This document shows, piece after piece, positions 1 to 64,000 of a DNA stretch of 64,000 nt (its first letter is position 1; every line of letters begins with the position of its first letter). Location of the stretch: NCBI RefSeq assembly GCF_900183975.1, contig NZ_LT853882.1, positions 1,295,501 to 1,359,500 of the forward strand, given 5' to 3'. The notes under the pieces were generated by a model. The model saw only the letters and a list, made by a program, of their open reading frames with translations. It ran no database searches and was not told the DNA's origin. Made by a program: the position numbers and the translations under genes. This stretch comes from Xanthomonas fragariae (GTDB lineage: Bacteria > Pseudomonadota > Gammaproteobacteria > Xanthomonadales > Xanthomonadaceae).

Positions 1-94
1 CGGCCTGGAACGGCTGCATGGCGAAGGCCGGTAGGCTGGCCATGGTCAATGCGGCCGCAGCAATCAGCGAGTAGGTGTAGGAAATGGTCTTCAT
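1..94 (-). CDS. DUF3108 domain protein, N-terminal part (runs off left edge)
   Basis: Only the first 31 codons are in the window. They encode a signal peptide (Lys near the N-terminus, Ala/Leu-rich core, cleavage after an AFA motif) followed by MQPFQA. That resembles the mature start PFVATYQA of the DUF3108 neighbour just upstream, so I read it as a second tandem DUF3108 protein exported to the periplasm. It begins 3 bases after the stop of that neighbour, so the two are probably co-translated. The family assignment rests on a short match and on synteny. Confidence 0.6.
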   Translation of the reverse strand, partial: MKTISYTYSLIAAAALTMASLPAFAMQPFQA

Positions 95-97
95 GGG

Positions 98-895
98 TCA
101 GGCTCCTTGGTATTGGACCAGGCGCAGATCGACCTGATCCTCACCTTTATCACGTTGCAGGATGCGCACTGGAGTGGGAACTCCGTTGGCGATCCAGAGA
201 ATGGTTTCGTTGTCGCCGCTGTTGACGCGATACACGCGCAACGCGTTGTAACTCAGGTCGCCGACCTGCACCAATTCGGTAGCATCGGCGGCGCGGTAAT
301 CGTATTGGCGCACCCGGCCGACATCGACGTAGCGATAGCTCAGGCTGCGTCCGGGCTGGGCGTCGCGCATCAGCGACAGATTCAGCGACAGCGCGCTCTG
401 GTCACCGCGCTGCAGTGGAATCGGCTGTTGGCGCTCTTTCTTCAAGTCGCCGTCCCACTGCGCGGTGCCAGCTTGCCAGTTGTATGTGCCGGTGACCTTC
501 TTGCCGAAGAACACCGCCTTGCGCACCGTGCTCTGGCTCAGCGGCACATATGTGTTGCCGTCGACACGCAATACCGTGCTCTGTTCCAGGTTCAGTCCGA
601 GAATGCTGGCGAACCCTTTGCGCCCGCGCACCGACATGTCGATGCGCCACTGGTTGCCTTCGCCGTGGCTGACCTGCATGGTGGCATCGCCGGCCTCCTT
701 GCCGCGGTAGAACGCCTGATAGGTCGCCACGAATGGCTCAAGCGGTGGTGGCGTCCAGGTGCTGGGCGGCAGGGCCGGCGTCGCTGGCGTTGCCGTTGGT
801 ACAGGCGCGGGTGCTGTCTCCTGAGCACGACCTGTGCCTGCCTGGCAGAGCAGGGCAGTGATCAACAACGTTGCGGCGATGGGGAGGACTTTCAT
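98..895 (-). CDS. DUF3108 domain-containing periplasmic protein
   Basis: 265 residues from the ATG at 895. This start is chosen because MKVLPIAATLLITALLCQAG is a clear signal peptide; the longer open frame begins upstream of it with no signal. A Pro/Ala-rich linker of about 30 residues follows, then the DUF3108 domain starting PFVATYQAFYRGKEAG and rich in beta strands. The molecular function of DUF3108 is unknown; the fold suggests an outer-membrane-associated or periplasmic role. It lies downstream of purN on the same strand with a short gap, a common Xanthomonas arrangement, and the next gene is probably a tandem paralogue. Confidence 0.8.
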   Translation of the reverse strand: MKVLPIAATLLITALLCQAGTGRAQETAPAPVPTATPATPALPPSTWTPPPLEPFVATYQAFYRGKEAGDATMQVSHGEGNQWRIDMSVRGRKGFASILGLNLEQSTVLRVDGNTYVPLSQSTVRKAVFFGKKVTGTYNWQAGTAQWDGDLKKERQQPIPLQRGDQSALSLNLSLMRDAQPGRSLSYRYVDVGRVRQYDYRAADATELVQVGDLSYNALRVYRVNSGDNETILWIANGVPTPVRILQRDKGEDQVDLRLVQYQGA

Positions 896-960
896 GCGCT
901 GAGAGCGAGCACGTGGGCCGCAAGGATGTCCTAGGCAGGATGAGGAGGGCGTATCCGCGC

Positions 961-1629
961 TCAGACGAGCGCGGTGTTTGCGGACTCTAGTCGCAGTGGC
1001 GTAAACAGGCACTGACCGTCGATGTGGACGCGGTCGCCTTGGACGACGACGCGGCCGCTGGCGAGCAGGTCCAGCGTGGCCAGCAACAGCGGATGCTCGC
1101 GGGCCAGCACGCGCGCGGCCAGCTGCTCGGCGCTGTCCTCGGGCAGCACCGGCACGCGGGCCTGCGCGATCACCATGCCCGCATCCAGTTCCGGTACCAC
1201 CAGATGCACGCTAGCGCCATGTTCGACATCGCCGGCTTCCAGCGCGCGGGCGTGCGTGTGCAGGCCGCGGTATTTGGGCAGCAGTGATGGGTGGATATTG
1301 AGTATGCGCCCGGCGAAGCGCCGCACCAGCGGCTCGCCGAGGATGCGCATGTAGCCGGCGCAGATCACCCAATCCGGCTGCACTGCGGCAATCGCATCGC
1401 CCAGCGCGGCATCGAAGGCAGCGCGATCGGCGAAGTTGCGCGGGCTGGCGCTCCAGCGGCGTGCTTGGTCCACCTTCTGCAAGGCCGGCGCCCGCGGGCG
1501 ATCGGAAAACACCCCGACCACCTCGGCCTGCAGCCGACCGCTGGCGATCGCATCGACAATGGCATGCAGATTGCTGCCGCGGCCCGAGGCCAGGACGGCC
1601 AGGCGCAAGTGGGAGTCAGCGGCGCGCAT
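961..1629 (-). CDS. purN: Phosphoribosylglycinamide formyltransferase (GAR transformylase)
   Basis: 222 residues. It transfers the formyl group of 10-formyl-THF to GAR in de novo purine synthesis in the cytoplasm. The phosphate-binding loop LASGRGSNL lies near the N-terminus. The catalytic segment IHPSLLPKYRG follows, with the conserved His and then the Asp of the VPELDAGMVIAQ segment. The ATG at 1629 is preferred over the TTG nine bases upstream, because a GAGG lies about ten bases before it. It is downstream of purM on the same strand, separated by about 100 bases, so one purine operon is likely. Confidence 0.95.
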   Translation of the reverse strand: MRAADSHLRLAVLASGRGSNLHAIVDAIASGRLQAEVVGVFSDRPRAPALQKVDQARRWSASPRNFADRAAFDAALGDAIAAVQPDWVICAGYMRILGEPLVRRFAGRILNIHPSLLPKYRGLHTHARALEAGDVEHGASVHLVVPELDAGMVIAQARVPVLPEDSAEQLAARVLAREHPLLLATLDLLASGRVVVQGDRVHIDGQCLFTPLRLESANTALV

Positions 1630-1733
1630 TGAACACAATCCTCACAACGGGATAGGCGGCCAGGCAGCCGAGAGAGTTAGCGCTGGCCGATGCCGGCAGT
1701 GCAAGTGGGGTAGCGTCCATGCAGATTCCTAGA

Positions 1734-2792
1734 TCAACCGATGCGCACGCGCTCATCGCCCTGCGCCGGTACCACTTTGCCGATGCGCCAATGCGCCAAC
1801 GACTGCGCATCCAGCGCCTGTTCCAGCGCGGCCGCCTGCTCGGGCGCGGCGATCAGCACGAAGCCGATGCCGCAATTGAAGGTGCGCCACATTTCGGCAT
1901 CGGCTACCGCGCCTTCGCGTTGCAGCCAAGCAAACACCAGCGGCAGTGTCCAGGCTTTTGCGTTGATGTCCAGGCCCAGCCCGTCGGGGATCACGCGGAT
2001 GATGTTTTCGGTCAGCCCGCCGCCGGTGATATGCGCCATGGCGTGAATCGTCTCGCCATGCGATTTGAGCAGTGCCAGGATCGGCTTGACGTACAGCTCG
2101 GTCGGTGCCATGAGCGCGTCGATCAGCTTGACGCCGTCCTCCAGCACCAATTCGGCCGGGGCGCCGGCACGCGCGTAGATCTTGCGGATCAGCGAATAGC
2201 CATTGGAATGCGGGCCGGACGACGCAATGCCGATCAGCACGTCGCCATCGCGCACCTGCGCGCCATCCAGTAGCTGCGATTTTTCGACCGCCCCGACGGT
2301 AAAGCCGGCCAAGTCGTACTCGCCGGGCGGATACATGTCGGGCATTTCGGCGGTTTCGCCACCGATCAGAGCGCAACCGGAGAGTTCGCAGCCGCGCGCG
2401 ATGCCACCGACCACGGCCGTAGCGGTGTCCACGTCCAGCTTGCCGGTGGCGAAGTAGTCCAGAAAAAACAGCGGCTCGGCGCCCTGCACCAGCACATCGT
2501 TGACGCACATGCCCACCAGATCGATACCGATGGTGTCGTGCCGGCCCAATTGCTGGGCGAGCTTGAGCTTGGTGCCCACGCCGTCGGTGCCGGACACCAA
2601 CACCGGCTCCTTGTACTTGCCCGACAGATCGAACAAGGCGCCAAAGCCGCCCAGGCCACCCATCACCTCAGGCCGGAAGCTGCGCTTGACCAGCGGCTTG
2701 ATACGTTCGACCAACGCGTTGCCGGCATCGATGTCGACACCCGCGTCACGGTAGGTCATAGGCGAGGAGGTGGAAGGCGTTGGGCTGGTCAC
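1734..2792 (-). CDS. purM: Phosphoribosylformylglycinamidine cyclo-ligase (AIR synthetase)
   Basis: 352 residues as drawn from a GTG; an internal ATG at 2759 would give 341, close to the roughly 345 of E. coli PurM. It closes FGAM to AIR with ATP. The typical opening [19 protein letters not shown] is present, as are the glycine-rich [12 protein letters not shown] loop, [11 protein letters not shown] and [11 protein letters not shown]. It is divergent from the DUF2066 gene, with about 100 bases between them for both promoters. No strong ribosome-binding site decides between the two starts. Confidence 0.95.
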
Positions 2793-2888
2793 GGGCGGTG
2801 GAGCTCGGCAGTAAAGGCACCGATTTTAGCAGCCACGTTGGCGCTAGCGCCCCATTCGGGCAACAATTCACCCGGATACGCTCAAGTC

Positions 2889-4001
2889 ATGGAACCGTCG
2901 ATGCGCCGCAGTCTCGCTTTCTTTCTCGTCCTCATGGTCGTCGCGCCCATGTTGCCGGCCTTTGCGCAGGCCGATCTGCGCACCGAAGGCGATGTCGCCA
3001 AGGCGCAAAGTGCCTATGAGGCCGAAGTGCCGGTCAACAGCCAGAGCGAGTCCGATCGCCCCGGCGCCCTGGCGCGCGCACTGGGTGCGGTGCTGGGCAA
3101 GGTCTCCGGCGATCGCAGCGTGATGAGCCGTCCCGGCGTGTCGCAGGCGCTGCGCAATGCGCCCGACTACGTTGAAAACTCCTATTACCGCCAGGATCAG
3201 GGCACCTCGCGCACCGGCGCGCCGACCTTCGGCACCACGCTGGTGGTGCGCTTCCGTCAGTCGGATGTGGACGACCTGATCGCTGCATTGGGCCTGCCGG
3301 TGTGGCCGCTGCCGCGGCCCAAGCCGGTGCTGTGGTTGGCCATCGACGACGGCAGCGGCCCGCGCCTGGTGAGTGTGGGGCAGGCCAATGCCGCACGCAG
3401 TGTGCTGGACCGTGCCACCGAGCGCGGCTACCGGCTCGGCCTGCCGGGCGGTGCGGCCGCGGAGCAGGCGTTGGCCGGCGCGATCTGGCGCAAGGACACC
3501 GCTGCGGTATCGCGCGCATCGGCCAAATACAGCCCGCCGATGCAACTGATCGGCAAGCTCTACCGTAATGCGGCCGGCTGGACCGCCGATTGGGTGTTCG
3601 TCGACAACGGCAATGTGCTGTCCAGCTGGACCAGCAGCGACGGTGATGCACGTCGCGCGATCGCCGCCGGTGCCGACGGTGCCGCCGATGCGCTGGTCAA
3701 GCGCTATGCCAAACGAGTGGATTCGGGCGTGCCCGGTGTCTATCGCGCCGTGATCACCGGCATCAGCAGCGCCGACGACTATCTGCGTGTCGCGGCTGCG
3801 CTGCAGGGCGTGTCGGTGGTGCGCAGTATTCGCCCGGTGAGCGTCAATGGCGACCGCATGGAAGTGGATCTGGAGTTGCTCACGGGCATTTCCGGTCTCA
3901 ACCGTATGCTTGGCAACAACAGTCCGTTGATTTCGCTTTCGGTACCGACCGAGGGTCCGATCATTCTTCAAAACGAGCACGCAGAGTACCGCCTGAGATG
4001 A
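2889..4001 (+). CDS. DUF2066 domain-containing exported protein
   Basis: 370 residues from the ATG at 2889. A signal peptide (RRSLAFFLVLMVVAPMLPAFAQA) marks the start, although the open frame extends further upstream. The mature protein carries the DUF2066 domain found in gammaproteobacteria beside purM and hda; its biochemical role is not known. The stop overlaps the start of the next gene by 4 bases (ATGA), and that gene in turn overlaps hda, so the three are probably translated together. Confidence 0.85.
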   Translation: MEPSMRRSLAFFLVLMVVAPMLPAFAQADLRTEGDVAKAQSAYEAEVPVNSQSESDRPGALARALGAVLGKVSGDRSVMSRPGVSQALRNAPDYVENSYYRQDQGTSRTGAPTFGTTLVVRFRQSDVDDLIAALGLPVWPLPRPKPVLWLAIDDGSGPRLVSVGQANAARSVLDRATERGYRLGLPGGAAAEQALAGAIWRKDTAAVSRASAKYSPPMQLIGKLYRNAAGWTADWVFVDNGNVLSSWTSSDGDARRAIAAGADGAADALVKRYAKRVDSGVPGVYRAVITGISSADDYLRVAAALQGVSVVRSIRPVSVNGDRMEVDLELLTGISGLNRMLGNNSPLISLSVPTEGPIILQNEHAEYRLR

Positions 4002-5164
4002 CTTTGACTCCCGAAGCCGAGATCGCCTTGTTCCTGCGTCGTCTTAAATGGACGGCGGTGATGGTGGGCGTACTGTGGGTGCTATGGATGCTGGCGCCGA
4101 TCCTGACGCCCTTCGTGCTTGCCCTGCTGCTGGCGTGGCTGGGCGACCCGCTGGTAGACCGCATCGAGCGCGCCGGGCGCTCGCGTAACATCGCCGTGGT
4201 TTTGGTATTCGTGCTGGCGCTGCTGCTGTTCGTGCTGGCACTGATGATTCTGGTGCCGATGATCGAGCGCCAGATCATGACCTTGATCGACGCGCTGCCG
4301 CAGATGCGCAACTGGGCGATCAGTACCGCCATTCCATGGCTGGAGGCCAAGACCGGCGTCGAGCTGATGGGCTGGCTGGACCCGGAGCGGCTGATCAACT
4401 GGATCCGCAGCCACTGGGAACAGGCCGGCGGCGCCGCCAAGACCTTCTTCGGTTACGTGCAGCGTTCGGGCTTTGCGATGGTGACCTGGGTGATCAACCT
4501 GGCGCTACTGCCGATCCTGGCGTTCTACTTCCTGCGCGACTGGGACCGGCTGGTCGAGCGTGTAGCTGCAGTCATCCCGCGGGGCTGCATCGGCACCGTG
4601 AGCCGGCTGGCACAAGAGTCCAACGACGTGCTCGGCGGCTTCATCCGCGGCCAGTTCCTGGTGATGCTGGCCCTGGGTGCGATCTACGCGACTGGCCTTT
4701 CCATCATCGGCCTCAACCTGGGGCTGTTGATCGGCATTATTGCCGGCTTCATCAGCTTCATTCCGTATCTGGGGGCGACTACCGGCATCGTGCTCGCGCT
4801 GCTGGCCGCGATCGTGCAGGCGCAAGGGTTGGATCTGAAACTGCTGATCGGTGTGGGCGTGGTGTTTACGGTGGGGCAGTTGCTGGAAAGCTATGCCCTC
4901 ACCCCACGCATCGTCGGCGATAAGATCGGCCTGCATCCGGTGGCAGTGATTTTTGCAGTAATGGCCGGGGGCCAGTTGTTCGGCTTCCTCGGCATGTTGC
5001 TGGCGTTGCCGGTGGCGGCGGTGGGCAACGTGCTGCTGCGTTATGCGCATGAGCAGTACACCCAAAGCGATCTTTATGCGGGCGAACGTGCCGGTATCGT
5101 GACTCAGTCCAATAACGAGCGCAGCGTGATCATCGAGCCCGGCAAGGACGCGGATCGGTTGTGA
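3998..5164 (+). CDS. AI-2E family transporter (PerM/DUF20-type membrane protein)
   Basis: 388 residues with about seven or eight hydrophobic segments. Two lie at the N-terminus (around 13-60), and a cluster in the second half includes the conserved region around FISFIPYLGATTG. Family members have been linked to autoinducer-2 export or to Na+/H+ antiport, but substrates are mostly unproven, so no narrower function is claimed. The start overlaps the DUF2066 stop and its TGA overlaps the GTG start of hda. Confidence 0.85.
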   Translation: MTLTPEAEIALFLRRLKWTAVMVGVLWVLWMLAPILTPFVLALLLAWLGDPLVDRIERAGRSRNIAVVLVFVLALLLFVLALMILVPMIERQIMTLIDALPQMRNWAISTAIPWLEAKTGVELMGWLDPERLINWIRSHWEQAGGAAKTFFGYVQRSGFAMVTWVINLALLPILAFYFLRDWDRLVERVAAVIPRGCIGTVSRLAQESNDVLGGFIRGQFLVMLALGAIYATGLSIIGLNLGLLIGIIAGFISFIPYLGATTGIVLALLAAIVQAQGLDLKLLIGVGVVFTVGQLLESYALTPRIVGDKIGLHPVAVIFAVMAGGQLFGFLGMLLALPVAAVGNVLLRYAHEQYTQSDLYAGERAGIVTQSNNERSVIIEPGKDADRL

Positions 5165-5862
5165 CCGTTCCGCAGTTGCCGCTGGCGTTGCGCTCGCCCT
5201 CCGATCAGCGTTTGGATAGTTACATTGCTGCGCCCGAGGGCCTGCTTGCACAATTGCAGGCCTTGGCCACCGGGCAGGCGAGCGACTGGCTGTATCTGTC
5301 CGGCCCGGCCGGTACCGGGAAGACGCATCTGGCGTTGGCGTTGTGCGCAGCGGCCGAGCAGGCCGGACGTACGCCGGCGTATCTGCCGCTGTACGCCGCG
5401 GCAGGCCGATTGCGCGATGCACTCCAAGCGCTGGAAGGTCGCAGCCTGGTTGCACTGGATGGCGTGGAACGCATTGCCGGGCAGCGCGACGATGAAGTCG
5501 CCTTGTTCGACTTCCATAACCGCGCCCGCGCCGCCGACATTACCTTGTTGTACACCGCATGTCAGATGCCCGACGGGCTTGCCTTAGTGTTGCCGGACCT
5601 GCGCTCGCGGCTGTCGCAGTGCATCCGCATCAGCTTGCCGGTGCTGGACGATGCGGCGCGCGCCGCCGTATTGCGCGACCGCGCGCAGCGGCGTGGGTTG
5701 GCCTTGGACGAAGCGGCAATCGGCTGGCTGCTGACCCACAGCGAGCGCGAACTGGCCGCACTGGTGACCTTGTTGGATCGATTGGATCGCGAATCGCTTG
5801 CCGCAAAACGTCGCATCACCGTGCCGTTCTTGCGGCGCGTGCTCGAGGGTCGTGGGTCTTAA
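5161..5862 (+). CDS. hda: DnaA regulatory inactivator Hda
   Basis: 233 residues. Hda is an AAA+ protein that binds the DNA-loaded beta clamp and stimulates hydrolysis of DnaA-bound ATP, which restrains re-initiation. The N-terminal clamp-binding type segment (VPQLPLALR) is present. The Walker A motif GPAGTGKTH lies near residues 47-55 and a Walker B-like LVALDGVERI near 96-105, with the AAA+ lid at the C-terminus. The GTG start overlaps the stop of the preceding gene. The TAA stop lies exactly at the edge of a MITE insertion: its final A is the first base of the element, and a second in-frame TAA follows inside the element. Confidence 0.9.
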   Translation: MTVPQLPLALRSPSDQRLDSYIAAPEGLLAQLQALATGQASDWLYLSGPAGTGKTHLALALCAAAEQAGRTPAYLPLYAAAGRLRDALQALEGRSLVALDGVERIAGQRDDEVALFDFHNRARAADITLLYTACQMPDGLALVLPDLRSRLSQCIRISLPVLDDAARAAVLRDRAQRRGLALDEAAIGWLLTHSERELAALVTLLDRLDRESLAAKRRITVPFLRRVLEGRGS

Positions 5863-6003
5863 AGTGGCTAACGAAACGTAGCGAGCATTCGGCAGGCGGA
5901 TGCAGACTGCGCTGAGAAACCGCAGAGTACCGGTGGTACATGCCGATTCCGAGCACCGGCCGTGCTCGCCTGACGGTGGGCGCAATAGTTTTGTTAGCCA
6001 CTT
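5862..6003. repeat. MITE-like element, copy 1 (142 bp, TTA target duplication)
   Basis: Inverted ends AAGTGGCTAACGAAAC (left) and the complement of AAGTGGCTAACAAAAC (right) bound 142 bases. TTA flanks both sides (5859-5861 and 6004-6006), as expected for a 3-bp target duplication. There is no coding potential. The core contains ATGCCGATTCCGAGCACC, shared with the copy at 33167. The remaining 186 bases up to murU show nothing recognisable. Confidence 0.8.
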
Positions 6004-6189
6004 TTAGGGTTGCGCATCTTGCAGCGCAATGGCTTGATGCGGTTCGGCGGCTGGATCTGCTCTGCGCGAGCGCTGCGAACATGCCGACTGGTGCTTCATG
6101 AGGTGAGCTCGAAAATTTGACAGTCGATCTGGCGCGGCGAGAGGCAATATCGACGGTGGAATCGGGCCGCGCTCGATACACGCTCGGCG

Positions 6190-6900
6190 TCAGCGGCGTG
6201 TGCCAAGCAAATGCATGTCCAGCTCCGCCAGCCGCTGCGGTGTGCCTACATCAGTCCAGCGGCCAGCATGGTGGATGCCCTCGATCAGGCCCACCACCAT
6301 TTGCGCGCGCAAGATCGGTGCCAGCGGAAACCGTGGCGGCGTGCTGTTCTGCTCTGGCAGTGGGCCAATCGCCGAGTGCCAGTCGCGTAGCAACCCGGGC
6401 CGATAGATGCCGATGCCAGCGTAGGTGTGCGTGGCAGGCAGATCGGCGCGGACGGTGCCGTCGGCGTCCAGCGCAAAGTCTGCGCGCGCTGCGTATGCAG
6501 GGCGATCGACCAGCACCAGTTGCGCCAAACCTGCCGGTGCGCTGGACAGATGCGCGAAATCGAAGTCGGTCCAGATATCGCCATTGACCAACAGGAACGG
6601 CGCATCGCCCAGCAGCGGCAACGCATGCAACATACCGCCACCGGTTTCCAGTGGTGCGGCGCCTTCGTAGGAATAGGTCAGGCGCAGGCCGAACGTACTG
6701 CCGTCTCCCAGCACCTGCGCAAACTGCTCCGCCAGCCACGAGGTGTTGATCACCACCTCGTCCACGCCCAATGCCGCCATTTTGCGCAGATGCCAGACGA
6801 TCAGCGGCGTGCCGCCGACCGGCAACAACGGCTTGGGCGTATGTTCGGTCAACGGACGCATGCGCTCGCCAAACCCGGCCGCGAAGATCAGCGCCTTCAT
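6190..6900 (-). CDS. murU: N-acetylmuramate alpha-1-phosphate uridylyltransferase
   Basis: 236 residues from the ATG at 6900, which overlaps the amgK stop (ATGA). It is a nucleotidyltransferase with the N-terminal GxGxRMRPLTxxxPKPLLPV signature and a metal-binding NGDIWTDFDF segment. It converts MurNAc-1-phosphate and UTP to UDP-MurNAc in the cytoplasm, so recycled muropeptide sugar bypasses the fosfomycin-sensitive MurA step. The assignment as MurU rather than another sugar-nucleotide transferase rests on its pairing with amgK, as in Pseudomonas. Confidence 0.88.
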   Translation of the reverse strand: MKALIFAAGFGERMRPLTEHTPKPLLPVGGTPLIVWHLRKMAALGVDEVVINTSWLAEQFAQVLGDGSTFGLRLTYSYEGAAPLETGGGMLHALPLLGDAPFLLVNGDIWTDFDFAHLSSAPAGLAQLVLVDRPAYAARADFALDADGTVRADLPATHTYAGIGIYRPGLLRDWHSAIGPLPEQNSTPPRFPLAPILRAQMVVGLIEGIHHAGRWTDVGTPQRLAELDMHLLGTRR

Positions 6901-7916
6901 ACGCCCGCCTGTGCCTGGCATGCGGTCAAGGCAGGTTTGACCAGGTCATCCAGTAGATCTGCCAGCGGTGCCAGCTCGGTGTAGCGCGGCAACACTTCAT
7001 CCAGATAAGCTATAAAGCGCGGCACGTTATCAAGATACCAATGCTTGCCATCGCGATGGCTTAGCCGCGAGAAGATGCCGAGATTTTTGAGATGCCGCTG
7101 CACGCCCATCCAGTCCGCATCGCGCAGGAATTGTGCCAGCGGCGGTACCGGCAATCCGGCCGCTGCGGCACGTGCGTGATAGCGCTTCAGCCAACCATCC
7201 ACACGTGCGATCGGCCAGCTCACCGAGGTGTCCTTGAACAAGCTGATCGGGTCGTAGGCGATCGGGCCGATCGCGCAATCCTGAAAATCCAGCACCGCTG
7301 GCCCGTCGCTCACTGGCATCAGATTGCGCGGCATGAAATCGCGATGGGTGAACACGCGCGGCTGCGCCAACGCGTTGTCCATCAAACGGCGCTGTACCAC
7401 GTGCAGTTGCTCGGCATCCTCGCATTCCAGCTGCAGGCCAAGGTGGCGACCAAGAAACCATTCTTCAAACAGACTTGCATCGCGTTGCAGCAGCGCCTTG
7501 CCAAACACGCTGCTGTCGGCAGGTGGTGGAATGCGCTGCAGCAGCAGCAATTGACCGATCGCGCCATCCAGCAGTTCGTCGGCATTGGCATCGGTCAGCA
7601 CCTGGGCCAACGTCGGCACGCCGAGGTCTTCCAGCAGCAGAAATCCTGTTTCAAGATCTTGTGCAAGCACCTGCGGCACACGTACGCCGTGCTCGCCCAA
7701 CAATGCATGCATGCGCAACCACGGCACGACGTTTTCCAGCTCCGGCGGGGCATCCATCAAGATGCGATCCGCGCCGTGCTCTTGAGTACGCCAATAGCTG
7801 CGAAACCCGGCGTCGACGGAAGCGCGTTGCAGCGTGGCCTGGGGATCATTGAGGGAGTCCCGCGCCCACTGCAGGCGAAGCGCGTCGCGCGCGGTCTCTG
7901 GAAGCAATGACGTCAT
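6897..7916 (-). CDS. amgK: N-acetylmuramate/N-acetylglucosamine kinase (anomeric)
   Basis: 339 residues of the aminoglycoside-phosphotransferase fold. The catalytic loop HRDFMPRNLMPV lies near residue 195, and the metal-binding segment VLDFQDCAIGP follows about 20 residues later. AmgK phosphorylates the anomeric carbon of MurNAc, giving the substrate of MurU. The 4-base overlap with murU indicates translational coupling. This recycling route sits in the same window as murL/murD2, so two non-E. coli features of peptidoglycan precursor supply are linked here. Confidence 0.88.
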   Translation of the reverse strand: MTSLLPETARDALRLQWARDSLNDPQATLQRASVDAGFRSYWRTQEHGADRILMDAPPELENVVPWLRMHALLGEHGVRVPQVLAQDLETGFLLLEDLGVPTLAQVLTDANADELLDGAIGQLLLLQRIPPPADSSVFGKALLQRDASLFEEWFLGRHLGLQLECEDAEQLHVVQRRLMDNALAQPRVFTHRDFMPRNLMPVSDGPAVLDFQDCAIGPIAYDPISLFKDTSVSWPIARVDGWLKRYHARAAAAGLPVPPLAQFLRDADWMGVQRHLKNLGIFSRLSHRDGKHWYLDNVPRFIAYLDEVLPRYTELAPLADLLDDLVKPALTACQAQAGV

Positions 7917-7973
7917 GAGTCGATGGTGCGTCGTGAAGTGATGGCGAAAGAGGCCAGGAGCGCAGCGTAGGGC

Positions 7974-8246
7974 TCAGCGCTTGCTACCGCTGAACACCCG
8001 CAGCAGCGCGAGGATGGCGATTGCACCCAGTAGTGCACCCAGGAAACCGGCGGGTTCGCCTGCGTGGTACCAACCCATGTAGCGGCCGAACCAACTGGCG
8101 ACCACCGCGCCGGCGATGCCGAGAACACTGGTCAGCAGACAGTCCAGGCGCTGCGTGCCAGGGGTGATGAAGCGGGCCAGCAGCCCGACCACAAAACCGA
8201 CCAGAATGATGTACAACCAGCTGTCGCTACCGAAGAGATGGGTCAT
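7974..8246 (-). CDS. GlsB/YeaQ/YmgE-family small membrane protein
   Basis: 90 residues from the ATG at 8246. That start gives the usual 80-90-residue size; the open frame continues upstream without family similarity. Three hydrophobic segments span almost the whole protein, with the typical glycine-rich pattern (GFVVGLLARFITPG, GIAGAVVASWFGRYMG, GFLGALLGAIAILALL). This transglycosylase-associated family is often stress-induced, but no enzymatic activity is established. It is a short step downstream of the terminator that ends the M20 peptidase gene, so it is probably transcribed separately. Confidence 0.85.
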   Translation of the reverse strand: MTHLFGSDSWLYIILVGFVVGLLARFITPGTQRLDCLLTSVLGIAGAVVASWFGRYMGWYHAGEPAGFLGALLGAIAILALLRVFSGSKR

Positions 8247-8370
8247 CGCAAGGCACTGAGGCAAGTGGGATTGGCAGACTAGCATTCGCGGCCGCTGTAA
8301 CCGTGTGTGCAGCGAGGGTTGCAACGATGGCGTTTGGGATTCAGCCACCTTGCACCGCAGTTGATGGCAA

Positions 8371-8406
8371 TAAAACGCGGGCCGCCCGGCACGCACCAGG
8401 CGGCCC
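8371..8406 (-). terminator. Rho-independent terminator after the M20 peptidase gene
   Basis: An 8-bp perfect stem GGGCCGCC/GGCGGCCC with a 12-base loop is followed on the minus strand by CGCGTTTTATT. It lies 18 bases beyond the stop of the M20-family gene. Confidence 0.75.
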
Positions 8407-8423
8407 GTCGGCATCGATGCGCT

Positions 8424-9917
<1,494 letters not shown>

Positions 9918-10116
9918 GAAGACTCCGAAGGCGTCACGTAATCAAACATTTTACGCCCGCATTAGGGGGTAGGTATTTCCCTACAAGTTAGCGCGCAGTT
10001 CACTTGCTGTGTAAAAAGTTCGTTGGCGATAGGATTGCTGCATGTGGCGCGGGACACTGGCTCCGCCGGCAGGAATGCTGGCTAGGACCATCACCCAAGT
10101 CACAAGGAGCGTTGCA

Positions 10117-10449
10117 ATGAAGTCATTTACCGTAGTCCTGAAGTCCCTGCTACTGGCGTTGCTGTTGTCCTCGAATGCGTATGCACTCGACAAGGTCGAT
10201 ATCAACACCGCGTCTGCTGAGGAATTGGACAAGGTGCTGATAAATGTCGGGCGATCAAAAGCCGAGGCAATTGTCGAGCACCGTCAGGCAAACGGTCCCT
10301 TCAAAAGTGCCGAGGAACTGGCATCGGTCAAGGGCATCGGACTCAAAACGGTCGAACGGAATCGTGACCTGATCGAAGTAGGAGCCACGATGGCTCCCGC
10401 CAAGAAGGCTGCCAAGGGGGCGGCTGTGAAACCGGTGGGACGGCGTTAA
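10117..10449 (+). CDS. Exported ComEA-like helix-hairpin-helix protein
   Basis: 110 residues from the ATG at 10117, which follows an AAGGAG at the right distance and opens with a signal peptide (KSFTVVLKSLLLALLLSSNAYA). The mature part has the ComEA signature VDINTASAEELDKVL, then the hairpins GRSKAEAIVEHRQANGPF and VKGIGLKTVERN, and a short Lys/Ala-rich tail. Related proteins bind double-stranded DNA non-specifically in the periplasm during natural transformation. Short periplasmic HhH proteins also occur without proven competence roles, so the role is inferred. Confidence 0.85.
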   Translation: MKSFTVVLKSLLLALLLSSNAYALDKVDINTASAEELDKVLINVGRSKAEAIVEHRQANGPFKSAEELASVKGIGLKTVERNRDLIEVGATMAPAKKAAKGAAVKPVGRR

Positions 10450-10735
10450 AGGGAAGGGATCCGAGAGACGGTTCGACGCGAGGATGCGTGGCCGCAACCT
10501 AACTGGACAGGATGTCTGGGGGATGGCTGGAAGCCGACAAGGATGTGGAATCGTCCGGTGTTGCACTTGGATGTGCAGCCGGGCGCTTTTCGTTTTGGGT
10601 CGCGTGAGTTGCGAGCGCCGAAAGCGTAGGGACTGCAGGAAAGTGCCGGTCGCCGCACGAATGCATGGGTCACCGCAGAAAGGCGCCAGTTACAACATGA
10701 CTGCCTAAGCGCAAAGCTTCGGGCACAATGCGCTG

Positions 10736-11401
10736 ATGCAGCTGACAGACCTGAACAGCCAGGTGATCCGGGCTACCGACTACCGGCGCGAACGATGGCG
10801 CAATCAATTGGGCTGGACACGCGAGATCCTGCGGCTTGGCAATCCAGAGTCGTGGGCGCTGCGCTTGTCGATCGCCGAGATCGAGCAGGACGCGGCGTTT
10901 TCTGCTTTTCCGGGCATCGACCGCGAGCTGGTGCTCTTGCATGGCAATGGTATGCGGCTGCGGTTCGGCGACCCTGACAGCAGTGTCAGTAATAGCGATA
11001 GTGGTGCCAGGGATGTCGGCGACGGGAATACCAATGGAAGCAGCCGTGATCGCAGTTGCCAGTTGCTGCCGCCCTATCAACGGGTTCGGTTCGCTGGCGA
11101 AGAAACGGTCACTGCGACGCTGCTCGACGGGCCGACCCAGGATTTCAATCTGATGTGGCGGCGCGACACGCTGCACACTGAACTGCTGCATCGCCCTCTG
11201 GTCGGCACCATGCTGTTTTTCGCGGATCCGGGCAGCGCCTGGGTGGTCCATCTGCTTGCAGGCCAGGCCGACTTTGGCCGCGAGACTGATCTGCCGCCGT
11301 TGGCGGCCGGCGATACCGCGTGGTTGAGTGCGTCGACGCGGACCCGATACGCGCTCGATGGCGGTGGCGAGTTGCTGGCGATCAGGGTGAGTCCTCTCTA
11401 G
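10736..11401 (+). CDS. HutD/Ves family protein
   Basis: 221 residues with the HutD family opening (WRNQLGWTREIL, LRLSIAEIEQDAAFSAFPGIDRELVLLHGNGM) and a cupin-like beta-rich body. HutD proteins are associated with histidine utilisation loci and are proposed to bind formylglutamate; Ves of E. coli is cold-linked. No hut gene is nearby, so no pathway is claimed. A Ser/Asn/Asp-rich insert around residues 82-105 looks like a low-complexity loop. The 286 bases upstream, back to 10450, hold nothing recognisable. Confidence 0.8.
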   Translation: MQLTDLNSQVIRATDYRRERWRNQLGWTREILRLGNPESWALRLSIAEIEQDAAFSAFPGIDRELVLLHGNGMRLRFGDPDSSVSNSDSGARDVGDGNTNGSSRDRSCQLLPPYQRVRFAGEETVTATLLDGPTQDFNLMWRRDTLHTELLHRPLVGTMLFFADPGSAWVVHLLAGQADFGRETDLPPLAAGDTAWLSASTRTRYALDGGGELLAIRVSPL

Positions 11402-11725
11402 TTGGTACATGCGCGCGATCGCGCAGTGCCCGCGTGTTGATCCAGGTTCGGGTTGCCAGTGACGAGGTGGCAATGGCGTGCGATGGTGTGAATGACTGGC
11501 ACACCATCGCGCGGCCAACCGGCTAACGTAAATGGTGATCGGGACGCGCATGCGCTCGCTCAACCACTGCGGCTCCTGCAAGCGGTGCGCGCGCATCTGA
11601 CGAACGCCCGAATCTCCAACCCACACCTCAAATCACTTCGCTCGTCGGGCAGGAACCGTTCCGGACGCTTGGAACTTCGACGGATGTTGCTTTGGTGGCC
11701 CTTCGTCAGGTTGTGTCAGCGGCAC
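11402..11725. other. Intergenic stretch without recognised features
   Basis: These 324 bases contain no convincing open frame, terminator or repeat. They lie between the HutD gene and the debris of the apbE region and may themselves be decayed. Confidence 0.5.
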
Positions 11726-11935
11726 TCAATACACGTCGCGGCGATAACGTCCCGTGCGTAACAGCAGCTGTATGACATCTGCACCGAGAATGCTATCGAG
11801 CGTGTGATCCAGCTCCGGCGCCATGCTGCGCAGGCTGCCCAGCCATCTGACAAGCGCTGCCAGTGCAACTAAAACCAGGCCGTTGCCAAGCCATACGCGT
11901 GTCGTTGCAGCGCTAATGTCGCAGCCAGATAGCAC
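11726..11935 (-). CDS. Possible small protein with one membrane segment
   Basis: An open frame of 69 codons with one hydrophobic stretch (GNGLVLVALAALVRWLG) followed by a basic C-terminus ending GRYRRDVY. It overlaps the end of the apbE remnant in another frame. The beginning is uncertain because the hydrophobic part starts inside apbE and no good start codon or ribosome site is visible there. I do not recognise it; it may be an intact downstream gene of the iron locus or part of the decay. Confidence 0.3.
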   Translation of the reverse strand: MLSGCDISAATTRVWLGNGLVLVALAALVRWLGSLRSMAPELDHTLDSILGADVIQLLLRTGRYRRDVY

Positions 11936-12173
11936 TCGAATGCAGGGCTCATGAATTCGTGCAGAGCGCCGTCCTCGCGCAGCACAAAGCGCACCGCCAG
12001 CGCTGCGTTGCGTGCGTAGGCAAGCCCGTCATCGACGCCGAGCACGGTCATCGCAGTCGCTCCGGCATCGGCGTGCATGGCCTCGGTTGCGAGCACGGTG
12101 ACTGCTGCGGGAGCGTGCGGGACCGGCGCGCCGGTGCGCGGATCGAAGGTGTGTGCATAACTCCTGCCGTCGG
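11869..12173 (-). pseudogene. apbE: apbE C-terminal remnant (FAD:protein FMN transferase)
   Basis: About 100 codons match the C-terminal part of ApbE. The segment YAHTFDPRTGAPVPHAP is followed by VTVLATEAMHADAGATAMTV (the Asp/Ala metal- and flavin-binding region) and then VLGVDDGLAYA. Everything N-terminal is missing: the frame runs straight into the IS3-family element, and beyond that element lies the SEL1 gene, not the rest of apbE. ApbE flavinylates extracytoplasmic proteins. Here the gene cannot be functional, and its N-terminal half plus any genes between were probably lost in an IS-associated deletion. Confidence 0.8.
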
Positions 12174-12208
12174 TGCGACGTCCCCCCCGCCCTGAGTAGC
12201 GGCCGGGT

Positions 12209-13077
12209 TTAGAGTCCGGGCCTGATGATATCGGTGTTTGCCAGATGTTGGGCATAAGCGGCCGGCGTCATGCCGCCGATTGCTTTTTTGGGTCGGTCCT
12301 CGTTGTATTCGCGTCGCCAGCGTTCGATCTCGGTGCGCGCGTGCAGCAGTGTTGGGAACCAGTGCTCGTTGAGGCATTCGTCGCGTAGTCGGCCGTTGAA
12401 CGATTCGACGTAGGCGTTCTGGTTCGGTTTGCCCGGCTGGATGAGCCGTAGCTGCACACCACGGGCGTGCGCCCAGGCGACCATCGCCCTGCCGCAAAAC
12501 TCCTTGCCGTTGTGCCTCGAGGGCAGGCTTCGCGCTCAGTGCGGATCACCTGCGGCAAACCGCGACTGTGTGCCAGTCGGTCCAGCACGCGCGCAACGCC
12601 GTGTCCCGAGATCGCGCGCTCCACGTCGATGGCGACCGCTTCGTGGGTTGCGTCGTCCACGATCACCAGAGACTTGATCACCCGGCCTTCGGCGGTGCGG
12701 TCGAACACGAAGTCCATCGACCACACCTGGTTGGCCTGCGATGGCCGCAACAATGGTTGGCGCTCGCCCACCGGCACCTTCTTGCGCCTGCGGCGCCGGA
12801 CCTGCAACTGCTGTTCGCGGTACAACCGCTCCACACGCTTGTAGTTCACGACGCGTCCTTCCTGACGAAGTTTGAGATAGATCATCCCCACGCCATAGCG
12901 GCGATGGCGATGCGCCAGCGCAAGAATGCGCTCGCGTAGCTCAACGTTGCGGTCTTCGCGCGGGCAGTAGCGCAGCGCACTGGCGCTCATGCCGATCGCC
13001 GCCAAGGCGCGACGCTCGCTGGCACCGCACCCGATCCACTCGCGCACCAGCGCACGACGCGCCGGTGCGCTCACCAC
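12209..13077 (-). pseudogene. IS3-family transposase OrfB, frameshifted
   Basis: The N-terminal part (HTH_21 region with RHRRYGVGMIYLKLRQEG, then the integrase core with VWSMDFVFDRTAEGR) is read from 13077. The frame changes near 12513-12535, where 23 bases interrupt the segment that should encode TDNGKEF, a DDE-core motif. The C-terminal part ([20 protein letters not shown]) continues in another frame to 12209. The insertion is not a multiple of three and destroys the active-site region. Confidence 0.8.
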
Positions 13078-13340
13078 TTTTTTCGCAGCGCATCCTTGAT
13101 CAGGTCGTTTTCGAACAGCTGCTCGGCCAGCAACTTCTTCAGCCGCGCGTTTTCGGACTCAAGGTCCTTGAGTCGCTTGGCATCGGGCACGCTCATCCCG
13201 CCGAACTTGCTGCGCCACAGGGAGTACGAGGCCTCACTGAAGCCATGGCGCCGGCACAGGTCTTTGATCGCCACGCCTGCTTCGGCTTCGCGCAGGAAGC
13301 CAATGATCTGCTCTTCGGTAAAGCGCTTCTTCACGTCCAA
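13071..13340 (-). CDS. IS3-family transposase OrfA (HTH_8)
   Basis: 89 residues: the helix-turn-helix part RFTEEQIIGFLREAEAG... CRRHGFSEASYSLWRSKFGG, then a leucine-zipper-like segment (LKDLESENARLKKLLAEQL). This is the typical OrfA of IS407-like elements and normally gives the OrfAB fusion by ribosomal frameshifting. It overlaps the start of OrfB by 7 bases. It looks intact, but OrfB is broken. Confidence 0.85.
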   Translation of the reverse strand: MDVKKRFTEEQIIGFLREAEAGVAIKDLCRRHGFSEASYSLWRSKFGGMSVPDAKRLKDLESENARLKKLLAEQLFENDLIKDALRKKW

Positions 13341-13382
13341 TCTCCTTGGGGTAGGGAATTGGACTCCAAACTGAGGCGCTAC

Positions 13383-14123
13383 TCAAAATCGGGGGGACGT
13401 CGCAGTCACCTCACGCAGCAAGGCACGCAGGCGCGGGTGATTGGCATTGGTCAGCAGCGGCACGAGTTGTTGCAGGAAGCCTGCGTGTCCGCTTGCGATT
13501 GCACGCCGCATCCATCGCTCGGCCTGATCGAGGTCGCCAGCATCTGCAAGCAAGGTGGCATAGCTGGCCTGGCCGCGAAAATCGCCTGCTTCTGCGGAGC
13601 GGCGATACCAATCGCGCGCAGCAGCTGGATCGGCATCGCAGGCCAGGCCTTGGTCGAGATAGCGCGCGAGGAAGTTCATCGACTTGGCATGCCCGCGTTC
13701 GGCGGCGCTGCGATACAAGGCCAACGCCTGTGCGTGGTCTTGCGCTACGCCGCGCCCGGAGGCGTACAGATGTGCAAGGTTGTACATGCCCCAGTCCAGC
13801 CCATGCTCGGCGGCGCGGCGATACCAAAGCACTGCCAGCATTTCGTTGCATACGGTGCCGAAGCCGAGTTCGTGGCAACGCCCGAGCTGATTCATCGCTT
13901 CCGGATGCCCCGCATTGGCGGCAACTTCGTACCACAGCATCGCCGTGGCCGGATCTACGGGAATGCCGCGTCCTTCTGCGTAGATCTGCGCGAGCAGCAG
14001 TTGTGCATCCACATTTGGATCAGTCTGGCCCGCAACAGCCTTGTGCAGCACTACGAGTGCTTGCTCAGGTTGCGTGCGCAGCAAGTCGATCAGCTGTGCG
14101 GTGTTCCTTGCTGGCTCAGACAT
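13383..14123 (-). CDS. SEL1/TPR-repeat protein of the iron locus
   Basis: 246 residues from the ATG at 14123, which overlaps the end of piuC by 8 bases. It contains at least four SEL1-type repeats of about 36 residues (for example [20 protein letters not shown] and [20 protein letters not shown]). No signal peptide is seen. It is probably translationally coupled to the hydroxylase. The last residues (SPRF and the TGA) are encoded by sequence at the IS edge, so the natural C-terminus may have been altered. Confidence 0.8.
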
Positions 14124-14802
14124 CGGCCCACTGCCGCAACAGGTTGTGATACACGCCGGTGAGCTGGAGCAATGAGGGATGCCCGGGCGTGTCGTGCGTG
14201 AGCTGTCGAATAGAGACATCCAGCTCGAACAACAGGCAGCGCTGCGCATCGTCGCGCAGCATGCTTTGCGTCCAGAAAAAGCACGCCACACGCGTGCCGC
14301 GGGTCACCGGCATCACCCGATGCAGGCTGGTGCCCGGGTAGATCACCAGGTGCCCGGCCGGCAGCTTGATTGACTGCGTGCCGTAGGTGTCTTCGATCAC
14401 CAGCTCGCCACCGTCGTAACTGTCCGGTTCGCTGAGGAACAGCGTAGTGGAAACGTCGGTGCGCACCGGGTCCACCCCGCCGCGGCTGCGGTCGTAGCGG
14501 ATCGCGTTGTCGACGTGATACCCGAACGATTGCCCGCCGCTGTAGCGATTGAACAGTGGCGGATAGATGCGCCGCGGCAATGCCGCCGAGAAGAACGTGC
14601 TGCTGCGCGACAGCGCCTCCAGCACCAATGCGCTGGCTTCGCGTGCGATGGCACTGTCTTCGGGCAACTGTGCGTTGTCCTTGGCCTGTGCGGATTGATG
14701 GCCGGCGGTGACGCGGCCGTCTGCCCAGTCGGCCGCATCCAGCCGCGCGCGCAACTCGATGAGCTGTGCGGGCGTCAGAACATTGGGAATGTGCAGCAAC
14801 AT
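14116..14802 (-). CDS. piuC: PKHD-type Fe(II)/2-oxoglutarate hydroxylase
   Basis: 228 residues. The Fe-binding His-x-Asp is in [10 protein letters not shown] near residue 96, the second His is in [13 protein letters not shown] near 158, and the 2-oxoglutarate Arg follows. The prolyl-4-hydroxylase-like fold ends with a C-terminal helical extension. In Pseudomonas, PiuC is encoded next to the PiuA siderophore receptor. Here it sits directly downstream of the TonB receptor on the same strand, so a role in handling a catechol-type siderophore is inferred. Confidence 0.87.
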
Positions 14803-14850
14803 GGGGCGGTCTCCACGCCGCCCGCACCGGGCCGACGGCGTGCCAAGAGA

Positions 14851-17169
14851 TTAGAAACTAAACGTGGCTCTCAACACTGCCGAACGGCCTTCGCCAGGCA
14901 GCGCCCAGCCATTGCCGGCAGTGACGGTACCTGCGGCATTGACGGTGAGGTTGTTGCGGATGCTGGTGTAGTACACCTGGTCGAACAGGTTGTTGACGTT
15001 CAATTGCAGGCTGAGCCAGTCGTTGACGCGCAGACCGACCATCGCACGATGCACCCAATAGTCGTCGGTCTTGACGTACGCAGCCGCCGAGGAGTTGTTC
15101 GGATAGAAACCGCCTTGGTAAGTGACGCCGTAGCCGAAGGTCCACTGGTTGAGTGTGTAGGTGGTCCAGATGTTGCCGGCATTGCGCGGCGTCTGCACCA
15201 GTTCGCGTCCGGCCACCGGGTCGCCGGTGAGGCGTTCGGTGCGGTTGGACACGCTCTGCAGCACTTCGCTATCGAGGAAGGTGTAGTTGGCGAAGATCGA
15301 CCAGCGGTCGGTCAGGTAGCCGGCCGCGCCGAGTGCGATGCCGTCTACGCGTGCCTTGCCGTCCAGCACCTGTTCGGGGATCAACGGATCGCCGCTATTG
15401 ACCTTGTAGTTTTCGCGCTCGTTGCGGAACATCGCAGCGGTCAGCGCCAGACGTTCGTTCAGCACATCCCACTTGCCGCCCAACTCGATGTTGACCGCGC
15501 TTTCCGGTTCGACATTGCAGTTGGCACCCGCCGTGGCGGTGGCGACCGGCGTGCAAGAACCGTTGACCGACGCCTTGGATGGCGTCTTGCTGTTGGCGTA
15601 GGACAGATACAGGCTGGCGTTTTCGGCCGGCTTGAATACAAGGCCGGCGCGGTAGGAGAACAGATCTTCCTTGCTGCCCGCCGGGAAGCCTGCGGTCATG
15701 CCGGTGATACCGCCAGTGGTGTTGACGGTGTAGGTGGTGGTGTCGCCCTCGTTGTGCTCGTAGCGGCCGCCCAGGTTGAGCATCCATTGTTCGTTGAACT
15801 GCAGCGTGTCGAACAGGTACACCGCCTGGTTGGTCAGGCTGCCCCTGCTGCGGCCGGTACGGAAGTAGCTCTGCGGGCCGGTCCAGATGTTGTATGGATT
15901 GTCGAACGACTGCAGCGGATAGGTGATCCCGGTGGTGGAGCTGTCGGCATTGCGGAAGATCGTACCGCTATCGAGTTCGAAGTCTTCCTTGCTGAAAGCC
16001 ACACCGGCGACCACGCGATGTTCGATCGCGCCGGTATGCAAGGTCGCGGTCAGATCGGTCTGGCTATGCGCGATGAAGTTTTCGGTATCGCGCACCAGCC
16101 CGCGCGGGCCATTGTCGGGACTCCAGGTGGCTGGCGGCTGGCCAACGCAGGCGTGGCCGGTATATGCGTTGGTGTTGTTGGGCAGGCACCAGGCGCCTTC
16201 CGGCGCGGTTGCGATGGTGGTTTGATCCACACGTTGCAAACGCGCCAAGCTGCGCAATGTGACGTTGTCGTCGAAGTCCATTGCCAGCACGCCGGTCAAC
16301 ATGTCCACATCGATTTCCTGACGCGACACATTGCGATACCCGTAATAGGTCTCGCGGTCCACGCCCGGCAGCGGGCCATCGTTGAAAGGGCTGAGCGCGA
16401 ACGGCACGCCGTACTGCGGCAGATTGTTGTCGTGCTGGTGCAGGTAGCTCAGGGTGAAGCGGGTATCGGAGCCCAGGCCGAATGCCACCGAAGGCGCAAA
16501 GCCCCAGCGGTGACGGAATTCTTCATCGCGGCCCGGTACATCCTGGGTGTGGCCCATTGCGTTCAGGCGCACCGCGATGCCGTTTTCAAAGTCGTGATTG
16601 CTGTCGGCAGTGAGCCGGCCGTAGCGGTCGCTGCCGCCACCGATCATGACGTTGGTGAAGTCGCCCTGGCCGGCGGTCTTGGTGACCAGATTGATGTTGC
16701 CGCCAACCGAGCCGGCGCCGGACATCGCCGAGTTGGCGCCGTTGATCAGCTCCACCGCTTCCAGATTGAAGGTGTCGCTGCGGCTGTACTGCGCGCTGTC
16801 GCGCACGCCGTCGGTGGTGATGTCGCTGCTGGCGGTGAAGCCGCGCAGATTGATGCTGTCGCCGTAACCGCCGCCGCCTTCGCCCGCGCCGAAGGTGATG
16901 CCGGGCAAGGTGCTGAGCACGTCGCGCAGCGACAGCAGATTTTGCTGGTCCATGGTCTGCTTAGTGACCACGGTGATCGTCTGTGGCGTATCGCGCAGAA
17001 CCTCGGTGTACTTGGGCGAGGACGGCTTCTGCGCGCGTTCCTGCTGCACCCGGATCGCATCCAGATCCACTGCGCCTGGAGGCCCAGGCGCATCGCCGGG
17101 CTGGGCAAAAGCAGGAGCGGACAGCGTCAGCAACACGGCCGAGGTGAGCGGGGAAATCCTGGGAGTCAT
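14851..17169 (-). CDS. TonB-dependent siderophore receptor (Fiu/PiuA type)
   Basis: 772 residues from the ATG at 17169; a TTG four codons upstream is less likely. A signal peptide (SAVLLTLSAPAFAQ) is followed by the plug domain (RDTPQTITVVTKQTMDQQ, LPGITFGAGEGGGG, SINLRGF, GVRDSAQYSRSDTFNLEAVE). A 22-strand barrel ends in ATFSF with the terminal Phe. It imports ferric catecholate siderophores across the outer membrane with TonB-ExbBD. The piuC gene next to it supports the Fiu/PiuA subgroup. A Fur-box-like palindrome lies about 260 bases upstream. Confidence 0.9.
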   Translation of the reverse strand: MTPRISPLTSAVLLTLSAPAFAQPGDAPGPPGAVDLDAIRVQQERAQKPSSPKYTEVLRDTPQTITVVTKQTMDQQNLLSLRDVLSTLPGITFGAGEGGGGYGDSINLRGFTASSDITTDGVRDSAQYSRSDTFNLEAVELINGANSAMSGAGSVGGNINLVTKTAGQGDFTNVMIGGGSDRYGRLTADSNHDFENGIAVRLNAMGHTQDVPGRDEEFRHRWGFAPSVAFGLGSDTRFTLSYLHQHDNNLPQYGVPFALSPFNDGPLPGVDRETYYGYRNVSRQEIDVDMLTGVLAMDFDDNVTLRSLARLQRVDQTTIATAPEGAWCLPNNTNAYTGHACVGQPPATWSPDNGPRGLVRDTENFIAHSQTDLTATLHTGAIEHRVVAGVAFSKEDFELDSGTIFRNADSSTTGITYPLQSFDNPYNIWTGPQSYFRTGRSRGSLTNQAVYLFDTLQFNEQWMLNLGGRYEHNEGDTTTYTVNTTGGITGMTAGFPAGSKEDLFSYRAGLVFKPAENASLYLSYANSKTPSKASVNGSCTPVATATAGANCNVEPESAVNIELGGKWDVLNERLALTAAMFRNERENYKVNSGDPLIPEQVLDGKARVDGIALGAAGYLTDRWSIFANYTFLDSEVLQSVSNRTERLTGDPVAGRELVQTPRNAGNIWTTYTLNQWTFGYGVTYQGGFYPNNSSAAAYVKTDDYWVHRAMVGLRVNDWLSLQLNVNNLFDQVYYTSIRNNLTVNAAGTVTAGNGWALPGEGRSAVLRATFSF

Positions 17170-17578
17170 GGGGTGTCTCAAATAGGAAAGCGAGGCTCCG
17201 GTCTGGCGATGGCTGGGCGGATGCGGAATGCGATTCGAAGGTGCGTCCGCTAGCCCGATGCGATCCGTTGCAACGGCCGTTCAACACCCATGCCCAGGCC
17301 CCGCGGGAGTGCACGCAGGCGGGATGGACGTGGCGAACTGGTGTCGAGCAAGCGAGCAAGGGTGGGCGCATGGGATAGCAGGGGGGGCCAGCTGTTAAGA
17401 AGGCCTTGAGGGCTGCTATATTAAATGCAAATAGTTCTTGTTTGCAATCTTTGTTGCGAACTTATATCGCCGCGGTGACGTGACGGGTTGAAGCGCTACC
17501 GTCAGTTAGATTGCGCGGCGATTGAAAGTGGGCGGAAGCCGACGGAAAGTACTGCTGGCCCCTGATTGCGGGCTGCAC
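17170..17578. other. Upstream region of the TonB receptor
   Basis: 409 bases separate the receptor from the Rieske gene. Apart from the AT-rich palindrome at 17426-17446 no gene is seen. The AT-rich patch 17415-17470 stands out against the GC-rich surroundings, as expected for a regulated promoter. Confidence 0.5.
17426..17446. promoter_or_regulatory. Fur-box-like inverted repeat
   Basis: TGCAAA and TTTGCA flank nine AT-rich bases, and the symmetry can be extended to AATGCAAA/TTTGCAAT with mismatches. It lies upstream of the siderophore receptor and within the only AT-rich patch of the gap. Similarity to Fur sites is by eye only. Confidence 0.4.
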
Positions 17579-17908
17579 TCAGCGGTCGTCGCGGGTCCAG
17601 ATGCCGTTGTGTTCGCGTTTGACCGGGAACCTCGGCACGGCGGTGTAGGCGGGCGCGCACAACGGGCGACCGTCGCGGATATCGAAGCGGGCGCTGTGCA
17701 GCTGGCATTCGATGGTGCCGCTTGCCGGGTCGAAGGTGCCGGGAGACAGTTCGTAGTCTTCGTGGCTACAGCGATCTTCCAGCGCGTACAGCTCACCGTC
17801 GAGGTTGAAGACCACGATCGGTGCGTCGGTGACTTCGTCCCAGACGGTCTGCAATTCACCGGGCAGCAGCGCCTCGCTGGCGCAGACGAAGGTCCAGGTC
17901 TCGCTCAC
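17579..17908 (-). CDS. Rieske [2Fe-2S] ferredoxin-like protein at the end of the suf operon
   Basis: 109 residues with the two cluster-binding boxes CSHEDYELSPG (C-x-H) and CQLHSARFD (C-x2-H), typical of soluble non-haem dioxygenase ferredoxin subunits. The GTG start overlaps the TGA of the GNAT gene (GTGA), so it is co-translated. No oxygenase or reductase gene is close, and its position after sufS suggests it is either a client or an accessory of Fe-S assembly. Confidence 0.85.
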   Translation of the reverse strand: MSETWTFVCASEALLPGELQTVWDEVTDAPIVVFNLDGELYALEDRCSHEDYELSPGTFDPASGTIECQLHSARFDIRDGRPLCAPAYTAVPRFPVKREHNGIWTRDDR

Positions 17909-18444
17909 AGCATTTCGCCGCCGAGCGGTTTTTCCAGCATTTCTAAGCGCAGATCCTGGCGCAGCGGCACGCCGACGCGTTCATCGCCATATGGAAACGG
18001 CTCGATGATGCCGGTGCGGCGATAACCGCGTCGCTCATAAAACGCGATGAGCTCGGCGCGTAGATCGATCACAGTCATGCGCATCATCGACAGCTGCCAG
18101 TGGCTGTAAGCGATGCGCTCGGCCTCGGCCAATAGCGTCTTGCCGAGCCCGTTGCCTTGCAGTGATGGGTCGACCGCAAACATACCGAGATAGCCGGTGT
18201 CATGGTCATCGGCGACATGTGCGCAAGCGAGCAGCCGCCCCTCCTGTTCAAGTAATAGCACCAGACTGCGCGCGCGCAGCAGCTCTTCGCGCAGCACGGC
18301 GGGGTCGATACGCCCACCGCTAAGCAGATCGGCCTCGTTAGTCCAGCCAACACGGCTGACATCGCCGCGGTAGGCCGAGTTCACCAGCAAAGCAATGGCG
18401 TCGATATCGTCGACGGTGGCGGTGCGGAACATGGTGGGCTGCAT
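17905..18444 (-). CDS. GNAT-family N-acetyltransferase
   Basis: 179 residues from the ATG at 18444; an ATG at 18432 is also possible. The acetyl-CoA-binding motif GMFAVDPSLQGNGLGKTLL lies near residues 101-119, followed by FYERRGYRRTG. The substrate is unknown. It is downstream of sufS with a repeat-bearing gap of about 190 bases and overlaps the Rieske gene by 4 bases. Confidence 0.85.
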   Translation of the reverse strand: MQPTMFRTATVDDIDAIALLVNSAYRGDVSRVGWTNEADLLSGGRIDPAVLREELLRARSLVLLLEQEGRLLACAHVADDHDTGYLGMFAVDPSLQGNGLGKTLLAEAERIAYSHWQLSMMRMTVIDLRAELIAFYERRGYRRTGIIEPFPYGDERVGVPLRQDLRLEMLEKPLGGEML

Positions 18445-18458
18445 GTGGAGCAGTTTAT

Positions 18459-18626
18459 CGGGATTGGGGATTCGTAACGCGAAAGAACGATTTTTTAAGC
18501 CTTGCCGGGCGTTTGATTGCCGCGTCGGTCTTAGGTTTTGCGGTTGAGCATTTCGCCAGCGCACGCACTCTGGCGCAAGCGTTATCGGTGAGCGGAACGC
18601 GTTTGAATCCCCAATCCCGAATCCCC
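18459..18626. repeat. Dispersed inverted repeat pair, copy A (sufS-GNAT gap)
   Basis: The left arm GGGATTGGGGATTCG-type (18459-18474) and the right arm GAATCCCCAATCCCG (18605-18619) are perfect complements over 15 bases. They enclose about 130 bases with no gene. The same sequence family recurs at 21917, 30821 and 36274. Confidence 0.7.
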
Positions 18627-18634
18627 GCTCTCGA

Positions 18635-19879
18635 TCAGCCCAGCAGCCGACTCACCTTCACCAGCGCAGCAACAAAGCGCTCGATCTCGTCATGCGTGTT
18701 GTAGAACGCCAGCGAGGCGCGGCAGGTTGCGGCGACGCCGTAGTACTGCAGCAGCGGATGCGCGCAATGCTGGCCGGAGCGGATCGCGACGCCTTCCAGG
18801 TCGAGCAGGGTGGCCAGATCGTGTGCGTGTGCGCCTTCGATCAGGAACGACACCACCGCCGCCTTGTCAGGCGTGGTGCCGAAGATGCGCAAGCCGTCGA
18901 TGCGCTGCAGCTCTTCGGTGAAATGCGCGAGCAGTTCGGCTTCGTGTGCCTCCACGTTCGCCAGACCGACCGACTCCAGGTAATCCACCGCTGCACCCAA
19001 ACCGATGAAACCGGCAATATTCGGCGTGCCCGCTTCGAACTTGTGCGGGGCGTCGTTGAACACCGTGCCGTCGAAGCTGACTTCCTTGATCATCTCGCCG
19101 CCGCCCAGAAATGGCGGCATCGCCTGCAAGTGTTCCCGACGTGCCCACAGCGCGCCGGTGCCGGTCGGGCCGCACATCTTGTGGCCGGTGATGGCATAAA
19201 AGTCGCAGCCAATGGCGGCTACGTCGATGCGCCGATGCGGCGCGGCCTGCGAGCCGTCCACCACGGTGACGATGCCGCGCTTGCGCGCCTCGCGGCAGAT
19301 CTCGCGCACTGGATTGACTGTGCCCAGCACGTTGGACACGTGCGTGATTGCAAGCAGCTTGACCTCCGGCGTCATCGCCTTGCGCAATGCGTCCAGATCC
19401 AGTGCGCCATCGGGCGTAATTTCCGCCACGCGAATGGTCGCGCCGGTGCGTTGTGCCACCAGCTGCCACGGCACGATGTTGGCGTGGTGCTCCATGCGCG
19501 AGATCAGGATCACATCGCCAGCGCCCAGGCGCGGCAACGCCCACGAATACGCCACCAGATTGATCGCAAACGTGGTACCGCTGCACAGCACCAGTTCGTC
19601 AGCGCGCACATTGAGCAAGCGCGCCAGTTTGCTGCGCGCCCCTTCAAAGGCGTCGGTGGCTTCGGTCCCCAATGCATGCACGGCGCGGCTGACATTGGCG
19701 TTTTGACGCCGATAGAACTCGTCGGTTGCGGCAATCACCTGCAACGGCTTTTGGGCGGTGTTGGCGTTGTCGAAATAGATCAGCGGCTTACCATGTACCT
19801 GCCGCATCAGCAGCGGGAAATCCAGACGTACGCGGCCCCAATCGGGCGCGCCGCTCTGTGGGACGGCGGGTGCGTTCAT
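18635..19879 (-). CDS. sufS: Cysteine desulfurase SufS
   Basis: 414 residues from the ATG at 19879, which overlaps the sufD stop (ATGA). This PLP enzyme releases sulfur from L-cysteine for Fe-S assembly. The PLP lysine is in ITGHKMCGPTGTGALW near residue 232, and the persulfide cysteine is in RSGQHCAHPLLQ near residue 370. The opening (VRLDFPLLMRQVHGKPLIYF) is typical of group II desulfurases. No sufE or sufU is seen beside it. Confidence 0.95.
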   Translation of the reverse strand: MNAPAVPQSGAPDWGRVRLDFPLLMRQVHGKPLIYFDNANTAQKPLQVIAATDEFYRRQNANVSRAVHALGTEATDAFEGARSKLARLLNVRADELVLCSGTTFAINLVAYSWALPRLGAGDVILISRMEHHANIVPWQLVAQRTGATIRVAEITPDGALDLDALRKAMTPEVKLLAITHVSNVLGTVNPVREICREARKRGIVTVVDGSQAAPHRRIDVAAIGCDFYAITGHKMCGPTGTGALWARREHLQAMPPFLGGGEMIKEVSFDGTVFNDAPHKFEAGTPNIAGFIGLGAAVDYLESVGLANVEAHEAELLAHFTEELQRIDGLRIFGTTPDKAAVVSFLIEGAHAHDLATLLDLEGVAIRSGQHCAHPLLQYYGVAATCRASLAFYNTHDEIERFVAALVKVSRLLG

Positions 19880-21138
19880 GCCACGCCTGCCAAGGTCAAT
19901 GCGCGGTCCAGCTGCGATGCCAGCACCGCGCTCAGCGCAGTTGGCAGTACGCGCAAAGGCTCGTGGCAGAACGCGGCGCAGAGCAGGCGCTGTGCGTCGG
20001 CTCGCGGCAAGCCGCGCGAGCGCAGATAAAACAAGGCGTTGTCGTCGAGCTGGCCGACGGTGGCGCCATGCGCGGCCTGTACTTCGTCGGCATCGATCAC
20101 CAGCACAGGCTGGGTGTCGATCTCGGCATTGGCCGATAGCAGCAGATTCTTGTTGGACAACCGGGCATCGGTGCCGTCGGCACCCTGGCGGATATGGATG
20201 CCGCCATGGAACACCACGCGGCTGCGATCGGCGCCCACGCCACGCCACACTAGCTGGCAGGCAGTGTCGCGGGCGATATGCTCGATGCCAAGGCGTGTGT
20301 CGACATGGCGGCGGCCATTGCCGAGCAGCACGCCATTGGCGGTGAGCTGGGCATTGTTGCCTTCCAGACGCACGTTGAGTTCGTGCCGCGACAGACCGGC
20401 GCCCAGTTCCAGATCCACACGCTGGTAGCGCGCATTGCGTGCCAGCACCGCATCGGTGCGCAGCAGTGAAGTCGCGTACGCACTATCGGCCTGCACGCGC
20501 GCGTGCGACAATGTCGCATCCTGCGCCAGATGCACATGCATCACGCTGTTATCCAGATGCGCGGCATCGCCGACATGCAGGTGATGTTCGACCACATTCA
20601 GTGCAGCGCCGGCACGCAGCTCGATCAGATGCCGGTGATGCCAGGACAGATCGTGCTCGCCCGCAACGCTCACAAAAACCAGGTGTAACGGAAGCTGGAT
20701 CTGCGCGCCTTCCTGCACACATACCAGCACGCCCTCGTCGGCAAGCGCGGCATTGAGGCGGGCGAAGATTTCGTCGCTGCGTTCGAAACGGCGGCCGAGC
20801 AGTTGCTGCGCACCGTCGCTGGCAGCCAGGGACGCGGAAAAAGTCTCCAGATGCAAGCCGTCAGGCAGCGTCGAAAGATCGCTCAATGCCTTGGACGGAC
20901 GCCCGTTGACGAACACCATTCGCGGCACCGGGATATTGTCCAGCACGGCTGCATCGACCAACGTCGGCACCAGCGGCGCGGGCTGAAAACTGCGCCGCTC
21001 CAGCTGCCGTAGCGAGGTGTATTTCCAGGCTTCGGCACGTGGGCCGGGCAGGCCGGTCTGCAGCGCAGCATCGAGTTCGGCCCGGCGCGCGTCGTTGCCG
21101 CAGAAGCCGCGAGCGAGGGATTCCAGCAAGGCGCTCAT
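19876..21138 (-). CDS. sufD: Fe-S cluster assembly protein SufD
   Basis: 420 residues. It is the SufB paralogue of the SufBC2D scaffold, with a beta-helix core and the C-terminal segment GATVGQLDDNALFYLRSRGL that is shared with SufB. Its start codon overlaps the sufC stop by 1 base, and its stop overlaps sufS. It acts in the cytoplasm with SufB and SufC to build Fe-S clusters. Confidence 0.93.
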   Translation of the reverse strand: MSALLESLARGFCGNDARRAELDAALQTGLPGPRAEAWKYTSLRQLERRSFQPAPLVPTLVDAAVLDNIPVPRMVFVNGRPSKALSDLSTLPDGLHLETFSASLAASDGAQQLLGRRFERSDEIFARLNAALADEGVLVCVQEGAQIQLPLHLVFVSVAGEHDLSWHHRHLIELRAGAALNVVEHHLHVGDAAHLDNSVMHVHLAQDATLSHARVQADSAYATSLLRTDAVLARNARYQRVDLELGAGLSRHELNVRLEGNNAQLTANGVLLGNGRRHVDTRLGIEHIARDTACQLVWRGVGADRSRVVFHGGIHIRQGADGTDARLSNKNLLLSANAEIDTQPVLVIDADEVQAAHGATVGQLDDNALFYLRSRGLPRADAQRLLCAAFCHEPLRVLPTALSAVLASQLDRALTLAGVA

Positions 21139-21902
21139 CAGGCAGCCGCCTCAGGCACCACACGGTCCTTCAGAAAGTGGTAACCGTGCTTTTCCAGTTC
21201 CAACGCCAACTCCGGGCCGCCGCTCTGCACGATGCGGCCTTCGGCCAGCACATGCACCACGTCCGGTTTGATGTAGTCGAGCAGGCGCTGATAGTGCGTG
21301 ATCACCAGGAACGAGCGCTCCGGCGAACGTAGCGCATTGACGCCGTCGGCCACGCTTTTGAGCGCGTCAATGTCCAGGCCGGAGTCGGTTTCATCCAGGA
21401 TGGCGAGCTTGGGCTCTAGCACGGCCAGTTGAAAGATCTCGTTGCGCTTCTTTTCGCCACCGGAGAAACCTTCATTGACGCCGCGATGCAGCAGCTCGTC
21501 CTTCAGATGCAGCACGGCGAGCTTCTGGCGCACCAGCTTGAGGAACTGCATCGAATCCAGCGCGTCTTCGCCACGCGCCTTGCGCTGCGCATTGAGTGCC
21601 GCACGCAGGAAGTAGGTGTTGTTGACGCCGGGGATTTCCACCGGGTATTGAAACGCCAGGAACAGGCCGGCAGCAGCGCGCGCTTCCGGTGCCAGATCGA
21701 GCAGATCGGCGCCTTCGAACTGCACAGTGCCCGCGCCGACCTCATACCCGTCGCGGCCGGCCAGCACATTGCCTAACGTAGATTTACCCGCGCCATTGGG
21801 CCCCATGAGGGCGTGCACCTGGCCTGGCTGGATGTCCAGCGACAGGCCTTTAAGGATTTCTTTGCCGGCGATGCTGGCGTGGAGGTTGTTGATCTTCAGC
21901 AT
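21138..21902 (-). CDS. sufC: Fe-S cluster assembly ATPase SufC
   Basis: 254 residues from the ATG at 21902. It is an ABC-type ATPase with Walker A GPNGAGKST, signature FSGGEKKRNEI and Walker B LAILDETDSGLDIDALK. The upstream extension of the frame lies in the repeat between sufB and sufC and is not used. It drives conformational change in the SufBC2D complex. Confidence 0.95.
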   Translation of the reverse strand: MLKINNLHASIAGKEILKGLSLDIQPGQVHALMGPNGAGKSTLGNVLAGRDGYEVGAGTVQFEGADLLDLAPEARAAAGLFLAFQYPVEIPGVNNTYFLRAALNAQRKARGEDALDSMQFLKLVRQKLAVLHLKDELLHRGVNEGFSGGEKKRNEIFQLAVLEPKLAILDETDSGLDIDALKSVADGVNALRSPERSFLVITHYQRLLDYIKPDVVHVLAEGRIVQSGGPELALELEKHGYHFLKDRVVPEAAA

Positions 21903-21916
21903 GGGATGTGTAATTC

Positions 21917-21989
21917 GAGATTCGGGATTGGTAAAAGCAGGCAGCTCGGATGGCACTCGGAGCGGGGGCTTTGCCAATCCCCGATCCTC
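21917..21989. repeat. Dispersed inverted repeat pair, copy B (sufB-sufC gap)
   Basis: The left arm (21917-21938, core GATTCGGGATTGG) and right arm (21967-21989, core CCAATCCCCGATC) are imperfect complements about 22 bases long, enclosing about 28 bases. The family is the same as at 18459. Confidence 0.65.
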
Positions 21990-22013
21990 AAGGCCTACTC
22001 ACTGACGGCAGCG

Positions 22014-23471
22014 TCAGCCGACGCTGCCTTCCAGCGAGACTTCCAGCAGCTTCTTGGCTTCCACTGCGAACTCCATCGGCAGTTCGCGGAACACCTGCTT
22101 GCAGAAGCCGTCGACGATCAACGACACCGCGTCTTCCTGGCTAATGCCACGTGCGCGGCAATAGAACAGCTGATCGTCGCTGATCTTAGAGGTGGTGGCC
22201 TCGTGTTCGACGGTGGCGCCCGGATTTTTCACCTCGATATAGGGGAAAGTGTGCGCGCCGCACTGCTTGCCGATTAATAGCGAATCGCACTGCGTGTAAT
22301 TACGTGCGCCATCGGCATTGCGGTCTACCTTGACCAGGCCGCGATAGGTATTTTGCCCACGCCCGGCGCTGATGCCCTTGCTGACGATCTTGCTCTTGGT
22401 GCGCTTGCCGATGTGGATCATCTTGGTGCCAGTATCGGCCTGCTGACGATGGTGGGTCAGGGCGACCGAATGGAACTCGCCTACCGAGTCGTCGCCGAGC
22501 AGCACGCAGGACGGATACTTCCAGGTGATCGCCGAACCGGTTTCGACCTGGGTCCAAGTTACCTTGCTGCGCGCGCCACGGCATTCGGCACGCTTGGTGA
22601 CGAAGTTGTAGATGCCGCCGCGGCCTTCCTCATCGCCTGGGTACCAGTTCTGCACGGTCGAATACTTGATCTCGGCATCCTCCAGCGTGACCAGCTCGAC
22701 CACTGCGGCGTGCAGCTGGTTTTCGTCGCGCATCGGCGCGGTACAGCCTTCCAGGTACGACACGTAAGCCTTGTCCTCACACACAATCAAGGTGCGCTCG
22801 AACTGCCCGGTGTGGCCGGCATTGATGCGGAAATAGGTGCTCAGTTCCATAGGGCAACGCACGCCTGCCGGAATGAACACGAAGCTGCCATCGGAGAACA
22901 CCGCCGAATTGAGCGCGGCGAAATAGTTGTCGCAGACCGGCACCACGCTGCCCAGATATTGTTTGACGATCTCCGGATGTTCCTTGATCGCTTCGGACAT
23001 CGAGCAGAAGATCACGCCCTTTTCGGCCAGTTCCTTGCGGAAGGTGGTGCCGACCGAGACCGAATCGAACACCGCATCCACCGCCACGCCGGCCAGCCTG
23101 GCGCGCTCGTGCAACGGCACGCCGAGTTTGTCATAGGTGTCGAGCAGCTCCTGGGGCACGTCATCCAGCGAGGCGTACTTTGGCCCCTTGGGTGCGGAGT
23201 AGTAGCTCAACGCCTGGAAATCGATCGGCGCGATATTCAACTTCGCCCACTCCGGCATCGGCATCTTCAACCAATGGCGGTATGCCTCAAGACGCCAGTC
23301 GGTCATCCATTGCGGCTCGTCTTTCTTGGCCGACACCGCACGGATGACATCTTCGTCCAGACCGGGCGGGAGCGAGTCGGATTCGATCTCGGTGATAAAG
23401 CCGGCGTCGTAGCGTCGGCCCAGCCGTTCGAGGATCTCGGCGTTCTGCGGAGGAGCAAGTTCGGTGGCCAT
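22014..23471 (-). CDS. sufB: Fe-S cluster assembly protein SufB
   Basis: 485 residues, the usual length for proteobacterial SufB. It is the scaffold subunit on which the cluster is built. Recognisable segments include KPEW-like [40 protein letters not shown] (with the conserved Cys), [20 protein letters not shown] and the C-terminal [21 protein letters not shown]. It follows the rrf2 regulator by 15 bases, so the two are co-transcribed. Confidence 0.95.
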
Positions 23472-23486
23472 CGGGCTGCCTACAGG

Positions 23487-23945
23487 TCAGGTGGTCGCGA
23501 CGCGTGCGACGATGGAACGCCGACGGCTGTCGCCAGGGAAAGAGAGAGGCTGCAACATTTGCGCAAGCGTGACGCGACGCAGCGCATCGCCGACCACGTC
23601 GTTGATCAACCGCCAATTCGAACGCACGCCGCATTTCTGCGCGATGCCGCACTGGCTGTGATCCTGGCTGCATTCGGTGATCGCCAACGGGCCTTCCATT
23701 GCTTCGACGATTTCCACCAAAGTGATTTCACTGGCCATGCGTGCAAGCCGGTAGCCGCCATGCACGCCGCGCAGTCCTTCGACCAGGCCCGCTTGCGACA
23801 ACGGTTTTAGGATCTTGCTCACGGTTGGCGCTTCCAGCCCGGCGTGTTCGGCCAATTCGCTTGCACTGAGCACCTGACCGCTGTGTGCAGCCAATACGGT
23901 CAGCACAACGGTGGCGTAATCGGTGAGTTTGGTGACGCGCAACAT
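23487..23945 (-). CDS. Rrf2-family SUF-system transcriptional regulator
   Basis: 152 residues from the ATG at 23945 (MLRVTKLTDYATVVL, the typical Rrf2 start). A winged helix-turn-helix (ASELAEHAGLEAPTVSKIL) is followed by a cysteine cluster (ECSQDHSQCGIAQKCGV) that probably binds a Fe-S cluster, as in IscR. As the first gene of the suf operon it most likely senses Fe-S status and represses or activates the operon. The open frame extends upstream, but the extension lacks family similarity. Confidence 0.9.
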   Translation of the reverse strand: MLRVTKLTDYATVVLTVLAAHSGQVLSASELAEHAGLEAPTVSKILKPLSQAGLVEGLRGVHGGYRLARMASEITLVEIVEAMEGPLAITECSQDHSQCGIAQKCGVRSNWRLINDVVGDALRRVTLAQMLQPLSFPGDSRRRSIVARVATT

Positions 23946-24118
23946 GAGAAGGTGGGAAATCCTAAAGCGGACCGAAATTGTACTCTTTACAGAAGTGCAG
24001 GGCCAACAGCCCGGTTCAGCCAGCGTCAAGCGCAGGGCGTTGCAGGCCACGGCGCGCTTGTGCTTGGCGCATCGACGCGCTGCAGTCACAATGAGCGGCC
24101 CCATCACCGGACCCCTTC

Positions 24119-24586
24119 ATGTCGCGCAAAGTTGCCGCCCGCAAGTCACGTATCCACGGCAATGGCATGTTTGCCCTCGTCCCGCTCCGCAAGGGCGAGC
24201 GCATCATTCAATACAAGGGGCGCTTGCGCACGCACGCAGAAGTGGATGCCGACGACAGCGGCGGTGTGGAGAGCGGGCACACGTTCCTGTTCACGCTCAA
24301 CGACGACTATGTGCTGGATGCCAACTACGAAGGCAATGTCGCGCGCTGGATCAACCACAGCTGCAATCCCAATTGCGAAGCGGTCATCGAAGAGGCCGAA
24401 GGCGACGACCGCAGCAAGGACAAGATCTTCATCGAGGCCAAGCGCGCGATAAAGGCCGGCCAAGAGCTCACCTACAACTACGGCATCACCCTGAGCGAGC
24501 GCCACACACCGCGCTTGAAGAAGATCTGGGAATGCCGTTGCGGCTCGAAGAATTGCACCGGCACCATCCTGCAGCCCAAGCGCTGA
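24119..24586 (+). CDS. SET-domain protein-lysine N-methyltransferase
   Basis: 155 residues that are essentially one SET domain plus a post-SET zinc site. The N-terminal SET-N strand RKSRIHGNGMFALVPLRKGE is followed by the AdoMet and substrate motif RWINHSCNPNCEA near residues 78-90. ELTYNYGIT with the catalytic Tyr comes next, then the post-SET CRCGSKNCTGTIL. All three features of active eukaryotic-type SET enzymes are present. It is divergent from the suf operon. Targets are unknown in Xanthomonas; a basic DNA-binding protein such as the HU encoded near 27 kb is only a guess. Confidence 0.9.
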   Translation: MSRKVAARKSRIHGNGMFALVPLRKGERIIQYKGRLRTHAEVDADDSGGVESGHTFLFTLNDDYVLDANYEGNVARWINHSCNPNCEAVIEEAEGDDRSKDKIFIEAKRAIKAGQELTYNYGITLSERHTPRLKKIWECRCGSKNCTGTILQPKR

Positions 24587-24682
24587 GCACTCGCACGTTG
24601 TCGTCGCACTGATGCGACGACGCACACATCTGTTCACCGATGCGCAACACACACCTGCCTAAGGCCCGGGCTTCTTTGTAGT

Positions 24683-24799
24683 ATGGAGGCCACTCTTACG
24701 ATCAAAACCGATCTGAGCAATGCCGGCGCACGCTGGCAGGATGCAGAGTTGGTGGTGGATGGGCAGCTGATCACCAGCCGCAAGCTGCAAGCCCGATGA
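24683..24799 (+). pseudogene. DJ-1/PfpI-family C-terminal remnant
   Basis: A 38-codon open frame encodes KTDLSNAGARWQDAELVVDG and then QLITSRKLQAR. This matches the last strand and tail of PfpI/YhbO-type class I glutamine amidotransferase-like proteins. The nucleophile elbow and the first 130 or so residues are absent, and there is no room for them after the SET gene. It is a decay remnant too short to fold. Confidence 0.6.
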
Positions 24800-24870
24800 C
24801 ATTCCAGCCTTCAGCGCTGCAGTGGGGAATGCCTTGGCCGGGTCATCGGCGCATCAGTAGATGGAATCGC

Positions 24871-24898
24871 AAAGGCCCGGCGTTGAGACGTCGGGCCG
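24871..24898 (-). terminator. Probable terminator after the DUF1439 gene
   Basis: A stem GGCCCG(GCG)/(CGT)CGGGCC is followed on the minus strand by TTTGCG, about 80 bases beyond the DUF1439 stop. The U-run is short. Between the pfpI remnant and this hairpin nothing else is seen. Confidence 0.45.
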
Positions 24899-24978
24899 TT
24901 GTCTGGATGCAACATCCGATGCGTTGTACGTTGCTATCAGTGCACCAACCATGATCCAGATAGCGAGACTGCGGATGC

Positions 24979-25575
24979 TTATTTCCCGGACAGCGCCGCC
25001 GCCGGTACCAGTTGTTCGATGTTCTGATTGAAGTTCACCGCCACATGTCCGTTCTGGATGCCAACCGATTCCACCTGCACATTCCCCATCACCGCAGCGA
25101 TTGCCGGGTCGATGCGATAGATCGGTTCCTTGCGCGCGTAATTGGACAGCCAAGCGTTGAGTAGCTGGCGCGTGCTGTTGTCGAGTTGCGCACCGGCATT
25201 GGCAGGGCGAAAATCGTCGATAGTGGGTTGATCGAGATAGAAGCCCTGCTTGGCGGTGTCGTAGCGCAACGCACTGGTCAAGATCACGTTACCGACCGGC
25301 GCCGGGGCGCCGCCGGCAGTTGCCAGCGCCAGATCGAACGCCATTTTGAGCCGATCGCCCGGCGGCAACGACAATGCCGGATTGCTGACCGTCATTTTGA
25401 CCAGTCCACCCAATGCGTCATGTGTCTGCGGGAAGCGGCCACCCAGGAATTGCTGCAGGTCGCTGGCTTGCACGCTGATCTGATGTCCCCGGATCTGCGG
25501 CGCGGCCCCTGCGCTGGCGATGGGCATTGCCAGGGCGAGGGCAAGCATGGAACCGGCAAGCGAACGCAGTTTCAT
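24979..25575 (-). CDS. DUF1439 (YceB-like) exported protein
   Basis: 198 residues with a signal peptide (LAGSMLALALAMPIASAGA). The mature part resembles the DUF1439 family of periplasmic or lipid-anchored proteins with an alternating beta-strand body (VKMTVSNPALSLPPGDRLKM). No lipobox cysteine is present, so it is probably soluble in the periplasm. Its function is unknown. It is followed by a hairpin and stands alone. Confidence 0.75.
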   Translation of the reverse strand: MKLRSLAGSMLALALAMPIASAGAAPQIRGHQISVQASDLQQFLGGRFPQTHDALGGLVKMTVSNPALSLPPGDRLKMAFDLALATAGGAPAPVGNVILTSALRYDTAKQGFYLDQPTIDDFRPANAGAQLDNSTRQLLNAWLSNYARKEPIYRIDPAIAAVMGNVQVESVGIQNGHVAVNFNQNIEQLVPAAALSGK

Positions 25576-25687
25576 CGGGTGACTCCGGCAACAGGTAGCA
25601 TCACATTAGTCAGTGGCGGTGAACCACGGGTTAGCGCAGCACCGGCTTGGGTGCGCAGTGTAGCGGTTACCTGCGGCGGGGTAGCTC

Positions 25688-25996
25688 TCAGGGGCCAGGC
25701 GCCGGCTGCACGCGCTGCAGCCGTTCCAGCAGTAATTGCAATTTTGGCCGCAAGGCATCCAATGCATCGCTGGATTGTGCGCGCGGGCGTGCGGCCAGAT
25801 CTTCAAGCAATTGCGAGCCAACCGTCAGTGCGGCGCATTCGTCGCTGCTCAGGTCGCGGCGCAGGTGCAGCTCTTCGAGCAACCGCATCCAGTCGGCGCG
25901 TGCGCGTTGTTCGAATTCGATGGTGCAGCGATCATTGCAAGGGCGGCCGTCGCTTTCGATGGGCGTGACCGTGATGCGATAGCGTTTGCGGGACAT
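25688..25996 (-). CDS. DUF3861-like small protein
   Basis: 102 residues from the ATG at 25996, opening with the family-like SRKRYRITVTPIESDG and followed by amphipathic helices (DWMRLLEELHLRRDLSSDEC). It is cytoplasmic with no known role. The DUF3861 assignment is from the first 60 residues and is moderately sure. The open frame upstream of the ATG is not expected to be used. Confidence 0.65.
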   Translation of the reverse strand: MSRKRYRITVTPIESDGRPCNDRCTIEFEQRARADWMRLLEELHLRRDLSSDECAALTVGSQLLEDLAARPRAQSSDALDALRPKLQLLLERLQRVQPAPGP

Positions 25997-26087
25997 GGAG
26001 GTCGCGTCTTTTCCGGGCTGGCTCCACCATAGCCGTAGGACGCAGTGGCCTCGATAGGTCAGGCCATGACGCAGTGTTCCAGCATGC

Positions 26088-26777
26088 TCAGTTTGCGGGC
26101 TGTGGCGCGGGTTTGAGCAGCAACGGCAGCGGATCGTACGCACCGTTGCGTCCATAGACACCATAGTGCAGATGCGGCGGCGTACCGCGCGCATTGCCGG
26201 TGGTGCCTACCATGCCAAGCTGCGCGCCGGGCTCGACCACATCGCCGACCTCTAGGCCTGCAGTCCAGTCGTCCAGATGCGCATAGTAATGCCGCTCCAT
26301 TGCCGGACCCAGCAGCCAGACCTGCTTGCCGCCCAAGCCTTGATCCCTGATGGCGCTGACTACCCCGCGCGTTGCGGCCACCACTGGCGTGCCGCGTGGC
26401 GCGAAAATATCCACGCCTGCATGCGTGCGGTCGCGACCACGGGGCGCGCCAAAGGTGCCGGTAATCTGCCGCGCCCGCACGCCTTCGACCGGGATGTGCA
26501 ACCGCGTAGGCGGTGGCATCTGCGACAACTTTCACCTGGTGCGCAGTTGATCGGCAATCGGCAGCTGCCAGCCCCAGCGCGCTGCCACGCCCATGGCGCA
26601 CAGCAGCGCGATCGAAACCAGAACGCTGCGCACTCGGCGTGCAGGGCTACGGGTCGATGATGGACGTGCTGTTGATGGAGGCGTGGTCGATGAATCGGTC
26701 ACAGGCACCTGCGCGTTACGAATCGGCAAGCAGGGTAGGGCAGCGTCGATGAGCGGCGTATGCTGTGCGCGCTGCAA
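26088..26777 (-). pseudogene. M23-family metallopeptidase with in-frame TGA
   Basis: One reading frame encodes a membrane-anchored M23 (LytM-type) peptidase, but TGA at 26532-26534 interrupts it. Before the stop lie a Ser/Thr/Pro-rich segment and a membrane helix (SVLVSIALLCAMGVAARWGW). After it comes a complete M23 domain with HAGVDIFAPRGTPV (first Zn ligands), HYYAHLD and PPHLHYGVYG (HxH). There is no frameshift. Translation could restart at a TTG two codons after the stop, but the product would lack the membrane anchor. The start of the first part is uncertain. Confidence 0.8.
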
Positions 26778-26786
26778 CGCGGGTGT

Positions 26787-26812
26787 AAAAAAGGCGACCC
26801 GGAGGCCGCCTT
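26787..26812 (-). terminator. Rho-independent terminator of the HU gene
   Basis: The stem AAGGCG/CGCCTT with further GC pairing is followed on the minus strand by a run of six T, 24 bases beyond the HU stop. Confidence 0.85.
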
Positions 26813-26835
26813 GATGCCACTGGACGCGTGCTCGA

Positions 26836-27261
26836 TTAGAGCGCGGCGTCCTTCAACTTCTTCAGCAGGCGAGCCTTGACCTTGAAGCTTGCCGGCTTGG
26901 CTGCGAAGGTCTGCTCTTCCTTGGTGAAGGGGTTGATGCCCTTGCGCTTCGGTTTGGCCGGCACGTGGACGCTGGTCAGCTTGAGCATGCCCGGCAGGGT
27001 GAACGAGCCGGCGCCCTTCTTGTTCAACGATGCGTGTGCAACGGCTTCCAGCGTAGACAGCACGGCGCGGACGTCCTTCGGAGCCAGCTCGGTGGTTTCG
27101 GCGATGTGCGCGACCAGGTCTGTCTTGCTCAGTGCTTCTTTGATCGGCTTGGGCGCGGCGGACTTGGCAGCAGCGGCCTTGGCCGGTTTCGCAGTCTTGG
27201 TGGCGGCGACCTTTTTCACTGCCTTTTTGGGGGCAGCCTTCTTAGCGGCAGTTTTTGCCAT
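26836..27261 (-). CDS. HU-family DNA-binding protein with Lys/Ala-rich N-terminal tail
   Basis: 141 residues from the ATG at 27261. Residues 1-44 are almost only Lys, Ala, Pro and Thr (AKTAAKKAAPKKAVKKVAAT), like the tail of histone H1 or AlgP. Residues 45-141 are an HU fold (KTDLVAHIAETTELAPKDV, GSFTLPGMLKLTSVHVPAKP, INPFTKEEQTFAAKP). The DNA-binding arm has the basic residues expected. It is probably an abundant nucleoid protein. A strong terminator follows, and the gene appears monocistronic. The tail is poorly conserved in sequence even between relatives. Confidence 0.87.
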   Translation of the reverse strand: MAKTAAKKAAPKKAVKKVAATKTAKPAKAAAAKSAAPKPIKEALSKTDLVAHIAETTELAPKDVRAVLSTLEAVAHASLNKKGAGSFTLPGMLKLTSVHVPAKPKRKGINPFTKEEQTFAAKPASFKVKARLLKKLKDAAL

Positions 27262-27823
27262 GAGTTGTATATTCCGTGATCGTTGGTGGTGATGGGTCTG
27301 CCGACCCAGTCGGCAACGCGAAATGTAGGGCAACTGCTGCGCGCCGCCAATAGGCAAACGATGAAACAACACGAAAAAAGCTTCTTTCGACGAGAATTCG
27401 TTCACCAGCAGCGGGAAACGCGCACAAAAAGCAGTGATTCGCGCGCGCAGTGCGCGCATTCGCGCAGTGTCTGACGCACAGCAGCAGGTCGTTTGCGCGA
27501 GAAGTTGTGCACGTTCGCGTCTGCGCTGTGGTGTTGCAGGCCACCAAAACTGCCGGCGTTATCGCATGGACGCGTGTACGAGACGGCAGGTGTCGCTGGT
27601 ACTGCCAGCGATTGCAAAAATGCGAGTGCGCTGCATTTGCCAGGAAATCCGCTAACTTCCGGCGGGCTGCGGCGTTTCATCTGTTCTGCGCGCCGGCTTT
27701 GGCTAGCAACAGGCGCAGGCTCATCGTTGCAGCCGCGTTCTGGCTTTACTGTCTCGTTGCGCTGAGCTCCGTCCTGACCGCTCGCGCGCAATAGCAAGAA
27801 CGCCGCATGCAACTGCGCATCTC
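27262..27823. other. Long HU upstream region, no gene recognised
   Basis: 562 bases separate the HU start from the proC stop. Open frames here on both strands have no recognisable domain and unnatural composition. The first 150 bases before HU are less GC-rich and probably hold its promoter. A run of GCGC-rich alternating sequence lies at 27430-27480. Confidence 0.5.
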
Positions 27824-28678
27824 CTAATCATTGGCAGCAGACAAACAACGGCCGCGTTCGGTAGCCGCAGCGATCGCTTTGGCGGTGAGCGCTTCGAAGC
27901 CGCCAGCCTGGAATGCCTCGATGGCCGCGTGCGTGGTGCCGTTGGGCGAGGTCACGCGGCGGCGCAGCACATCCGGTGCCTCGCCCGATTCAGTCAGCAT
28001 GCGCGAGGCGCCGAGTAGCGTTTGCAGCACCAGCGTACGTGCGGTGTCGGCGGGCAACCCCTGCGCTTGCGCCGCAGCTTCCATCGCTTCGGCTAGCAGA
28101 AAGACATACGCCGGGCCGCTACCGGAAACGGCAGTCACTGCATCCATCTGCACTTCGTCCTCGATCCAAACGGTCACGCCCGCGCTGTCCAGTAGTTGGG
28201 TCGCCTGCGCGCGTTGCGCAGCGGAAACCTGGGGATTAGCGTACAAGCCGGTGACGCCGGCACCCAGCAGGGCGGGCGTGTTGGGCATCGCGCGCACCAC
28301 CGCGGCATTGCCACCCGACCAGCGCTGCAGTTGCGTGGCGGTGATGCCGGCAGCGATGGACACCAACAGCGGCTGTTGTGCCTGCGCAAGGTCGGCCAGC
28401 TGCGCGCACACCGATGGCAATACCTGCGGCTTGACCGCCAATACCCAGATGTCCGCAGCTTCGACTGCGGCGCGCGCATCTTCTACGGCATGCACGCCGA
28501 AGTCGCGTGACAGCGTCTGGCGCAAATCGGCGACCGGCTCGGCCACACGGATGTTGGCGGCGGGCACGCCTTGCCGGATCAGCCCGGCAATCAGGCTGCG
28601 CGCCATATTGCCGCCGCCGACGAAGGCGATCAGCGCAGCGATGGAATGCGAAGACGTGGACGAAGCAGGTGTGGTCAT
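27824..28678 (-). CDS. proC: Pyrroline-5-carboxylate reductase
   Basis: 284 residues. It carries out the last step of proline synthesis, reducing P5C with NAD(P)H. A Rossmann motif FVGGGNMARSLIAGL is near the N-terminus. AVKPQVLPSV and VVRAMPNTPALLGAGVTGLY lie in the middle. The C-terminal dimerisation region includes AVSGSGPAYVFLLAEAM and VTSPNGTTHAAIEAF. It follows yggS on the same strand with about 57 bases between. Confidence 0.95.
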   Translation of the reverse strand: MTTPASSTSSHSIAALIAFVGGGNMARSLIAGLIRQGVPAANIRVAEPVADLRQTLSRDFGVHAVEDARAAVEAADIWVLAVKPQVLPSVCAQLADLAQAQQPLLVSIAAGITATQLQRWSGGNAAVVRAMPNTPALLGAGVTGLYANPQVSAAQRAQATQLLDSAGVTVWIEDEVQMDAVTAVSGSGPAYVFLLAEAMEAAAQAQGLPADTARTLVLQTLLGASRMLTESGEAPDVLRRRVTSPNGTTHAAIEAFQAGGFEALTAKAIAAATERGRCLSAAND

Positions 28679-28735
28679 TACAGCACCTTCAGAACTTTGC
28701 TAAGGGGAGTCGGCTTCGCGGACGCGCGATGCCGA

Positions 28736-29428
28736 TCAGATGGATGCGGCAGACGAGCAATCGCGTGCACCGAACAAGGCCGTGCCGACGCGCACCATGG
28801 TCGCGCCGGCCGCGATCGCTTCGGCGAAGTCCGAGCTCATGCCCATCGACAAGGTGTCCACCTGCCGATAGCGGCCTTTGAGTTGCTCCAACAGCGCCTG
28901 CATGCGGGTAAAAGCGGCGGTGCGACGTGTCTGTTCAGGGAACGGTGCGGGGATTGCCATCAACCCGCGCAGTTGCAATCGCGGCTGCAGCGCAATGGCC
29001 TCGGCCAGGCTGTCGATCGCCTCGGGAGCGCACCCGTGCTTGCTGTCCTCGTCGTCGATATTGACCTGGATCAGCACATTCAACGGCGCGCGGTTATCCG
29101 GGCGGTAGCGCGCCAGCAACGGGATCAGTTTGGCGCGGTCCACCGTCTGCACCCAATCGAAGCACTGGCTGGCCAGTTCGGCCTTATTGGATTGCAGGTG
29201 GCCGATCAGATGCCATTCCAGCCCCAGCGTGCGGAGGGCTACGATCTTGGCTTCGGCTTCCTGCACGTAATTTTCGCCAAATGCGCGCTGGCCCTGGGCC
29301 GCCAGGGCGGCGACGGCGTCGGCCGGCTTGGTCTTGGACACCGCAAGCAGGCGCACCTCGGCACGCGCGTGCTCGGCAGCTGCTGCATGGATGGCATCGA
29401 GAATCTGCTGCAGCGACGAAGCCGGCAC
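28736..29428 (-). CDS. yggS: YggS-family PLP-binding homeostasis protein
   Basis: 230 residues from the GTG at 29428, chosen because GGAG lies 8-11 bases upstream; the long frame before it lacks similarity. It is a fold-type III PLP barrel with the PLP lysine in LLAVSKTKPADAV. FGENYVQEA, WHLIGHLQSNK and the phosphate-binding SMGMSSDFAEAI follow. The family controls free PLP and amino-acid balance. It is typically paired with proC and divergent from pilT, as here. Confidence 0.92.
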   Translation of the reverse strand: MPASSLQQILDAIHAAAAEHARAEVRLLAVSKTKPADAVAALAAQGQRAFGENYVQEAEAKIVALRTLGLEWHLIGHLQSNKAELASQCFDWVQTVDRAKLIPLLARYRPDNRAPLNVLIQVNIDDEDSKHGCAPEAIDSLAEAIALQPRLQLRGLMAIPAPFPEQTRRTAAFTRMQALLEQLKGRYRQVDTLSMGMSSDFAEAIAAGATMVRVGTALFGARDCSSAASI

Positions 29429-29781
29429 GTGGCACTCCAAAAAGGACGGGAGCGCTATAGTGCCGCCCGCCGATGCTTCCTTCCAGCCGGCCATGCGTTG
29501 CGTACCGCCGTTGATGCGCCAAAAGCGCTGCCAGATCACGATCGCACCTGTCTCTGTGCGGTGCGGGCAGCACGACCCGATGCGACGCAACCTGGCCATC
29601 GATGCCGAAATCTGCGTCAGGGCAAGCGCCGTGCCTGCGCCACGGCCGAAAACCATCACCTTCAGCTCCGCGCGCCACTGCCAGCCTGAACCGGCTGCGG
29701 GCCGCTTCCTGCCAGCAGCCAGAACGCTATACTGCCGGCCGGGGAGTACCTTCCAATCGCAGCCTAGGGGAAAAGCAGCGC

Positions 29782-30819
29782 ATGGATATCGCTGAACTAT
29801 TGGCGTTTTCTGTCAAGAACAAGGCGTCGGACCTGCACCTGTCTGCAGGCCTGCCGCCGATGATCCGAGTTGATGGCGATGTCCGCCGCATCAATATTCC
29901 GGCCCTGGATCACAAGCAGGTGCATGCGCTGGTCTACGACATTATGTCGGACAAGCAGCGCCGCGATTACGAAGAATTCCTCGAAGTCGACTTCTCGTTC
30001 GAGATCCAGTCGCTGGCACGCTTCCGCGTCAATGCGTTCAACCAGAACCGTGGTGCCGGTGCGGTGTTCCGTACCATTCCCTCCGAAGTGCTGACGCTGG
30101 AAGACCTTGGCTGCCCACCGATTTTCCGGCAGCTGATCGATCAGCCGCAGGGCTTGATCCTGGTCACCGGGCCGACCGGTTCGGGCAAGTCGACCACGCT
30201 CGCCGGCATGATCGACTACATCAACAAGAACGAATACGGCCACATCCTCACTGTCGAGGATCCGATCGAATTCGTGCACACCTCGCAGAAGTGCCTGATC
30301 AATCAGCGCGAAGTGCATCGCGACACGCACGGCTTCAACGAAGCATTGCGCTCTGCATTGCGTGAAGATCCGGATATCATCCTGGTTGGCGAGTTGCGCG
30401 ATCTTGAAACCATCCGCTTGGCACTCACCGCTGCGGAAACCGGCCATCTGGTGTTCGGTACCCTGCACACCAGCTCGGCGGCCAAGACCATCGACCGCAT
30501 CATCGATGTCTTCCCTGCCGGCGAAAAGCCGATGGTGCGCTCGATGCTGTCCGAATCCTTGCGCGCGGTGATTTCGCAGGCGCTGCTGAAGAAGGTCGGC
30601 GGTGGACGCACCGCCGCCTGGGAAATCATGGTTGGCACCCCGGCCATCCGTAACCTGATCCGGGAGGACAAGGTGGCGCAGATGTATTCGTCGATCCAGA
30701 CCGGCCAGCAGTACGGCATGCAGACGCTGGATCAGCATTTACAGGACCTGATCAAACGCAGCCTGATCACGCGCAACCAAGCACGCGAATACGCCAAGGA
30801 CAAGCGGATATTCGAGTAG
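29782..30819 (+). CDS. pilT: Type IV pilus retraction ATPase PilT
   Basis: 345 residues, the classic PilT length. It is a cytoplasmic hexameric motor that depolymerises pilin during twitching. Walker A is GPTGSGKST near 134-142, the Asp box DPIEFVH follows, Walker B is near ILVGELRDLET, and the His box is TLHTSSAAKT. The PilT-specific GTPAIRNLIREDK motif, needed for retraction, is intact near 288-300. The ATG at 29782 follows a GGGGAAAAG region. pilU lies about 106 bases downstream. Confidence 0.96.
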   Translation: MDIAELLAFSVKNKASDLHLSAGLPPMIRVDGDVRRINIPALDHKQVHALVYDIMSDKQRRDYEEFLEVDFSFEIQSLARFRVNAFNQNRGAGAVFRTIPSEVLTLEDLGCPPIFRQLIDQPQGLILVTGPTGSGKSTTLAGMIDYINKNEYGHILTVEDPIEFVHTSQKCLINQREVHRDTHGFNEALRSALREDPDIILVGELRDLETIRLALTAAETGHLVFGTLHTSSAAKTIDRIIDVFPAGEKPMVRSMLSESLRAVISQALLKKVGGGRTAAWEIMVGTPAIRNLIREDKVAQMYSSIQTGQQYGMQTLDQHLQDLIKRSLITRNQAREYAKDKRIFE

Positions 30820-30820
30820 A

Positions 30821-30896
30821 CGGGATTGGGGTTCGCAAAAGCGGGTCTCCTACCGATCTCAGCACAGTCCGCTCTTACGAATCCCCAATCCCGATT
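30821..30896. repeat. Dispersed inverted repeat pair, copy C (pilT-pilU gap)
   Basis: The left arm (30821-30845, GGGATTGGGGTTCGCAAAAG) and right arm (30869-30896, CTCTTACGAATCCCCAATCC) are near-perfect complements over about 25 bases, enclosing 23 bases. The left arm begins 1 base after the pilT stop. As a stem-loop in the mRNA it could separate pilT from pilU expression. Confidence 0.7.
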
Positions 30897-30925
30897 CTCC
30901 ATTCCCGGCTCCGAAGGAGCACGCT

Positions 30926-32056
30926 ATGAGCACCATCGACTTCACCTCCTTCCTCAAGCTGATGGCGCATCAGAAGGCGTCGGACCTGTTTATTACTTCG
31001 GGAATGCCGCCGGCAATCAAGGTTAATGGGAAGATCAGTCCGATCACCCAGACCCCGTTGACCGCGCAGCAGAGCCGCGATCTTGTGTTGAATGTGATGA
31101 CCACATTGCAGCGCGAAGAGTTCGAAAAGACCCACGAGTGCAATTTCGCCATTGGCGTGTCAGGGGTGGGGCGCTTTCGTGTGAGCTGTTTTTATCAGCG
31201 CAACCAGGTCGGCATGGTGCTGCGGCGGATTGAAACGCGCATTCCCACCGTCGACGAATTGAGTCTGCCGCCGGTGATCAAGACGCTGGCAATGACCAAG
31301 CGCGGCATCATCATTTTTGTCGGTGCCACCGGTACCGGTAAGTCGACCTCGCTTGCAGCGATGATCGGCCACCGCAACCAGAATTCCACCGGGCACATCA
31401 TCACCATCGAAGACCCGATCGAATTCGTGCACAAGCACGAGGGTTGCATCATCACCCAGCGGGAAGTCGGAATCGATACCGATAGCTGGGAAAATGCGCT
31501 GAAAAATACCCTGCGCCAGGCACCGGATGTGATCATGATCGGCGAGGTGCGCACCCGCGAAGGCATGGACCACGCGATTGCCTTCGCCGAAACCGGCCAT
31601 CTGGTGCTGTGCACGTTGCATGCCAATAACGCCAACCAGGCGATGGACCGCATCGTCAACTTCTTCCCGGACGAGCGCCGCAACCAGCTGCTGATGGATC
31701 TGTCGCTGAATCTCAAGGGCGTGATCGCGCAGCAGTTGATTCCGACCCCGGATGGACGCAGCCGTCGCGTGGCGATGGAAATCCTGCTGGGCACGCCGTT
31801 GGTGCAGGACTACATCCGCGACGGCGAGATCCACAAGCTCAAGGAGATCATGAAGGAGTCCACAAACCTGGGCATGCGCACCTTCGATCAGAGCTTGTTC
31901 GAGCTCTACCAGGCTGGTGAAATCAGTTACGAAGACGCGCTGCGCTACGCCGACTCGCAGAACGAGGTGCGCCTGCGCATCAAGCTCTCGCAGGGTGGTG
32001 ATGCCAAGACGCTGTCGCAGGGCCTGGACGGCGTGGAAATTGCCGAGGTTCGGTGA
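30926..32056 (+). CDS. pilU: PilT-like ATPase PilU
   Basis: 376 residues. It is a PilT paralogue that assists retraction. Walker A is GATGTGKST near 132-140, the Asp box DPIEFVHKHEG follows, Walker B is near IMIGEVRTREGMD and the His box is TLHANNANQAMDR. The longer C-terminus and the absence of the AIRNLIRE motif separate it from PilT. A good GGAG lies 8 bases before the ATG. The 146 bases after it hold a small hairpin around GCCGCTACTTACAGCGGC. Confidence 0.95.
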   Translation: MSTIDFTSFLKLMAHQKASDLFITSGMPPAIKVNGKISPITQTPLTAQQSRDLVLNVMTTLQREEFEKTHECNFAIGVSGVGRFRVSCFYQRNQVGMVLRRIETRIPTVDELSLPPVIKTLAMTKRGIIIFVGATGTGKSTSLAAMIGHRNQNSTGHIITIEDPIEFVHKHEGCIITQREVGIDTDSWENALKNTLRQAPDVIMIGEVRTREGMDHAIAFAETGHLVLCTLHANNANQAMDRIVNFFPDERRNQLLMDLSLNLKGVIAQQLIPTPDGRSRRVAMEILLGTPLVQDYIRDGEIHKLKEIMKESTNLGMRTFDQSLFELYQAGEISYEDALRYADSQNEVRLRIKLSQGGDAKTLSQGLDGVEIAEVR

Positions 32057-32202
32057 GGCCGACAGCGGTCATGCATTCGGGGTGGTGTTTGTGCTGGTCA
32101 ATCCCGTTCTATATTTTACAGCCGCTACTTACAGCGGCTACTAAAGCGCCGCTAGCAGCCGTCAGGCAGGCATAGACGGCAAGCAGTCGTTGTTCGTTGC
32201 TC

Positions 32203-33102
32203 TTAAACGACTTCCCCGCGCCCCGGGCAGTCGGTCGGCAAATCCAACCGTTGCATCAAGCCGCGCGCGTCGAATGGTGCGTGCACCTTCATGTCGTTGT
32301 CGAAGTAGCAGTACACGTCGCGCGTTGCGCGCTTGAGTGCACGCGCGCCAACGCGCGCAGCTTCGTCCGGTTCGCCGCCGCTTGCCCAGGCGGCAATGCG
32401 CGCTGCCTAGCGATCCAGCGCGCGGTCGCTGTAGCCGCTGGCATACAGCTGGGCATCGCCGTGCAGGCGCAGATAGACAAAATCGGCGCTGACGTCCTCC
32501 ACATACGGGAACTTGCCGGCAGTATCGGCCACCACCACCGCCACCTTGTGACGGCGCAGCAAGCGCATGCAGGCCGGGTCGCAAAAACTGTCGTGGCGGA
32601 TTTCCAACGCATGCCACAGCGGCCGCTTGCGCTAGATCGCAAGCGCACTGCGCCCGTGCATCAGGGCGGTATCGCGTTTGCGCGCCAGCATCAATGCAGC
32701 TTCGCTGTCGCGTGGCAGGCTGCTCAGGAATGCGTCCAGCAGTTTGGTATCGAAGCGCAGCGTCGGTGGCAATTGCCACAGGATTGGGCCGAGCTTGGGC
32801 CCCAGACTCAGTAAGCCGGATGCAAAGAAATTGGCTAGTGCCTGTTCGCAATCGCGCAGGCGTTTCATATGGGTGATGAAGCGCGGGCCCTTGACCGAAA
32901 ACACGAAGTCGTTCGGCGTTTCGTCGTGCCAGTGTTGGAAGCTTTGCGGACGCTGCAGTTAGTAGAACGAGCCATTGATTTCCACACTCGGAAAGCAACG
33001 CGCCGCGTACTCAAGCTCGCGGCGCTGGGCCAGGCCGGTGGGATAGAACGTGCCGCGCCAGCGCGCATAGCGCCACCCGGAAATGCCGATGCGAATAACC
33101 AT
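32203..33102 (-). pseudogene. DUF72 (YecE-like) protein with three in-frame stops
   Basis: A single 300-codon frame encodes a full DUF72 protein: IRIGISGWRYARWRGTFYP, EINGSFY, the FVFSVKGPRFITH segment, LEIRHDSF, DFVYLRLHG and the C-terminal YCYFDNDMKVHAPFDA. It is interrupted by TAA at 32959-32961, TAG at 32632-32634 and TAG at 32407-32409. No frameshift or deletion is visible. The third stop replaces a position that is normally Trp in relatives (TGG to TAG). The protein cannot be made at full length without suppression. Confidence 0.85.
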
Positions 33103-33166
33103 GGCGCCAGCATTTCGCGTGCGACGTGGAAGAGGTGTTTAGCCGCGCTGGACCGTGCACACTTTA

Positions 33167-33312
33167 GATTGGCTGACAAAACGCCTGCGCGCACCGCCAC
33201 GAGGGCGCGGCCGGTGCTCGGAATCGGCATGTCCCCCTCGTACACGCGCTGCGGTTACTCAGCGCCGTCCGCACCCACCTGGCGATTGCTCGTCAGGTTT
33301 TGTTAGCCACTG
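33167..33312. repeat. MITE-like element, copy 2 (146 bp, opposite orientation)
   Basis: Ends are GATTGGCTGACAAAAC and the complement of CAGTGGCTAACAAAAC. The core complement contains GACATGCCGATTCCGAGCAC, as in copy 1. TTA flanks the left end (33164-33166), but the right flank does not repeat it. The right end overlaps the last codons of tag. Confidence 0.75.
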
Positions 33313-33860
33313 CTGGAAGGCTGCTGCGCTTGCATCCACGGCGGCGAAAGCGCCTGGATCCGCGCAAACGCCGGGCAGTCGGTATGGTGCGCGCCGGGCA
33401 GGTAGCCCAGGCTCATCAGGAATTCGCCGGTGATTTCGCCGCCAGTGAAGCGGAAGGTCTTCCTAAACAGCTTGATCCAGTCCGGCTTGTCGAGCGGATG
33501 GTGCGCGTCCAGCCATTGCGCAAAGCTGCCATGCGAGCTGCGTAGGCTCTGGATGACCTGAGCGTTGTGGATCGCCGCCAAGACTTTCAATCGGTTGCGG
33601 ATGATGCCGGCGTTGCCCATCAGCCGGGCGAGGTCGGTTTCGCCGTAAGCTGCCACCGTGTCCACATCGAAACCGTCGTAGGCGCGTTGGAAGTTGCTGC
33701 GTTTACGCAGGATGGTTTCCCAGCTCAGTCCTGCCTGATTGATCTCCAGCACCAGCCGCTCGAGCAGCTCGCGCTCGTCGCGTTGCGGGAAACCGTATTC
33801 GTGGTCGTGGTAGTGGCCGTGGACCGGATGGCCTGGCGCGATGCTGCAATAGCCACTCAT
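33303..33860 (-). CDS. tag: DNA-3-methyladenine glycosylase I
   Basis: 185 residues from the ATG at 33860. It excises 3-methyladenine from alkylated DNA. The family features are the N-terminal Cys in SGYCSIAP and HYHDHEYGFP, the HhH region NQAGLSWETILRKRSNFQRA and AGIIRNRLKV, and the C-terminal zinc ligands in GAHHTDCPAF. The final residues (PSSSG) and the TAA come from the end of the MITE, so the C-terminus has been redefined by the insertion. The catalytic core precedes it and looks intact. Confidence 0.9.
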   Translation of the reverse strand: MSGYCSIAPGHPVHGHYHDHEYGFPQRDERELLERLVLEINQAGLSWETILRKRSNFQRAYDGFDVDTVAAYGETDLARLMGNAGIIRNRLKVLAAIHNAQVIQSLRSSHGSFAQWLDAHHPLDKPDWIKLFRKTFRFTGGEITGEFLMSLGYLPGAHHTDCPAFARIQALSPPWMQAQQPSSSG

Positions 33861-34155
33861 GGGATTGCCTTTGGTCGGTATGCGGCGTTGGTGGGCACGA
33901 CGTCGAAGCAGGTTGTTCCGGACGCCCGCACGGCCGGCCAGCTGCGCGTTGGAAAGTTCGCCGCGCGCCGGCGCAATCCATCGCGTGCGGCATGCGGCAG
34001 TGTCGTTCCCCCCCAACCTGAACGCGCAGGACCGGCGTGGCAGCGGTACAGCGGCGGGGCAATCGATCGGCAACTTCTGCTGGCCATTGGCGCCAGCAAG
34101 TGTCGTGTATGGCAGCTGCTCTGCGCGCGGCGGAGCGAACGGCTAGAATACGCCC

Positions 34156-34722
34156 ATGTCCGTTTTGCCCACGCCTCTGGCCAACCAATTGCTGATCGCG
34201 CTTCCGGCGCTGTCCGACCCCAACTTTTCGCGCAGCGTCGCGCTGATCTGTCAGCACGACGAAAACGGCGCGATGGGAGTGCTGGTCAACCGGCCCTCCG
34301 AATACACCCTGGGCGAGGTGCTGTCGCAGATGGGCATCGACACCGCCGACGAGCATCTGCGCGAGCAGATCGTGCTCAGTGGCGGGCCGGTGCACCCGGA
34401 GCGCGGCTTCGTGATCCACGACGATGCGCGCGAGTGGGATTCCAGTCTGGAAGTGGGGCAGGGCGTCTATCTGACCACCTCGCGCGACATTCTTGAGGCC
34501 ATGGCGGCTGGCGAAGGCCCGCACAACACGCTGGTGGCGCTGGGCTGCGCCGGCTGGGGCGCGGGGCAGCTGGAGTTCGAACTAGGCGAGAACAGTTGGC
34601 TCACTGCGCCGTCGGATGCCAACGTCTTGTTCGCTACCGCGCTGGCAGACCGCTGGCAGACCGCTGCCGGGCGCATCGGCGTGGACCTGTTTCGGCTGAC
34701 GGATTATTCCGGGCATGCCTGA
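34156..34722 (+). CDS. algH: YqgE/AlgH family protein
   Basis: 188 residues of the DUF179/AlgH family: [49 protein letters not shown] and [20 protein letters not shown]. In Pseudomonas it affects alginate and virulence gene expression, but the mechanism is unclear. It overlaps ruvX by 8 bases, and pyrB follows, a conserved order in gammaproteobacteria. The 295-base gap to the divergent tag gene has a TAGAAT element about 10 bases before the ATG. Confidence 0.9.
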
Positions 34723-35182
34723 GACGGGCGCGATCCGCCTGGATGGCACGGTGCTGGGCTTCGACGTGGGGTCGCGCCGTATTGGTGTGGCCGTTGGCAC
34801 TGCGCTGGGCGTCGGCGCGCGCGCGGTTGCCGTCATCGATGTGCATGCCAGCGGCCCCGACTGGGTCGCGCTGGACCGGGTGCATAAGCAATGGCGCCCC
34901 AACGGTCTGGTGGTCGGCGACCCCCTGACCCTGGATGACAAAGACCAACCCGCACGCAAGCGTGCGCATGCATTTGCACGCGAACTGCGTGAGCGCTATG
35001 CACTGCCCGTGGTGTTGATCGACGAGCGCTCCAGTTCCGTCGAAGCTGCGCAGCGTTTCGCGCGCGAGCGCGCCGATGGCCGCAAGCGCCGCCGCGATGC
35101 CGAAGCGCTGGACGCGATGGCAGCTGCGGTGATCGTCGAACGCTGGTTAGCCGCGCCCGACCAAGCCACTTTTCTTCCTTAA
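34715..35182 (+). CDS. ruvX: Pre-16S rRNA nuclease / putative Holliday junction resolvase YqgF
   Basis: 155 residues with an RNase H-like fold. The first acidic site is in [23 protein letters not shown] follows, [15 protein letters not shown] carries the second acidic residue, and [13 protein letters not shown] carries the third. The family trims the 5' end of 16S rRNA and has been proposed as a resolvase. It overlaps algH and lies 13 bases before pyrB. Confidence 0.9.
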
Positions 35183-35195
35183 CTCCCGACCTGCG

Positions 35196-36143
35196 ATGAC
35201 CACCATGCAACTCGATTCGGACGGACGCCTGCGCCACCTGCTCACCCTGGAAGGACTGCCGCGCGCCACGCTGCTGCAGCTGCTCGATCGTGCCGGCCAG
35301 ATCCGCGACGCGGCAGTGGGGCGCGTCGGCAAGCGCAGCGTGCTGGCCGGCACTGCGGTGTGCACGCTGTTCTTTGAACCGTCCACACGCACGCGCAGCT
35401 CGTTTCATCTCGCCGCGCAGCGGCTGGGCGCGGACGTACTCAATTTCGATGCGTCCACGTCATCGACCCGCAAAGGCGAGACCGCGCGCGACACCTTGAA
35501 GAATCTCGAGGCGATGGGCGTGCGTGGCTTTGTGGTGCGCCATCCCGACGACGGCGCGGTAGAAGCGCTGGCCGAGGCCGCAGGCGAGGGTACCGCGCTG
35601 ATCAATGCCGGCGACGGACGCAGCGCGCATCCCACCCAGGGCCTGCTCGACATGCTCACCCTGCGCCAGGCCAAGGGCACCGATTTTTCCAAGCTCAAGG
35701 TGTTGATCGTCGGCGACGTGAAGCACTCGCGTGTTGCACGCTCGGACCTGCATGCATTGCGCACGCTGGGCGCCGGCGAGATCCGTGTCTGCGGCCCGGG
35801 CAGCCTGCTGCCCGACGACGACATGCTGGACGGCTGCGTGGTCGGCCAGGATTTCGACGCGATGCTCGAAGGCGTCGACGCACTGATGATGCTGCGCCTG
35901 CAGCGCGAGCGCATGGAAGAAGGCCTTGTGCCTTCGCTGGAGCACTACCACGCCGAATACGGGCTCACCCGCGAGCGCCTGGCGCGTGCCGGCCGTGATG
36001 CAGCGGTGCTACACCCAGGCCCGATCAACCGCGGCGTTGAAATCACCGACGAAGTCGCCGATGGCGCGCAATCGTGCGTGTTGCGACAGGTCGCCAACGG
36101 CGTCGCCGTGCGCATGGCGGTGCTGGAAACCCTGCTCGGCTAA
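35196..36143 (+). CDS. pyrB: Aspartate carbamoyltransferase catalytic subunit
   Basis: 315 residues. It forms carbamoyl aspartate in pyrimidine synthesis. The carbamoyl-phosphate-binding motif FFEPSTRTRSSF is near residue 60, GDGRSAHPTQGLLDM near 140 and HPGPINRG near 270. There is no pyrI nearby; in Pseudomonas-like systems PyrB pairs with an inactive dihydroorotase, and no such gene is visible here. It is third in the algH-ruvX-pyrB set. Confidence 0.95.
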   Translation: MTTMQLDSDGRLRHLLTLEGLPRATLLQLLDRAGQIRDAAVGRVGKRSVLAGTAVCTLFFEPSTRTRSSFHLAAQRLGADVLNFDASTSSTRKGETARDTLKNLEAMGVRGFVVRHPDDGAVEALAEAAGEGTALINAGDGRSAHPTQGLLDMLTLRQAKGTDFSKLKVLIVGDVKHSRVARSDLHALRTLGAGEIRVCGPGSLLPDDDMLDGCVVGQDFDAMLEGVDALMMLRLQRERMEEGLVPSLEHYHAEYGLTRERLARAGRDAAVLHPGPINRGVEITDEVADGAQSCVLRQVANGVAVRMAVLETLLG

Positions 36144-36273
36144 GCGAGCCCAGCAACACGACTGCGTGCACAACCGCGTACACAGGAAGTGGCGCGGTCG
36201 TTCTCCGAGCAATGTGTTTCGCACGCACACAGAAGAATCCTTGCTTAGCGAAATCCGCGGATGGTCTGCTTTT

Positions 36274-36298
36274 ACGATTCCCGATTCCCGATTCCCGG
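36274..36298. repeat. Dispersed GATTCCC repeat, single arm (copy D)
   Basis: Three tandem GATTCCC units after GCTTTTACG match the right arm of the inverted pairs at 18605 and 30869. No left arm is found near the pyrB stop. It lies in the pyrB to OsmC gap of about 215 bases. Confidence 0.5.
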
Positions 36299-36358
36299 CA
36301 CCACGCCGTAACAAGCGCCCGCCTATCGTGGTTGTCCCTTTCATCGCAGGAGACCGCT

Positions 36359-36793
36359 ATGGGTATTTCACGTCACGCCACCGCGCATTGGGAAGGCGAC
36401 CTCAAGACCGGCAAGGGCCAGCTCAATACGCCGCAAAGCGGGCTGCTGGACAACACCCGCTATGCCTTCAGCAGCCGCTTCGGTGACGAGAAGGGCACCA
36501 ATCCGGAAGAGCTTATTGCTGCTGCGCATGCCGGCTGCTTCACTATGGCGCTGTCTGCGCAGTTGACCGAAGCAGGTTTTCCGCCGATCTCGCTGGACAC
36601 GCGCGCCGACGTGGATCTGTCGATGGAAGGTGGCCCGCAGCTGTCGCAGATCCGGCTCAAGCTCAAGGCCGTGGTGCCGGGTATCGACGAAGCCAGGTTC
36701 CGCGAACTGGCCGATACCGCCAAGAAGAATTGCCCGGTGTCCAAGGCACTGAGCGCGGTGCCGATGAGCCTGGAAACCGAATTTTCCAGCTAA
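36359..36793 (+). CDS. OsmC-family peroxiredoxin
   Basis: 144 residues from the ATG at 36359, preceded by GCAGGAG. It is a thiol peroxidase for organic peroxides. The first catalytic Cys is in AAHAGCFTMALS near residue 60 and the second in KKNCPVSKALS near residue 124, the spacing of OsmC rather than Ohr with its typical sequence. A GC-rich hairpin (36811-36835, CGCGCCGG/CCGGCGCG) follows but lacks a T-run. Confidence 0.9.
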   Translation: MGISRHATAHWEGDLKTGKGQLNTPQSGLLDNTRYAFSSRFGDEKGTNPEELIAAAHAGCFTMALSAQLTEAGFPPISLDTRADVDLSMEGGPQLSQIRLKLKAVVPGIDEARFRELADTAKKNCPVSKALSAVPMSLETEFSS

Positions 36794-36945
36794 CGCTGAC
36801 AAGGCTAAAGCGCGCCGGTGCAACATGCCGGCGCGCGCAGCTGGCGGCAACCTGAATAGGGCTTTGCGCGGATGGTCTGGTTCAGGGCGGTTTCACTGGC
36901 GCAAGCCGAGCATCTGCAACGTGTCCTCCCTATGAAGCTGCCGCA

Positions 36946-37548
36946 ATGAAAACTCTCGTGCTTGGTGCTCTGGTGATCGGTCTGGTCGTGGCAGGCAATG
37001 CAACGGCACAGCGCTATGACAGCGGCTACCGCGACAACGGTCGTGGCAGCTATGAGGAGGGTCGTTACGAATATGCGCGCGTGGTGCGCGTTGAACCGAT
37101 CATCGTGTCTGACTCCTACAACGAGCGCACCAGCGAACGTTGCTACAACCGTCCAGCCGACGGTTACTACACCAGCAACGACGGCGATTACCGCGATGGC
37201 GGCAATTACGGCCAGCCGGGCGTGTCTAATCGCGGTGTGGCCAGCGTGATCGGCGGTATCGCCGGTGCGGTGCTCGGCAGCCAGGTTGGCGGCGGCAATG
37301 GCCGTCTGGTCGGCACTGCAGTCGGCACTATGGCCGGCGTGGCGGCAGGTCGCTCGATCTACCAAGCCAATAATCGCAATTATCAGGGCAATGTTAGGGT
37401 GTGCGAGCCGGTGTCTTACCGCCGCGAACGCGACCGTGTCGCTGGCTATGATGTGACCTACGAATATGCGGGCCGCGTTTATCACACGCGTAGCGACTAC
37501 AACCCGGGCGACCGCATCCGCGTGCGCGTGGATGTGAATCCTGACTGA
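36946..37548 (+). CDS. Glycine-zipper 2TM domain exported protein
   Basis: 200 residues with a signal peptide (KTLVLGALVIGLVVAGNATA). A Tyr/Asp/Gly-rich segment follows, then a glycine zipper (VASVIGGIAGAVLGSQVGGG...VGTAVGTMAGVAAG, residues about 100-135) and a C-terminal segment with Cys (VRVCEPVSYRRERDRVAGYD). The family contains outer-membrane lipoproteins such as SlyB and related 17-kDa antigens, but no lipobox is seen here. A strong terminator follows. Confidence 0.82.
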   Translation: MKTLVLGALVIGLVVAGNATAQRYDSGYRDNGRGSYEEGRYEYARVVRVEPIIVSDSYNERTSERCYNRPADGYYTSNDGDYRDGGNYGQPGVSNRGVASVIGGIAGAVLGSQVGGGNGRLVGTAVGTMAGVAAGRSIYQANNRNYQGNVRVCEPVSYRRERDRVAGYDVTYEYAGRVYHTRSDYNPGDRIRVRVDVNPD

Positions 37549-37609
37549 TCGTTGCGATGTCGCGTGTGGCTTTGGTCAAGCGATCGAGATCAGGTTGTTG
37601 AATGAAGAA

Positions 37610-37637
37610 AACGCTGCGGGCGACCGCAGCGTTTTTT
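37610..37637 (+). terminator. Rho-independent terminator
   Basis: A perfect 10-bp stem AACGCTGCGG/CCGCAGCGTT with a 4-base loop runs into six T. It ends the glycine-zipper gene. The next 200 bases to phzF show nothing. Confidence 0.9.
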
Positions 37638-37844
37638 GTTTCTCACGCGGAGGAATTCATGCGCAGCAGTGCTGTATTTGTATCGCTGCGATCTCGATCA
37701 ATGCGATGTGCTGCGCTGGATCCAAAGCGTTTGAATCACTGGTGCATCGACAGTGGCGCTTGATCGAGCAGCACAGGCAGCGCGCGCATCGCTGCGTTTG
37801 AGGCCCTGCAATCGGGTGTCGTCAGACCGCGGAATCAGGTTCGA

Positions 37845-38726
37845 TTACGCCCAATCCAGCGTCCCACGAATCACCGTCTGCACCTGGCCGCCTGACCACA
37901 CGTCGCCGTCGGCATCGATACACAGTTCCAGCAAGGCGTCGAAACCGATTTCGCGGCCCTGACTGACCACGTAGCGTCGCTCCTTGCCAGGCAATGCGTG
38001 ACGGCTGTCCAGCCACGCGGCGAGCACCGCATTGGCCGCGCCGGAGGCGGCATCTTCGAAGCGCCGACCATTGCCGACAAAAGCGCGCACCGCCAGATCG
38101 TAGGCACCCGGCGCTGCGGCGCGTGCGTAGGCGAACACGCCCATGCTGCCGGTGGATTCGGCCAGCGCAGCGACCGCTTCCCAATTCGGCTGCAGGTTGC
38201 GCAGTGCCGCTTCGCTGGCCAGTTCCACCACCCACCAGGTGCGGCCTCCGTCCATCAGTGCCGGTTGCAGGCTGCCGAGCGGCCAGCCGTGCAACGCATC
38301 GCTCAGGCGCGGGTCGTCGGCGTCCACTTGCTCGGCCACGCGCGCGCGCGGCGTGCGGATGGCGATGCTGCGGTGGCCGTCGATCTGCTCCACGCGCAGC
38401 GGCAACTGGCCGGCGATGCCGTCCTGTATCAGCACGCCCTCGTTCGGCGCGGCCAGCCCGGCGTCGAGTACCGCATGTGCCGTGCCCACGCTCGGGTGGC
38501 CAGCGAATGGCACTTCTTTTTGCGGCGAAAACATCCGTAGCCGATAACTGCTGTGCACATCTGGCGCCGGAAACACAAAGGTAGTTTCCGGCAGCTTGGT
38601 CCAACGTGCAATGGACTGCATCGCGGTATCGTCTAGATCGGCGGCGTCCAGCACCACCGCCAGCGGATTGCCGCTGCCGGGGCGGGCGGAGAACACATCC
38701 AGTTGCAGGAAGCGGCGGGTGGTCAT
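37845..38726 (-). CDS. PhzF-family isomerase-like protein
   Basis: 293 residues with the two-domain diaminopimelate-epimerase-like fold. The opening FLQLDVFSARPGSGNPLAVV is followed by the catalytic Glu in KLPETTFVF near residue 47 and by FSPQKEVPFAGHPSVGTAHA. The C-terminal half has FEDAASGAANAVLAAWL. No phenazine genes are nearby, so the substrate is unknown. Immediately upstream is a shortened paralogue. Confidence 0.88.
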   Translation of the reverse strand: MTTRRFLQLDVFSARPGSGNPLAVVLDAADLDDTAMQSIARWTKLPETTFVFPAPDVHSSYRLRMFSPQKEVPFAGHPSVGTAHAVLDAGLAAPNEGVLIQDGIAGQLPLRVEQIDGHRSIAIRTPRARVAEQVDADDPRLSDALHGWPLGSLQPALMDGGRTWWVVELASEAALRNLQPNWEAVAALAESTGSMGVFAYARAAAPGAYDLAVRAFVGNGRRFEDAASGAANAVLAAWLDSRHALPGKERRYVVSQGREIGFDALLELCIDADGDVWSGGQVQTVIRGTLDWA

Positions 38727-38757
38727 GGCGGCGGTTCCGCGATCAGGGCGGGGCAGC

Positions 38758-39063
38758 TTACCAATCGATACGGCCCTCGATCACTTGCCTCGTCATTCCG
38801 CCAATCCAGACGTCGGCTTCGGCATCCACCTCCACGTGGACGCGACCATCGCGCCCGACCTCGCGGCCCTGGTTGGCGACGTAGCGCGAATCGTTGCCCG
38901 GCAATCGGCCTTCGCTGTGCAAACGTTCGGCAATGCAGGCGTTGTCTCGACGTGCCACAGGCCACTTCGCACTCGCTCCAAAGTGCATGACACGCTCTAG
39001 TGGATTGCCGTTGCCGTATCTGCCGTCGAAGACATCCAGTTGCAGATAACGGTGCTTGCTCAT
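38758..39063 (-). pseudogene. Second phzF paralogue with large in-frame internal deletion
   Basis: 101 codons. The first 22 (HRYLQLDVFDGRYGNGNPL) match the N-terminus of the intact paralogue at 37845-38726. The last 60 or so (SRYVANQGREVGRDGRVHVE, ADVWIGGMTRQVIEGRIDW) match its C-terminus. About 190 central residues, including the catalytic Glu, are missing, yet the frame is open from ATG to stop. Enzyme activity is impossible. It probably arose by tandem duplication and then deletion. Confidence 0.8.
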
Positions 39064-39247
39064 GGTGAGTGAATCTGGATCGCAAGAAGGCGCGGCGATG
39101 GTCGCAGCGCAAATCGATGTGGCGATGGTGGCGGCCACCGGCGCGCTGTGATCGCACGCGGGGTCAGGCGAGCGGCATTGGCAGTAGAATCGCAGGCCCC
39201 GCCCGGCATACCGGGTATCTTCCCCCTCATCCTAAACGCCTATCTCC

Positions 39248-41857
39248 ATGTCAGCTCCCCACTCTACCGATCGTTGGATCGTCCTCAAGTTCGGCGGCAC
39301 CTCGGTGTCGCGTCGTCATCGCTGGGACACGATTGGAAAACTGGCGAGTAAACGGGCCGAGGACACCGGTGGCCGCGTGCTGGTGGTGGTGTCTGCATTG
39401 TCGGGCGTGACCAACGAACTCACCGCGATCGCCGACGGCGCCGCTGACAGCGCCCAGCGCGTGGCCGCGCTGGAGCAGCGTCATCGCGAGTTCCTGGCCG
39501 AGCTGGAACTGGATGCCGATGCCGTGCTTGGTGAGCGACTTGCCGCATTGCATGCATTGTTGGGCGATGCGCGCGCGACAACGTGCACGCTGGATTGGCA
39601 GGCCGAAGTATTGGGGCAGGGCGAGCTGTTGTCCTCGGCCATCGGTGCGGCTTATCTGCACGCCAATGGCCTGGATATGGGCTGGCTGGACGCGCGCCAG
39701 TGGCTGTCTGCGTTGCCGCCGCAGCCCAATCAGAGCGAATGGTCCAAGCGGTTGTCGGTGTCCTGCCAGTGGCAGTGCGACGCCGGCTGGCGCACGCGCT
39801 TCGATGCGCAGCCCACACGGCTGCTGATCACGCAAGGTTTCATTTCGCGGCATGCCGATGGTGGCACCGCAATTCTGGGGCGTGGCGGTTCGGACACCTC
39901 GGCGGCGTATTTCGGTGCGCTGCTTGGCGCCAGTCGTGTGGAAATCTGGACCGACGTGCCCGGCATGTTCAGCGCCAATCCCAAAGAAGTGCCGGACGCG
40001 CGCTTGCTGACCCGCCTAGACTATTACGAAGCACAGGAGATCGCCACCACCGGCGCCAAGGTGTTGCATCCGCGCTCGATCAAACCATGCCGCGATTCCG
40101 GCGTGCCGATGGCGGTTCTGGACACCGAGCGCCCCGACTTGCCGGGCACCAGCATCGACGGCAATGCCGAGCCGGTGCTGGGCGTCAAGGCGATCAGCCG
40201 CCGCAACGGCATCGTGCTGGTGTCGATGGAAGGTATCGGCATGTGGCAGCAGGTCGGCTTCCTTGCCGATGTGTTCGCCCTGTTCAAGAAGCACGGCTTG
40301 TCGGTGGACCTGATCGGTTCGGCCGAGACCAATGTCACCGTGTCGCTGGATCCGTCCGAGAATCTGGTCAACACCGACGTGCTGGCGGCGTTGTCGGCCG
40401 ATCTGTCGCAGATCTGCAAGGTCAAGATCATCGTTCCCTGCGCGGCAGTCACGCTGGTCGGGCGCGGCATGCGCTCGCTGCTGCACAAGCTCTCCAATGT
40501 GTGGGCTACGTTCGGGCAGGAACGCGTGCACATGATTTCGCAGTCGTCCAACGACTTGAATCTGACCTTCGTCATCGACGAATCCGATGCCGATGGTTTG
40601 CTGCCGATTCTGCACGCCGACCTGATCGACAGCGGTGCGATGCCGGTCAGCGAAGGCGAGGTGTTCGGCCCGCGTTGGCGGCAGATTATCGGCTCGGTGC
40701 GCCCGCGGCCCACACCGTGGTGGCATGCCGAGCGGGCGCATCTGCTGTCGCTATCCCAGGCCGGTACGCCGCGCTACGTGTATCACCTGCCAACCGTGCG
40801 TGCGCGTGCGCATGCCTTGGCGCAGATTGCCGCGGTGGATCAGCGTTACTACGCGATCAAGGCCAATGCGCACCCGGCCATATTGATGGCGCTGGAACAG
40901 GCAGGTTTCGGCCTGGAATGCGTCTCGCACGGCGAGTTGCGGCGGGTGTTCCAGACGCTGCCCGAGCTGTCACCGCGGCGTGTGCTGTTCACGCCGAGCT
41001 TTGCGCCCAGGGCCGAATACGAAGCTGCATTTGCGCTGGGCGTGACTGTCACTGTGGACAACGTCGAAGCGCTGCGTCGCTGGCCTGAGGTGTTCCGCGG
41101 CCGCAATGTGTGGCTGCGCATCGATCTTGGTCACGGAGATGGGCACCACGAGAAGGTCAATACCGGCGGCAAGGCGTCCAAGTTCGGGTTGTCGTCCACG
41201 CGGGTGAATGAGTTCGTCGAGCTGGCGCGCACGCTCGAAGTCACCATCACCGGTGTGCACGCGCACCTGGGCAGTGGCGTGGAGACCGGCGAGCACTGGC
41301 GGATGATGTACGACGAGCTGGCCGGTTTTGCGCGTCGTATCGGCACGGTGGAGACCATCGACATCGGTGGCGGCTTGCCGATTCCGTATAGCGCCGCCGA
41401 CGAGCCGTTCGATCTGGATGTCTGGGCCAAGGGCCTGGCCGAGGTCAAGGCTGTGCATCCGGGATACCGTCTGGCGATCGAGCCGGGCCGTTATCTGGTG
41501 GCCGAGGCCGGCGTGTTGCTGGCGCAGGTCACCCAGGTGATCGAAAAGGATGGCGTGCAGCGTGTCGGTCTGGATGCCGGCATGAACACCTTGATCCGCC
41601 CGGCGCTGTACGACGCCTGGCACGACATCGAAAACCTCAGCCAGCTCGACGCGCCTGCCGATGGCGCGTTCGATATCGTCGGGCCGATCTGCGAGTCGTC
41701 GGATGTGTTCGGCAAGCGCCGTCGGTTGCCTGCCGCCACCGCGCCGGGCGATGTCATGCTGATCGCCGACACCGGCGCCTATGGCTATTCGATGGTCAGC
41801 ACTTATAACCAGCGCGCATTGCCGCGCGAAGAGGTGATCGATGCGCCCGCAAGCTGA
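39248..41857 (+). CDS. lysAC: Bifunctional aspartokinase / diaminopimelate decarboxylase
   Basis: 869 residues. Residues 1-300 are the aspartokinase catalytic domain (VLKFGGTSVS at 12-21, RGGSDTSAAYFGALL near 220) and 310-470 hold ACT regulatory domains (MEGIGMWQQVGFLADVFALF). From about 490 to the end is a complete diaminopimelate decarboxylase: RYVYHLPTV, PLP lysine in YYAIKANAHP near 538, GVHAHLGSGVETGEHW, GGGLPIPY, ICESSDVFG and DTGAYGYSM. The fusion joins the first step of the aspartate pathway with the last step of lysine synthesis. It overlaps the next gene by 17 bases. Confidence 0.95.
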   Translation: MSAPHSTDRWIVLKFGGTSVSRRHRWDTIGKLASKRAEDTGGRVLVVVSALSGVTNELTAIADGAADSAQRVAALEQRHREFLAELELDADAVLGERLAALHALLGDARATTCTLDWQAEVLGQGELLSSAIGAAYLHANGLDMGWLDARQWLSALPPQPNQSEWSKRLSVSCQWQCDAGWRTRFDAQPTRLLITQGFISRHADGGTAILGRGGSDTSAAYFGALLGASRVEIWTDVPGMFSANPKEVPDARLLTRLDYYEAQEIATTGAKVLHPRSIKPCRDSGVPMAVLDTERPDLPGTSIDGNAEPVLGVKAISRRNGIVLVSMEGIGMWQQVGFLADVFALFKKHGLSVDLIGSAETNVTVSLDPSENLVNTDVLAALSADLSQICKVKIIVPCAAVTLVGRGMRSLLHKLSNVWATFGQERVHMISQSSNDLNLTFVIDESDADGLLPILHADLIDSGAMPVSEGEVFGPRWRQIIGSVRPRPTPWWHAERAHLLSLSQAGTPRYVYHLPTVRARAHALAQIAAVDQRYYAIKANAHPAILMALEQAGFGLECVSHGELRRVFQTLPELSPRRVLFTPSFAPRAEYEAAFALGVTVTVDNVEALRRWPEVFRGRNVWLRIDLGHGDGHHEKVNTGGKASKFGLSSTRVNEFVELARTLEVTITGVHAHLGSGVETGEHWRMMYDELAGFARRIGTVETIDIGGGLPIPYSAADEPFDLDVWAKGLAEVKAVHPGYRLAIEPGRYLVAEAGVLLAQVTQVIEKDGVQRVGLDAGMNTLIRPALYDAWHDIENLSQLDAPADGAFDIVGPICESSDVFGKRRRLPAATAPGDVMLIADTGAYGYSMVSTYNQRALPREEVIDAPAS

Positions 41858-42299
41858 GTTCGTTGCGCTCAGCACGCTGGCCGGCGGTGGTGCGATGACA
41901 TTGGCCACCGCCATTGACCAGTTAAACCTGCGTATGCCGTGGACCGACAGCTTCAAGTGGGCGCTGCCGGCGTTGGTTGCCGCCGGCAGCGGAGCTTGGT
42001 TGGCCGGATGCTGGCAGCGTCGCCGCGATGCACGGATACCTGCACGCAGTAGTGGTGGCATGGCGGTGCGCACGGTGCTGTTGAGTGCGCTGAGTTATGT
42101 GCCGGTGGTGGCGCTGTATGTGGCGCTTGCCTTCGCTGTATCGGGCGATGTGCAGGCCGGCAACAGCGATTTTCTGTTGTTGGCGGTGCTGTTCGGTTGC
42201 CTGCCGCTGCTGTGGGCGGCAGTGCCGTTTTCCATGATTGAATATGTCCTGTGCCGACGTTATCTGCGTCGCTTACGTGTTCTTGCAGGTAGTCCATGA
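41841..42299 (+). CDS. Small multi-pass membrane protein in the lysAC-murL-murD2 unit
   Basis: 152 residues with about four hydrophobic segments (LSTLAGGGAMTLATAI, ALPALVAAGSGAWLAGCW, LLSALSYVPVVALYVALAF, FLLLAVLFGCLPLLWAAVPF) and a basic cytoplasmic-type C-terminus (CRRYLRRLRVL). I do not recognise a family. It begins inside lysAC and its stop overlaps the start of murL (ATGA), so it is translated between the two. By position it may be linked to peptidoglycan precursor supply; this is inference only. Confidence 0.75.
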   Translation: MRPQAEFVALSTLAGGGAMTLATAIDQLNLRMPWTDSFKWALPALVAAGSGAWLAGCWQRRRDARIPARSSGGMAVRTVLLSALSYVPVVALYVALAFAVSGDVQAGNSDFLLLAVLFGCLPLLWAAVPFSMIEYVLCRRYLRRLRVLAGSP

Positions 42300-43654
42300 G
42301 CGCTTTCGACAAACACCAGGTGTCCACCTTCCGTTTCGTGCGTTGCGCACTCGACGCGCAGACCGGCGTGGCGACGCTGGTGTATGCCTTCGGTCAAGGG
42401 CCGGAGCTGGTCGAGACCGTCGCGGTGCCAGGCGCACCGTTCCAACTGGACGGCCCGCATGCGGCTGCTGTGCAGCAGGCGTTGCGCTTGCTGCATCTCA
42501 TCGCAGGTGTCAGTTACTTCAAGGCCGCAGTGCCGCCGAACATCCAGATCGACGATTACGCCATCGATGCGGAGACCGCTGCGCTGGTGGAAAACGTCTA
42601 CCTGCATGGCCTGGGTGAGTTCGCCTATCGCAATGGCTTGAACCTGCACGGCAAGATCAACTTTCCTGTCGCTGCACAGCCGGCTGGCGCCGCACCGGTA
42701 CTGGGTCTGCGCGAGCATGCGTTGGTCGCGATCGGTGGCGGCAAGGATTCGCTAGTGAGTATCGAAGTCTTGCGTCATGCCGGCGTGGATCAGACCGTCA
42801 GCTGGATCGGCGGCTCGCAGCTGATCCGCGCTTGCGCCGAGCGCACCGGTCTACCGGTGCTCACTATCGGCCGCGTGCTGGCGCCGGAATTGTTCGAACT
42901 CAATCGCCAGGGCGCGTGGAATGGACATATCCCGGTCACTGCGGTGAACTCGGCCATTCTGGTGTTGGCCGCATTGCTCAATGGCGTGGACCAGGTGGTG
43001 TTTTCCAACGAACGTTCGGCCAGTTACGGCAGCCAGATTCCCGGCACCGGCGAGGTCAATCACCAGTGGTCCAAGGGCTGGGCATTCGAGCAGACCTTCG
43101 GTGACTACGTGCAGCGGCATGTGGCGGCCGATCTGCGTTATTACTCGTTGCTGCGGCCGTTGTCGGAGCTGGCAGTGGCGCGGCAGTTCGCCAGGACCGA
43201 TCGCTACGACGGGCATTTTTCCAGCTGCAATCGCAACTTCCACATCATGGGCGAACGCCCGGTGCATCGCTGGTGTGGCGTCTGCCCTAAGTGTCATTTC
43301 GTGTTCCTGGCGCTGGCGCCGTTCATGCCGAAGACGCGTTTGGTCAATATCTTCGGCCGCAATCTGCTCGACGATGCGGCGCAAGCCGGCGGCTACGATG
43401 CGCTGCTGGAATTCCAGGACCACAAGCCATTCGAATGCGTCGGCGAAGGTCGCGAATCGCGCGCTGCGATGGCGGTGCTGGCCAGCCGCGCCGAATGGAA
43501 GGAAGACGCATTGGTGAAGCGCTTTGTCCGCGACATCCAGCCGCAGCTTGACCGGCAGGAGCTACAGCTGGAGCCGTTGATGGCCATCGATGGCGGCGAG
43601 CACCGTATTCCATCGGCGCTGTGGGAGCGCGTGCGTGCGAATTTCGCAGTTTGA
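42296..43654 (+). CDS. murL: UDP-MurNAc-L-alanyl-L-glutamate epimerase MurL
   Basis: 452 residues. MurL epimerises the terminal L-Glu of UDP-MurNAc-L-Ala-L-Glu to D-Glu, using ATP, and so replaces the glutamate racemase route. An ATP-pyrophosphatase-like loop [19 protein letters not shown] lies near residues 144-162. Further conserved blocks are [40 protein letters not shown] and a CxxC-like [10 protein letters not shown] near 325. The pairing with murD2 immediately downstream (20-base overlap) supports the call, as in the X. oryzae pair known from the literature. Confidence 0.9.
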
Positions 43655-45044
43655 AGGCAAGGCGGTTGCGTTATGGGGTTGGGGGCGCGAAGGACGCGCG
43701 GCGTATCGCGCGCTACGCGCCTTGTTGCCCACGCAAGCGCTGACGATCTTCTGCAATGCCGAAGAAGCGCGCGAGCTCGATGCGCTGGCCGACGTCGCGT
43801 TGCATGTAGAAACCGAGGCTGGCGCGCAGGCGCTGGGCCGGTTCGAGATCGTGGTGAAGTCGCCCGGCATCAGCCCGTATCGCAATGAGGTGCAAACCGC
43901 CAACGCCGAGCACGGCACGCAGTTCATCGGTGGCACCGCGTTGTGGTTTGCCGAGCGCGCGGGACCAGACGGTAGCGTGCCTGGCGCTATCTGCGTCACC
44001 GGCACCAAGGGCAAGAGCACCACCACCGCGTTGCTAGCGCATCTGTTGCGTGCGGCCGGACATCGCACTGCATTGGTCGGCAATATCGGCCAACCGTTGC
44101 TGGAGGTGCTGGCGCCGCAACCGCCGCCGACGTATTGGGCGATCGAGTTGTCCAGCTATCAAACCGGTGAAGTAGGGCGCAGTGGCGCGCGTCCCGAATT
44201 GGCGGTGGTGTTGAACCTGTTTCCCGAGCACCTGGACTGGCATGGCGACGAGGCGCGCTACGTGCGCGACAAACTGTCGTTGGTCACCGAGGGCCGCCCG
44301 CGTATGGCCTTGCTCAATGCTGCCGATGCGCATCTGACGCAGCTGCAGTTGCCGGACAGCGAGGTGCGTTGGTTCAACCATCCCGATGGCTGGCACTTGC
44401 GTGGCGATGTGGTGTATCGCGGCGAGCAGGCCGTGTTCGATACTGCCAACGTGCCGCTGCCGGGCGAACACAATCGCCGCAATCTGTGCGCGGTGCTGGC
44501 GGCGGTGGAAGCGCTGGGCCTGGATGCGGCTGCGCTGGCACCGGCTGCGCTGAGCTTCCGCCCATTGCCGAACCGCCTGCAACTGCTCGGCAGCGTGGAC
44601 GGCATCAGCTACGTCAACGATTCGATCAGCACCACGCCACATGCCTCATTGGCGGCGCTTGCCTGCTTCGCGCAGCGTCGTGTTGCCTTGCTGGTTGGCG
44701 GACATGATCGTGGGCTGGACTGGCACGATTTTGCCGAGCACATGGCGCAACAGGCCCCGCTGGAAATCGTCACCATGGGAGCCAACGGGCCACGCATTCA
44801 TGCGCTGCTGGCCCCGTTGGCCGAAGCCGGTCGTTTCGGTCTGCATGCCGGCACCGATCTGGAACACGCAATGCGGCTGGCGCGTGAGGCGCTGGGCGAG
44901 CAGGGCGGTGTGGTGTTGCTGTCGCCGGGTGCGCCCAGCTTTGGCGTCTACAGCGATTACGTTGCACGCGGCCGACATTTCGCCCAACTGGCCGGATTCG
45001 ATCCTGCGGCGATCAGCGCGATTCCCGGTTTGGGCGTGCAGTAG
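43635..45044 (+). CDS. murD2: UDP-MurNAc-L-alanine--L-glutamate ligase MurD2
   Basis: 469 residues from the GTG at 43635, the start that removes a spurious N-terminal extension and opens with [19 protein letters not shown]. It is a Mur ligase with the P-loop [18 protein letters not shown] near 118-135, [39 protein letters not shown] and [13 protein letters not shown]. It differs from classical MurD by adding L-Glu rather than D-Glu. That specificity is inferred from the murL partner and the Xanthomonas context, not from residues that I can prove. Confidence 0.9.
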
Positions 45045-45207
45045 CTCTGCACCGATCCACTGCCACTTGGCGTGCATTCGATTTGAGTTCCGGCGGTTGT
45101 GCCCTGACGCACAAAACGCCATCGCGATCTGCCCGCTGTCACCCACGACGACCCGCCTTGCACGGCAGCAGCGCCTACACTCGCTGTACCTTCCCGGGAG
45201 CAAGCAC

Positions 45208-46008
45208 ATGCACAAGCAATGCACATGGTGTGGCGCTGGATTGGTTGGTCTTTTGGCGTCGTTGGCATTTCCCGCGGCGGCGGCGATGCAGACCAAACCG
45301 CTGGAATGGAAAATCGGCAAGGACACTTTCAGCGGCGTGCTGGTGTACGACGATGCCGGCGATGGCAAGCGTCCGGGCCTGGTGATGGTGCCCAACTGGC
45401 GCGGCGTCAACGGCTCGGCGGTGACCAAGGCCAAGCAACTTGCTGGCGACGACTATGTGGTGCTGGTGGCCGACGTGTATGGCAAGGGCATCCGGCCCAA
45501 GGACGATACCGAGGCCGGGGTGCAGGCCAAGAAGCTGCGTGACGACCGGTCCACGTTGCAGGCGCGTGCGCTCAAGGCGGTGGATGTGCTCAAGGTGCAG
45601 TCCGGCAAGGCGCCGCTGGACGCAACACGCATCGGTGCGGTGGGCTTCTGCTTCGGCGGCACCACGGTGCTGGAGCTGGTACGTGCGGGCGCGCAGCTGG
45701 CCGGTGTGGTCAGTCTGCACGGTGGCATCGCGACAACCAGTCCGGCGGCTGCCGGCTCGGCCAAGACGCCGCTGCTGGTGCTCAACGGTGCCGACGACAA
45801 GAGCGTGACCAAGGCGGACATCGCCGCATTCGAAACCGAGATGGATGCAGCTGGTGCAGATTGGCAGTTCGTCAACTTCAGCGGTGCGGTGCATTGCTTC
45901 GCCGAGGCCGATGCCAACAGCCCGCCGGGCTGCCTGTACAACCCACGCGCGGCGAAACGTGCGTATCGCATGCTGGGCGATTTCTTCGACGAACGTTTCG
46001 GCGATTGA
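45208..46008 (+). CDS. Exported dienelactone hydrolase-family protein
   Basis: 266 residues from the ATG at 45208, preceded by CGGGAG. The signal peptide CGAGLVGLLASLAFPAAAAM may also read as a Sec signal with an early Cys. It has an alpha/beta-hydrolase core with the DLH nucleophile in GAVGFCFGGTTVLEL (Cys as nucleophile), the Asp in VLNGADDKSV and the His in GAVHCFAEADAN. The substrate is unknown. Its C-terminus ends 12 bases before a MITE copy. Confidence 0.85.
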   Translation: MHKQCTWCGAGLVGLLASLAFPAAAAMQTKPLEWKIGKDTFSGVLVYDDAGDGKRPGLVMVPNWRGVNGSAVTKAKQLAGDDYVVLVADVYGKGIRPKDDTEAGVQAKKLRDDRSTLQARALKAVDVLKVQSGKAPLDATRIGAVGFCFGGTTVLELVRAGAQLAGVVSLHGGIATTSPAAAGSAKTPLLVLNGADDKSVTKADIAAFETEMDAAGADWQFVNFSGAVHCFAEADANSPPGCLYNPRAAKRAYRMLGDFFDERFGD

Positions 46009-46020
46009 TGTAGCGGCTAA

Positions 46021-46156
46021 GAGCGGCGAATAAATGTTGCGAGCGGTTGCCGGGTCGGTGCGGACGAAGTGGACGAACGCGGTGTACCAGCGGTGCATGC
46101 CGATACCGCACAGGCTGCGCCTGCCCGGCGGACGCGCACTAGTTTGTTATTCGCTC
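46021..46156. repeat. MITE-like element, copy 3 (136 bp, diverged)
   Basis: The left end GAGCGGCGAATAAATG and right end complement GAGCGAATAACAAACT resemble the IS5-family ends (GAGCGGCTAACAAAAC) more than the other MITE copies do. The core has GGTGCATGCCGATACC, related to the ATGCCGATTCC core of copies 1 and 2. No clear target duplication is seen (TAA/CAA). Confidence 0.6.
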
Positions 46157-46195
46157 CAAGGTCGCAACCGAGGCAGGCAACACCTGCCGTTTGAA

Positions 46196-47194
46196 TCAAT
46201 GCGTCCGTTCCACTGCATAACGCGCCAAACCGCGCAGCGCGGCAACCGCGGGGCCGGGCTGCAAGTCCTCCAACGCCTGTTCGGCGGCGGCGGCATATTC
46301 AGCAGCACGTTGACGGCTGTAGTCCAATCCGCCAGTAGCGTGAATCGCCGCCAACACCTCGGGCATTGCGCCTGCATCGCCTTGTTCGACGATCTGCCGC
46401 AGGCGCTGGCGCGTGGTCGCATCCGAGTGTGCCATGGCGTGGATCAGCGGCAGCGTGGCCTTGCCTTCGGCCAGATCGTCGCCCAGGTTCTTGCCCAGGT
46501 CGGATGCCTCGGCGGCGTAGTCGAGCACGTCGTCGGCAATCTGGAAGGCGAAGCCCAACTGCATTCCGTAATCGTACAGACGCTGCTGCATATCGGCATC
46601 CGCGCCCGAGGCCAGCGCGCCCAGGCGTGTGCCGGCAGCAAACAGCACCGCCGTCTTGCGCTCGATCACGCGCAGATAGGCGGCTTCATCGGTGTCGGGG
46701 TTGTGCACGTGCAACAGCTGCAGCACCTCGCCCTCGGCGATACGGTTGGTGGTGTCTGCCAGGATCTGCATGACTTCCATGCGATCGAGCTCGACCATCA
46801 ACTGGAAGCTGCGCGAGTACAGAAAGTCGCCGACCAGCACGCTGGGCGCATTGCCCCATAGCGCATTGGCGGTGCTGCGCCCGCGGCGCAGGTCCGACTC
46901 GTCCACCACGTCGTCGTGCAGTAGCGTGGAGGTGTGGATGAACTCGATGATCGCCGCCAGCTGATGGTGCTTCGGGCCGGAGCCTCCAGCGGCGCGGCCG
47001 GCCAGCATGACCAGCATCGGACGCAGGCGTTTGCCACCGGCGGAGATGATGTGATCGGCAATCTGGTTGATTAGCACGACGTCCGAGGCCAGGCGGCAGC
47101 GGATCAGCGCGTCGACCGCTGCCATGTCAGGCGCGGCGAGCGACTGGATCTGGGGCAGGCCCGGGACGGTGGGGAGGTCTTCGGCGATGGTCAT
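46196..47194 (-). CDS. ispB: Octaprenyl diphosphate synthase
   Basis: 332 residues. It is a trans-prenyltransferase making the ubiquinone side chain. The first Asp-rich motif is in LLHDDVVDESDLRRG near residue 90 and the second in QIADDVLDYAAEASDLGKNLGDD near 218. Residue KRLRPMLVMLA near the N-terminus binds diphosphate. The chain length (octaprenyl) is inferred from family and phylum, as Xanthomonas uses ubiquinone-8. Confidence 0.93.
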   Translation of the reverse strand: MTIAEDLPTVPGLPQIQSLAAPDMAAVDALIRCRLASDVVLINQIADHIISAGGKRLRPMLVMLAGRAAGGSGPKHHQLAAIIEFIHTSTLLHDDVVDESDLRRGRSTANALWGNAPSVLVGDFLYSRSFQLMVELDRMEVMQILADTTNRIAEGEVLQLLHVHNPDTDEAAYLRVIERKTAVLFAAGTRLGALASGADADMQQRLYDYGMQLGFAFQIADDVLDYAAEASDLGKNLGDDLAEGKATLPLIHAMAHSDATTRQRLRQIVEQGDAGAMPEVLAAIHATGGLDYSRQRAAEYAAAAEQALEDLQPGPAVAALRGLARYAVERTH

Positions 47195-47468
47195 GCGCAG
47201 GAGTTCGTGATGTGCGTCGATTATAGGTGTCTGGGCCAGATCCGTCCCGTCGAGGCTGTTTCAGACCTTCACATCGGCCCAAACCCCTGCGGCGATTGAT
47301 GCAGGGGTCAGTGCGAGCGCGCAGATTCCGAGCTGCCAGCGCGGCATTCCCCGGCCCATTGGCGCGGCGACCCGCCGGTACCGGGGGCGGGCAGGTACGG
47401 TAATATCGGCCCCCAAGACATTCACCGCCGCGCCCCATTGGCGCCGGCGCACCATCTCGGAAGCATCT

Positions 47469-47984
47469 ATGGCCCGCGGCATCAACAAAGTCATCCTCGT
47501 CGGTAACCTCGGCAACGATCCCGACACCAAGTACACCCAGGCCGGCATGGCGATTACCCGCGTCAGTCTGGCTACCAGCAGCATGCGCAAGGACCGCGAG
47601 GGCAACAACCAGGAGCGCACCGAGTGGCACCGCGTGGTGTTCTTCGGAAAGCTGGGCGAGATCGCCGGTGAGTACCTGCGCAAGGGTTCGCAGGTGTATG
47701 TCGAAGGCGAGCTGCGCTACGACAAGTACACCGGCCAGGATGGCGTGGAAAAGTACAGCACCGACATCGTCGCCAACGAGATGCAGATGCTCGGCGGCCG
47801 TGGTGAAGGCGGCGGCATGGGCGGCGATCGCCCGCAGCGCTCGCAGGCCCCGCGCCAGCAGCAGGGCGGCGGTGGCGGCGGTCAGGGTGGCGGTCAGGAT
47901 TACGCCCCGCCTCGTCAGCAGCCGGCCCAGCAGCAATCGGCACCGCCGATGGACGATTTTGCCGACGATGACATCCCCTTCTGA
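47469..47984 (+). CDS. ssb: Single-stranded DNA-binding protein
   Basis: 171 residues. An N-terminal OB fold (GINKVILVGNLGNDPDTKY, WHRVVFFGKLGEIAGEYL, VYVEGELRYDKY) is followed by a Gly/Gln/Pro-rich linker. The acidic tip DFADDDIPF binds partner proteins. The usual length and tail are intact. It is divergent from ispB across about 270 bases, which hold nothing else recognised. Confidence 0.96.
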   Translation: MARGINKVILVGNLGNDPDTKYTQAGMAITRVSLATSSMRKDREGNNQERTEWHRVVFFGKLGEIAGEYLRKGSQVYVEGELRYDKYTGQDGVEKYSTDIVANEMQMLGGRGEGGGMGGDRPQRSQAPRQQQGGGGGGQGGGQDYAPPRQQPAQQQSAPPMDDFADDDIPF

Positions 47985-48011
47985 GCGAGGTCCAGTCGCT
48001 GCCTCATCCAT

Positions 48012-48036
48012 GAAGGCCCGCATTGCGCGGGCCTTC
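48012..48036 (+). terminator. Probable terminator after ssb
   Basis: A perfect 10-bp stem GAAGGCCCGC/GCGGGCCTTC with a 5-base loop lies 28 bases after the ssb stop. It is followed only by TGCGTTG. Confidence 0.55.
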
Positions 48037-48139
48037 TGCGTTGTGGCCACGGTCGCTTTGACGCAAGCCGGGTGTTCCGAAAATTCCAGCGCGCAGAGGT
48101 CAACCTGGCAGCACAACGGCGCCGATAACTTTGCCAGCG

Positions 48140-49624
48140 CTACGCCGACGTACGATCCCGGCCGTTCTGCTTGGCGCGATACAGCGCCGAATCGGCGTCG
48201 TGCACGAAGGCGTCGGGTGTGAGTGGAGCGTCGCCCGGTTCGAAGGTGGCTGCTCCAACGCTGACGGTGACGTGCGCGCAGGTTGGGCTGGACAGGTGCG
48301 TCAGGCCGAGTTCGGCGACAGCGCTGCGGACCGCATCGGCCAATCGCAATGCGCCGGCAGCGTCGGTCTGCGGCAGGATCATGCCGAACTCTTCGCCGCC
48401 ATAACGTGCGGCGACGTCCTGGCTGCGTCGCGAGCAGCCGGCAATCGCGCGGGCGACCAGCCGCAGGCAGGCATCGCCATTCACATGACCATAGGTGTCG
48501 TTGTAGAGCTTGAAGTGGTCGACATCGATCATCAGCACCGACAACGGCGCCTGCAGGCGCACCGCGTCCTGCAATGCGCGCGATAGGCGATGGTCGAATG
48601 CGCGCCGGTTGGCGATGCCGGTCAACGCATCCACCCAGGCTTCGGTGCTGAGCCTGGCTTCGTTGCGATGCATGCGGCGCAATTGCAGGTCCAGCCAAAT
48701 GCCAACCCCCAGTAGCAGCGCAAAGCCGAGTGTGGCGATCACAATCCGCTGGCCTGCGGATTGCCGCCAGTTGGCCAATGCATCGTCCACCGAGACGCCG
48801 GTCAGCACGGTCAACGGATATGGCCGCGCCGGTGCGAAACTGGAGATGCGCTCCACACCGTCGATCGGCGACCGATACGTTGCGGTGCCATGTTTGCGCG
48901 CGCGGATGGTGACGTAGATCAAGGTGCCTGCGATCGAAGTACCTATCACGCCCGGCTTGTCGGGCCGGCGCACTAGCACGATGCCATCGTCGTTAGTCAT
49001 GCCAATCGTGCCGTTCGGGCCAATCTCGAAGGTGCTGTAGTAGTTCTGGAAATACTTCAGTGGCAGGGTGACCAGCACCACACCGGCAAAGTCGCCGCTG
49101 GGTGTGTTGAGTCGGCGGCTCAGCGTGAGTACCCAACTGCCGTCGGAGCGGCTTTGCACCGGTGGGCCGACCAGCGACATGGCATCGGGATGGTCGCGGT
49201 GATACTTGAAGTAAGCGCGGTCGGCGTTGTTATGGATTCTAGGGATACTGTACAGCGATGAGCTCACCCAGCTGCCATCCGCAGCACAGATGAAGATGCC
49301 ATGCAGCCGATCCGAGCGCCGTGCTTCGCGCACCAGAAAATCGTGCATCGCAGATCGTGCAGTTATCGAAGCCTGATCGTGTTCGACGCGCGACACCAGC
49401 CCGGACAGCACCGCCTCGGCGATCGCCATGGTATCGCTGGCATGTTGCGCCAGCGAATTGGCAAGATTCAACGACTGCGCTTCGGCAGTGCGCAGTGCGG
49501 TCGCGCGTTCTTCGTGGATGGACCAATATTCCGAACCCAGCAATAGCATCCACGAGATGGTCAACACGAAATGCAATGCGATGCGTTGTGCACGTTGCTG
49601 CCATCGCTTGGTTGTTGATGTCAC
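48140..49624 (-). CDS. Membrane-anchored diguanylate cyclase with periplasmic sensor
   Basis: 494 residues from a GTG at 49624; the frame is open to 49819 and the start is uncertain. One membrane helix (IALHFVLTISWMLLLG), a periplasmic Cache-like sensor of about 250 residues (with VGPPVQSRSDGSWVLTLSRR and GTIGMTNDDGIVLVRRPDKPG) and a second helix (IVIATLGFALLLGVGIWL) precede a GGDEF domain (DALTGIANRRAFD). The active site is RYGGEEFGMILP. RSQD lies five residues before GGEEF, the RxxD product-inhibition site. It should make c-di-GMP in response to an extracytoplasmic ligand. Confidence 0.88.
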   Translation of the reverse strand: MTSTTKRWQQRAQRIALHFVLTISWMLLLGSEYWSIHEERATALRTAEAQSLNLANSLAQHASDTMAIAEAVLSGLVSRVEHDQASITARSAMHDFLVREARRSDRLHGIFICAADGSWVSSSLYSIPRIHNNADRAYFKYHRDHPDAMSLVGPPVQSRSDGSWVLTLSRRLNTPSGDFAGVVLVTLPLKYFQNYYSTFEIGPNGTIGMTNDDGIVLVRRPDKPGVIGTSIAGTLIYVTIRARKHGTATYRSPIDGVERISSFAPARPYPLTVLTGVSVDDALANWRQSAGQRIVIATLGFALLLGVGIWLDLQLRRMHRNEARLSTEAWVDALTGIANRRAFDHRLSRALQDAVRLQAPLSVLMIDVDHFKLYNDTYGHVNGDACLRLVARAIAGCSRRSQDVAARYGGEEFGMILPQTDAAGALRLADAVRSAVAELGLTHLSSPTCAHVTVSVGAATFEPGDAPLTPDAFVHDADSALYRAKQNGRDRTSA

Positions 49625-49919
49625 TGTGGCTACCTGTCCGGACACCAAGGCGATGCAACCGCTGTGCCAGCGTACGCGTTGACTCGAGCGCGGCTGCGTG
49701 CATTTGAAAGACACAGTTCTGATCTGTGATTCGCGCCTCATGTAGTGAGCAACAGTCCGCTTCCACGCATGATTGCAGGCGTTGTCCGTTCTGCTTGGGT
49801 CCGATTCGTACAGCACCAAACGTCATCCATCGCTGCGCGCGATGCAAGCCGGCTCGACTGCAACCTCATCACGTTGCGCGTGTTACCCCGAACATTGACT
49901 TGAAGTCAGTGAGGTATCC

Positions 49920-50546
49920 ATGCGCACCATTGGTTTGCGTCATCCCGCAGGAATCGCGTCACTGCGATCTGTTGACTTACCTGATCCAGAACAGCGTGCA
50001 CATGGTCAGATCCGCGTGCGCTTGCATGCGAGCTCGCATGATTTTCATGACTTAGGGATCGTGCTGGGTCAGATGCCGGCTGCGCACAGACATATTCCGA
50101 TGTCAGACGGTGTCGGCGTAGTCGAAGCGGTCGGGCCGCAGGTCAGTGAGCGCCTGGAGCAGGGCGGGCGTGTAGTGGAGGAAACCGACATCACCGATAT
50201 CGGGACCGGCTCCTACACCATCATTGCGCAGACCGCTGCGGAGATAATGGGGGTGCCGTCGAACTGGGTGCACGTGCGGTTGGGCGGTGCCAGCGTCAAT
50301 CACGACCTGGCAGGTTACGAAGTGCCGGTGCATGCGGATATCCCGCATCAGGAAGTGATGTTCCTGGAAGAAAGCGACCCACCGTCATCGCCGATGAAGG
50401 CCAAGGGCGTAGGCGAGCTCGGCATCTTCGCTGTGGCTGCGGTGATCGCCAATGCGGGCTTCAACGCCACCGGCGTGCGCGCAGGCGATTACCCGGTCAC
50501 GCTCGACAAGCTGCGTGCGCACCTGCCCGAGTTGCGGTGCGCGTGA
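49920..50546 (+). pseudogene. Chimeric ORF: alcohol-dehydrogenase N-terminus fused to fragments of a PaoC-type molybdenum hydroxylase
   Basis: 208 codons, open from ATG to stop. Residues 1 to about 85 match the GroES-like N-terminus of a zinc-type or quinone-reductase alcohol dehydrogenase (MSDGVGVVEAVGPQV). Residues 86 to about 125 match a central piece of a xanthine-dehydrogenase-like large subunit (TDITDIGTGSYTIIAQTAAE). From about 126 it matches the C-terminus of the same subunit (NHDLAGYEVPVHADIPHQEV, SSPMKAKGVGELGIFAVAAV). Neither partner could be active. It looks like the product of two in-frame deletions that also removed paoA and paoB. Confidence 0.8.
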
Positions 50547-51556
50547 GTGCAGCCGTGGCCCCGGTCACGCATGCCAAGCCGGCCCAGCCGGCGTGGCCGG
50601 CATGGCCGAGCTACGCACTGCACGATGATCTGCTGCCGACGCTGACAGCCTGGTATCGGGCTGGGCAGCGTGTAGCGATTGCCACGTTGATCGACACTCA
50701 GGGCTCGTCACCGCGCCCCCTGGGCAGCGAGATGGCGATCAGCGCAGACGGCCGGGTTGCCGGTTACGTGTCCGGCGGTTGCGTGGAGGCAGCGGTGGCG
50801 CATCACGCTATGGCAGCACTGGGCGATGGTCGGTCGCGCCGGCTGGATTACGGCGAGGGCAGCGAAGTGCTGGACATCCAACTCAGCTGCGGCGGCCGTA
50901 TCGGCGTGCTGGTGTGGCTGGTGCCGGATCTGGGCGAGCATCTTGCATGTTGGCGCAACGCGCGCCAACGCCATCGGGCGTTTCATGTGGCGCTGAATCG
51001 CGATTCCGGCGCGGTGCGTTATCCGACCACTGCGCAGGACGCGCGTCCCGGTGAATTCTTGCGCACGCATCGTCCACCTTTGCGACTGGTGCTGGTCGGC
51101 GCCGATCCTGCGCTGCTGGCGTTGGTCTCATTGGCCAGCCAGATGGGCATCGAGGTGCGCGTGCTGCGACCGCATGGGCCCAGTGAACCACCGCCGCGAC
51201 TGGCTCCGGAGCATTACGACCGTCGCGGGTTGAGCCAGGCATTGAAGGATGTGCATCTGGATGCAGACACCGCGCTTTACAGCCTGGCGCATGATGGCGA
51301 TATCGATCTGCAGGTCGCATGTCGCGGGCTAGCGTCCAACGTTGCCTGCATCGGCATCCTGGGCAGCCGATGCAAGCGCGAAGGTTGTCTACAAACGCTG
51401 CGTGCACTCGGACACGACGATGCCGCGCTTGCGCGCTTGCGACTTCCCGCCGGCTGGCGCATGGGGCGCTCGTCGCCGCACACCATCGCACTTGGCATCA
51501 TTGCCGAGGCGACACAGGCGGTGGCGGACACGCAGTCTGTTGCGGTGGATGGGTAA
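50537..51556 (+). CDS. XdhC/PaoD-type molybdenum cofactor insertion protein
   Basis: 339 residues. The N-terminal XdhC_CoxI domain carries ATLIDTQGSSPRPLGSEMAI and GYVSGGCVEAAVAHHAM. The C-terminal Rossmann domain has LRLVLVGADPALLALVSLA and NVACIGILGSRCKREG. Such proteins bind and sulfurate or modify the Mo cofactor and deliver it to the large subunit. Here the partner enzyme is reduced to a chimeric fragment that overlaps its start by 10 bases, so the chaperone is probably orphaned though it looks intact. Confidence 0.87.
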   Translation: MRVSAAVAPVTHAKPAQPAWPAWPSYALHDDLLPTLTAWYRAGQRVAIATLIDTQGSSPRPLGSEMAISADGRVAGYVSGGCVEAAVAHHAMAALGDGRSRRLDYGEGSEVLDIQLSCGGRIGVLVWLVPDLGEHLACWRNARQRHRAFHVALNRDSGAVRYPTTAQDARPGEFLRTHRPPLRLVLVGADPALLALVSLASQMGIEVRVLRPHGPSEPPPRLAPEHYDRRGLSQALKDVHLDADTALYSLAHDGDIDLQVACRGLASNVACIGILGSRCKREGCLQTLRALGHDDAALARLRLPAGWRMGRSSPHTIALGIIAEATQAVADTQSVAVDG

Positions 51557-52189
51557 GACCTCAGCACTTGGCGTGCTATGCCACCTCGCAGATCGTCGTG
51601 ACCCGCAGCACCGCCCAGACGTTGCCTGTCTGTTGTCCAGCGCAATGCAGTAGCTGCGAGCGTTGAAGCATTCGTTTGAATCAATCATTTGAAGCAGTCG
51701 TGACGCTGCGCGATTTCCGATTATCAGCAACTCCAATTCCAGTCAGGCGGATATGTCTGTGGGATGTATAGGAGGCAGCGAGATACAGATTCACTGCTGA
51801 GCTGCCGAGGCGTCTTCGACGCACGGCGTCACGCTGCCTGCTGCGGATATTGAACCAACGCCGTGCCTGGCCGAACTGACGCAGCACTTGCCAAACACGG
51901 AAATATGGCCGAAAGCGCGACTTGCGCACGGACAGCGCGGCCACGCGCAACACGCAGTCACCTCGCACGCACAGTCGGCTCTTTACGCTGAGCTCGTTTT
52001 CATTACGCATGACGTCGTCATGACCATTCTTTTCGATCGCTACGACGACGCACATTGCGACACGATGCCTCGTCGGCTTTTCGCAACATCAGATCGCGCG
52101 CGCAATGCACACCTGGCAGCTTTTGACGCTTTATCAATACCGCAACTGGCTATGCGCCATTTTTCATCCATCTCCGCCGGCTGCAGCGC
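51557..52189. other. Gap between xdhC and mocA without recognised gene
   Basis: 633 bases. Open frames on both strands (for instance 51681-52055 minus) have no recognisable motif. In related operons xdhC and the nucleotidyltransferase are usually adjacent, so this stretch may be foreign or decayed sequence. Confidence 0.45.
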
Positions 52190-52798
52190 GTGAGCAGCGA
52201 TCACGCCGCGCTGGTGTTGGCCGCCGGCGCGGGGCGCCGGCTGGGCCGTTGGAAGCAACTGTTGATGCGCGATGGCGAGCCCCTGCTACGTCGCGCCGCA
52301 CGCATTGCGCTACAAACGTCGCCGCGCCGCTGTGTGGTGGTGTTGGGTGCCAAAGCCGACGCATTGACCGAGGTCTTGCAGGGCCTGGATGTGGAAATAC
52401 TTCGGCATGCCGACTGGTCTGCAGGCATGGGTTCGAGCTTGGCGGTGTTGCGCCAACATGTGCAGGACGACACGCCGTTGCGCCGCAGCTTGATCCTGGG
52501 CTGCGATCAACCTGCACTGGACGCACCGCACCTGCGCGCGCTGCTGCAAGAGGCCGGGCACGCTGCTTCGGGCTGCGCCATCAGTGGTTATGCCGGGGTC
52601 CGCGGCATTCCTGCGGTGGTCACCCACGCCGTCTGGGCAGATGTCCCGCTGCAGGCCGATAGCGGCTTGCGCGGCCTGTTTGCCAGCCTGGATGTGCAGA
52701 CACTGGGCTGCGTAAGCGCACCGGCCCTGGCCTTGGATATCGATACGCCTGCCGATCTGGCGGCGGCGCAGCGGCGCGGCTGGGTGGATCTGGACTGA
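52190..52798 (+). CDS. MobA/MocA-like nucleotidyltransferase
   Basis: 202 residues from a GTG. The GTP/CTP-binding loop LVLAAGAGRRLGRWKQLL is at the N-terminus, LILGCDQPAL carries the metal-binding Asp near 105, and GIPAVVTHAVW follows. Family members cytidylate the molybdopterin cofactor for enzymes of the aldehyde or xanthine oxidase family. With the hydroxylase gone it may have no client here. Confidence 0.8.
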   Translation: MSSDHAALVLAAGAGRRLGRWKQLLMRDGEPLLRRAARIALQTSPRRCVVVLGAKADALTEVLQGLDVEILRHADWSAGMGSSLAVLRQHVQDDTPLRRSLILGCDQPALDAPHLRALLQEAGHAASGCAISGYAGVRGIPAVVTHAVWADVPLQADSGLRGLFASLDVQTLGCVSAPALALDIDTPADLAAAQRRGWVDLD

Positions 52799-53086
52799 GA
52801 CGCCGTAACGGGCGCTGGTCGGTGATCTCCGTCAGCCTCAGCCTTCAAGCGGCCAGGGAAGCGGACTGCACGGCTGGCAAATGGCGTGGCCGGTATTCGT
52901 CATCGGCATATCCACACGTGCACGACGCATTGCGCGCAGGCCGCGCTGCACGGCGACCGCATGCCAGGCAGGCTCCGAATCGATGGCGGGGTTTGCGCAG
53001 ACGTCCAGGTCGGCTAGATTCATCCCATCGGACGCTATTGGCCCGATCCGCACGTTATCGGCTACTTTTCTGGATGTCCGCCCGTC

Positions 53087-54334
53087 GTGAATGCCGCCGG
53101 TTTTGAGCTGATTCAAAACGATATCGTCGTCTTCGGCCTGATCGCCGCCACCCTGGGGGCGGTGTTCTGGACCTCCTCACGCGAGCAGGGCGTGTGGCGG
53201 CGATTTTATGCCGTGGTACCGGCCTTGTTGCTGTGTTATCTGCTGCCAGGCATCTACAACACGGTCGGTCTGATCGACGGCAACAACACCCGCCTGTACA
53301 ACCCGATCGCGCGCGACGTTTTGCTACCGGCCGCGCTGATCCTGCTCACATTGAGCATCGACCTGCGGGCGATTCTGGGGCTGGGGTCAACGTTGATCGC
53401 GATGTATCTGGGCGCATCGCTGAGCATCATGCTGGGCGCGGTGGTCGCGTTCTGGGTGATGAACTGGCTGCATCCGGCCACAGTGGCCGGCGACACCTGG
53501 GCCGGCATGGCGGCGTTGGCCGGCAGTTGGATCGGCGGCGGTGCCAACATGCTGGCGATGCGTGAGGTCTTCAATGTGGATGCCACCACCTTCGGCCAGT
53601 TCGCCGTAGTCGATGTCGGCGTAGGTTACGTATGGATGGCTGCCCTGATTTTCATGGCCGGGAACGCCCGCAAGATCGATGCGCGCAGCGGCGCGGATAG
53701 GCGTGCGCTGGATGCCTTGCAGGAGCGCATGGCGCTCTTCCAGGCCGAATATGCGCACATTCCCAGCCTGGCCGATTTGATGGTGATCGTGGGGGTGGCA
53801 TTCGGCGGGGTCGGCCTGGCGCATGCGCTCGCCAACCCGCTCGCTGCATGGTGCAAGACGCATTTGAGTTGGGCCAGTCAGTTCAGTCTGGATGCGCCGT
53901 TCGTGTGGGTAGTGGTGTTGGCGACCAGTCTGGGCCTGCTGCTGAGCTTGACCGGCGCACGCACGCTCGAAGGCGCGGGCGCCTCCAGGATCGGCACGCT
54001 GCTGCTGTATTTCCTGATCGCCTGCATCGGCATGCAGATGGATCTGTTGGCGCTGCTGGACCGGCCGTGGCTATTCCTGCTCGGCCTGATCTGGATCGCT
54101 GTCCACATCGCGCTGCTGTGGGGTTTGGGCCGCTTGTTGCGGGTGCCATTTTTCTATTTCGCGATCGGCTCGCAATCCAACATCGGTGGCCCGGCCTCCG
54201 CGCCGGTGGTCGCCGCCGCTTTCCATCCGGCATTGGCACCGGTCGGGGTGTTGCTGGGCACGATGGGCTACGCCACCGGCACCTGTCTGGCGTATCTGGT
54301 CGGCATTAGCTTGCGCGCGATGGCAGGTGTATAG
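53087..54334 (+). CDS. DUF819 (YjcL-like) membrane protein
   Basis: 415 residues with about eleven hydrophobic segments and the DUF819 blocks LCYLLPGIYNTVGLI, GSWIGGGANMLAMREVF, DVGVGYVWMAALIFMAG and SQSNIGGPASAPVVAAAF. It may be a transporter; no substrate is known. It starts at a GTG. The 288 bases before it show no gene. Confidence 0.85.
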   Translation: MNAAGFELIQNDIVVFGLIAATLGAVFWTSSREQGVWRRFYAVVPALLLCYLLPGIYNTVGLIDGNNTRLYNPIARDVLLPAALILLTLSIDLRAILGLGSTLIAMYLGASLSIMLGAVVAFWVMNWLHPATVAGDTWAGMAALAGSWIGGGANMLAMREVFNVDATTFGQFAVVDVGVGYVWMAALIFMAGNARKIDARSGADRRALDALQERMALFQAEYAHIPSLADLMVIVGVAFGGVGLAHALANPLAAWCKTHLSWASQFSLDAPFVWVVVLATSLGLLLSLTGARTLEGAGASRIGTLLLYFLIACIGMQMDLLALLDRPWLFLLGLIWIAVHIALLWGLGRLLRVPFFYFAIGSQSNIGGPASAPVVAAAFHPALAPVGVLLGTMGYATGTCLAYLVGISLRAMAGV

Positions 54335-54400
54335 CGCACCTCACAAAAATGTTGCGTTCTAGCAGTCATAATTGCGTCTCTTTGCGAAGGCCGCTTATAG

Positions 54401-55081
54401 ATGGAGCGATTCGAGCTACTGATCAGTGACTGCGATGGCGTTCTTGTCGACAGCGAGGTATTGGCCGAGCGGGTGATGTGTGAGGCGCTGGCGGCATTCG
54501 TTCCGGCCGAGGCGTTGGAGCATCTGCTGGTAGCGACCTTCGGGCAAACCACGCGTGACATGTTGCGGCGGGTCGAAGAGCGCTTCGCGCTGCAGTTGCC
54601 GGACACCTTGCTGGCGCAGATCGAGGCGCGTAGCGAAGCGCTTACCGAGGCCGAGGTACAGCCGATTCCAGGCGTGCGCCAGGCACTGGAACAGATTCCG
54701 TTGCCGCTGGCAGTGGCCTCCAATAGCCGCCGCCATAATGTGATTGCATTGGTGGAGCGGGTTGGGCTCAGCGCGCGTGCTGCTGGACGTATCTTCGGTG
54801 CCGACATGGTGGAGCGGCCCAAGCCTGCACCGGATGTCTATCTGCTAGCCGCACGTACGGCTGGTGTGGCGCCGGAGCGTTGTCTGGTGATCGAGGACAG
54901 CCTCACCGGTGCGAGCGCGGCATTGGCTGCAGGAATGCAAGTGCTGGGTTTTACCGGTGCCAGCCATATTCCACACGGACACGATGAGACGTTGCGTCGG
55001 ATCGGCGTGCTTGAGGTGTTCGACGCCATGCGCGACTTGCCGGCATTGTTCGAACGCCTCGTACGGAAGCAAGCTGGCTAA
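54401..55081 (+). CDS. HAD-superfamily hydrolase (subfamily IA, beta-phosphoglucomutase-like)
   Basis: 226 residues. Motif I is LISDCDGVLVDSEVL with Cys in place of the usual Phe, motif II is ASNSRRH, motif III is the Lys in RPKPAPDVYLLAA, and motif IV is LVIEDSLTGASAAL. A helical cap lies between motifs I and II. It is a phosphatase acting on a small sugar- or sugar-acid-phosphate; the exact substrate is unknown. Confidence 0.85.
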   Translation: MERFELLISDCDGVLVDSEVLAERVMCEALAAFVPAEALEHLLVATFGQTTRDMLRRVEERFALQLPDTLLAQIEARSEALTEAEVQPIPGVRQALEQIPLPLAVASNSRRHNVIALVERVGLSARAAGRIFGADMVERPKPAPDVYLLAARTAGVAPERCLVIEDSLTGASAALAAGMQVLGFTGASHIPHGHDETLRRIGVLEVFDAMRDLPALFERLVRKQAG

Positions 55082-55262
55082 ACGCGCATTGAGCGGCGCG
55101 GCGATGCAGCGTGGGGCGCGTGCTCAAGACATAACACGCTCCAGGGTGTTATTCGTCGCCGCTGATTCGAGGCGCAGGCTCAACATCCCGCCGCGTCAGC
55201 GCAGTTTCAACAACGTCTTTCAGGCCAGCTTTCGGACGCTATCGATTTTTCGGAACCCATCA

Positions 55263-55302
55263 ACGCAACAGGGCGCGATTCGCATCGCGCCCTGTTGCGT
55301 TT
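55263..55302. terminator. Bidirectional terminator, 18-bp perfect stem
   Basis: AACGCAACAGGGCGCGAT pairs perfectly with its complement across a TCGC loop. It lies between the convergent HAD gene (plus) and ybdD (minus) and can serve both. TTTC follows on the plus strand. Confidence 0.85.
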
Positions 55303-55320
55303 CAACCCGTCAATCTCACC

Positions 55321-55545
55321 TCAACAGCAGCGAAATCCGCTCTTGCCGCCATAGCGCGCGTCTTGGCGTTCGCGGAAAAAGGCGGGGTACTCCATCACCG
55401 GTTTGTCGGGATGTTTTTCCAGCATGTGGCGCACGTAGTTGTCGTAGTCGGGAATGCCGCAACACAGGCGTGCGGTCTGTATCAGGCGCCGCCAGATGCG
55501 GCGATGCACCTGATATTGGCTGGCCACAACGAGTTGGGTGCCCAT
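55321..55545 (-). CDS. YbdD/YjiX-family small protein
   Basis: 74 residues: a short cytoplasmic protein with [20 protein letters not shown] and [17 protein letters not shown], the family signature. It ends in Cys-Cys. Its start overlaps the TAA of cstA by one base (TAATG), the usual partnership. In E. coli the YjiX/YbdD proteins are needed for pyruvate uptake by BtsT or CstA. Confidence 0.9.
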
Positions 55546-57617
55546 TACAGGTCCGCCATCTGGTGTGGCTGCAACGCCACGTACGGAGTTTCGCGATCGC
55601 TACGTTGCGGGTTGCGGCGCGCAATGATGATCGTCTTGACCGCGTAAATCAGGATCGAGCACACCACGAACAGAAACAGCACGGTCAGACCGGCGTTGAC
55701 GTAGGCATTGGTGACGATCTGCTGCATCTGCGCCACCGTCTTGGCCGGTGCGGTGATGGTGTTGCTGGCGATAGCGGCCTGAAACTTGTGCGCCTGCGCC
55801 AGGAAGCCCTGCGCCGGGTTGCTGTCGAAGATCTTGATCAGCCCGGCGTAGGTCGTGCACAACAGCAGCCACAGCGCCGGCACGATGGTGACCCAGGCGT
55901 AGCGATCGCGCTTCATCTTGAACAGCACCACCGTGCCCAGCATCAACGCAATACCTGCCAGCATCTGGTTGGAGATGCCGAACAACGGCCACAGCGTCTG
56001 GATGCCGCCGAATGGATCGATCACACCGGTGTAGAGCAGATAGCCCCACAGCGCCACGCAACCGGCGGTGGCGATGATATTGGCAGTCCACGAGTCGGTC
56101 TTCTTCAGCGCCGGGACGAAGTTGCCCAGCAGGTCCTGCAGCATGAAGCGGCCCGCACGCGTGCCGGCGTCCACTGCGGTCAGGATGAACAGGGCCTCGA
56201 ACAGGATAGCGAAGTGGTACCAGAACGCCATAGTGTCTTCACCGGGCAGCAGCTGGTGCAGGATCTGCGCAATTCCGACCGCCAGCGTGGGGGCGCCGCC
56301 GGCACGTGCCAGGATGCTGTGCTCGCCGATGTCGCGCGCGGTGGATTCCAGGACCTCGGGCGTGATCGCAAAGCCCCATTCGGACACCTTGGCCGCGACC
56401 GCCACCGTGTCGGTGCCGACCAGTGAGGCCGGGCTGTTCATCGCGAAATAGATGCCCGGCTCGATGATCGAGGCCGCCACCAGGGCCATGATCGCCACGA
56501 ACGATTCCATCAACATGCCGCCGTAGCCGATGTAACGCATGTGGCCCTCGTTGGCGAGCAACTTTGGCGTGGTACCGGAGGCGATCAACGCGTGGAAACC
56601 GGACACCGCCCCGCAGGCGATGGTGATGAACAGAAACGGGAAGATGCCGCCTTTCCACACTGGGCCGTCACCGGTGGAAGCGAACCGGGTCAGCACCGGC
56701 ATTTGCAGATCCGGCATCACGACCAGGATGCCGATCGCAAGCGCCAGGATCGTGCCGATCTTGAGAAAGGTTGACAGGTAGTCGCGCGGCGCCAGCAGCA
56801 GCCACACCGGCAACACCGCGGCGACGAAGCCATAGCCGATCAACATCCAGGTGATCTGCCTGGCGGTGAAGGTGAAGGCCGGGCCCCAGCTTGGATCGGC
56901 GGCGACCTTGCCGCCCAACCAGATCGCGCCTAGCAACAGCACCAGGCCGACCACCGAGATCTCGCCGATCTTGCCGACACGGATGTAGCGCATGTACACC
57001 CCCATCATCAGCGCGATCGGCATCGTTGCGATCACTGTGAACATGCCCCACGGGCTTTCGGCCAGCGCCTTGACCACCACCATCGCTAGCACCGCCAGGA
57101 TGATGATCATGATCAGGAATGCACCGAACAAGGCGATGGTGCCGGGCACCCGACCCATTTCCTCGCGCACCAGATCGCCCAGCGAGCGGCCGTTGCGACG
57201 GCCTGAGAGAAACAGCACCACGAAGTCCTGCACCGCACCGGCAAACACCACGCCCACCACCAGCCACAGCAAGCCGGGCAGGTAGCCCATTTGCGCGGCG
57301 AGCACCGGGCCGACCAAGGGCCCGGCGCCAGCGATGGCGGCGAAATGATGGCCAAACAGCACGTGCTTGTTGGTGGGTACGTAGTCCAGGCCATCGTTGT
57401 TGGCGACGGCTGGCGTTGCGCGGGTTGGATCCAACTGCAACACGTTATCGGCGATGAACAGGCTGTAGAACCGGTAGGCGATCAGATAGATCGACACCGC
57501 AGCCACTACGATCCACAACGCGTTGATGTGTTCGCCACGCCGCAGCGCCACGGTACCCAGGCAGAACGCAGCCAGCAGCGCCAGCGCGCTCCAGGCCAGC
57601 TTCGAGAACCCTTTCAT
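55545..57617 (-). CDS. cstA: Carbon starvation protein CstA (pyruvate/peptide transporter)
   Basis: 690 residues with about sixteen membrane segments. The N-terminal CstA domain has [36 protein letters not shown] and [20 protein letters not shown]. The C-terminal part has [18 protein letters not shown]. It imports pyruvate (and possibly peptides) at the inner membrane under carbon limitation. The upstream region, shared with the divergent pirin remnant, is about 230 bases. Confidence 0.93.
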
Positions 57618-57848
57618 GCATGCCCCTCAGGAACGATTAACCTAAGGGTCGCCTCGTCGCCTGCCTGCGGTCAATGGTGCCGTTCCGGGGCGGGGTAAAA
57701 CCTTGGTTGTAGAGCGTCTTGTTGCGATGTGCCCGCTTGCACCACTGCGGCGATGGCTTTTGGAACGATCGGTTGCGCCGGTCGCGATTGGGGCACGCGC
57801 CGGGCGCATCCATTATGTAAACCTCATACCATGCACAGGGAGAGTCCG

Positions 57849-58706
57849 ATGAGCGCAACCACCACCGCAGCGACTCATGTGCTGCGTACGATTCGCGGCA
57901 TCTCCAGCTCCGATAGGGCGGGCGTCAAGCTGACCCGCGTGATCGGCACGCCGCAACTGCCCGAGCTTGACCCTTTCCTGATGCTGGACGCGTTCGGCAC
58001 CGACAAGGCTGAGGACTATCTGGCCTGGTTTCCGAGCCATCCGCACCGCGGCTTCGAGACAGTGACCTACATGCTCGACGGGCGCATGCGGCACAAGGAC
58101 CACCACGGCAACGAGAGCCTGCTGACGCCCGGCAGCGTGCAGTGGATGACCGCCGGGCGCAGGCTGATCCACTCGGAAATGCCCGAGCAGGAATCCGGGC
58201 GCATGCTCGGCTTTCAGCTGTGGGTGAACCTGCCGGCGCGCGACAAGATGACCGACCCCAAGTACTAGGAATACGCACCGGACCGCATTCCGGTCGCGCA
58301 TCCGGCGCCTGGTGTGACGGTCAAGGTGATCGCCGGCACGGTGGGCGAGGTGCGCGGGCCGATCGTGCAACCGGCCACCGACCCGGTGTATCTGGATATC
58401 GCACTGGCACCGAACGTCGCCTGGGATTATGTGTTGCCCAGCGGCCACAACGCGTTTGCGTATGCCTTCGAGGGCGCAGTGACGGTGGGCGAGGGCGATG
58501 CGTCGCGCGCGCTGCCGGCGCAGGAGCTGGTGGTGCTGGGCGGCGGCGAGCGGTTGACGCTGCGCGCAGGCGCCGAGGGCGCGCAGCTGATTCTGGTGGC
58601 CGGCCGGCCGCTCACCGAGCCGGTGATGCGGCATGGCCCGTTCGTGATGAATACCAAGCAGGAACTGATGCAGGCGTTCTTCGACTTTCAGGAAGGCCGA
58701 TTTTGA
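57849..58706 (+). pseudogene. Pirin-family protein with one in-frame amber codon
   Basis: A 286-codon frame encodes a whole pirin-like bicupin. The N-terminal cupin has FPSHPHRGFETVTYML (metal His residues) and GSVQWMTAGRRLIHSEMP; the C-terminal cupin has LPSGHNAFAYAFEGAVTVGE. TAG at 58266-58268 follows DPKY, where relatives have Gln, so CAG to TAG is the likely change. No other defect is visible. An IS5-family element is inserted 37 bases after its stop. Confidence 0.85.
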
Positions 58707-58742
58707 GGTTCGTTGACCAGTGAGATGTAGTAATTTTTCTTA

Positions 58743-59624
58743 GAGCGGCTAACAAAACCCAGGAAGAAGCCGTAAGCAGATGATGGAGCAAGCAAGCGAG
58801 AGCAACGCCAAGTGGAGATCGATGCGGCGTTCAAAGCGGATGCGCAGTTTGCCCATGCCTGCGAACCAGGCATGGGTGCGCTCGACGACCCAGCGATGAC
58901 GGCCCAACCGGTCGTTGCGCGCGATCCCCTTGCGTGCGATCCGCGCAATGATGCCGCGCTGCTTGAGGAAGGCGCGACAGCGGTCGATGTCGTAAGCCTT
59001 GTCGGCGTGCAATTTGTCTGGCCAACATCGCAGGCGCCCTGGTTTGCCACCACTGGTTTGCCACCAATTGGCGGCAAGGCGTCGATCAACTCCTCGAACA
59101 CGACCGAGTCGTGCCGATTGGCGCCGGTGACGCATACCGCCAAGGGGATGCCGTTGCGATCGACGATCAGATGCCGTTTGCTGCCGAGTTTGCCGCGATC
59201 GGTCGGGTTCGGCCCGGTATATGGGCCCCCCGGGGGGGAGGCTACGCTAGCGGCGTCCAGACCAGCTCGGCTCAGGTCCAGCGTCTGAGCGCGACGTCGC
59301 TCGGCCAGCAACACCTGATGCAGACGATGCCACACACCGGCGGCCTGCCAATCACGCAACCGGCGCCAGCAGGTCATGCCGCTGCCGTAGCCCAGCTCCA
59401 TAGGCAGGTCCTTCCCACGGCACGCCCGTGCGCAGGACATAGACGATGCCGTTGAGGGCTTGCTGATCACTGATATGCGGCCGTCCACCTTTGGGCGAAC
59501 GCTTCACTTGCGGAATCAGCGGCTCGATGCGCTTCCACAGCGCAATGGGGATCTCTTTGCGACGTGTCATGTCCGCAATTTTGCCACCGGCGAGACAAGA
59601 TTCAAGGGGGTTTGTTAGATGCTC
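58743..59624 (-). mobile_element. IS5-family (IS427-like) insertion sequence, 882 bp, decayed
   Basis: Inverted ends are GAGCGGCTAACAAAACCC and the complement of GAGCATCTAACAAACCCC. Both flanks carry TTA (58740-58742 and 59625-59627) as a 3-bp target duplication. It contains one transposase gene in three frames on the minus strand. Its ends match those of the MITE-like repeats in the window. Confidence 0.87.
58749..59570 (-). pseudogene. IS5-family transposase broken by two frameshifts
   Basis: The N-terminal part (WKRIEPLIPQVKRSPKGGRP) is read from 59570. Near 59415 an extra G shifts the frame after VPWE; the next frame gives DLPMELGYGSGMTCWRRL and the DDE core GSKRHLIVDRNGIPLAV. A 14-base tandem duplication (59039-59052 and 59053-59066, CTGGTTTGCCACCA) causes the second shift. 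The last frame gives PDKLHADKAYDIDRCRAFLK and GRHRWVVERTHAWF. Removing both changes restores a full DDE transposase. Confidence 0.85.
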
Positions 59625-59810
59625 TTATTTTTGAGACCAACAGCATTCGCGGCGTGATGGTAACTCTAGTGGACTATCTTGCTCAAATCGAGACCGCTGC
59701 TTATGTCAAGTTCGCGAGGATTATGTAGCGTATTTGCCTAATTTTCTTGTGTTCTAGATGGTCAGCAGCAGGGAGTTGCGCGCGCTGAATATAGTGTGTC
59801 CAATGAAGTC

Positions 59811-59832
59811 GCGTGCTGCAAATGCAGCACGC
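59811..59832. repeat. Perfect hairpin upstream of a small exported protein gene
   Basis: GCGTGCTGCA, two A, TGCAGCACGC: a 10-bp perfect stem 40 bases before the ATG at 59873, in otherwise AT-rich sequence. It could be an operator or an mRNA leader structure. The rest of the gap back to the IS (59628-59810) holds nothing recognised. Confidence 0.5.
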
Positions 59833-59872
59833 ATCACCGACATCGGCTATCCATTGAAGTTCAGGAGGCGAA

Positions 59873-60238
59873 ATGCGTAAAATTTCTCATAATTCTCTGC
59901 TTATAGGGTTTTCTTTGAGCCTGATCTGCGGGTGCGCACATGCGCGGAACGCAGAAACTACTGTCCCGTCAGCGATTGTCAATAATTCGCCGGTGGCCGT
60001 TGCGTTGATGTACACCTACGGCAGGTCGGTAGCGTGCTATCCCATTCCACGACCTAATAAAGCTGGTCAGGGCGTCGGAGGACCTGATCTGGTTAGTAAT
60101 CGGTCCTACAAATTCGTTGCAATGAGAACCTCCAATTGTTTGAGCGGTACCGGCATCGCCGGATTGAATGCCGCAGTCCGTACATTAAGAAGCCCAACGA
60201 TCCATATCGAGAGTAATCAGATAACTGTCAGCTATTAG
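59873..60238 (+). CDS. Small exported protein, probable lipoprotein, unknown family
   Basis: 121 residues preceded by AGGAGG. A signal sequence SLLIGFSLSLICGC ends in a lipobox-like ICG-C, so lipid attachment is likely. The mature part is rich in Ser, Asn and Val and has two further Cys (SVACYPIPRP, TSNCLSGTG) that could pair. I recognise no family. Codon usage is visibly less GC-rich (many ATT, AAT, TAT) than in neighbouring genes. It lies just beyond the IS5-family element, so acquisition by transfer is plausible. Confidence 0.7.
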   Translation: MRKISHNSLLIGFSLSLICGCAHARNAETTVPSAIVNNSPVAVALMYTYGRSVACYPIPRPNKAGQGVGGPDLVSNRSYKFVAMRTSNCLSGTGIAGLNAAVRTLRSPTIHIESNQITVSY

Positions 60239-60303
60239 TTGGCAAAGCTCACAACTATCCACGCGCGTCGCTGCATTACGACGCTGGGCGCGTGTTGGTT
60301 GAG

Positions 60304-60765
60304 TCAGCGCTGCAACGCTAGGCTTGCCGGCTGCAGATCCATGTTCTGCACCAGCGACTGCCTGGAGGCGAGTTCTTCGGTGTTGTCACCATCGATCCAT
60401 AGCTGGGCGTAACGCTTCTTGCCCAGCTCGACCACCGTGACGCGGCGCGATTCCATCCCGGGCACTTCACGACCGCCCGGATCGAGCTTGTACCAGTAGA
60501 AGTCTTCCTGCTGGATCTGGCCCTTCTCGGCGCGGCGGTCGCGCGCCAGCACCATGGCCGGGTCGCGGGTGGTGAGCATCACGCCCAGGACCTGCCGACC
60601 ATCGGCGGTCACGGCCTTGCAGACCAGATAATCGGCGCCTGCGAGCGCGTTCCACTGCAAGCCGGAGGCCGGCGGCAACGGCGGGCAGACTGGCGAGGTT
60701 TGCGCGTGAGCGGTGACTGCAGCCAATAGCAAGCTCAGGCCGACAAGGCAGGATGCGGACTTCAC
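60304..60765 (-). CDS. Hypothetical periplasmic protein
   Basis: 153 residues from the GTG at 60765, which gives a good signal peptide (KSASCLVGLSLLLAAVTAHA). The mature part begins QTSPVCPPLPPASGLQWNAL and has two Cys that could form a disulfide (VCPP, YLVCKAV). No family is recognised. An ATG 13 codons upstream would add a Ser-rich extension. Confidence 0.65.
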   Translation of the reverse strand: MKSASCLVGLSLLLAAVTAHAQTSPVCPPLPPASGLQWNALAGADYLVCKAVTADGRQVLGVMLTTRDPAMVLARDRRAEKGQIQQEDFYWYKLDPGGREVPGMESRRVTVVELGKKRYAQLWIDGDNTEELASRQSLVQNMDLQPASLALQR

Positions 60766-60804
60766 TCGAGGGTTCCCCGACGATGAACGACTGTGCGAAG
60801 ACAA

Positions 60805-61311
60805 CGCCGTCTAACGTGTCGTTGCAGCAGCCCGTGCGCTCCCCGCCCCAGCTGCGCTTCGCACGCAACGTGCCTCCGATCTACAGTCTCATCACTATCA
60901 AAGTGGTAGCTGCAAGCTCAAGCGGGTCGCAAACGTTGGCGCAATCGGTTGCGCGCCTAGATACTTCCGTTATGAGACCTGGGTGAAACCTCTGAACAAC
61001 TCCCTGCACGGACGACGCTGCAGCAGTGGTACGCGCTGAGCGATCCGGCAAGGCATTGCCAACGTCAGTCTCGAGATCGTGCCGCGCCCACTCAGGGCCG
61101 GCATGTACATCAGTATTGTCGAAGGCGCTATCAAAATCAGCAGTAGGTAGCTGCCGCTGACGCCTGCCGCTCGCCATGCGGGATCGCCAGGTGGCCGGCG
61201 GCAGGTAGCCGGCGGCGGGTCGCGTCGCTCTGCTCAAGATCGATGCGTGCCGCCGCCGCTCCCGGCGCGCGCCTTGCGGGTTGCGCTCGACGCATCATTT
61301 ATGCATAGCAG
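60805..61311. other. Gene-poor stretch with an IS remnant
   Basis: 507 bases without an intact gene. The only recognisable part is a short transposon remnant at 60974-61060. The rest shows no gene, terminator or repeat that I can support. Confidence 0.5.
60974..61060 (+). mobile_element. Short remnant of another IS5-family (IS1478-like) element
   Basis: GAAACCTCTGAACAACTCCC resembles the terminal repeat of IS1478-type elements from memory. It is followed within 30 bases by codons for LQQWYALSDPA, a characteristic N-terminal segment of their transposase. The start codon and the sequence between end and motif are missing, and the frame is lost after the motif. Confidence 0.45.
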
Positions 61312-61369
61312 CTATGGGTAGCGGCCCGATTCAGAACAACTGCCCGCTCTCGGCCGCCTGCACCGCCAC

Positions 61370-61880
61370 CGCGGCGCGAGGCCAGCCTGTCGGCCAGGCC
61401 GGGTCGGCTCCGGCAGCCGGTAGCTGCGCAGGTCGCACAGGGTCCAGTGCAGCGCGCTTTCCATCGCGACGCGGTGGCCGGGCGAAACGATCAGCAGGTT
61501 GCAGCATGGCTTGCTGCGCAGCGCCCAGCCGACGATCTCGCCGCGTTGCACGATGGTGCTGCGGTCGCAGGCCTGCGGTCCGTGTTCGTCGTAGCGCACG
61601 GCCAGCAGCTTCTTCAGCACGCCGATCTGGGCAGGCCGCTGACCACGCCGAAGTGCGCGGCGATGCCAAGCCAGCGCGGATGGGCGATGCCCTGACCGTC
61701 GACGAACACCAAGTCCGGACGCTGCCGCAGCAAGGCCAGCGCGGCCAGCAGCACCGGCAGTTCCCGAAAGCTCAGCGCCCGGCACGTACGGCATCGAGGT
61801 CGGCACGCGGGCGATTTCCGCCTGCTGCGCCTGCAAGGTTTCGGCGTCGATCAGCACCGTCGCGGTCGCGGTTGTGGCGT
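61370..61880 (-). pseudogene. nfi: Endonuclease V (nfi) pseudogene with several frameshifts
   Basis: In successive frames the minus strand reads [26 protein letters not shown], (shift) [21 protein letters not shown]-type sequence, then [45 protein letters not shown] and YRLPEPTR. These are the ordered blocks of deoxyinosine 3'-endonuclease. At least two single-base shifts separate them, one near 61779. The N-terminal portion is unclear, so the left boundary of the pseudogene is approximate. Confidence 0.75.
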
Positions 61881-62073
61881 GCAGGCAGACATGGCTGCTG
61901 CGGCGACGCAGGAGAGGGCATGTGCAGGTAGCGGTCCTGGCCGCAGCGCCGGTCCAGCGCGAGCGCCACGCACCGATAAGCCAGCTATGGGATTCCATGA
62001 CGGTATCCCATAGGCATGCCGCTACAATCCAGGGCCGCATGACCCACGCATTCCCCCAACCGAGACCGTCGCA

Positions 62074-62823
62074 ATGACCCGCAAACTCGTACTGCTGCGC
62101 CATGGCCAGAGCAAATGGAACCTGGACAACCGTTTCACCGGCTGGGTGGATGTGGAACTCACCGAACAAGGCCGCCAGGAGGCCGCTGCGGCCGGCAAGC
62201 TGATGAAGGATGAAGGGCTGCAGTTCGATGTCGCCCACACCTCGGTGCTCAAGCGCGCCATCCACACGCTGCAGGGTGCGTTGAAGGAACTCGACCAGGA
62301 TTGGCTGCCGGTCTCCAAGAGCTGGCGCCTCAACGAGCGCCATTACGGCGGCTTGCAGGGCCTGGACAAGGCCGAAACAGCTGCAAAACACGGTGAGGAG
62401 CAAGTCAAGATCTGGCGCCGCTCGTACGACATTCCGCCGCCGTCGATGGACATCAACGATCCGGGTCACCCGTGCCACGACCGTCGCTATGCCACGCTCG
62501 ATCGCAACGCATTGCCGGGCGCCGAGTCGCTGGCTACCACGCTAGTGCGCGTGCTGCCGTATTGGCACGACGCGATCGCGCCGCAGTTGAAGGCCGGGCA
62601 GACTGTGCTGGTGACTGCGCACGGCAACTCGCTGCGCGCGCTGTACAAGTATCTCAACGACGTGTCGAACGAGCAGATTCTGGAGCTCAACATTCCAACC
62701 GGCATCCCGCTGTTGTTCGAGCTGGACGACAACCTGCAGGTGCAAAGCTTCCGTTACCTGGGCGACCCGGAAGCGGCCAAGCGCGCCGCCGAAGCGGTGG
62801 CTAATCAGGGCAAGGCGAAGTAA
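62074..62823 (+). CDS. gpmA: 2,3-bisphosphoglycerate-dependent phosphoglycerate mutase
   Basis: 249 residues. It interconverts 3- and 2-phosphoglycerate in glycolysis. The phospho-histidine is in [20 protein letters not shown] at position 10, with [20 protein letters not shown] near 90 and [15 protein letters not shown] near 183. Length and motifs are those of E. coli GpmA. It is monocistronic by its surroundings. Confidence 0.96.
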
Positions 62824-63002
62824 TCGCTGCGTTCGGTTGATGCGCTGCGCGCGTTGCGTGTGGCGCATGCGGGTGTTCGCACCATGTGGTCGAAAAACCC
62901 GCGGTGTGTTGAATGAAAGCGATGCGTATTCATGGGCCGAGCATGCATCGCGACGTGGTGTGCAGGCGGTACATGATGTCCGGCAAGCGTAGACGTCAGC
63001 AG

Positions 63003-63301
63003 ATGAGTGCCACCCATTGTCGCGCGTCTGTGGCGATCTTGGGATTGCTGCTGGCAGGTGGCAGCGTTGCGTTTGCTGCGTTTGCTGCGCTGGCCAATGG
63101 CAGTGTCTCCAGTTCGGCGATAATGTTGGCTTGCTGATCTGCGTGCTCAGTGTGCTGATGCTGGCGTTCAGTCTGTTCGGAGCTGTGCGACAGATGGAAG
63201 CATCGGCCGATGCAGCGTCCGGGCATAAGGCCGCGCTGGTGCTCATGCTGTTGGCGTTTCCGGTATACCTGTTGATGGCACCGTTTTACGAGCGCAAATA
63301 A
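63003..63301 (+). pseudogene. Small two-helix membrane protein with a frameshift
   Basis: The first frame from the ATG at 63003 gives a hydrophobic helix (AILGLLLAGGSVAFAAFAAL) and stops at 63135-63137. A second frame continues with GDNVGLLICVLSVLMLAFSL, FGAVRQMEAS and a third hydrophobic segment (ALVLMLLAFPVYLLMAPF) to 63301. Joining the two near 63105-63120 gives a coherent protein of about 98 residues. I do not recognise the family. A sequencing or assembly error cannot be excluded. Confidence 0.5.
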
Positions 63302-63490
63302 CCGCAGTCGATGGCGCGTTGTTGCGCCGGGTTGCAGGGGGGCTGGTTGAGCGGCAAACAGATTGTGAAGCGTCTACGCGGTAGGCGCGCATATGCTCTG
63401 TGAGTCGCAGCGTCCTTTTCGATAAGGCGCAGTATCGAACGTTGGGGCGGCACGGTGCCGCTGCAGTGGTCTTGCTGTGATCGGTTTTTA

Positions 63491-63568
63491 AGTGACCAAC
63501 AAAACGTAGCGAGCGCCGCCTGTCGAGGCAGTGCTTCGATAGCCACGCTTGGCCGAGCGCCCACTTTT
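63491..63568. repeat. MITE-like element, degenerate copy 4
   Basis: The first 24 bases AGTGACCAACAAAACGTAGC(GAGC) match the head of copy 1 with three mismatches, and TTA precedes them. The right side ends in CCCACTT before a T-run, but the core is shortened to about 78 bases. The 306 bases between 63301 and the M13 gene hold nothing else. Confidence 0.5.
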
Positions 63569-63607
63569 TTACCACCTATACCTCAGTCGCGTGCCTTGGA
63601 GAATTCA

Positions 63608-64000
63608 ATGAATTTGAGCAAGTTCGCATCACTGTCGCTTGCGGTCGCCATCGCGGTCACGTTGTCTGCGTGCGGTAACTCTGACGACACTGCCAAGGTA
63701 GCGTCTACCGCACCCCGGGCTGCGCCGACCAAGGTGGATGTGTCCAAGCTCGACGCACCAATCCTGGCGTTCGGCGTTCACCACCTGGATCTGACCATCA
63801 ATGCGTGCCACGACCTTAATGCATTCGTCAACGCTAAATGGCTCAAGGCCAATCCGGTGCCGTCCGATCGCACCAGCTGGGGCAGCTTCGAAGTGCTGGC
63901 CGAGCGCTCGTTGACCATCCAGCATGCGTTGGTGGAGCAACTGGCGCGCGACACTCTGTCGGCCGGTTCGGTGGATGCCAAGATCGCCGACCTGTGGCGC
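63608..64000 (+). CDS. M13-family metallopeptidase, lipoprotein, N-terminal part (runs off right edge)
   Basis: 131 codons are in the window. A lipoprotein signal LSLAVAIAVTLSAC is followed by a short linker and the peptidase_M13_N opening (NACHDLNAFVNAKWLKANPV, WGSFEVLAERS). The zinc-binding HExxH is beyond the edge. Family members (PepO-like) are neprilysin-type endopeptidases, here probably anchored in the periplasm. The ATG at 63608 follows a GGAG-bearing stretch. Confidence 0.85.
   Translation, partial: MNLSKFASLSLAVAIAVTLSACGNSDDTAKVASTAPRAAPTKVDVSKLDAPILAFGVHHLDLTINACHDLNAFVNAKWLKANPVPSDRTSWGSFEVLAERSLTIQHALVEQLARDTLSAGSVDAKIADLWR

Follow-up and report, generated by a model that had tools for sequence, protein, structure and literature searches.

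An aspartokinase gene heads a probable murL–murD2 cell-wall precursor operon in Xanthomonas and many of its relatives

The window analysed here, a stretch of 64,000 nucleotides from the genome of Xanthomonas fragariae, contains a run of overlapping genes in which an aspartokinase gene precedes the murL–murD2 pair. The features of the locus, numbered from the first base of the window, are as follows.

39185-39190, + strand: TAGAAT, a -10-like box before lysAC, conserved at a similar distance; putative promoter element
39201-39216, + strand: leader hairpin GCCCGG-CATA-CCGGGT, ~30 nt before the lysAC start; pairing and covariation
39248-41857, + strand: lysAC; aspartokinase half at about residues 10-461, diaminopimelate decarboxylase half at about 503-861 (NCBIfam PRK08961 and Pfam)
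41826-41840, + strand: putative ribosome-binding site of the membrane ORF, inside the 3' end of lysAC (GCGAAGAGGTGATCG); conserved in the genus
41841-42299, + strand: membrane ORF, 152 residues, four predicted helices (ORF list and AF2)
42296-43654, + strand: murL (NF041275, 819.8 bits; AF2 pLDDT 94.7)
42734-42751, + strand: PP-loop-like motif GGGKDS of murL, residues 147-152, invariant in 26 MurL sequences
43226-43294, + strand: C311, C327, C330 and C333 of murL, a candidate zinc site, invariant in 26 MurL sequences
43635-45044, + strand: murD2, GTG start (TIGR01087, 292.8 bits)

The overlaps given in the preliminary description, 17 bases between lysAC and the membrane ORF, 4 bases (ATGA) between the membrane ORF and murL, and 20 bases between the end of murL and the start of murD2, are exact in the ORF coordinates, and the identities it assigned to lysAC, murL and murD2 are borne out by NCBIfam scores above the cut-offs. 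LysAC matches PRK08961 over its full length (1546.8 bits, cut-off 802, residues 3-866) and combines an aspartokinase and a diaminopimelate (DAP) decarboxylase in one chain, with the Pfam domains AA_kinase, ACT_9, Orn_Arg_deC_N and Orn_DAP_Arg_deC and 304.3 bits against TIGR01048 (cut-off 297.9). MurL exceeds the curated NF041275 cut-off of 700 over residues 4-449, and MurD2 is the sole MurD above the TIGR01087 cut-off (211.95) in the X. fragariae genome. A consensus scan of 38700-45400 found neither a sigma-70-like site nor a + strand terminator, which lends slight weight to a single transcription unit.

The enzymes themselves are already known, and the MurD2/MurL pathway was reportedly described in Xanthomonas oryzae by Feng et al. 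in 2017. Available excerpts of two articles review this alternative peptidoglycan pathway (PMC8788868, PMC5808125), and those of the former propose the MurL–MurD2 route as a narrow-spectrum antibiotic target (PMC8788868). The same excerpts place E197, R358, P433 and F435 of X. oryzae MurD2 near Glu and state that E197 and R358 switch stereospecificity (PMC8788868). By alignment, the window MurD2 carries the equivalent residues E198, R359, P434 and F436, with E198 and R359 at the positions of E. coli D182 and K348. The window shares with the X. oryzae pathway two adjacent enzymes and the L-Glu determinants of MurD2. An organism that relies on this pathway would have neither a glutamate racemase nor a D-amino acid aminotransferase for D-Glu; a search of the X. 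fragariae genome for the racemase with TIGR00067 gave 0 matches (E <= 0.001), and of 200 genomes of the order, 3 had a match above the cut-off and 54 more had weak matches. In contrast, the linkage to aspartokinase or lysAC, the membrane ORF and the aspartokinase–MurL fusions presented below are not described in the excerpts of these accounts, and the words "operon" and "cluster" are both absent from PMC8788868.

MurL probably belongs with the QueC-like PP-loop enzymes. An SGGxDS-type motif marks the PP-loop fold, and QueC binds zinc via four cysteines. The AF2 model of MurL resembles the PP-loop enzymes QueC, Cap9 and QatC and combines this fold with a motif of that type; its four-cysteine site is presumably comparable to that of QueC. 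A sequence search of the PDB gave no match better than E 0.87. MurL differs from these enzymes in its reaction, which is peptide epimerisation and not deazaguanine chemistry, yet the predicted fold fits the published ATP-to-AMP chemistry: MurL would adenylate the α-carboxylate of L-Glu, then epimerise it and then hydrolyse the adenylate, an intermediate that the published authors advanced as a hypothesis. According to the available excerpts, an assay-based definition of MurL has been published for XOO_1319, and a 2018 review called the mechanism unclear (PMC5808125). A defence function, considered because of the likeness to QatC, was rejected, as PADLOC gave no match.

The leader of lysAC is conserved. 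In the aligned Xanthomonas and Stenotrophomonas loci, TAGAAT precedes lysAC at a similar distance, and the box is present in 29 of 36 upstream regions from family f1. Among 157 upstream regions listed, 55 hold TAGAAT and 40 passed the motif filter; six of the latter (L018, L034, L156, L168, L186 and L214) were left out before pairs were counted. In the 34 chosen sequences, 94.1% of the cells of the hairpin are paired, and the covariation score, which describes this chosen set, is 0.314 compared with 0.151 in shuffles. A single site (45.8 bits) was reported for the hairpin in the X. fragariae genome, and the idea of a regulon was dropped because no second site appeared among the 150 scored of 2251 first-look candidates. 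Rfam identified no lysine riboswitch in 37500-46500 at E <= 5.

The preliminary description put its emphasis on the membrane protein, which on such a view could give the unit something special, an anchor in the membrane or a sensor of wall stress. Within the genus it is constant: the ORF is present in 35/35 genomes, all 30 loci examined (window copy counted) retain its start in the lysAC context and the 4-base murL overlap, and GCGAAGAGGTGATCG is kept in 30/30 loci, with one base changed in six. Hydrophobic ORFs of similar size, weakly similar by profile, take its place in several other genera as well as in some Rhodanobacteraceae. Across the order, however, sequence comparison identified the ORF at only 6 of 100 loci, with highly diverged look-alikes at a few others. 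It is missing from the Stenotrophomonas loci examined, and its median dN/dS is 0.39, whereas the neighbouring stretches of lysAC and murL have values of 0.053 and 0.088. At three loci (X. albilineans and two of another genus) a short ORF keeps both overlaps and lacks the membrane segments, a pattern that hints at translational coupling. To judge from these comparisons, the membrane ORF is under weak constraint and many loci do without it; it does not qualify as a fixed partner, and we regard a special role for it as highly improbable. Its AF2 model has four helices (mean pLDDT 72.9). The protein could not be placed in a known family (no NCBIfam match; Pfam scores below the cut-off or at chance level), and shared ancestry between the Xanthomonas-type and the Rhodanobacteraceae-type ORFs was not accepted on a profile comparison of hydrophobic segments with 75.7% probability and 20% identity.

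The conserved core is aspartokinase–murL–murD2, with the membrane protein excluded. The arrangement goes beyond chance: of the 100 loci fetched from the order, 83 have an aspartokinase gene at most 1.2 kb upstream of murL and on its strand. These loci are a non-random set of top-ranked MurL matches and chosen deeper ones that leans to close relatives; L085, with too little upstream DNA to judge, was counted as unlinked. In an even draw of 200 genomes of the order, 191 bear MurL, and at least 108 of these have the link. This count comprises the 83 loci, the window, 14 genomes from tables and ten linked genomes that were added afterwards (G020, G154, G114, G079, G034, G147, G127, G152, G117 and G097), and it is a lower bound because the remaining 83 genomes are either unlinked or without assignment. 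The link persists longer than both outer flanking genes. The preliminary description had staked its proposal on the order lysAC–murL–murD2 not being lost in most relatives, and for the core genes it is kept in most loci examined. More than 120 bases separate aspartokinase from murL in 27 of the 83 linked loci, a distance that could hold a further ORF or a promoter of its own; odd spacings that arise from start-site choice, at three loci of the order and at two named ones, were kept in the totals.

In the deeper families the link is patchy or missing. It is absent from all six f8 genomes (0/6; one f8 contig had only 1.2 kb downstream of lysAC), from the single genomes of f6 (0/1) and f10 (0/1), from part of f7, and from 9 of the 13 f9 genomes examined. 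At two f9 loci tested (L094 and L102), murL–murD2 instead lies behind an AI-2E family transporter gene. Outside the order, ten genomes have MurL, and the nine loci fetched (G373, on two contigs, was left out) have no lysC or aspartokinase link, which points to a habit of the lineage and no requirement of the pathway.

Part of family f7 departs from the arrangement with LysAC. Here a separate aspartokinase without a LysA half adjoins murL, retained in 12 genomes, and the complete lysAC is usually elsewhere in the genome. The murL-side aspartokinases shown keep KFGG(T/S)S and GRGGSD and vary in the DVPG stretch; the kinase of L093 is incomplete in its assembly. They group together in a tree from which we use only this grouping, since the long branches of L001 ThrA and L081 were flagged and support on the LysAC side is only 80/56. 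In one f7 genus (L227, L228, L229 and L230), aspartokinase and MurL form a single ORF. By sequence these are predicted bifunctional proteins, outside the window: the ORF is uninterrupted in independent genomes, and proteins P0001-P0003, P0005 and P0006 carry both KFGGTS and GGGKDS. Both fused halves are under purifying selection, and the linker changes freely. Fusion of MurL to its other neighbour is also found, the MurL motif being followed by a MurD motif in 81 of 120 listed MurL-containing long proteins and at two f7 loci (L087 and L226), whereas the window has separate ORFs. The aspartokinase–MurL fusions strengthen the aspartokinase–murL link; however, adjacent overlapping genes fuse easily, so fusion is better evidence that co-expression is tolerated than that metabolism is coupled. 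Neither the linkage nor this fusion was described among the literature matches listed. The ACT-domain loop that we take to contain the lysine-contact residues of E. coli LysC reads MLHSRGF in 2j0w, MWQQVGF in the window LysAC and TRQQVGF or similar in f7; as this allosteric loop is unlike that of E. coli LysC, lysine feedback cannot be assumed.

We favour, with a probability of about 0.62, a conserved operon for cell-wall precursors that is opened by an aspartokinase gene and occurs in much of the order; the arrangement suggests that the cell may supply its mDAP and D-Glu building blocks together. A single transcript would begin before lysAC, and ribosomes would cross the overlapping stop and start codons, keeping the enzymes in step and possibly placing the two fluxes under joint control. 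The aspartokinase of LysAC opens the aspartate pathway to meso-diaminopimelate (mDAP), the third residue of the stem peptide, while the fused LysA half drains mDAP to lysine; MurL and MurD2 supply D-Glu, the second residue. In part of f7, the LysA-free enzyme beside murL could be a kinase reserved for the wall.

The same gene order might reflect promoter sharing only: murL–murD2 would have settled behind a steadily expressed lysC or lysAC promoter, with no coordination of DAP and D-Glu, and the order would persist because loss of that promoter is hard to afford for an essential pair. The conserved leader and the lack of a promoter-like site inside the unit in the consensus scan agree with this, and the transporter gene upstream at L094 and L102 indicates that other genes can serve. 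Nevertheless, f9 has linked genomes too (L231, L232, L283 and L286), and the f7 neighbour of murL is no random host gene but an aspartokinase that became fused to MurL in one genus; we consider promoter sharing alone doubtful. A partnership at the protein level, in which MurL and the aspartokinase, an enzyme with ACT sensor domains, bind each other, one setting the activity of the other, and the fused ORF is a permanent complex, would suit the constraint on both fused domains around a free linker and the lasting proximity of the two genes in f7. Yet the fusion was found in a single group at genus level (4 of the 397 genomes of the order) and the other linked members examined keep two separate ORFs, which makes such a partnership quite improbable. 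It also seems unlikely, if less so, that one branch of the order evolved a dedicated LysA-free aspartokinase to supply mDAP for the wall only and joined it to MurL. The resulting bifunctional enzyme would commit stem-peptide residues 2 and 3, and through its ACT sensor domains the formation of D-Glu could be matched to conditions in the DAP/lysine branch.

To our knowledge, how bacteria balance the separate amino acid supplies of the stem peptide is little understood. The QueC-like fold suggests a mechanism for MurL, and in these genomes adjacency, overlap and fusion tie the aspartate branch to D-Glu formation, so that this balance could be tested with one gene pair.

Four overlapping genes and a leader make up the unit examined here:

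39185–39240, directly before lysAC: leader with a TAGAAT box and a covarying hairpin (conservation and covariation)
39248–41857, + strand: lysAC (ORF reading; family model over cut-off)
41841–42299, + strand: membrane ORF, 152 residues (ORF reading)
42296–43654, + strand: murL (ORF reading; family model over cut-off)
43635–45044, + strand: murD2, GTG start (ORF reading; MurD model over cut-off)

The successive overlaps of 17, 4 and 20 bases stated in the preliminary description were recovered in our ORF reading. The MurL/MurD2 route has been published for X. oryzae (PMC8788868, PMC5808125), and from the portions of those papers available, the absence of any glutamate racemase match (E ≤ 0.001) in the window's genome and the presence of a single MurD over cut-off, the window's own, are as expected. 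No mention of lysAC was found in those portions. By alignment, Glu198, Arg359, Pro434 and Phe436 of MurD2 are present where the X. oryzae positions discussed in the part of PMC8788868 available (Glu197, Arg358, Pro433 and Phe435) fall. Elsewhere in the order, one f1 genome (G126, genus g10; f and g numbers denote families and genera) carries both MurL and a glutamate racemase over cut-off, and G019 and G119 bear a racemase and no MurL match. The MurL of four Xanthomonas loci (L188, L193, L194 and L211) is 91–93% identical to the window's, which places the window in that genus. A sub-threshold match to the Xanthomonas sRNA sX9 lies at 46025–46098 on the − strand (33.5 bits; gathering threshold 44).

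In an even draw of 200 genomes from the order, MurL was found in 191 (E ≤ 1e-10) and a LysAC match in 199. Among 100 fetched MurL loci, mostly best matches plus chosen deeper ones, 83 have an aspartokinase gene within 1.2 kb upstream of murL on the same strand: 35/35 in f1, 39/39 in f2, f3, f5, f11 and f12 together, 2/2 in f4 and 7/13 in f7, with none in f9 (0/9), f6 (0/1) or f8 (0/1). Later fetching added four linked f9 genomes (L231, L232, L283, L286), a third f4 genome (L285) and five f7 genomes (loci L226–L230 and L235). Of 15 further f3, f11 and f12 genomes, 14 are linked according to their MurL and LysAC match tables, the fifteenth being split over two contigs; from the lysAC side, no linkage was seen in the six f8, one f10 and one f6 genomes examined. 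The linkage proposed earlier is real and holds over a large part of the order: counting the window, an aspartokinase gene is linked to murL in no fewer than 108 of the 191 genomes with MurL, the remainder being unlinked or undetermined. In a named set (best 80 of 556 candidates), 74 loci have sufficient DNA upstream; 64 of these are linked, and the ten unlinked loci include Wenzhouxiangella, Marinicella and Solirubrobacter. None of nine MurL loci outside the order has an aspartokinase beside murL. In two f9 loci (L094, L102) an AI-2E family transporter gene precedes murL in the place of lysAC.

Because adjacency of a housekeeping pair could merely persist, we compared it with that of the genes flanking the unit in the window, as tabulated here.

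Genes kept beside murL, by MurL identity bin (90–100, 80–90, 70–80, 60–70, 50–60, 40–50%)
Aspartokinase: 2/2, 14/14, 13/13, 28/28, 17/17, 8/24
MurD2: 2/2, 15/15, 12/12, 26/28, 15/17, 23/23
Downstream hydrolase: 2/2, 15/15, 10/12, 9/28, 1/17, 0/23
Upstream PhzF gene: 2/2, 14/14, 12/13, 10/28, 4/17, 0/24

The aspartokinase–murL link persists longer than either outer neighbour, hydrolase or PhzF. Within the 83 linked loci, the two genes overlap or abut in 30 (20 of these by 4 bases), lie 1–20 bases apart in 5, 21–120 in 18 and more than 120 in 27, and are oddly spaced in 3. Four f11 loci (L065, L073, L077, L078) have lysAC–murL with no MurD2 detected within the locus.

The membrane ORF occurs in all 35 genomes of the genus, and its start context and 4-base overlap with murL are kept in the 30 loci read (30/30). 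Its median dN/dS of 0.394 exceeds those of the neighbouring stretches of lysAC (0.053) and murL (0.088). Across the order, a sequence match to the ORF was seen in 6 of 100 loci. In Pseudoxanthomonas, Luteimonas and a few others, the slot holds diverged hydrophobic ORFs of 144–168 residues, four of which (L026, L030, L151, L187) have identical 17- and 4-base overlaps; in some Rhodanobacteraceae it holds a hydrophobic ORF of different look. In X. albilineans (L158) and two loci of genus g2 (L029, L033), the slot holds just 54–69 codons and both overlaps are retained. From these three loci we infer that selection may favour ribosome run-through from lysAC to murL over the membrane protein itself. 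The preliminary description was right about the gene overlaps and the linkage, and misplaced its emphasis on the membrane protein.

For the gene that abuts murL in f7, the match to LysAC is confined to roughly its first 480 residues (in L093 from residue 187 only), and in NCBIfam the three kinases tested score best as the LysAC aspartokinase half (412–461 bits). Twelve f7 genomes have this LysA-free aspartokinase; nine carry full LysAC elsewhere and G097 a separate lysA. G063 and G142 have the aspartokinase beside murL and no LysA over cut-off in assemblies 97% and 90% complete, possibly reflecting lysine auxotrophy or assembly gaps. In genus g59 (G127, G152 twice, G117, the last cut at a contig end), aspartokinase and MurL form one uninterrupted ORF of 935–942 residues. 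A search with the fusion (E ≤ 1e-120) found it in 4 of 397 genomes of the order; the match in G632 reaches residue 541 only, past the junction, and the fifth match, G082, is MurL alone. Comparing the G152 copies gives dN/dS values of 0.121 for the kinase half, 0.106 for the MurL half and, for the linker of 22 residues, 1.18. In a phylogeny built from 49 aspartokinase domains, the eight LysA-free domains and the four fused ones group together (support 98/93), the LysAC halves fall on the other side (weak support, 80/56) and ThrA forms its own group. Of the catalytic motifs, KFGG(T/S)S and GRGGSD are retained by all nine murL-side kinases shown, and the DVPG stretch is variable.

A length-limited search returned 543 long MurL-containing proteins; among the 120 listed, motif order is aspartokinase–MurL in five (P0001 and P0002 being the two copies in G152, and P0003 coming from another source collection) and MurL–MurD in 81. 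Single-ORF MurL–MurD2 fusions occur at L087:6603-9347 and L226:6971-9715 (f7 genus g44) and in many of the other listed proteins, from P0007 onward, including records named Falkowbacteria and Alphaproteobacteria. P0037, P0040 and P0046 join MurL to a PF04480 domain, a DUF559-type endonuclease, and an ORF of similar appearance lies in the lysAC–murL gap of L154.

The TAGAAT box and hairpin (39201–39216) 5′ of lysAC recur in Xanthomonas, Stenotrophomonas, Pseudoxanthomonas and some others. Of 157 upstream regions, 55 contain TAGAAT; for f1 the count is 29 of 36. In 34 sequences chosen from 40 passing the motif filter, 94.1% of hairpin cells pair, with covariation of 0.314 versus 0.151 in shuffles; a covariance model reported the hairpin as the sole site in the window's genome (150 of 2251 first-look candidates scored). 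Another recurring motif, GCGCAACACT, lies upstream of lysAC in Rhodanobacteraceae loci such as L047, L050 and L054. The main rival explanation for the linkage is that the genes simply share a promoter. Our best reading of the linkage is that residues 2 and 3 of the stem peptide are supplied together.
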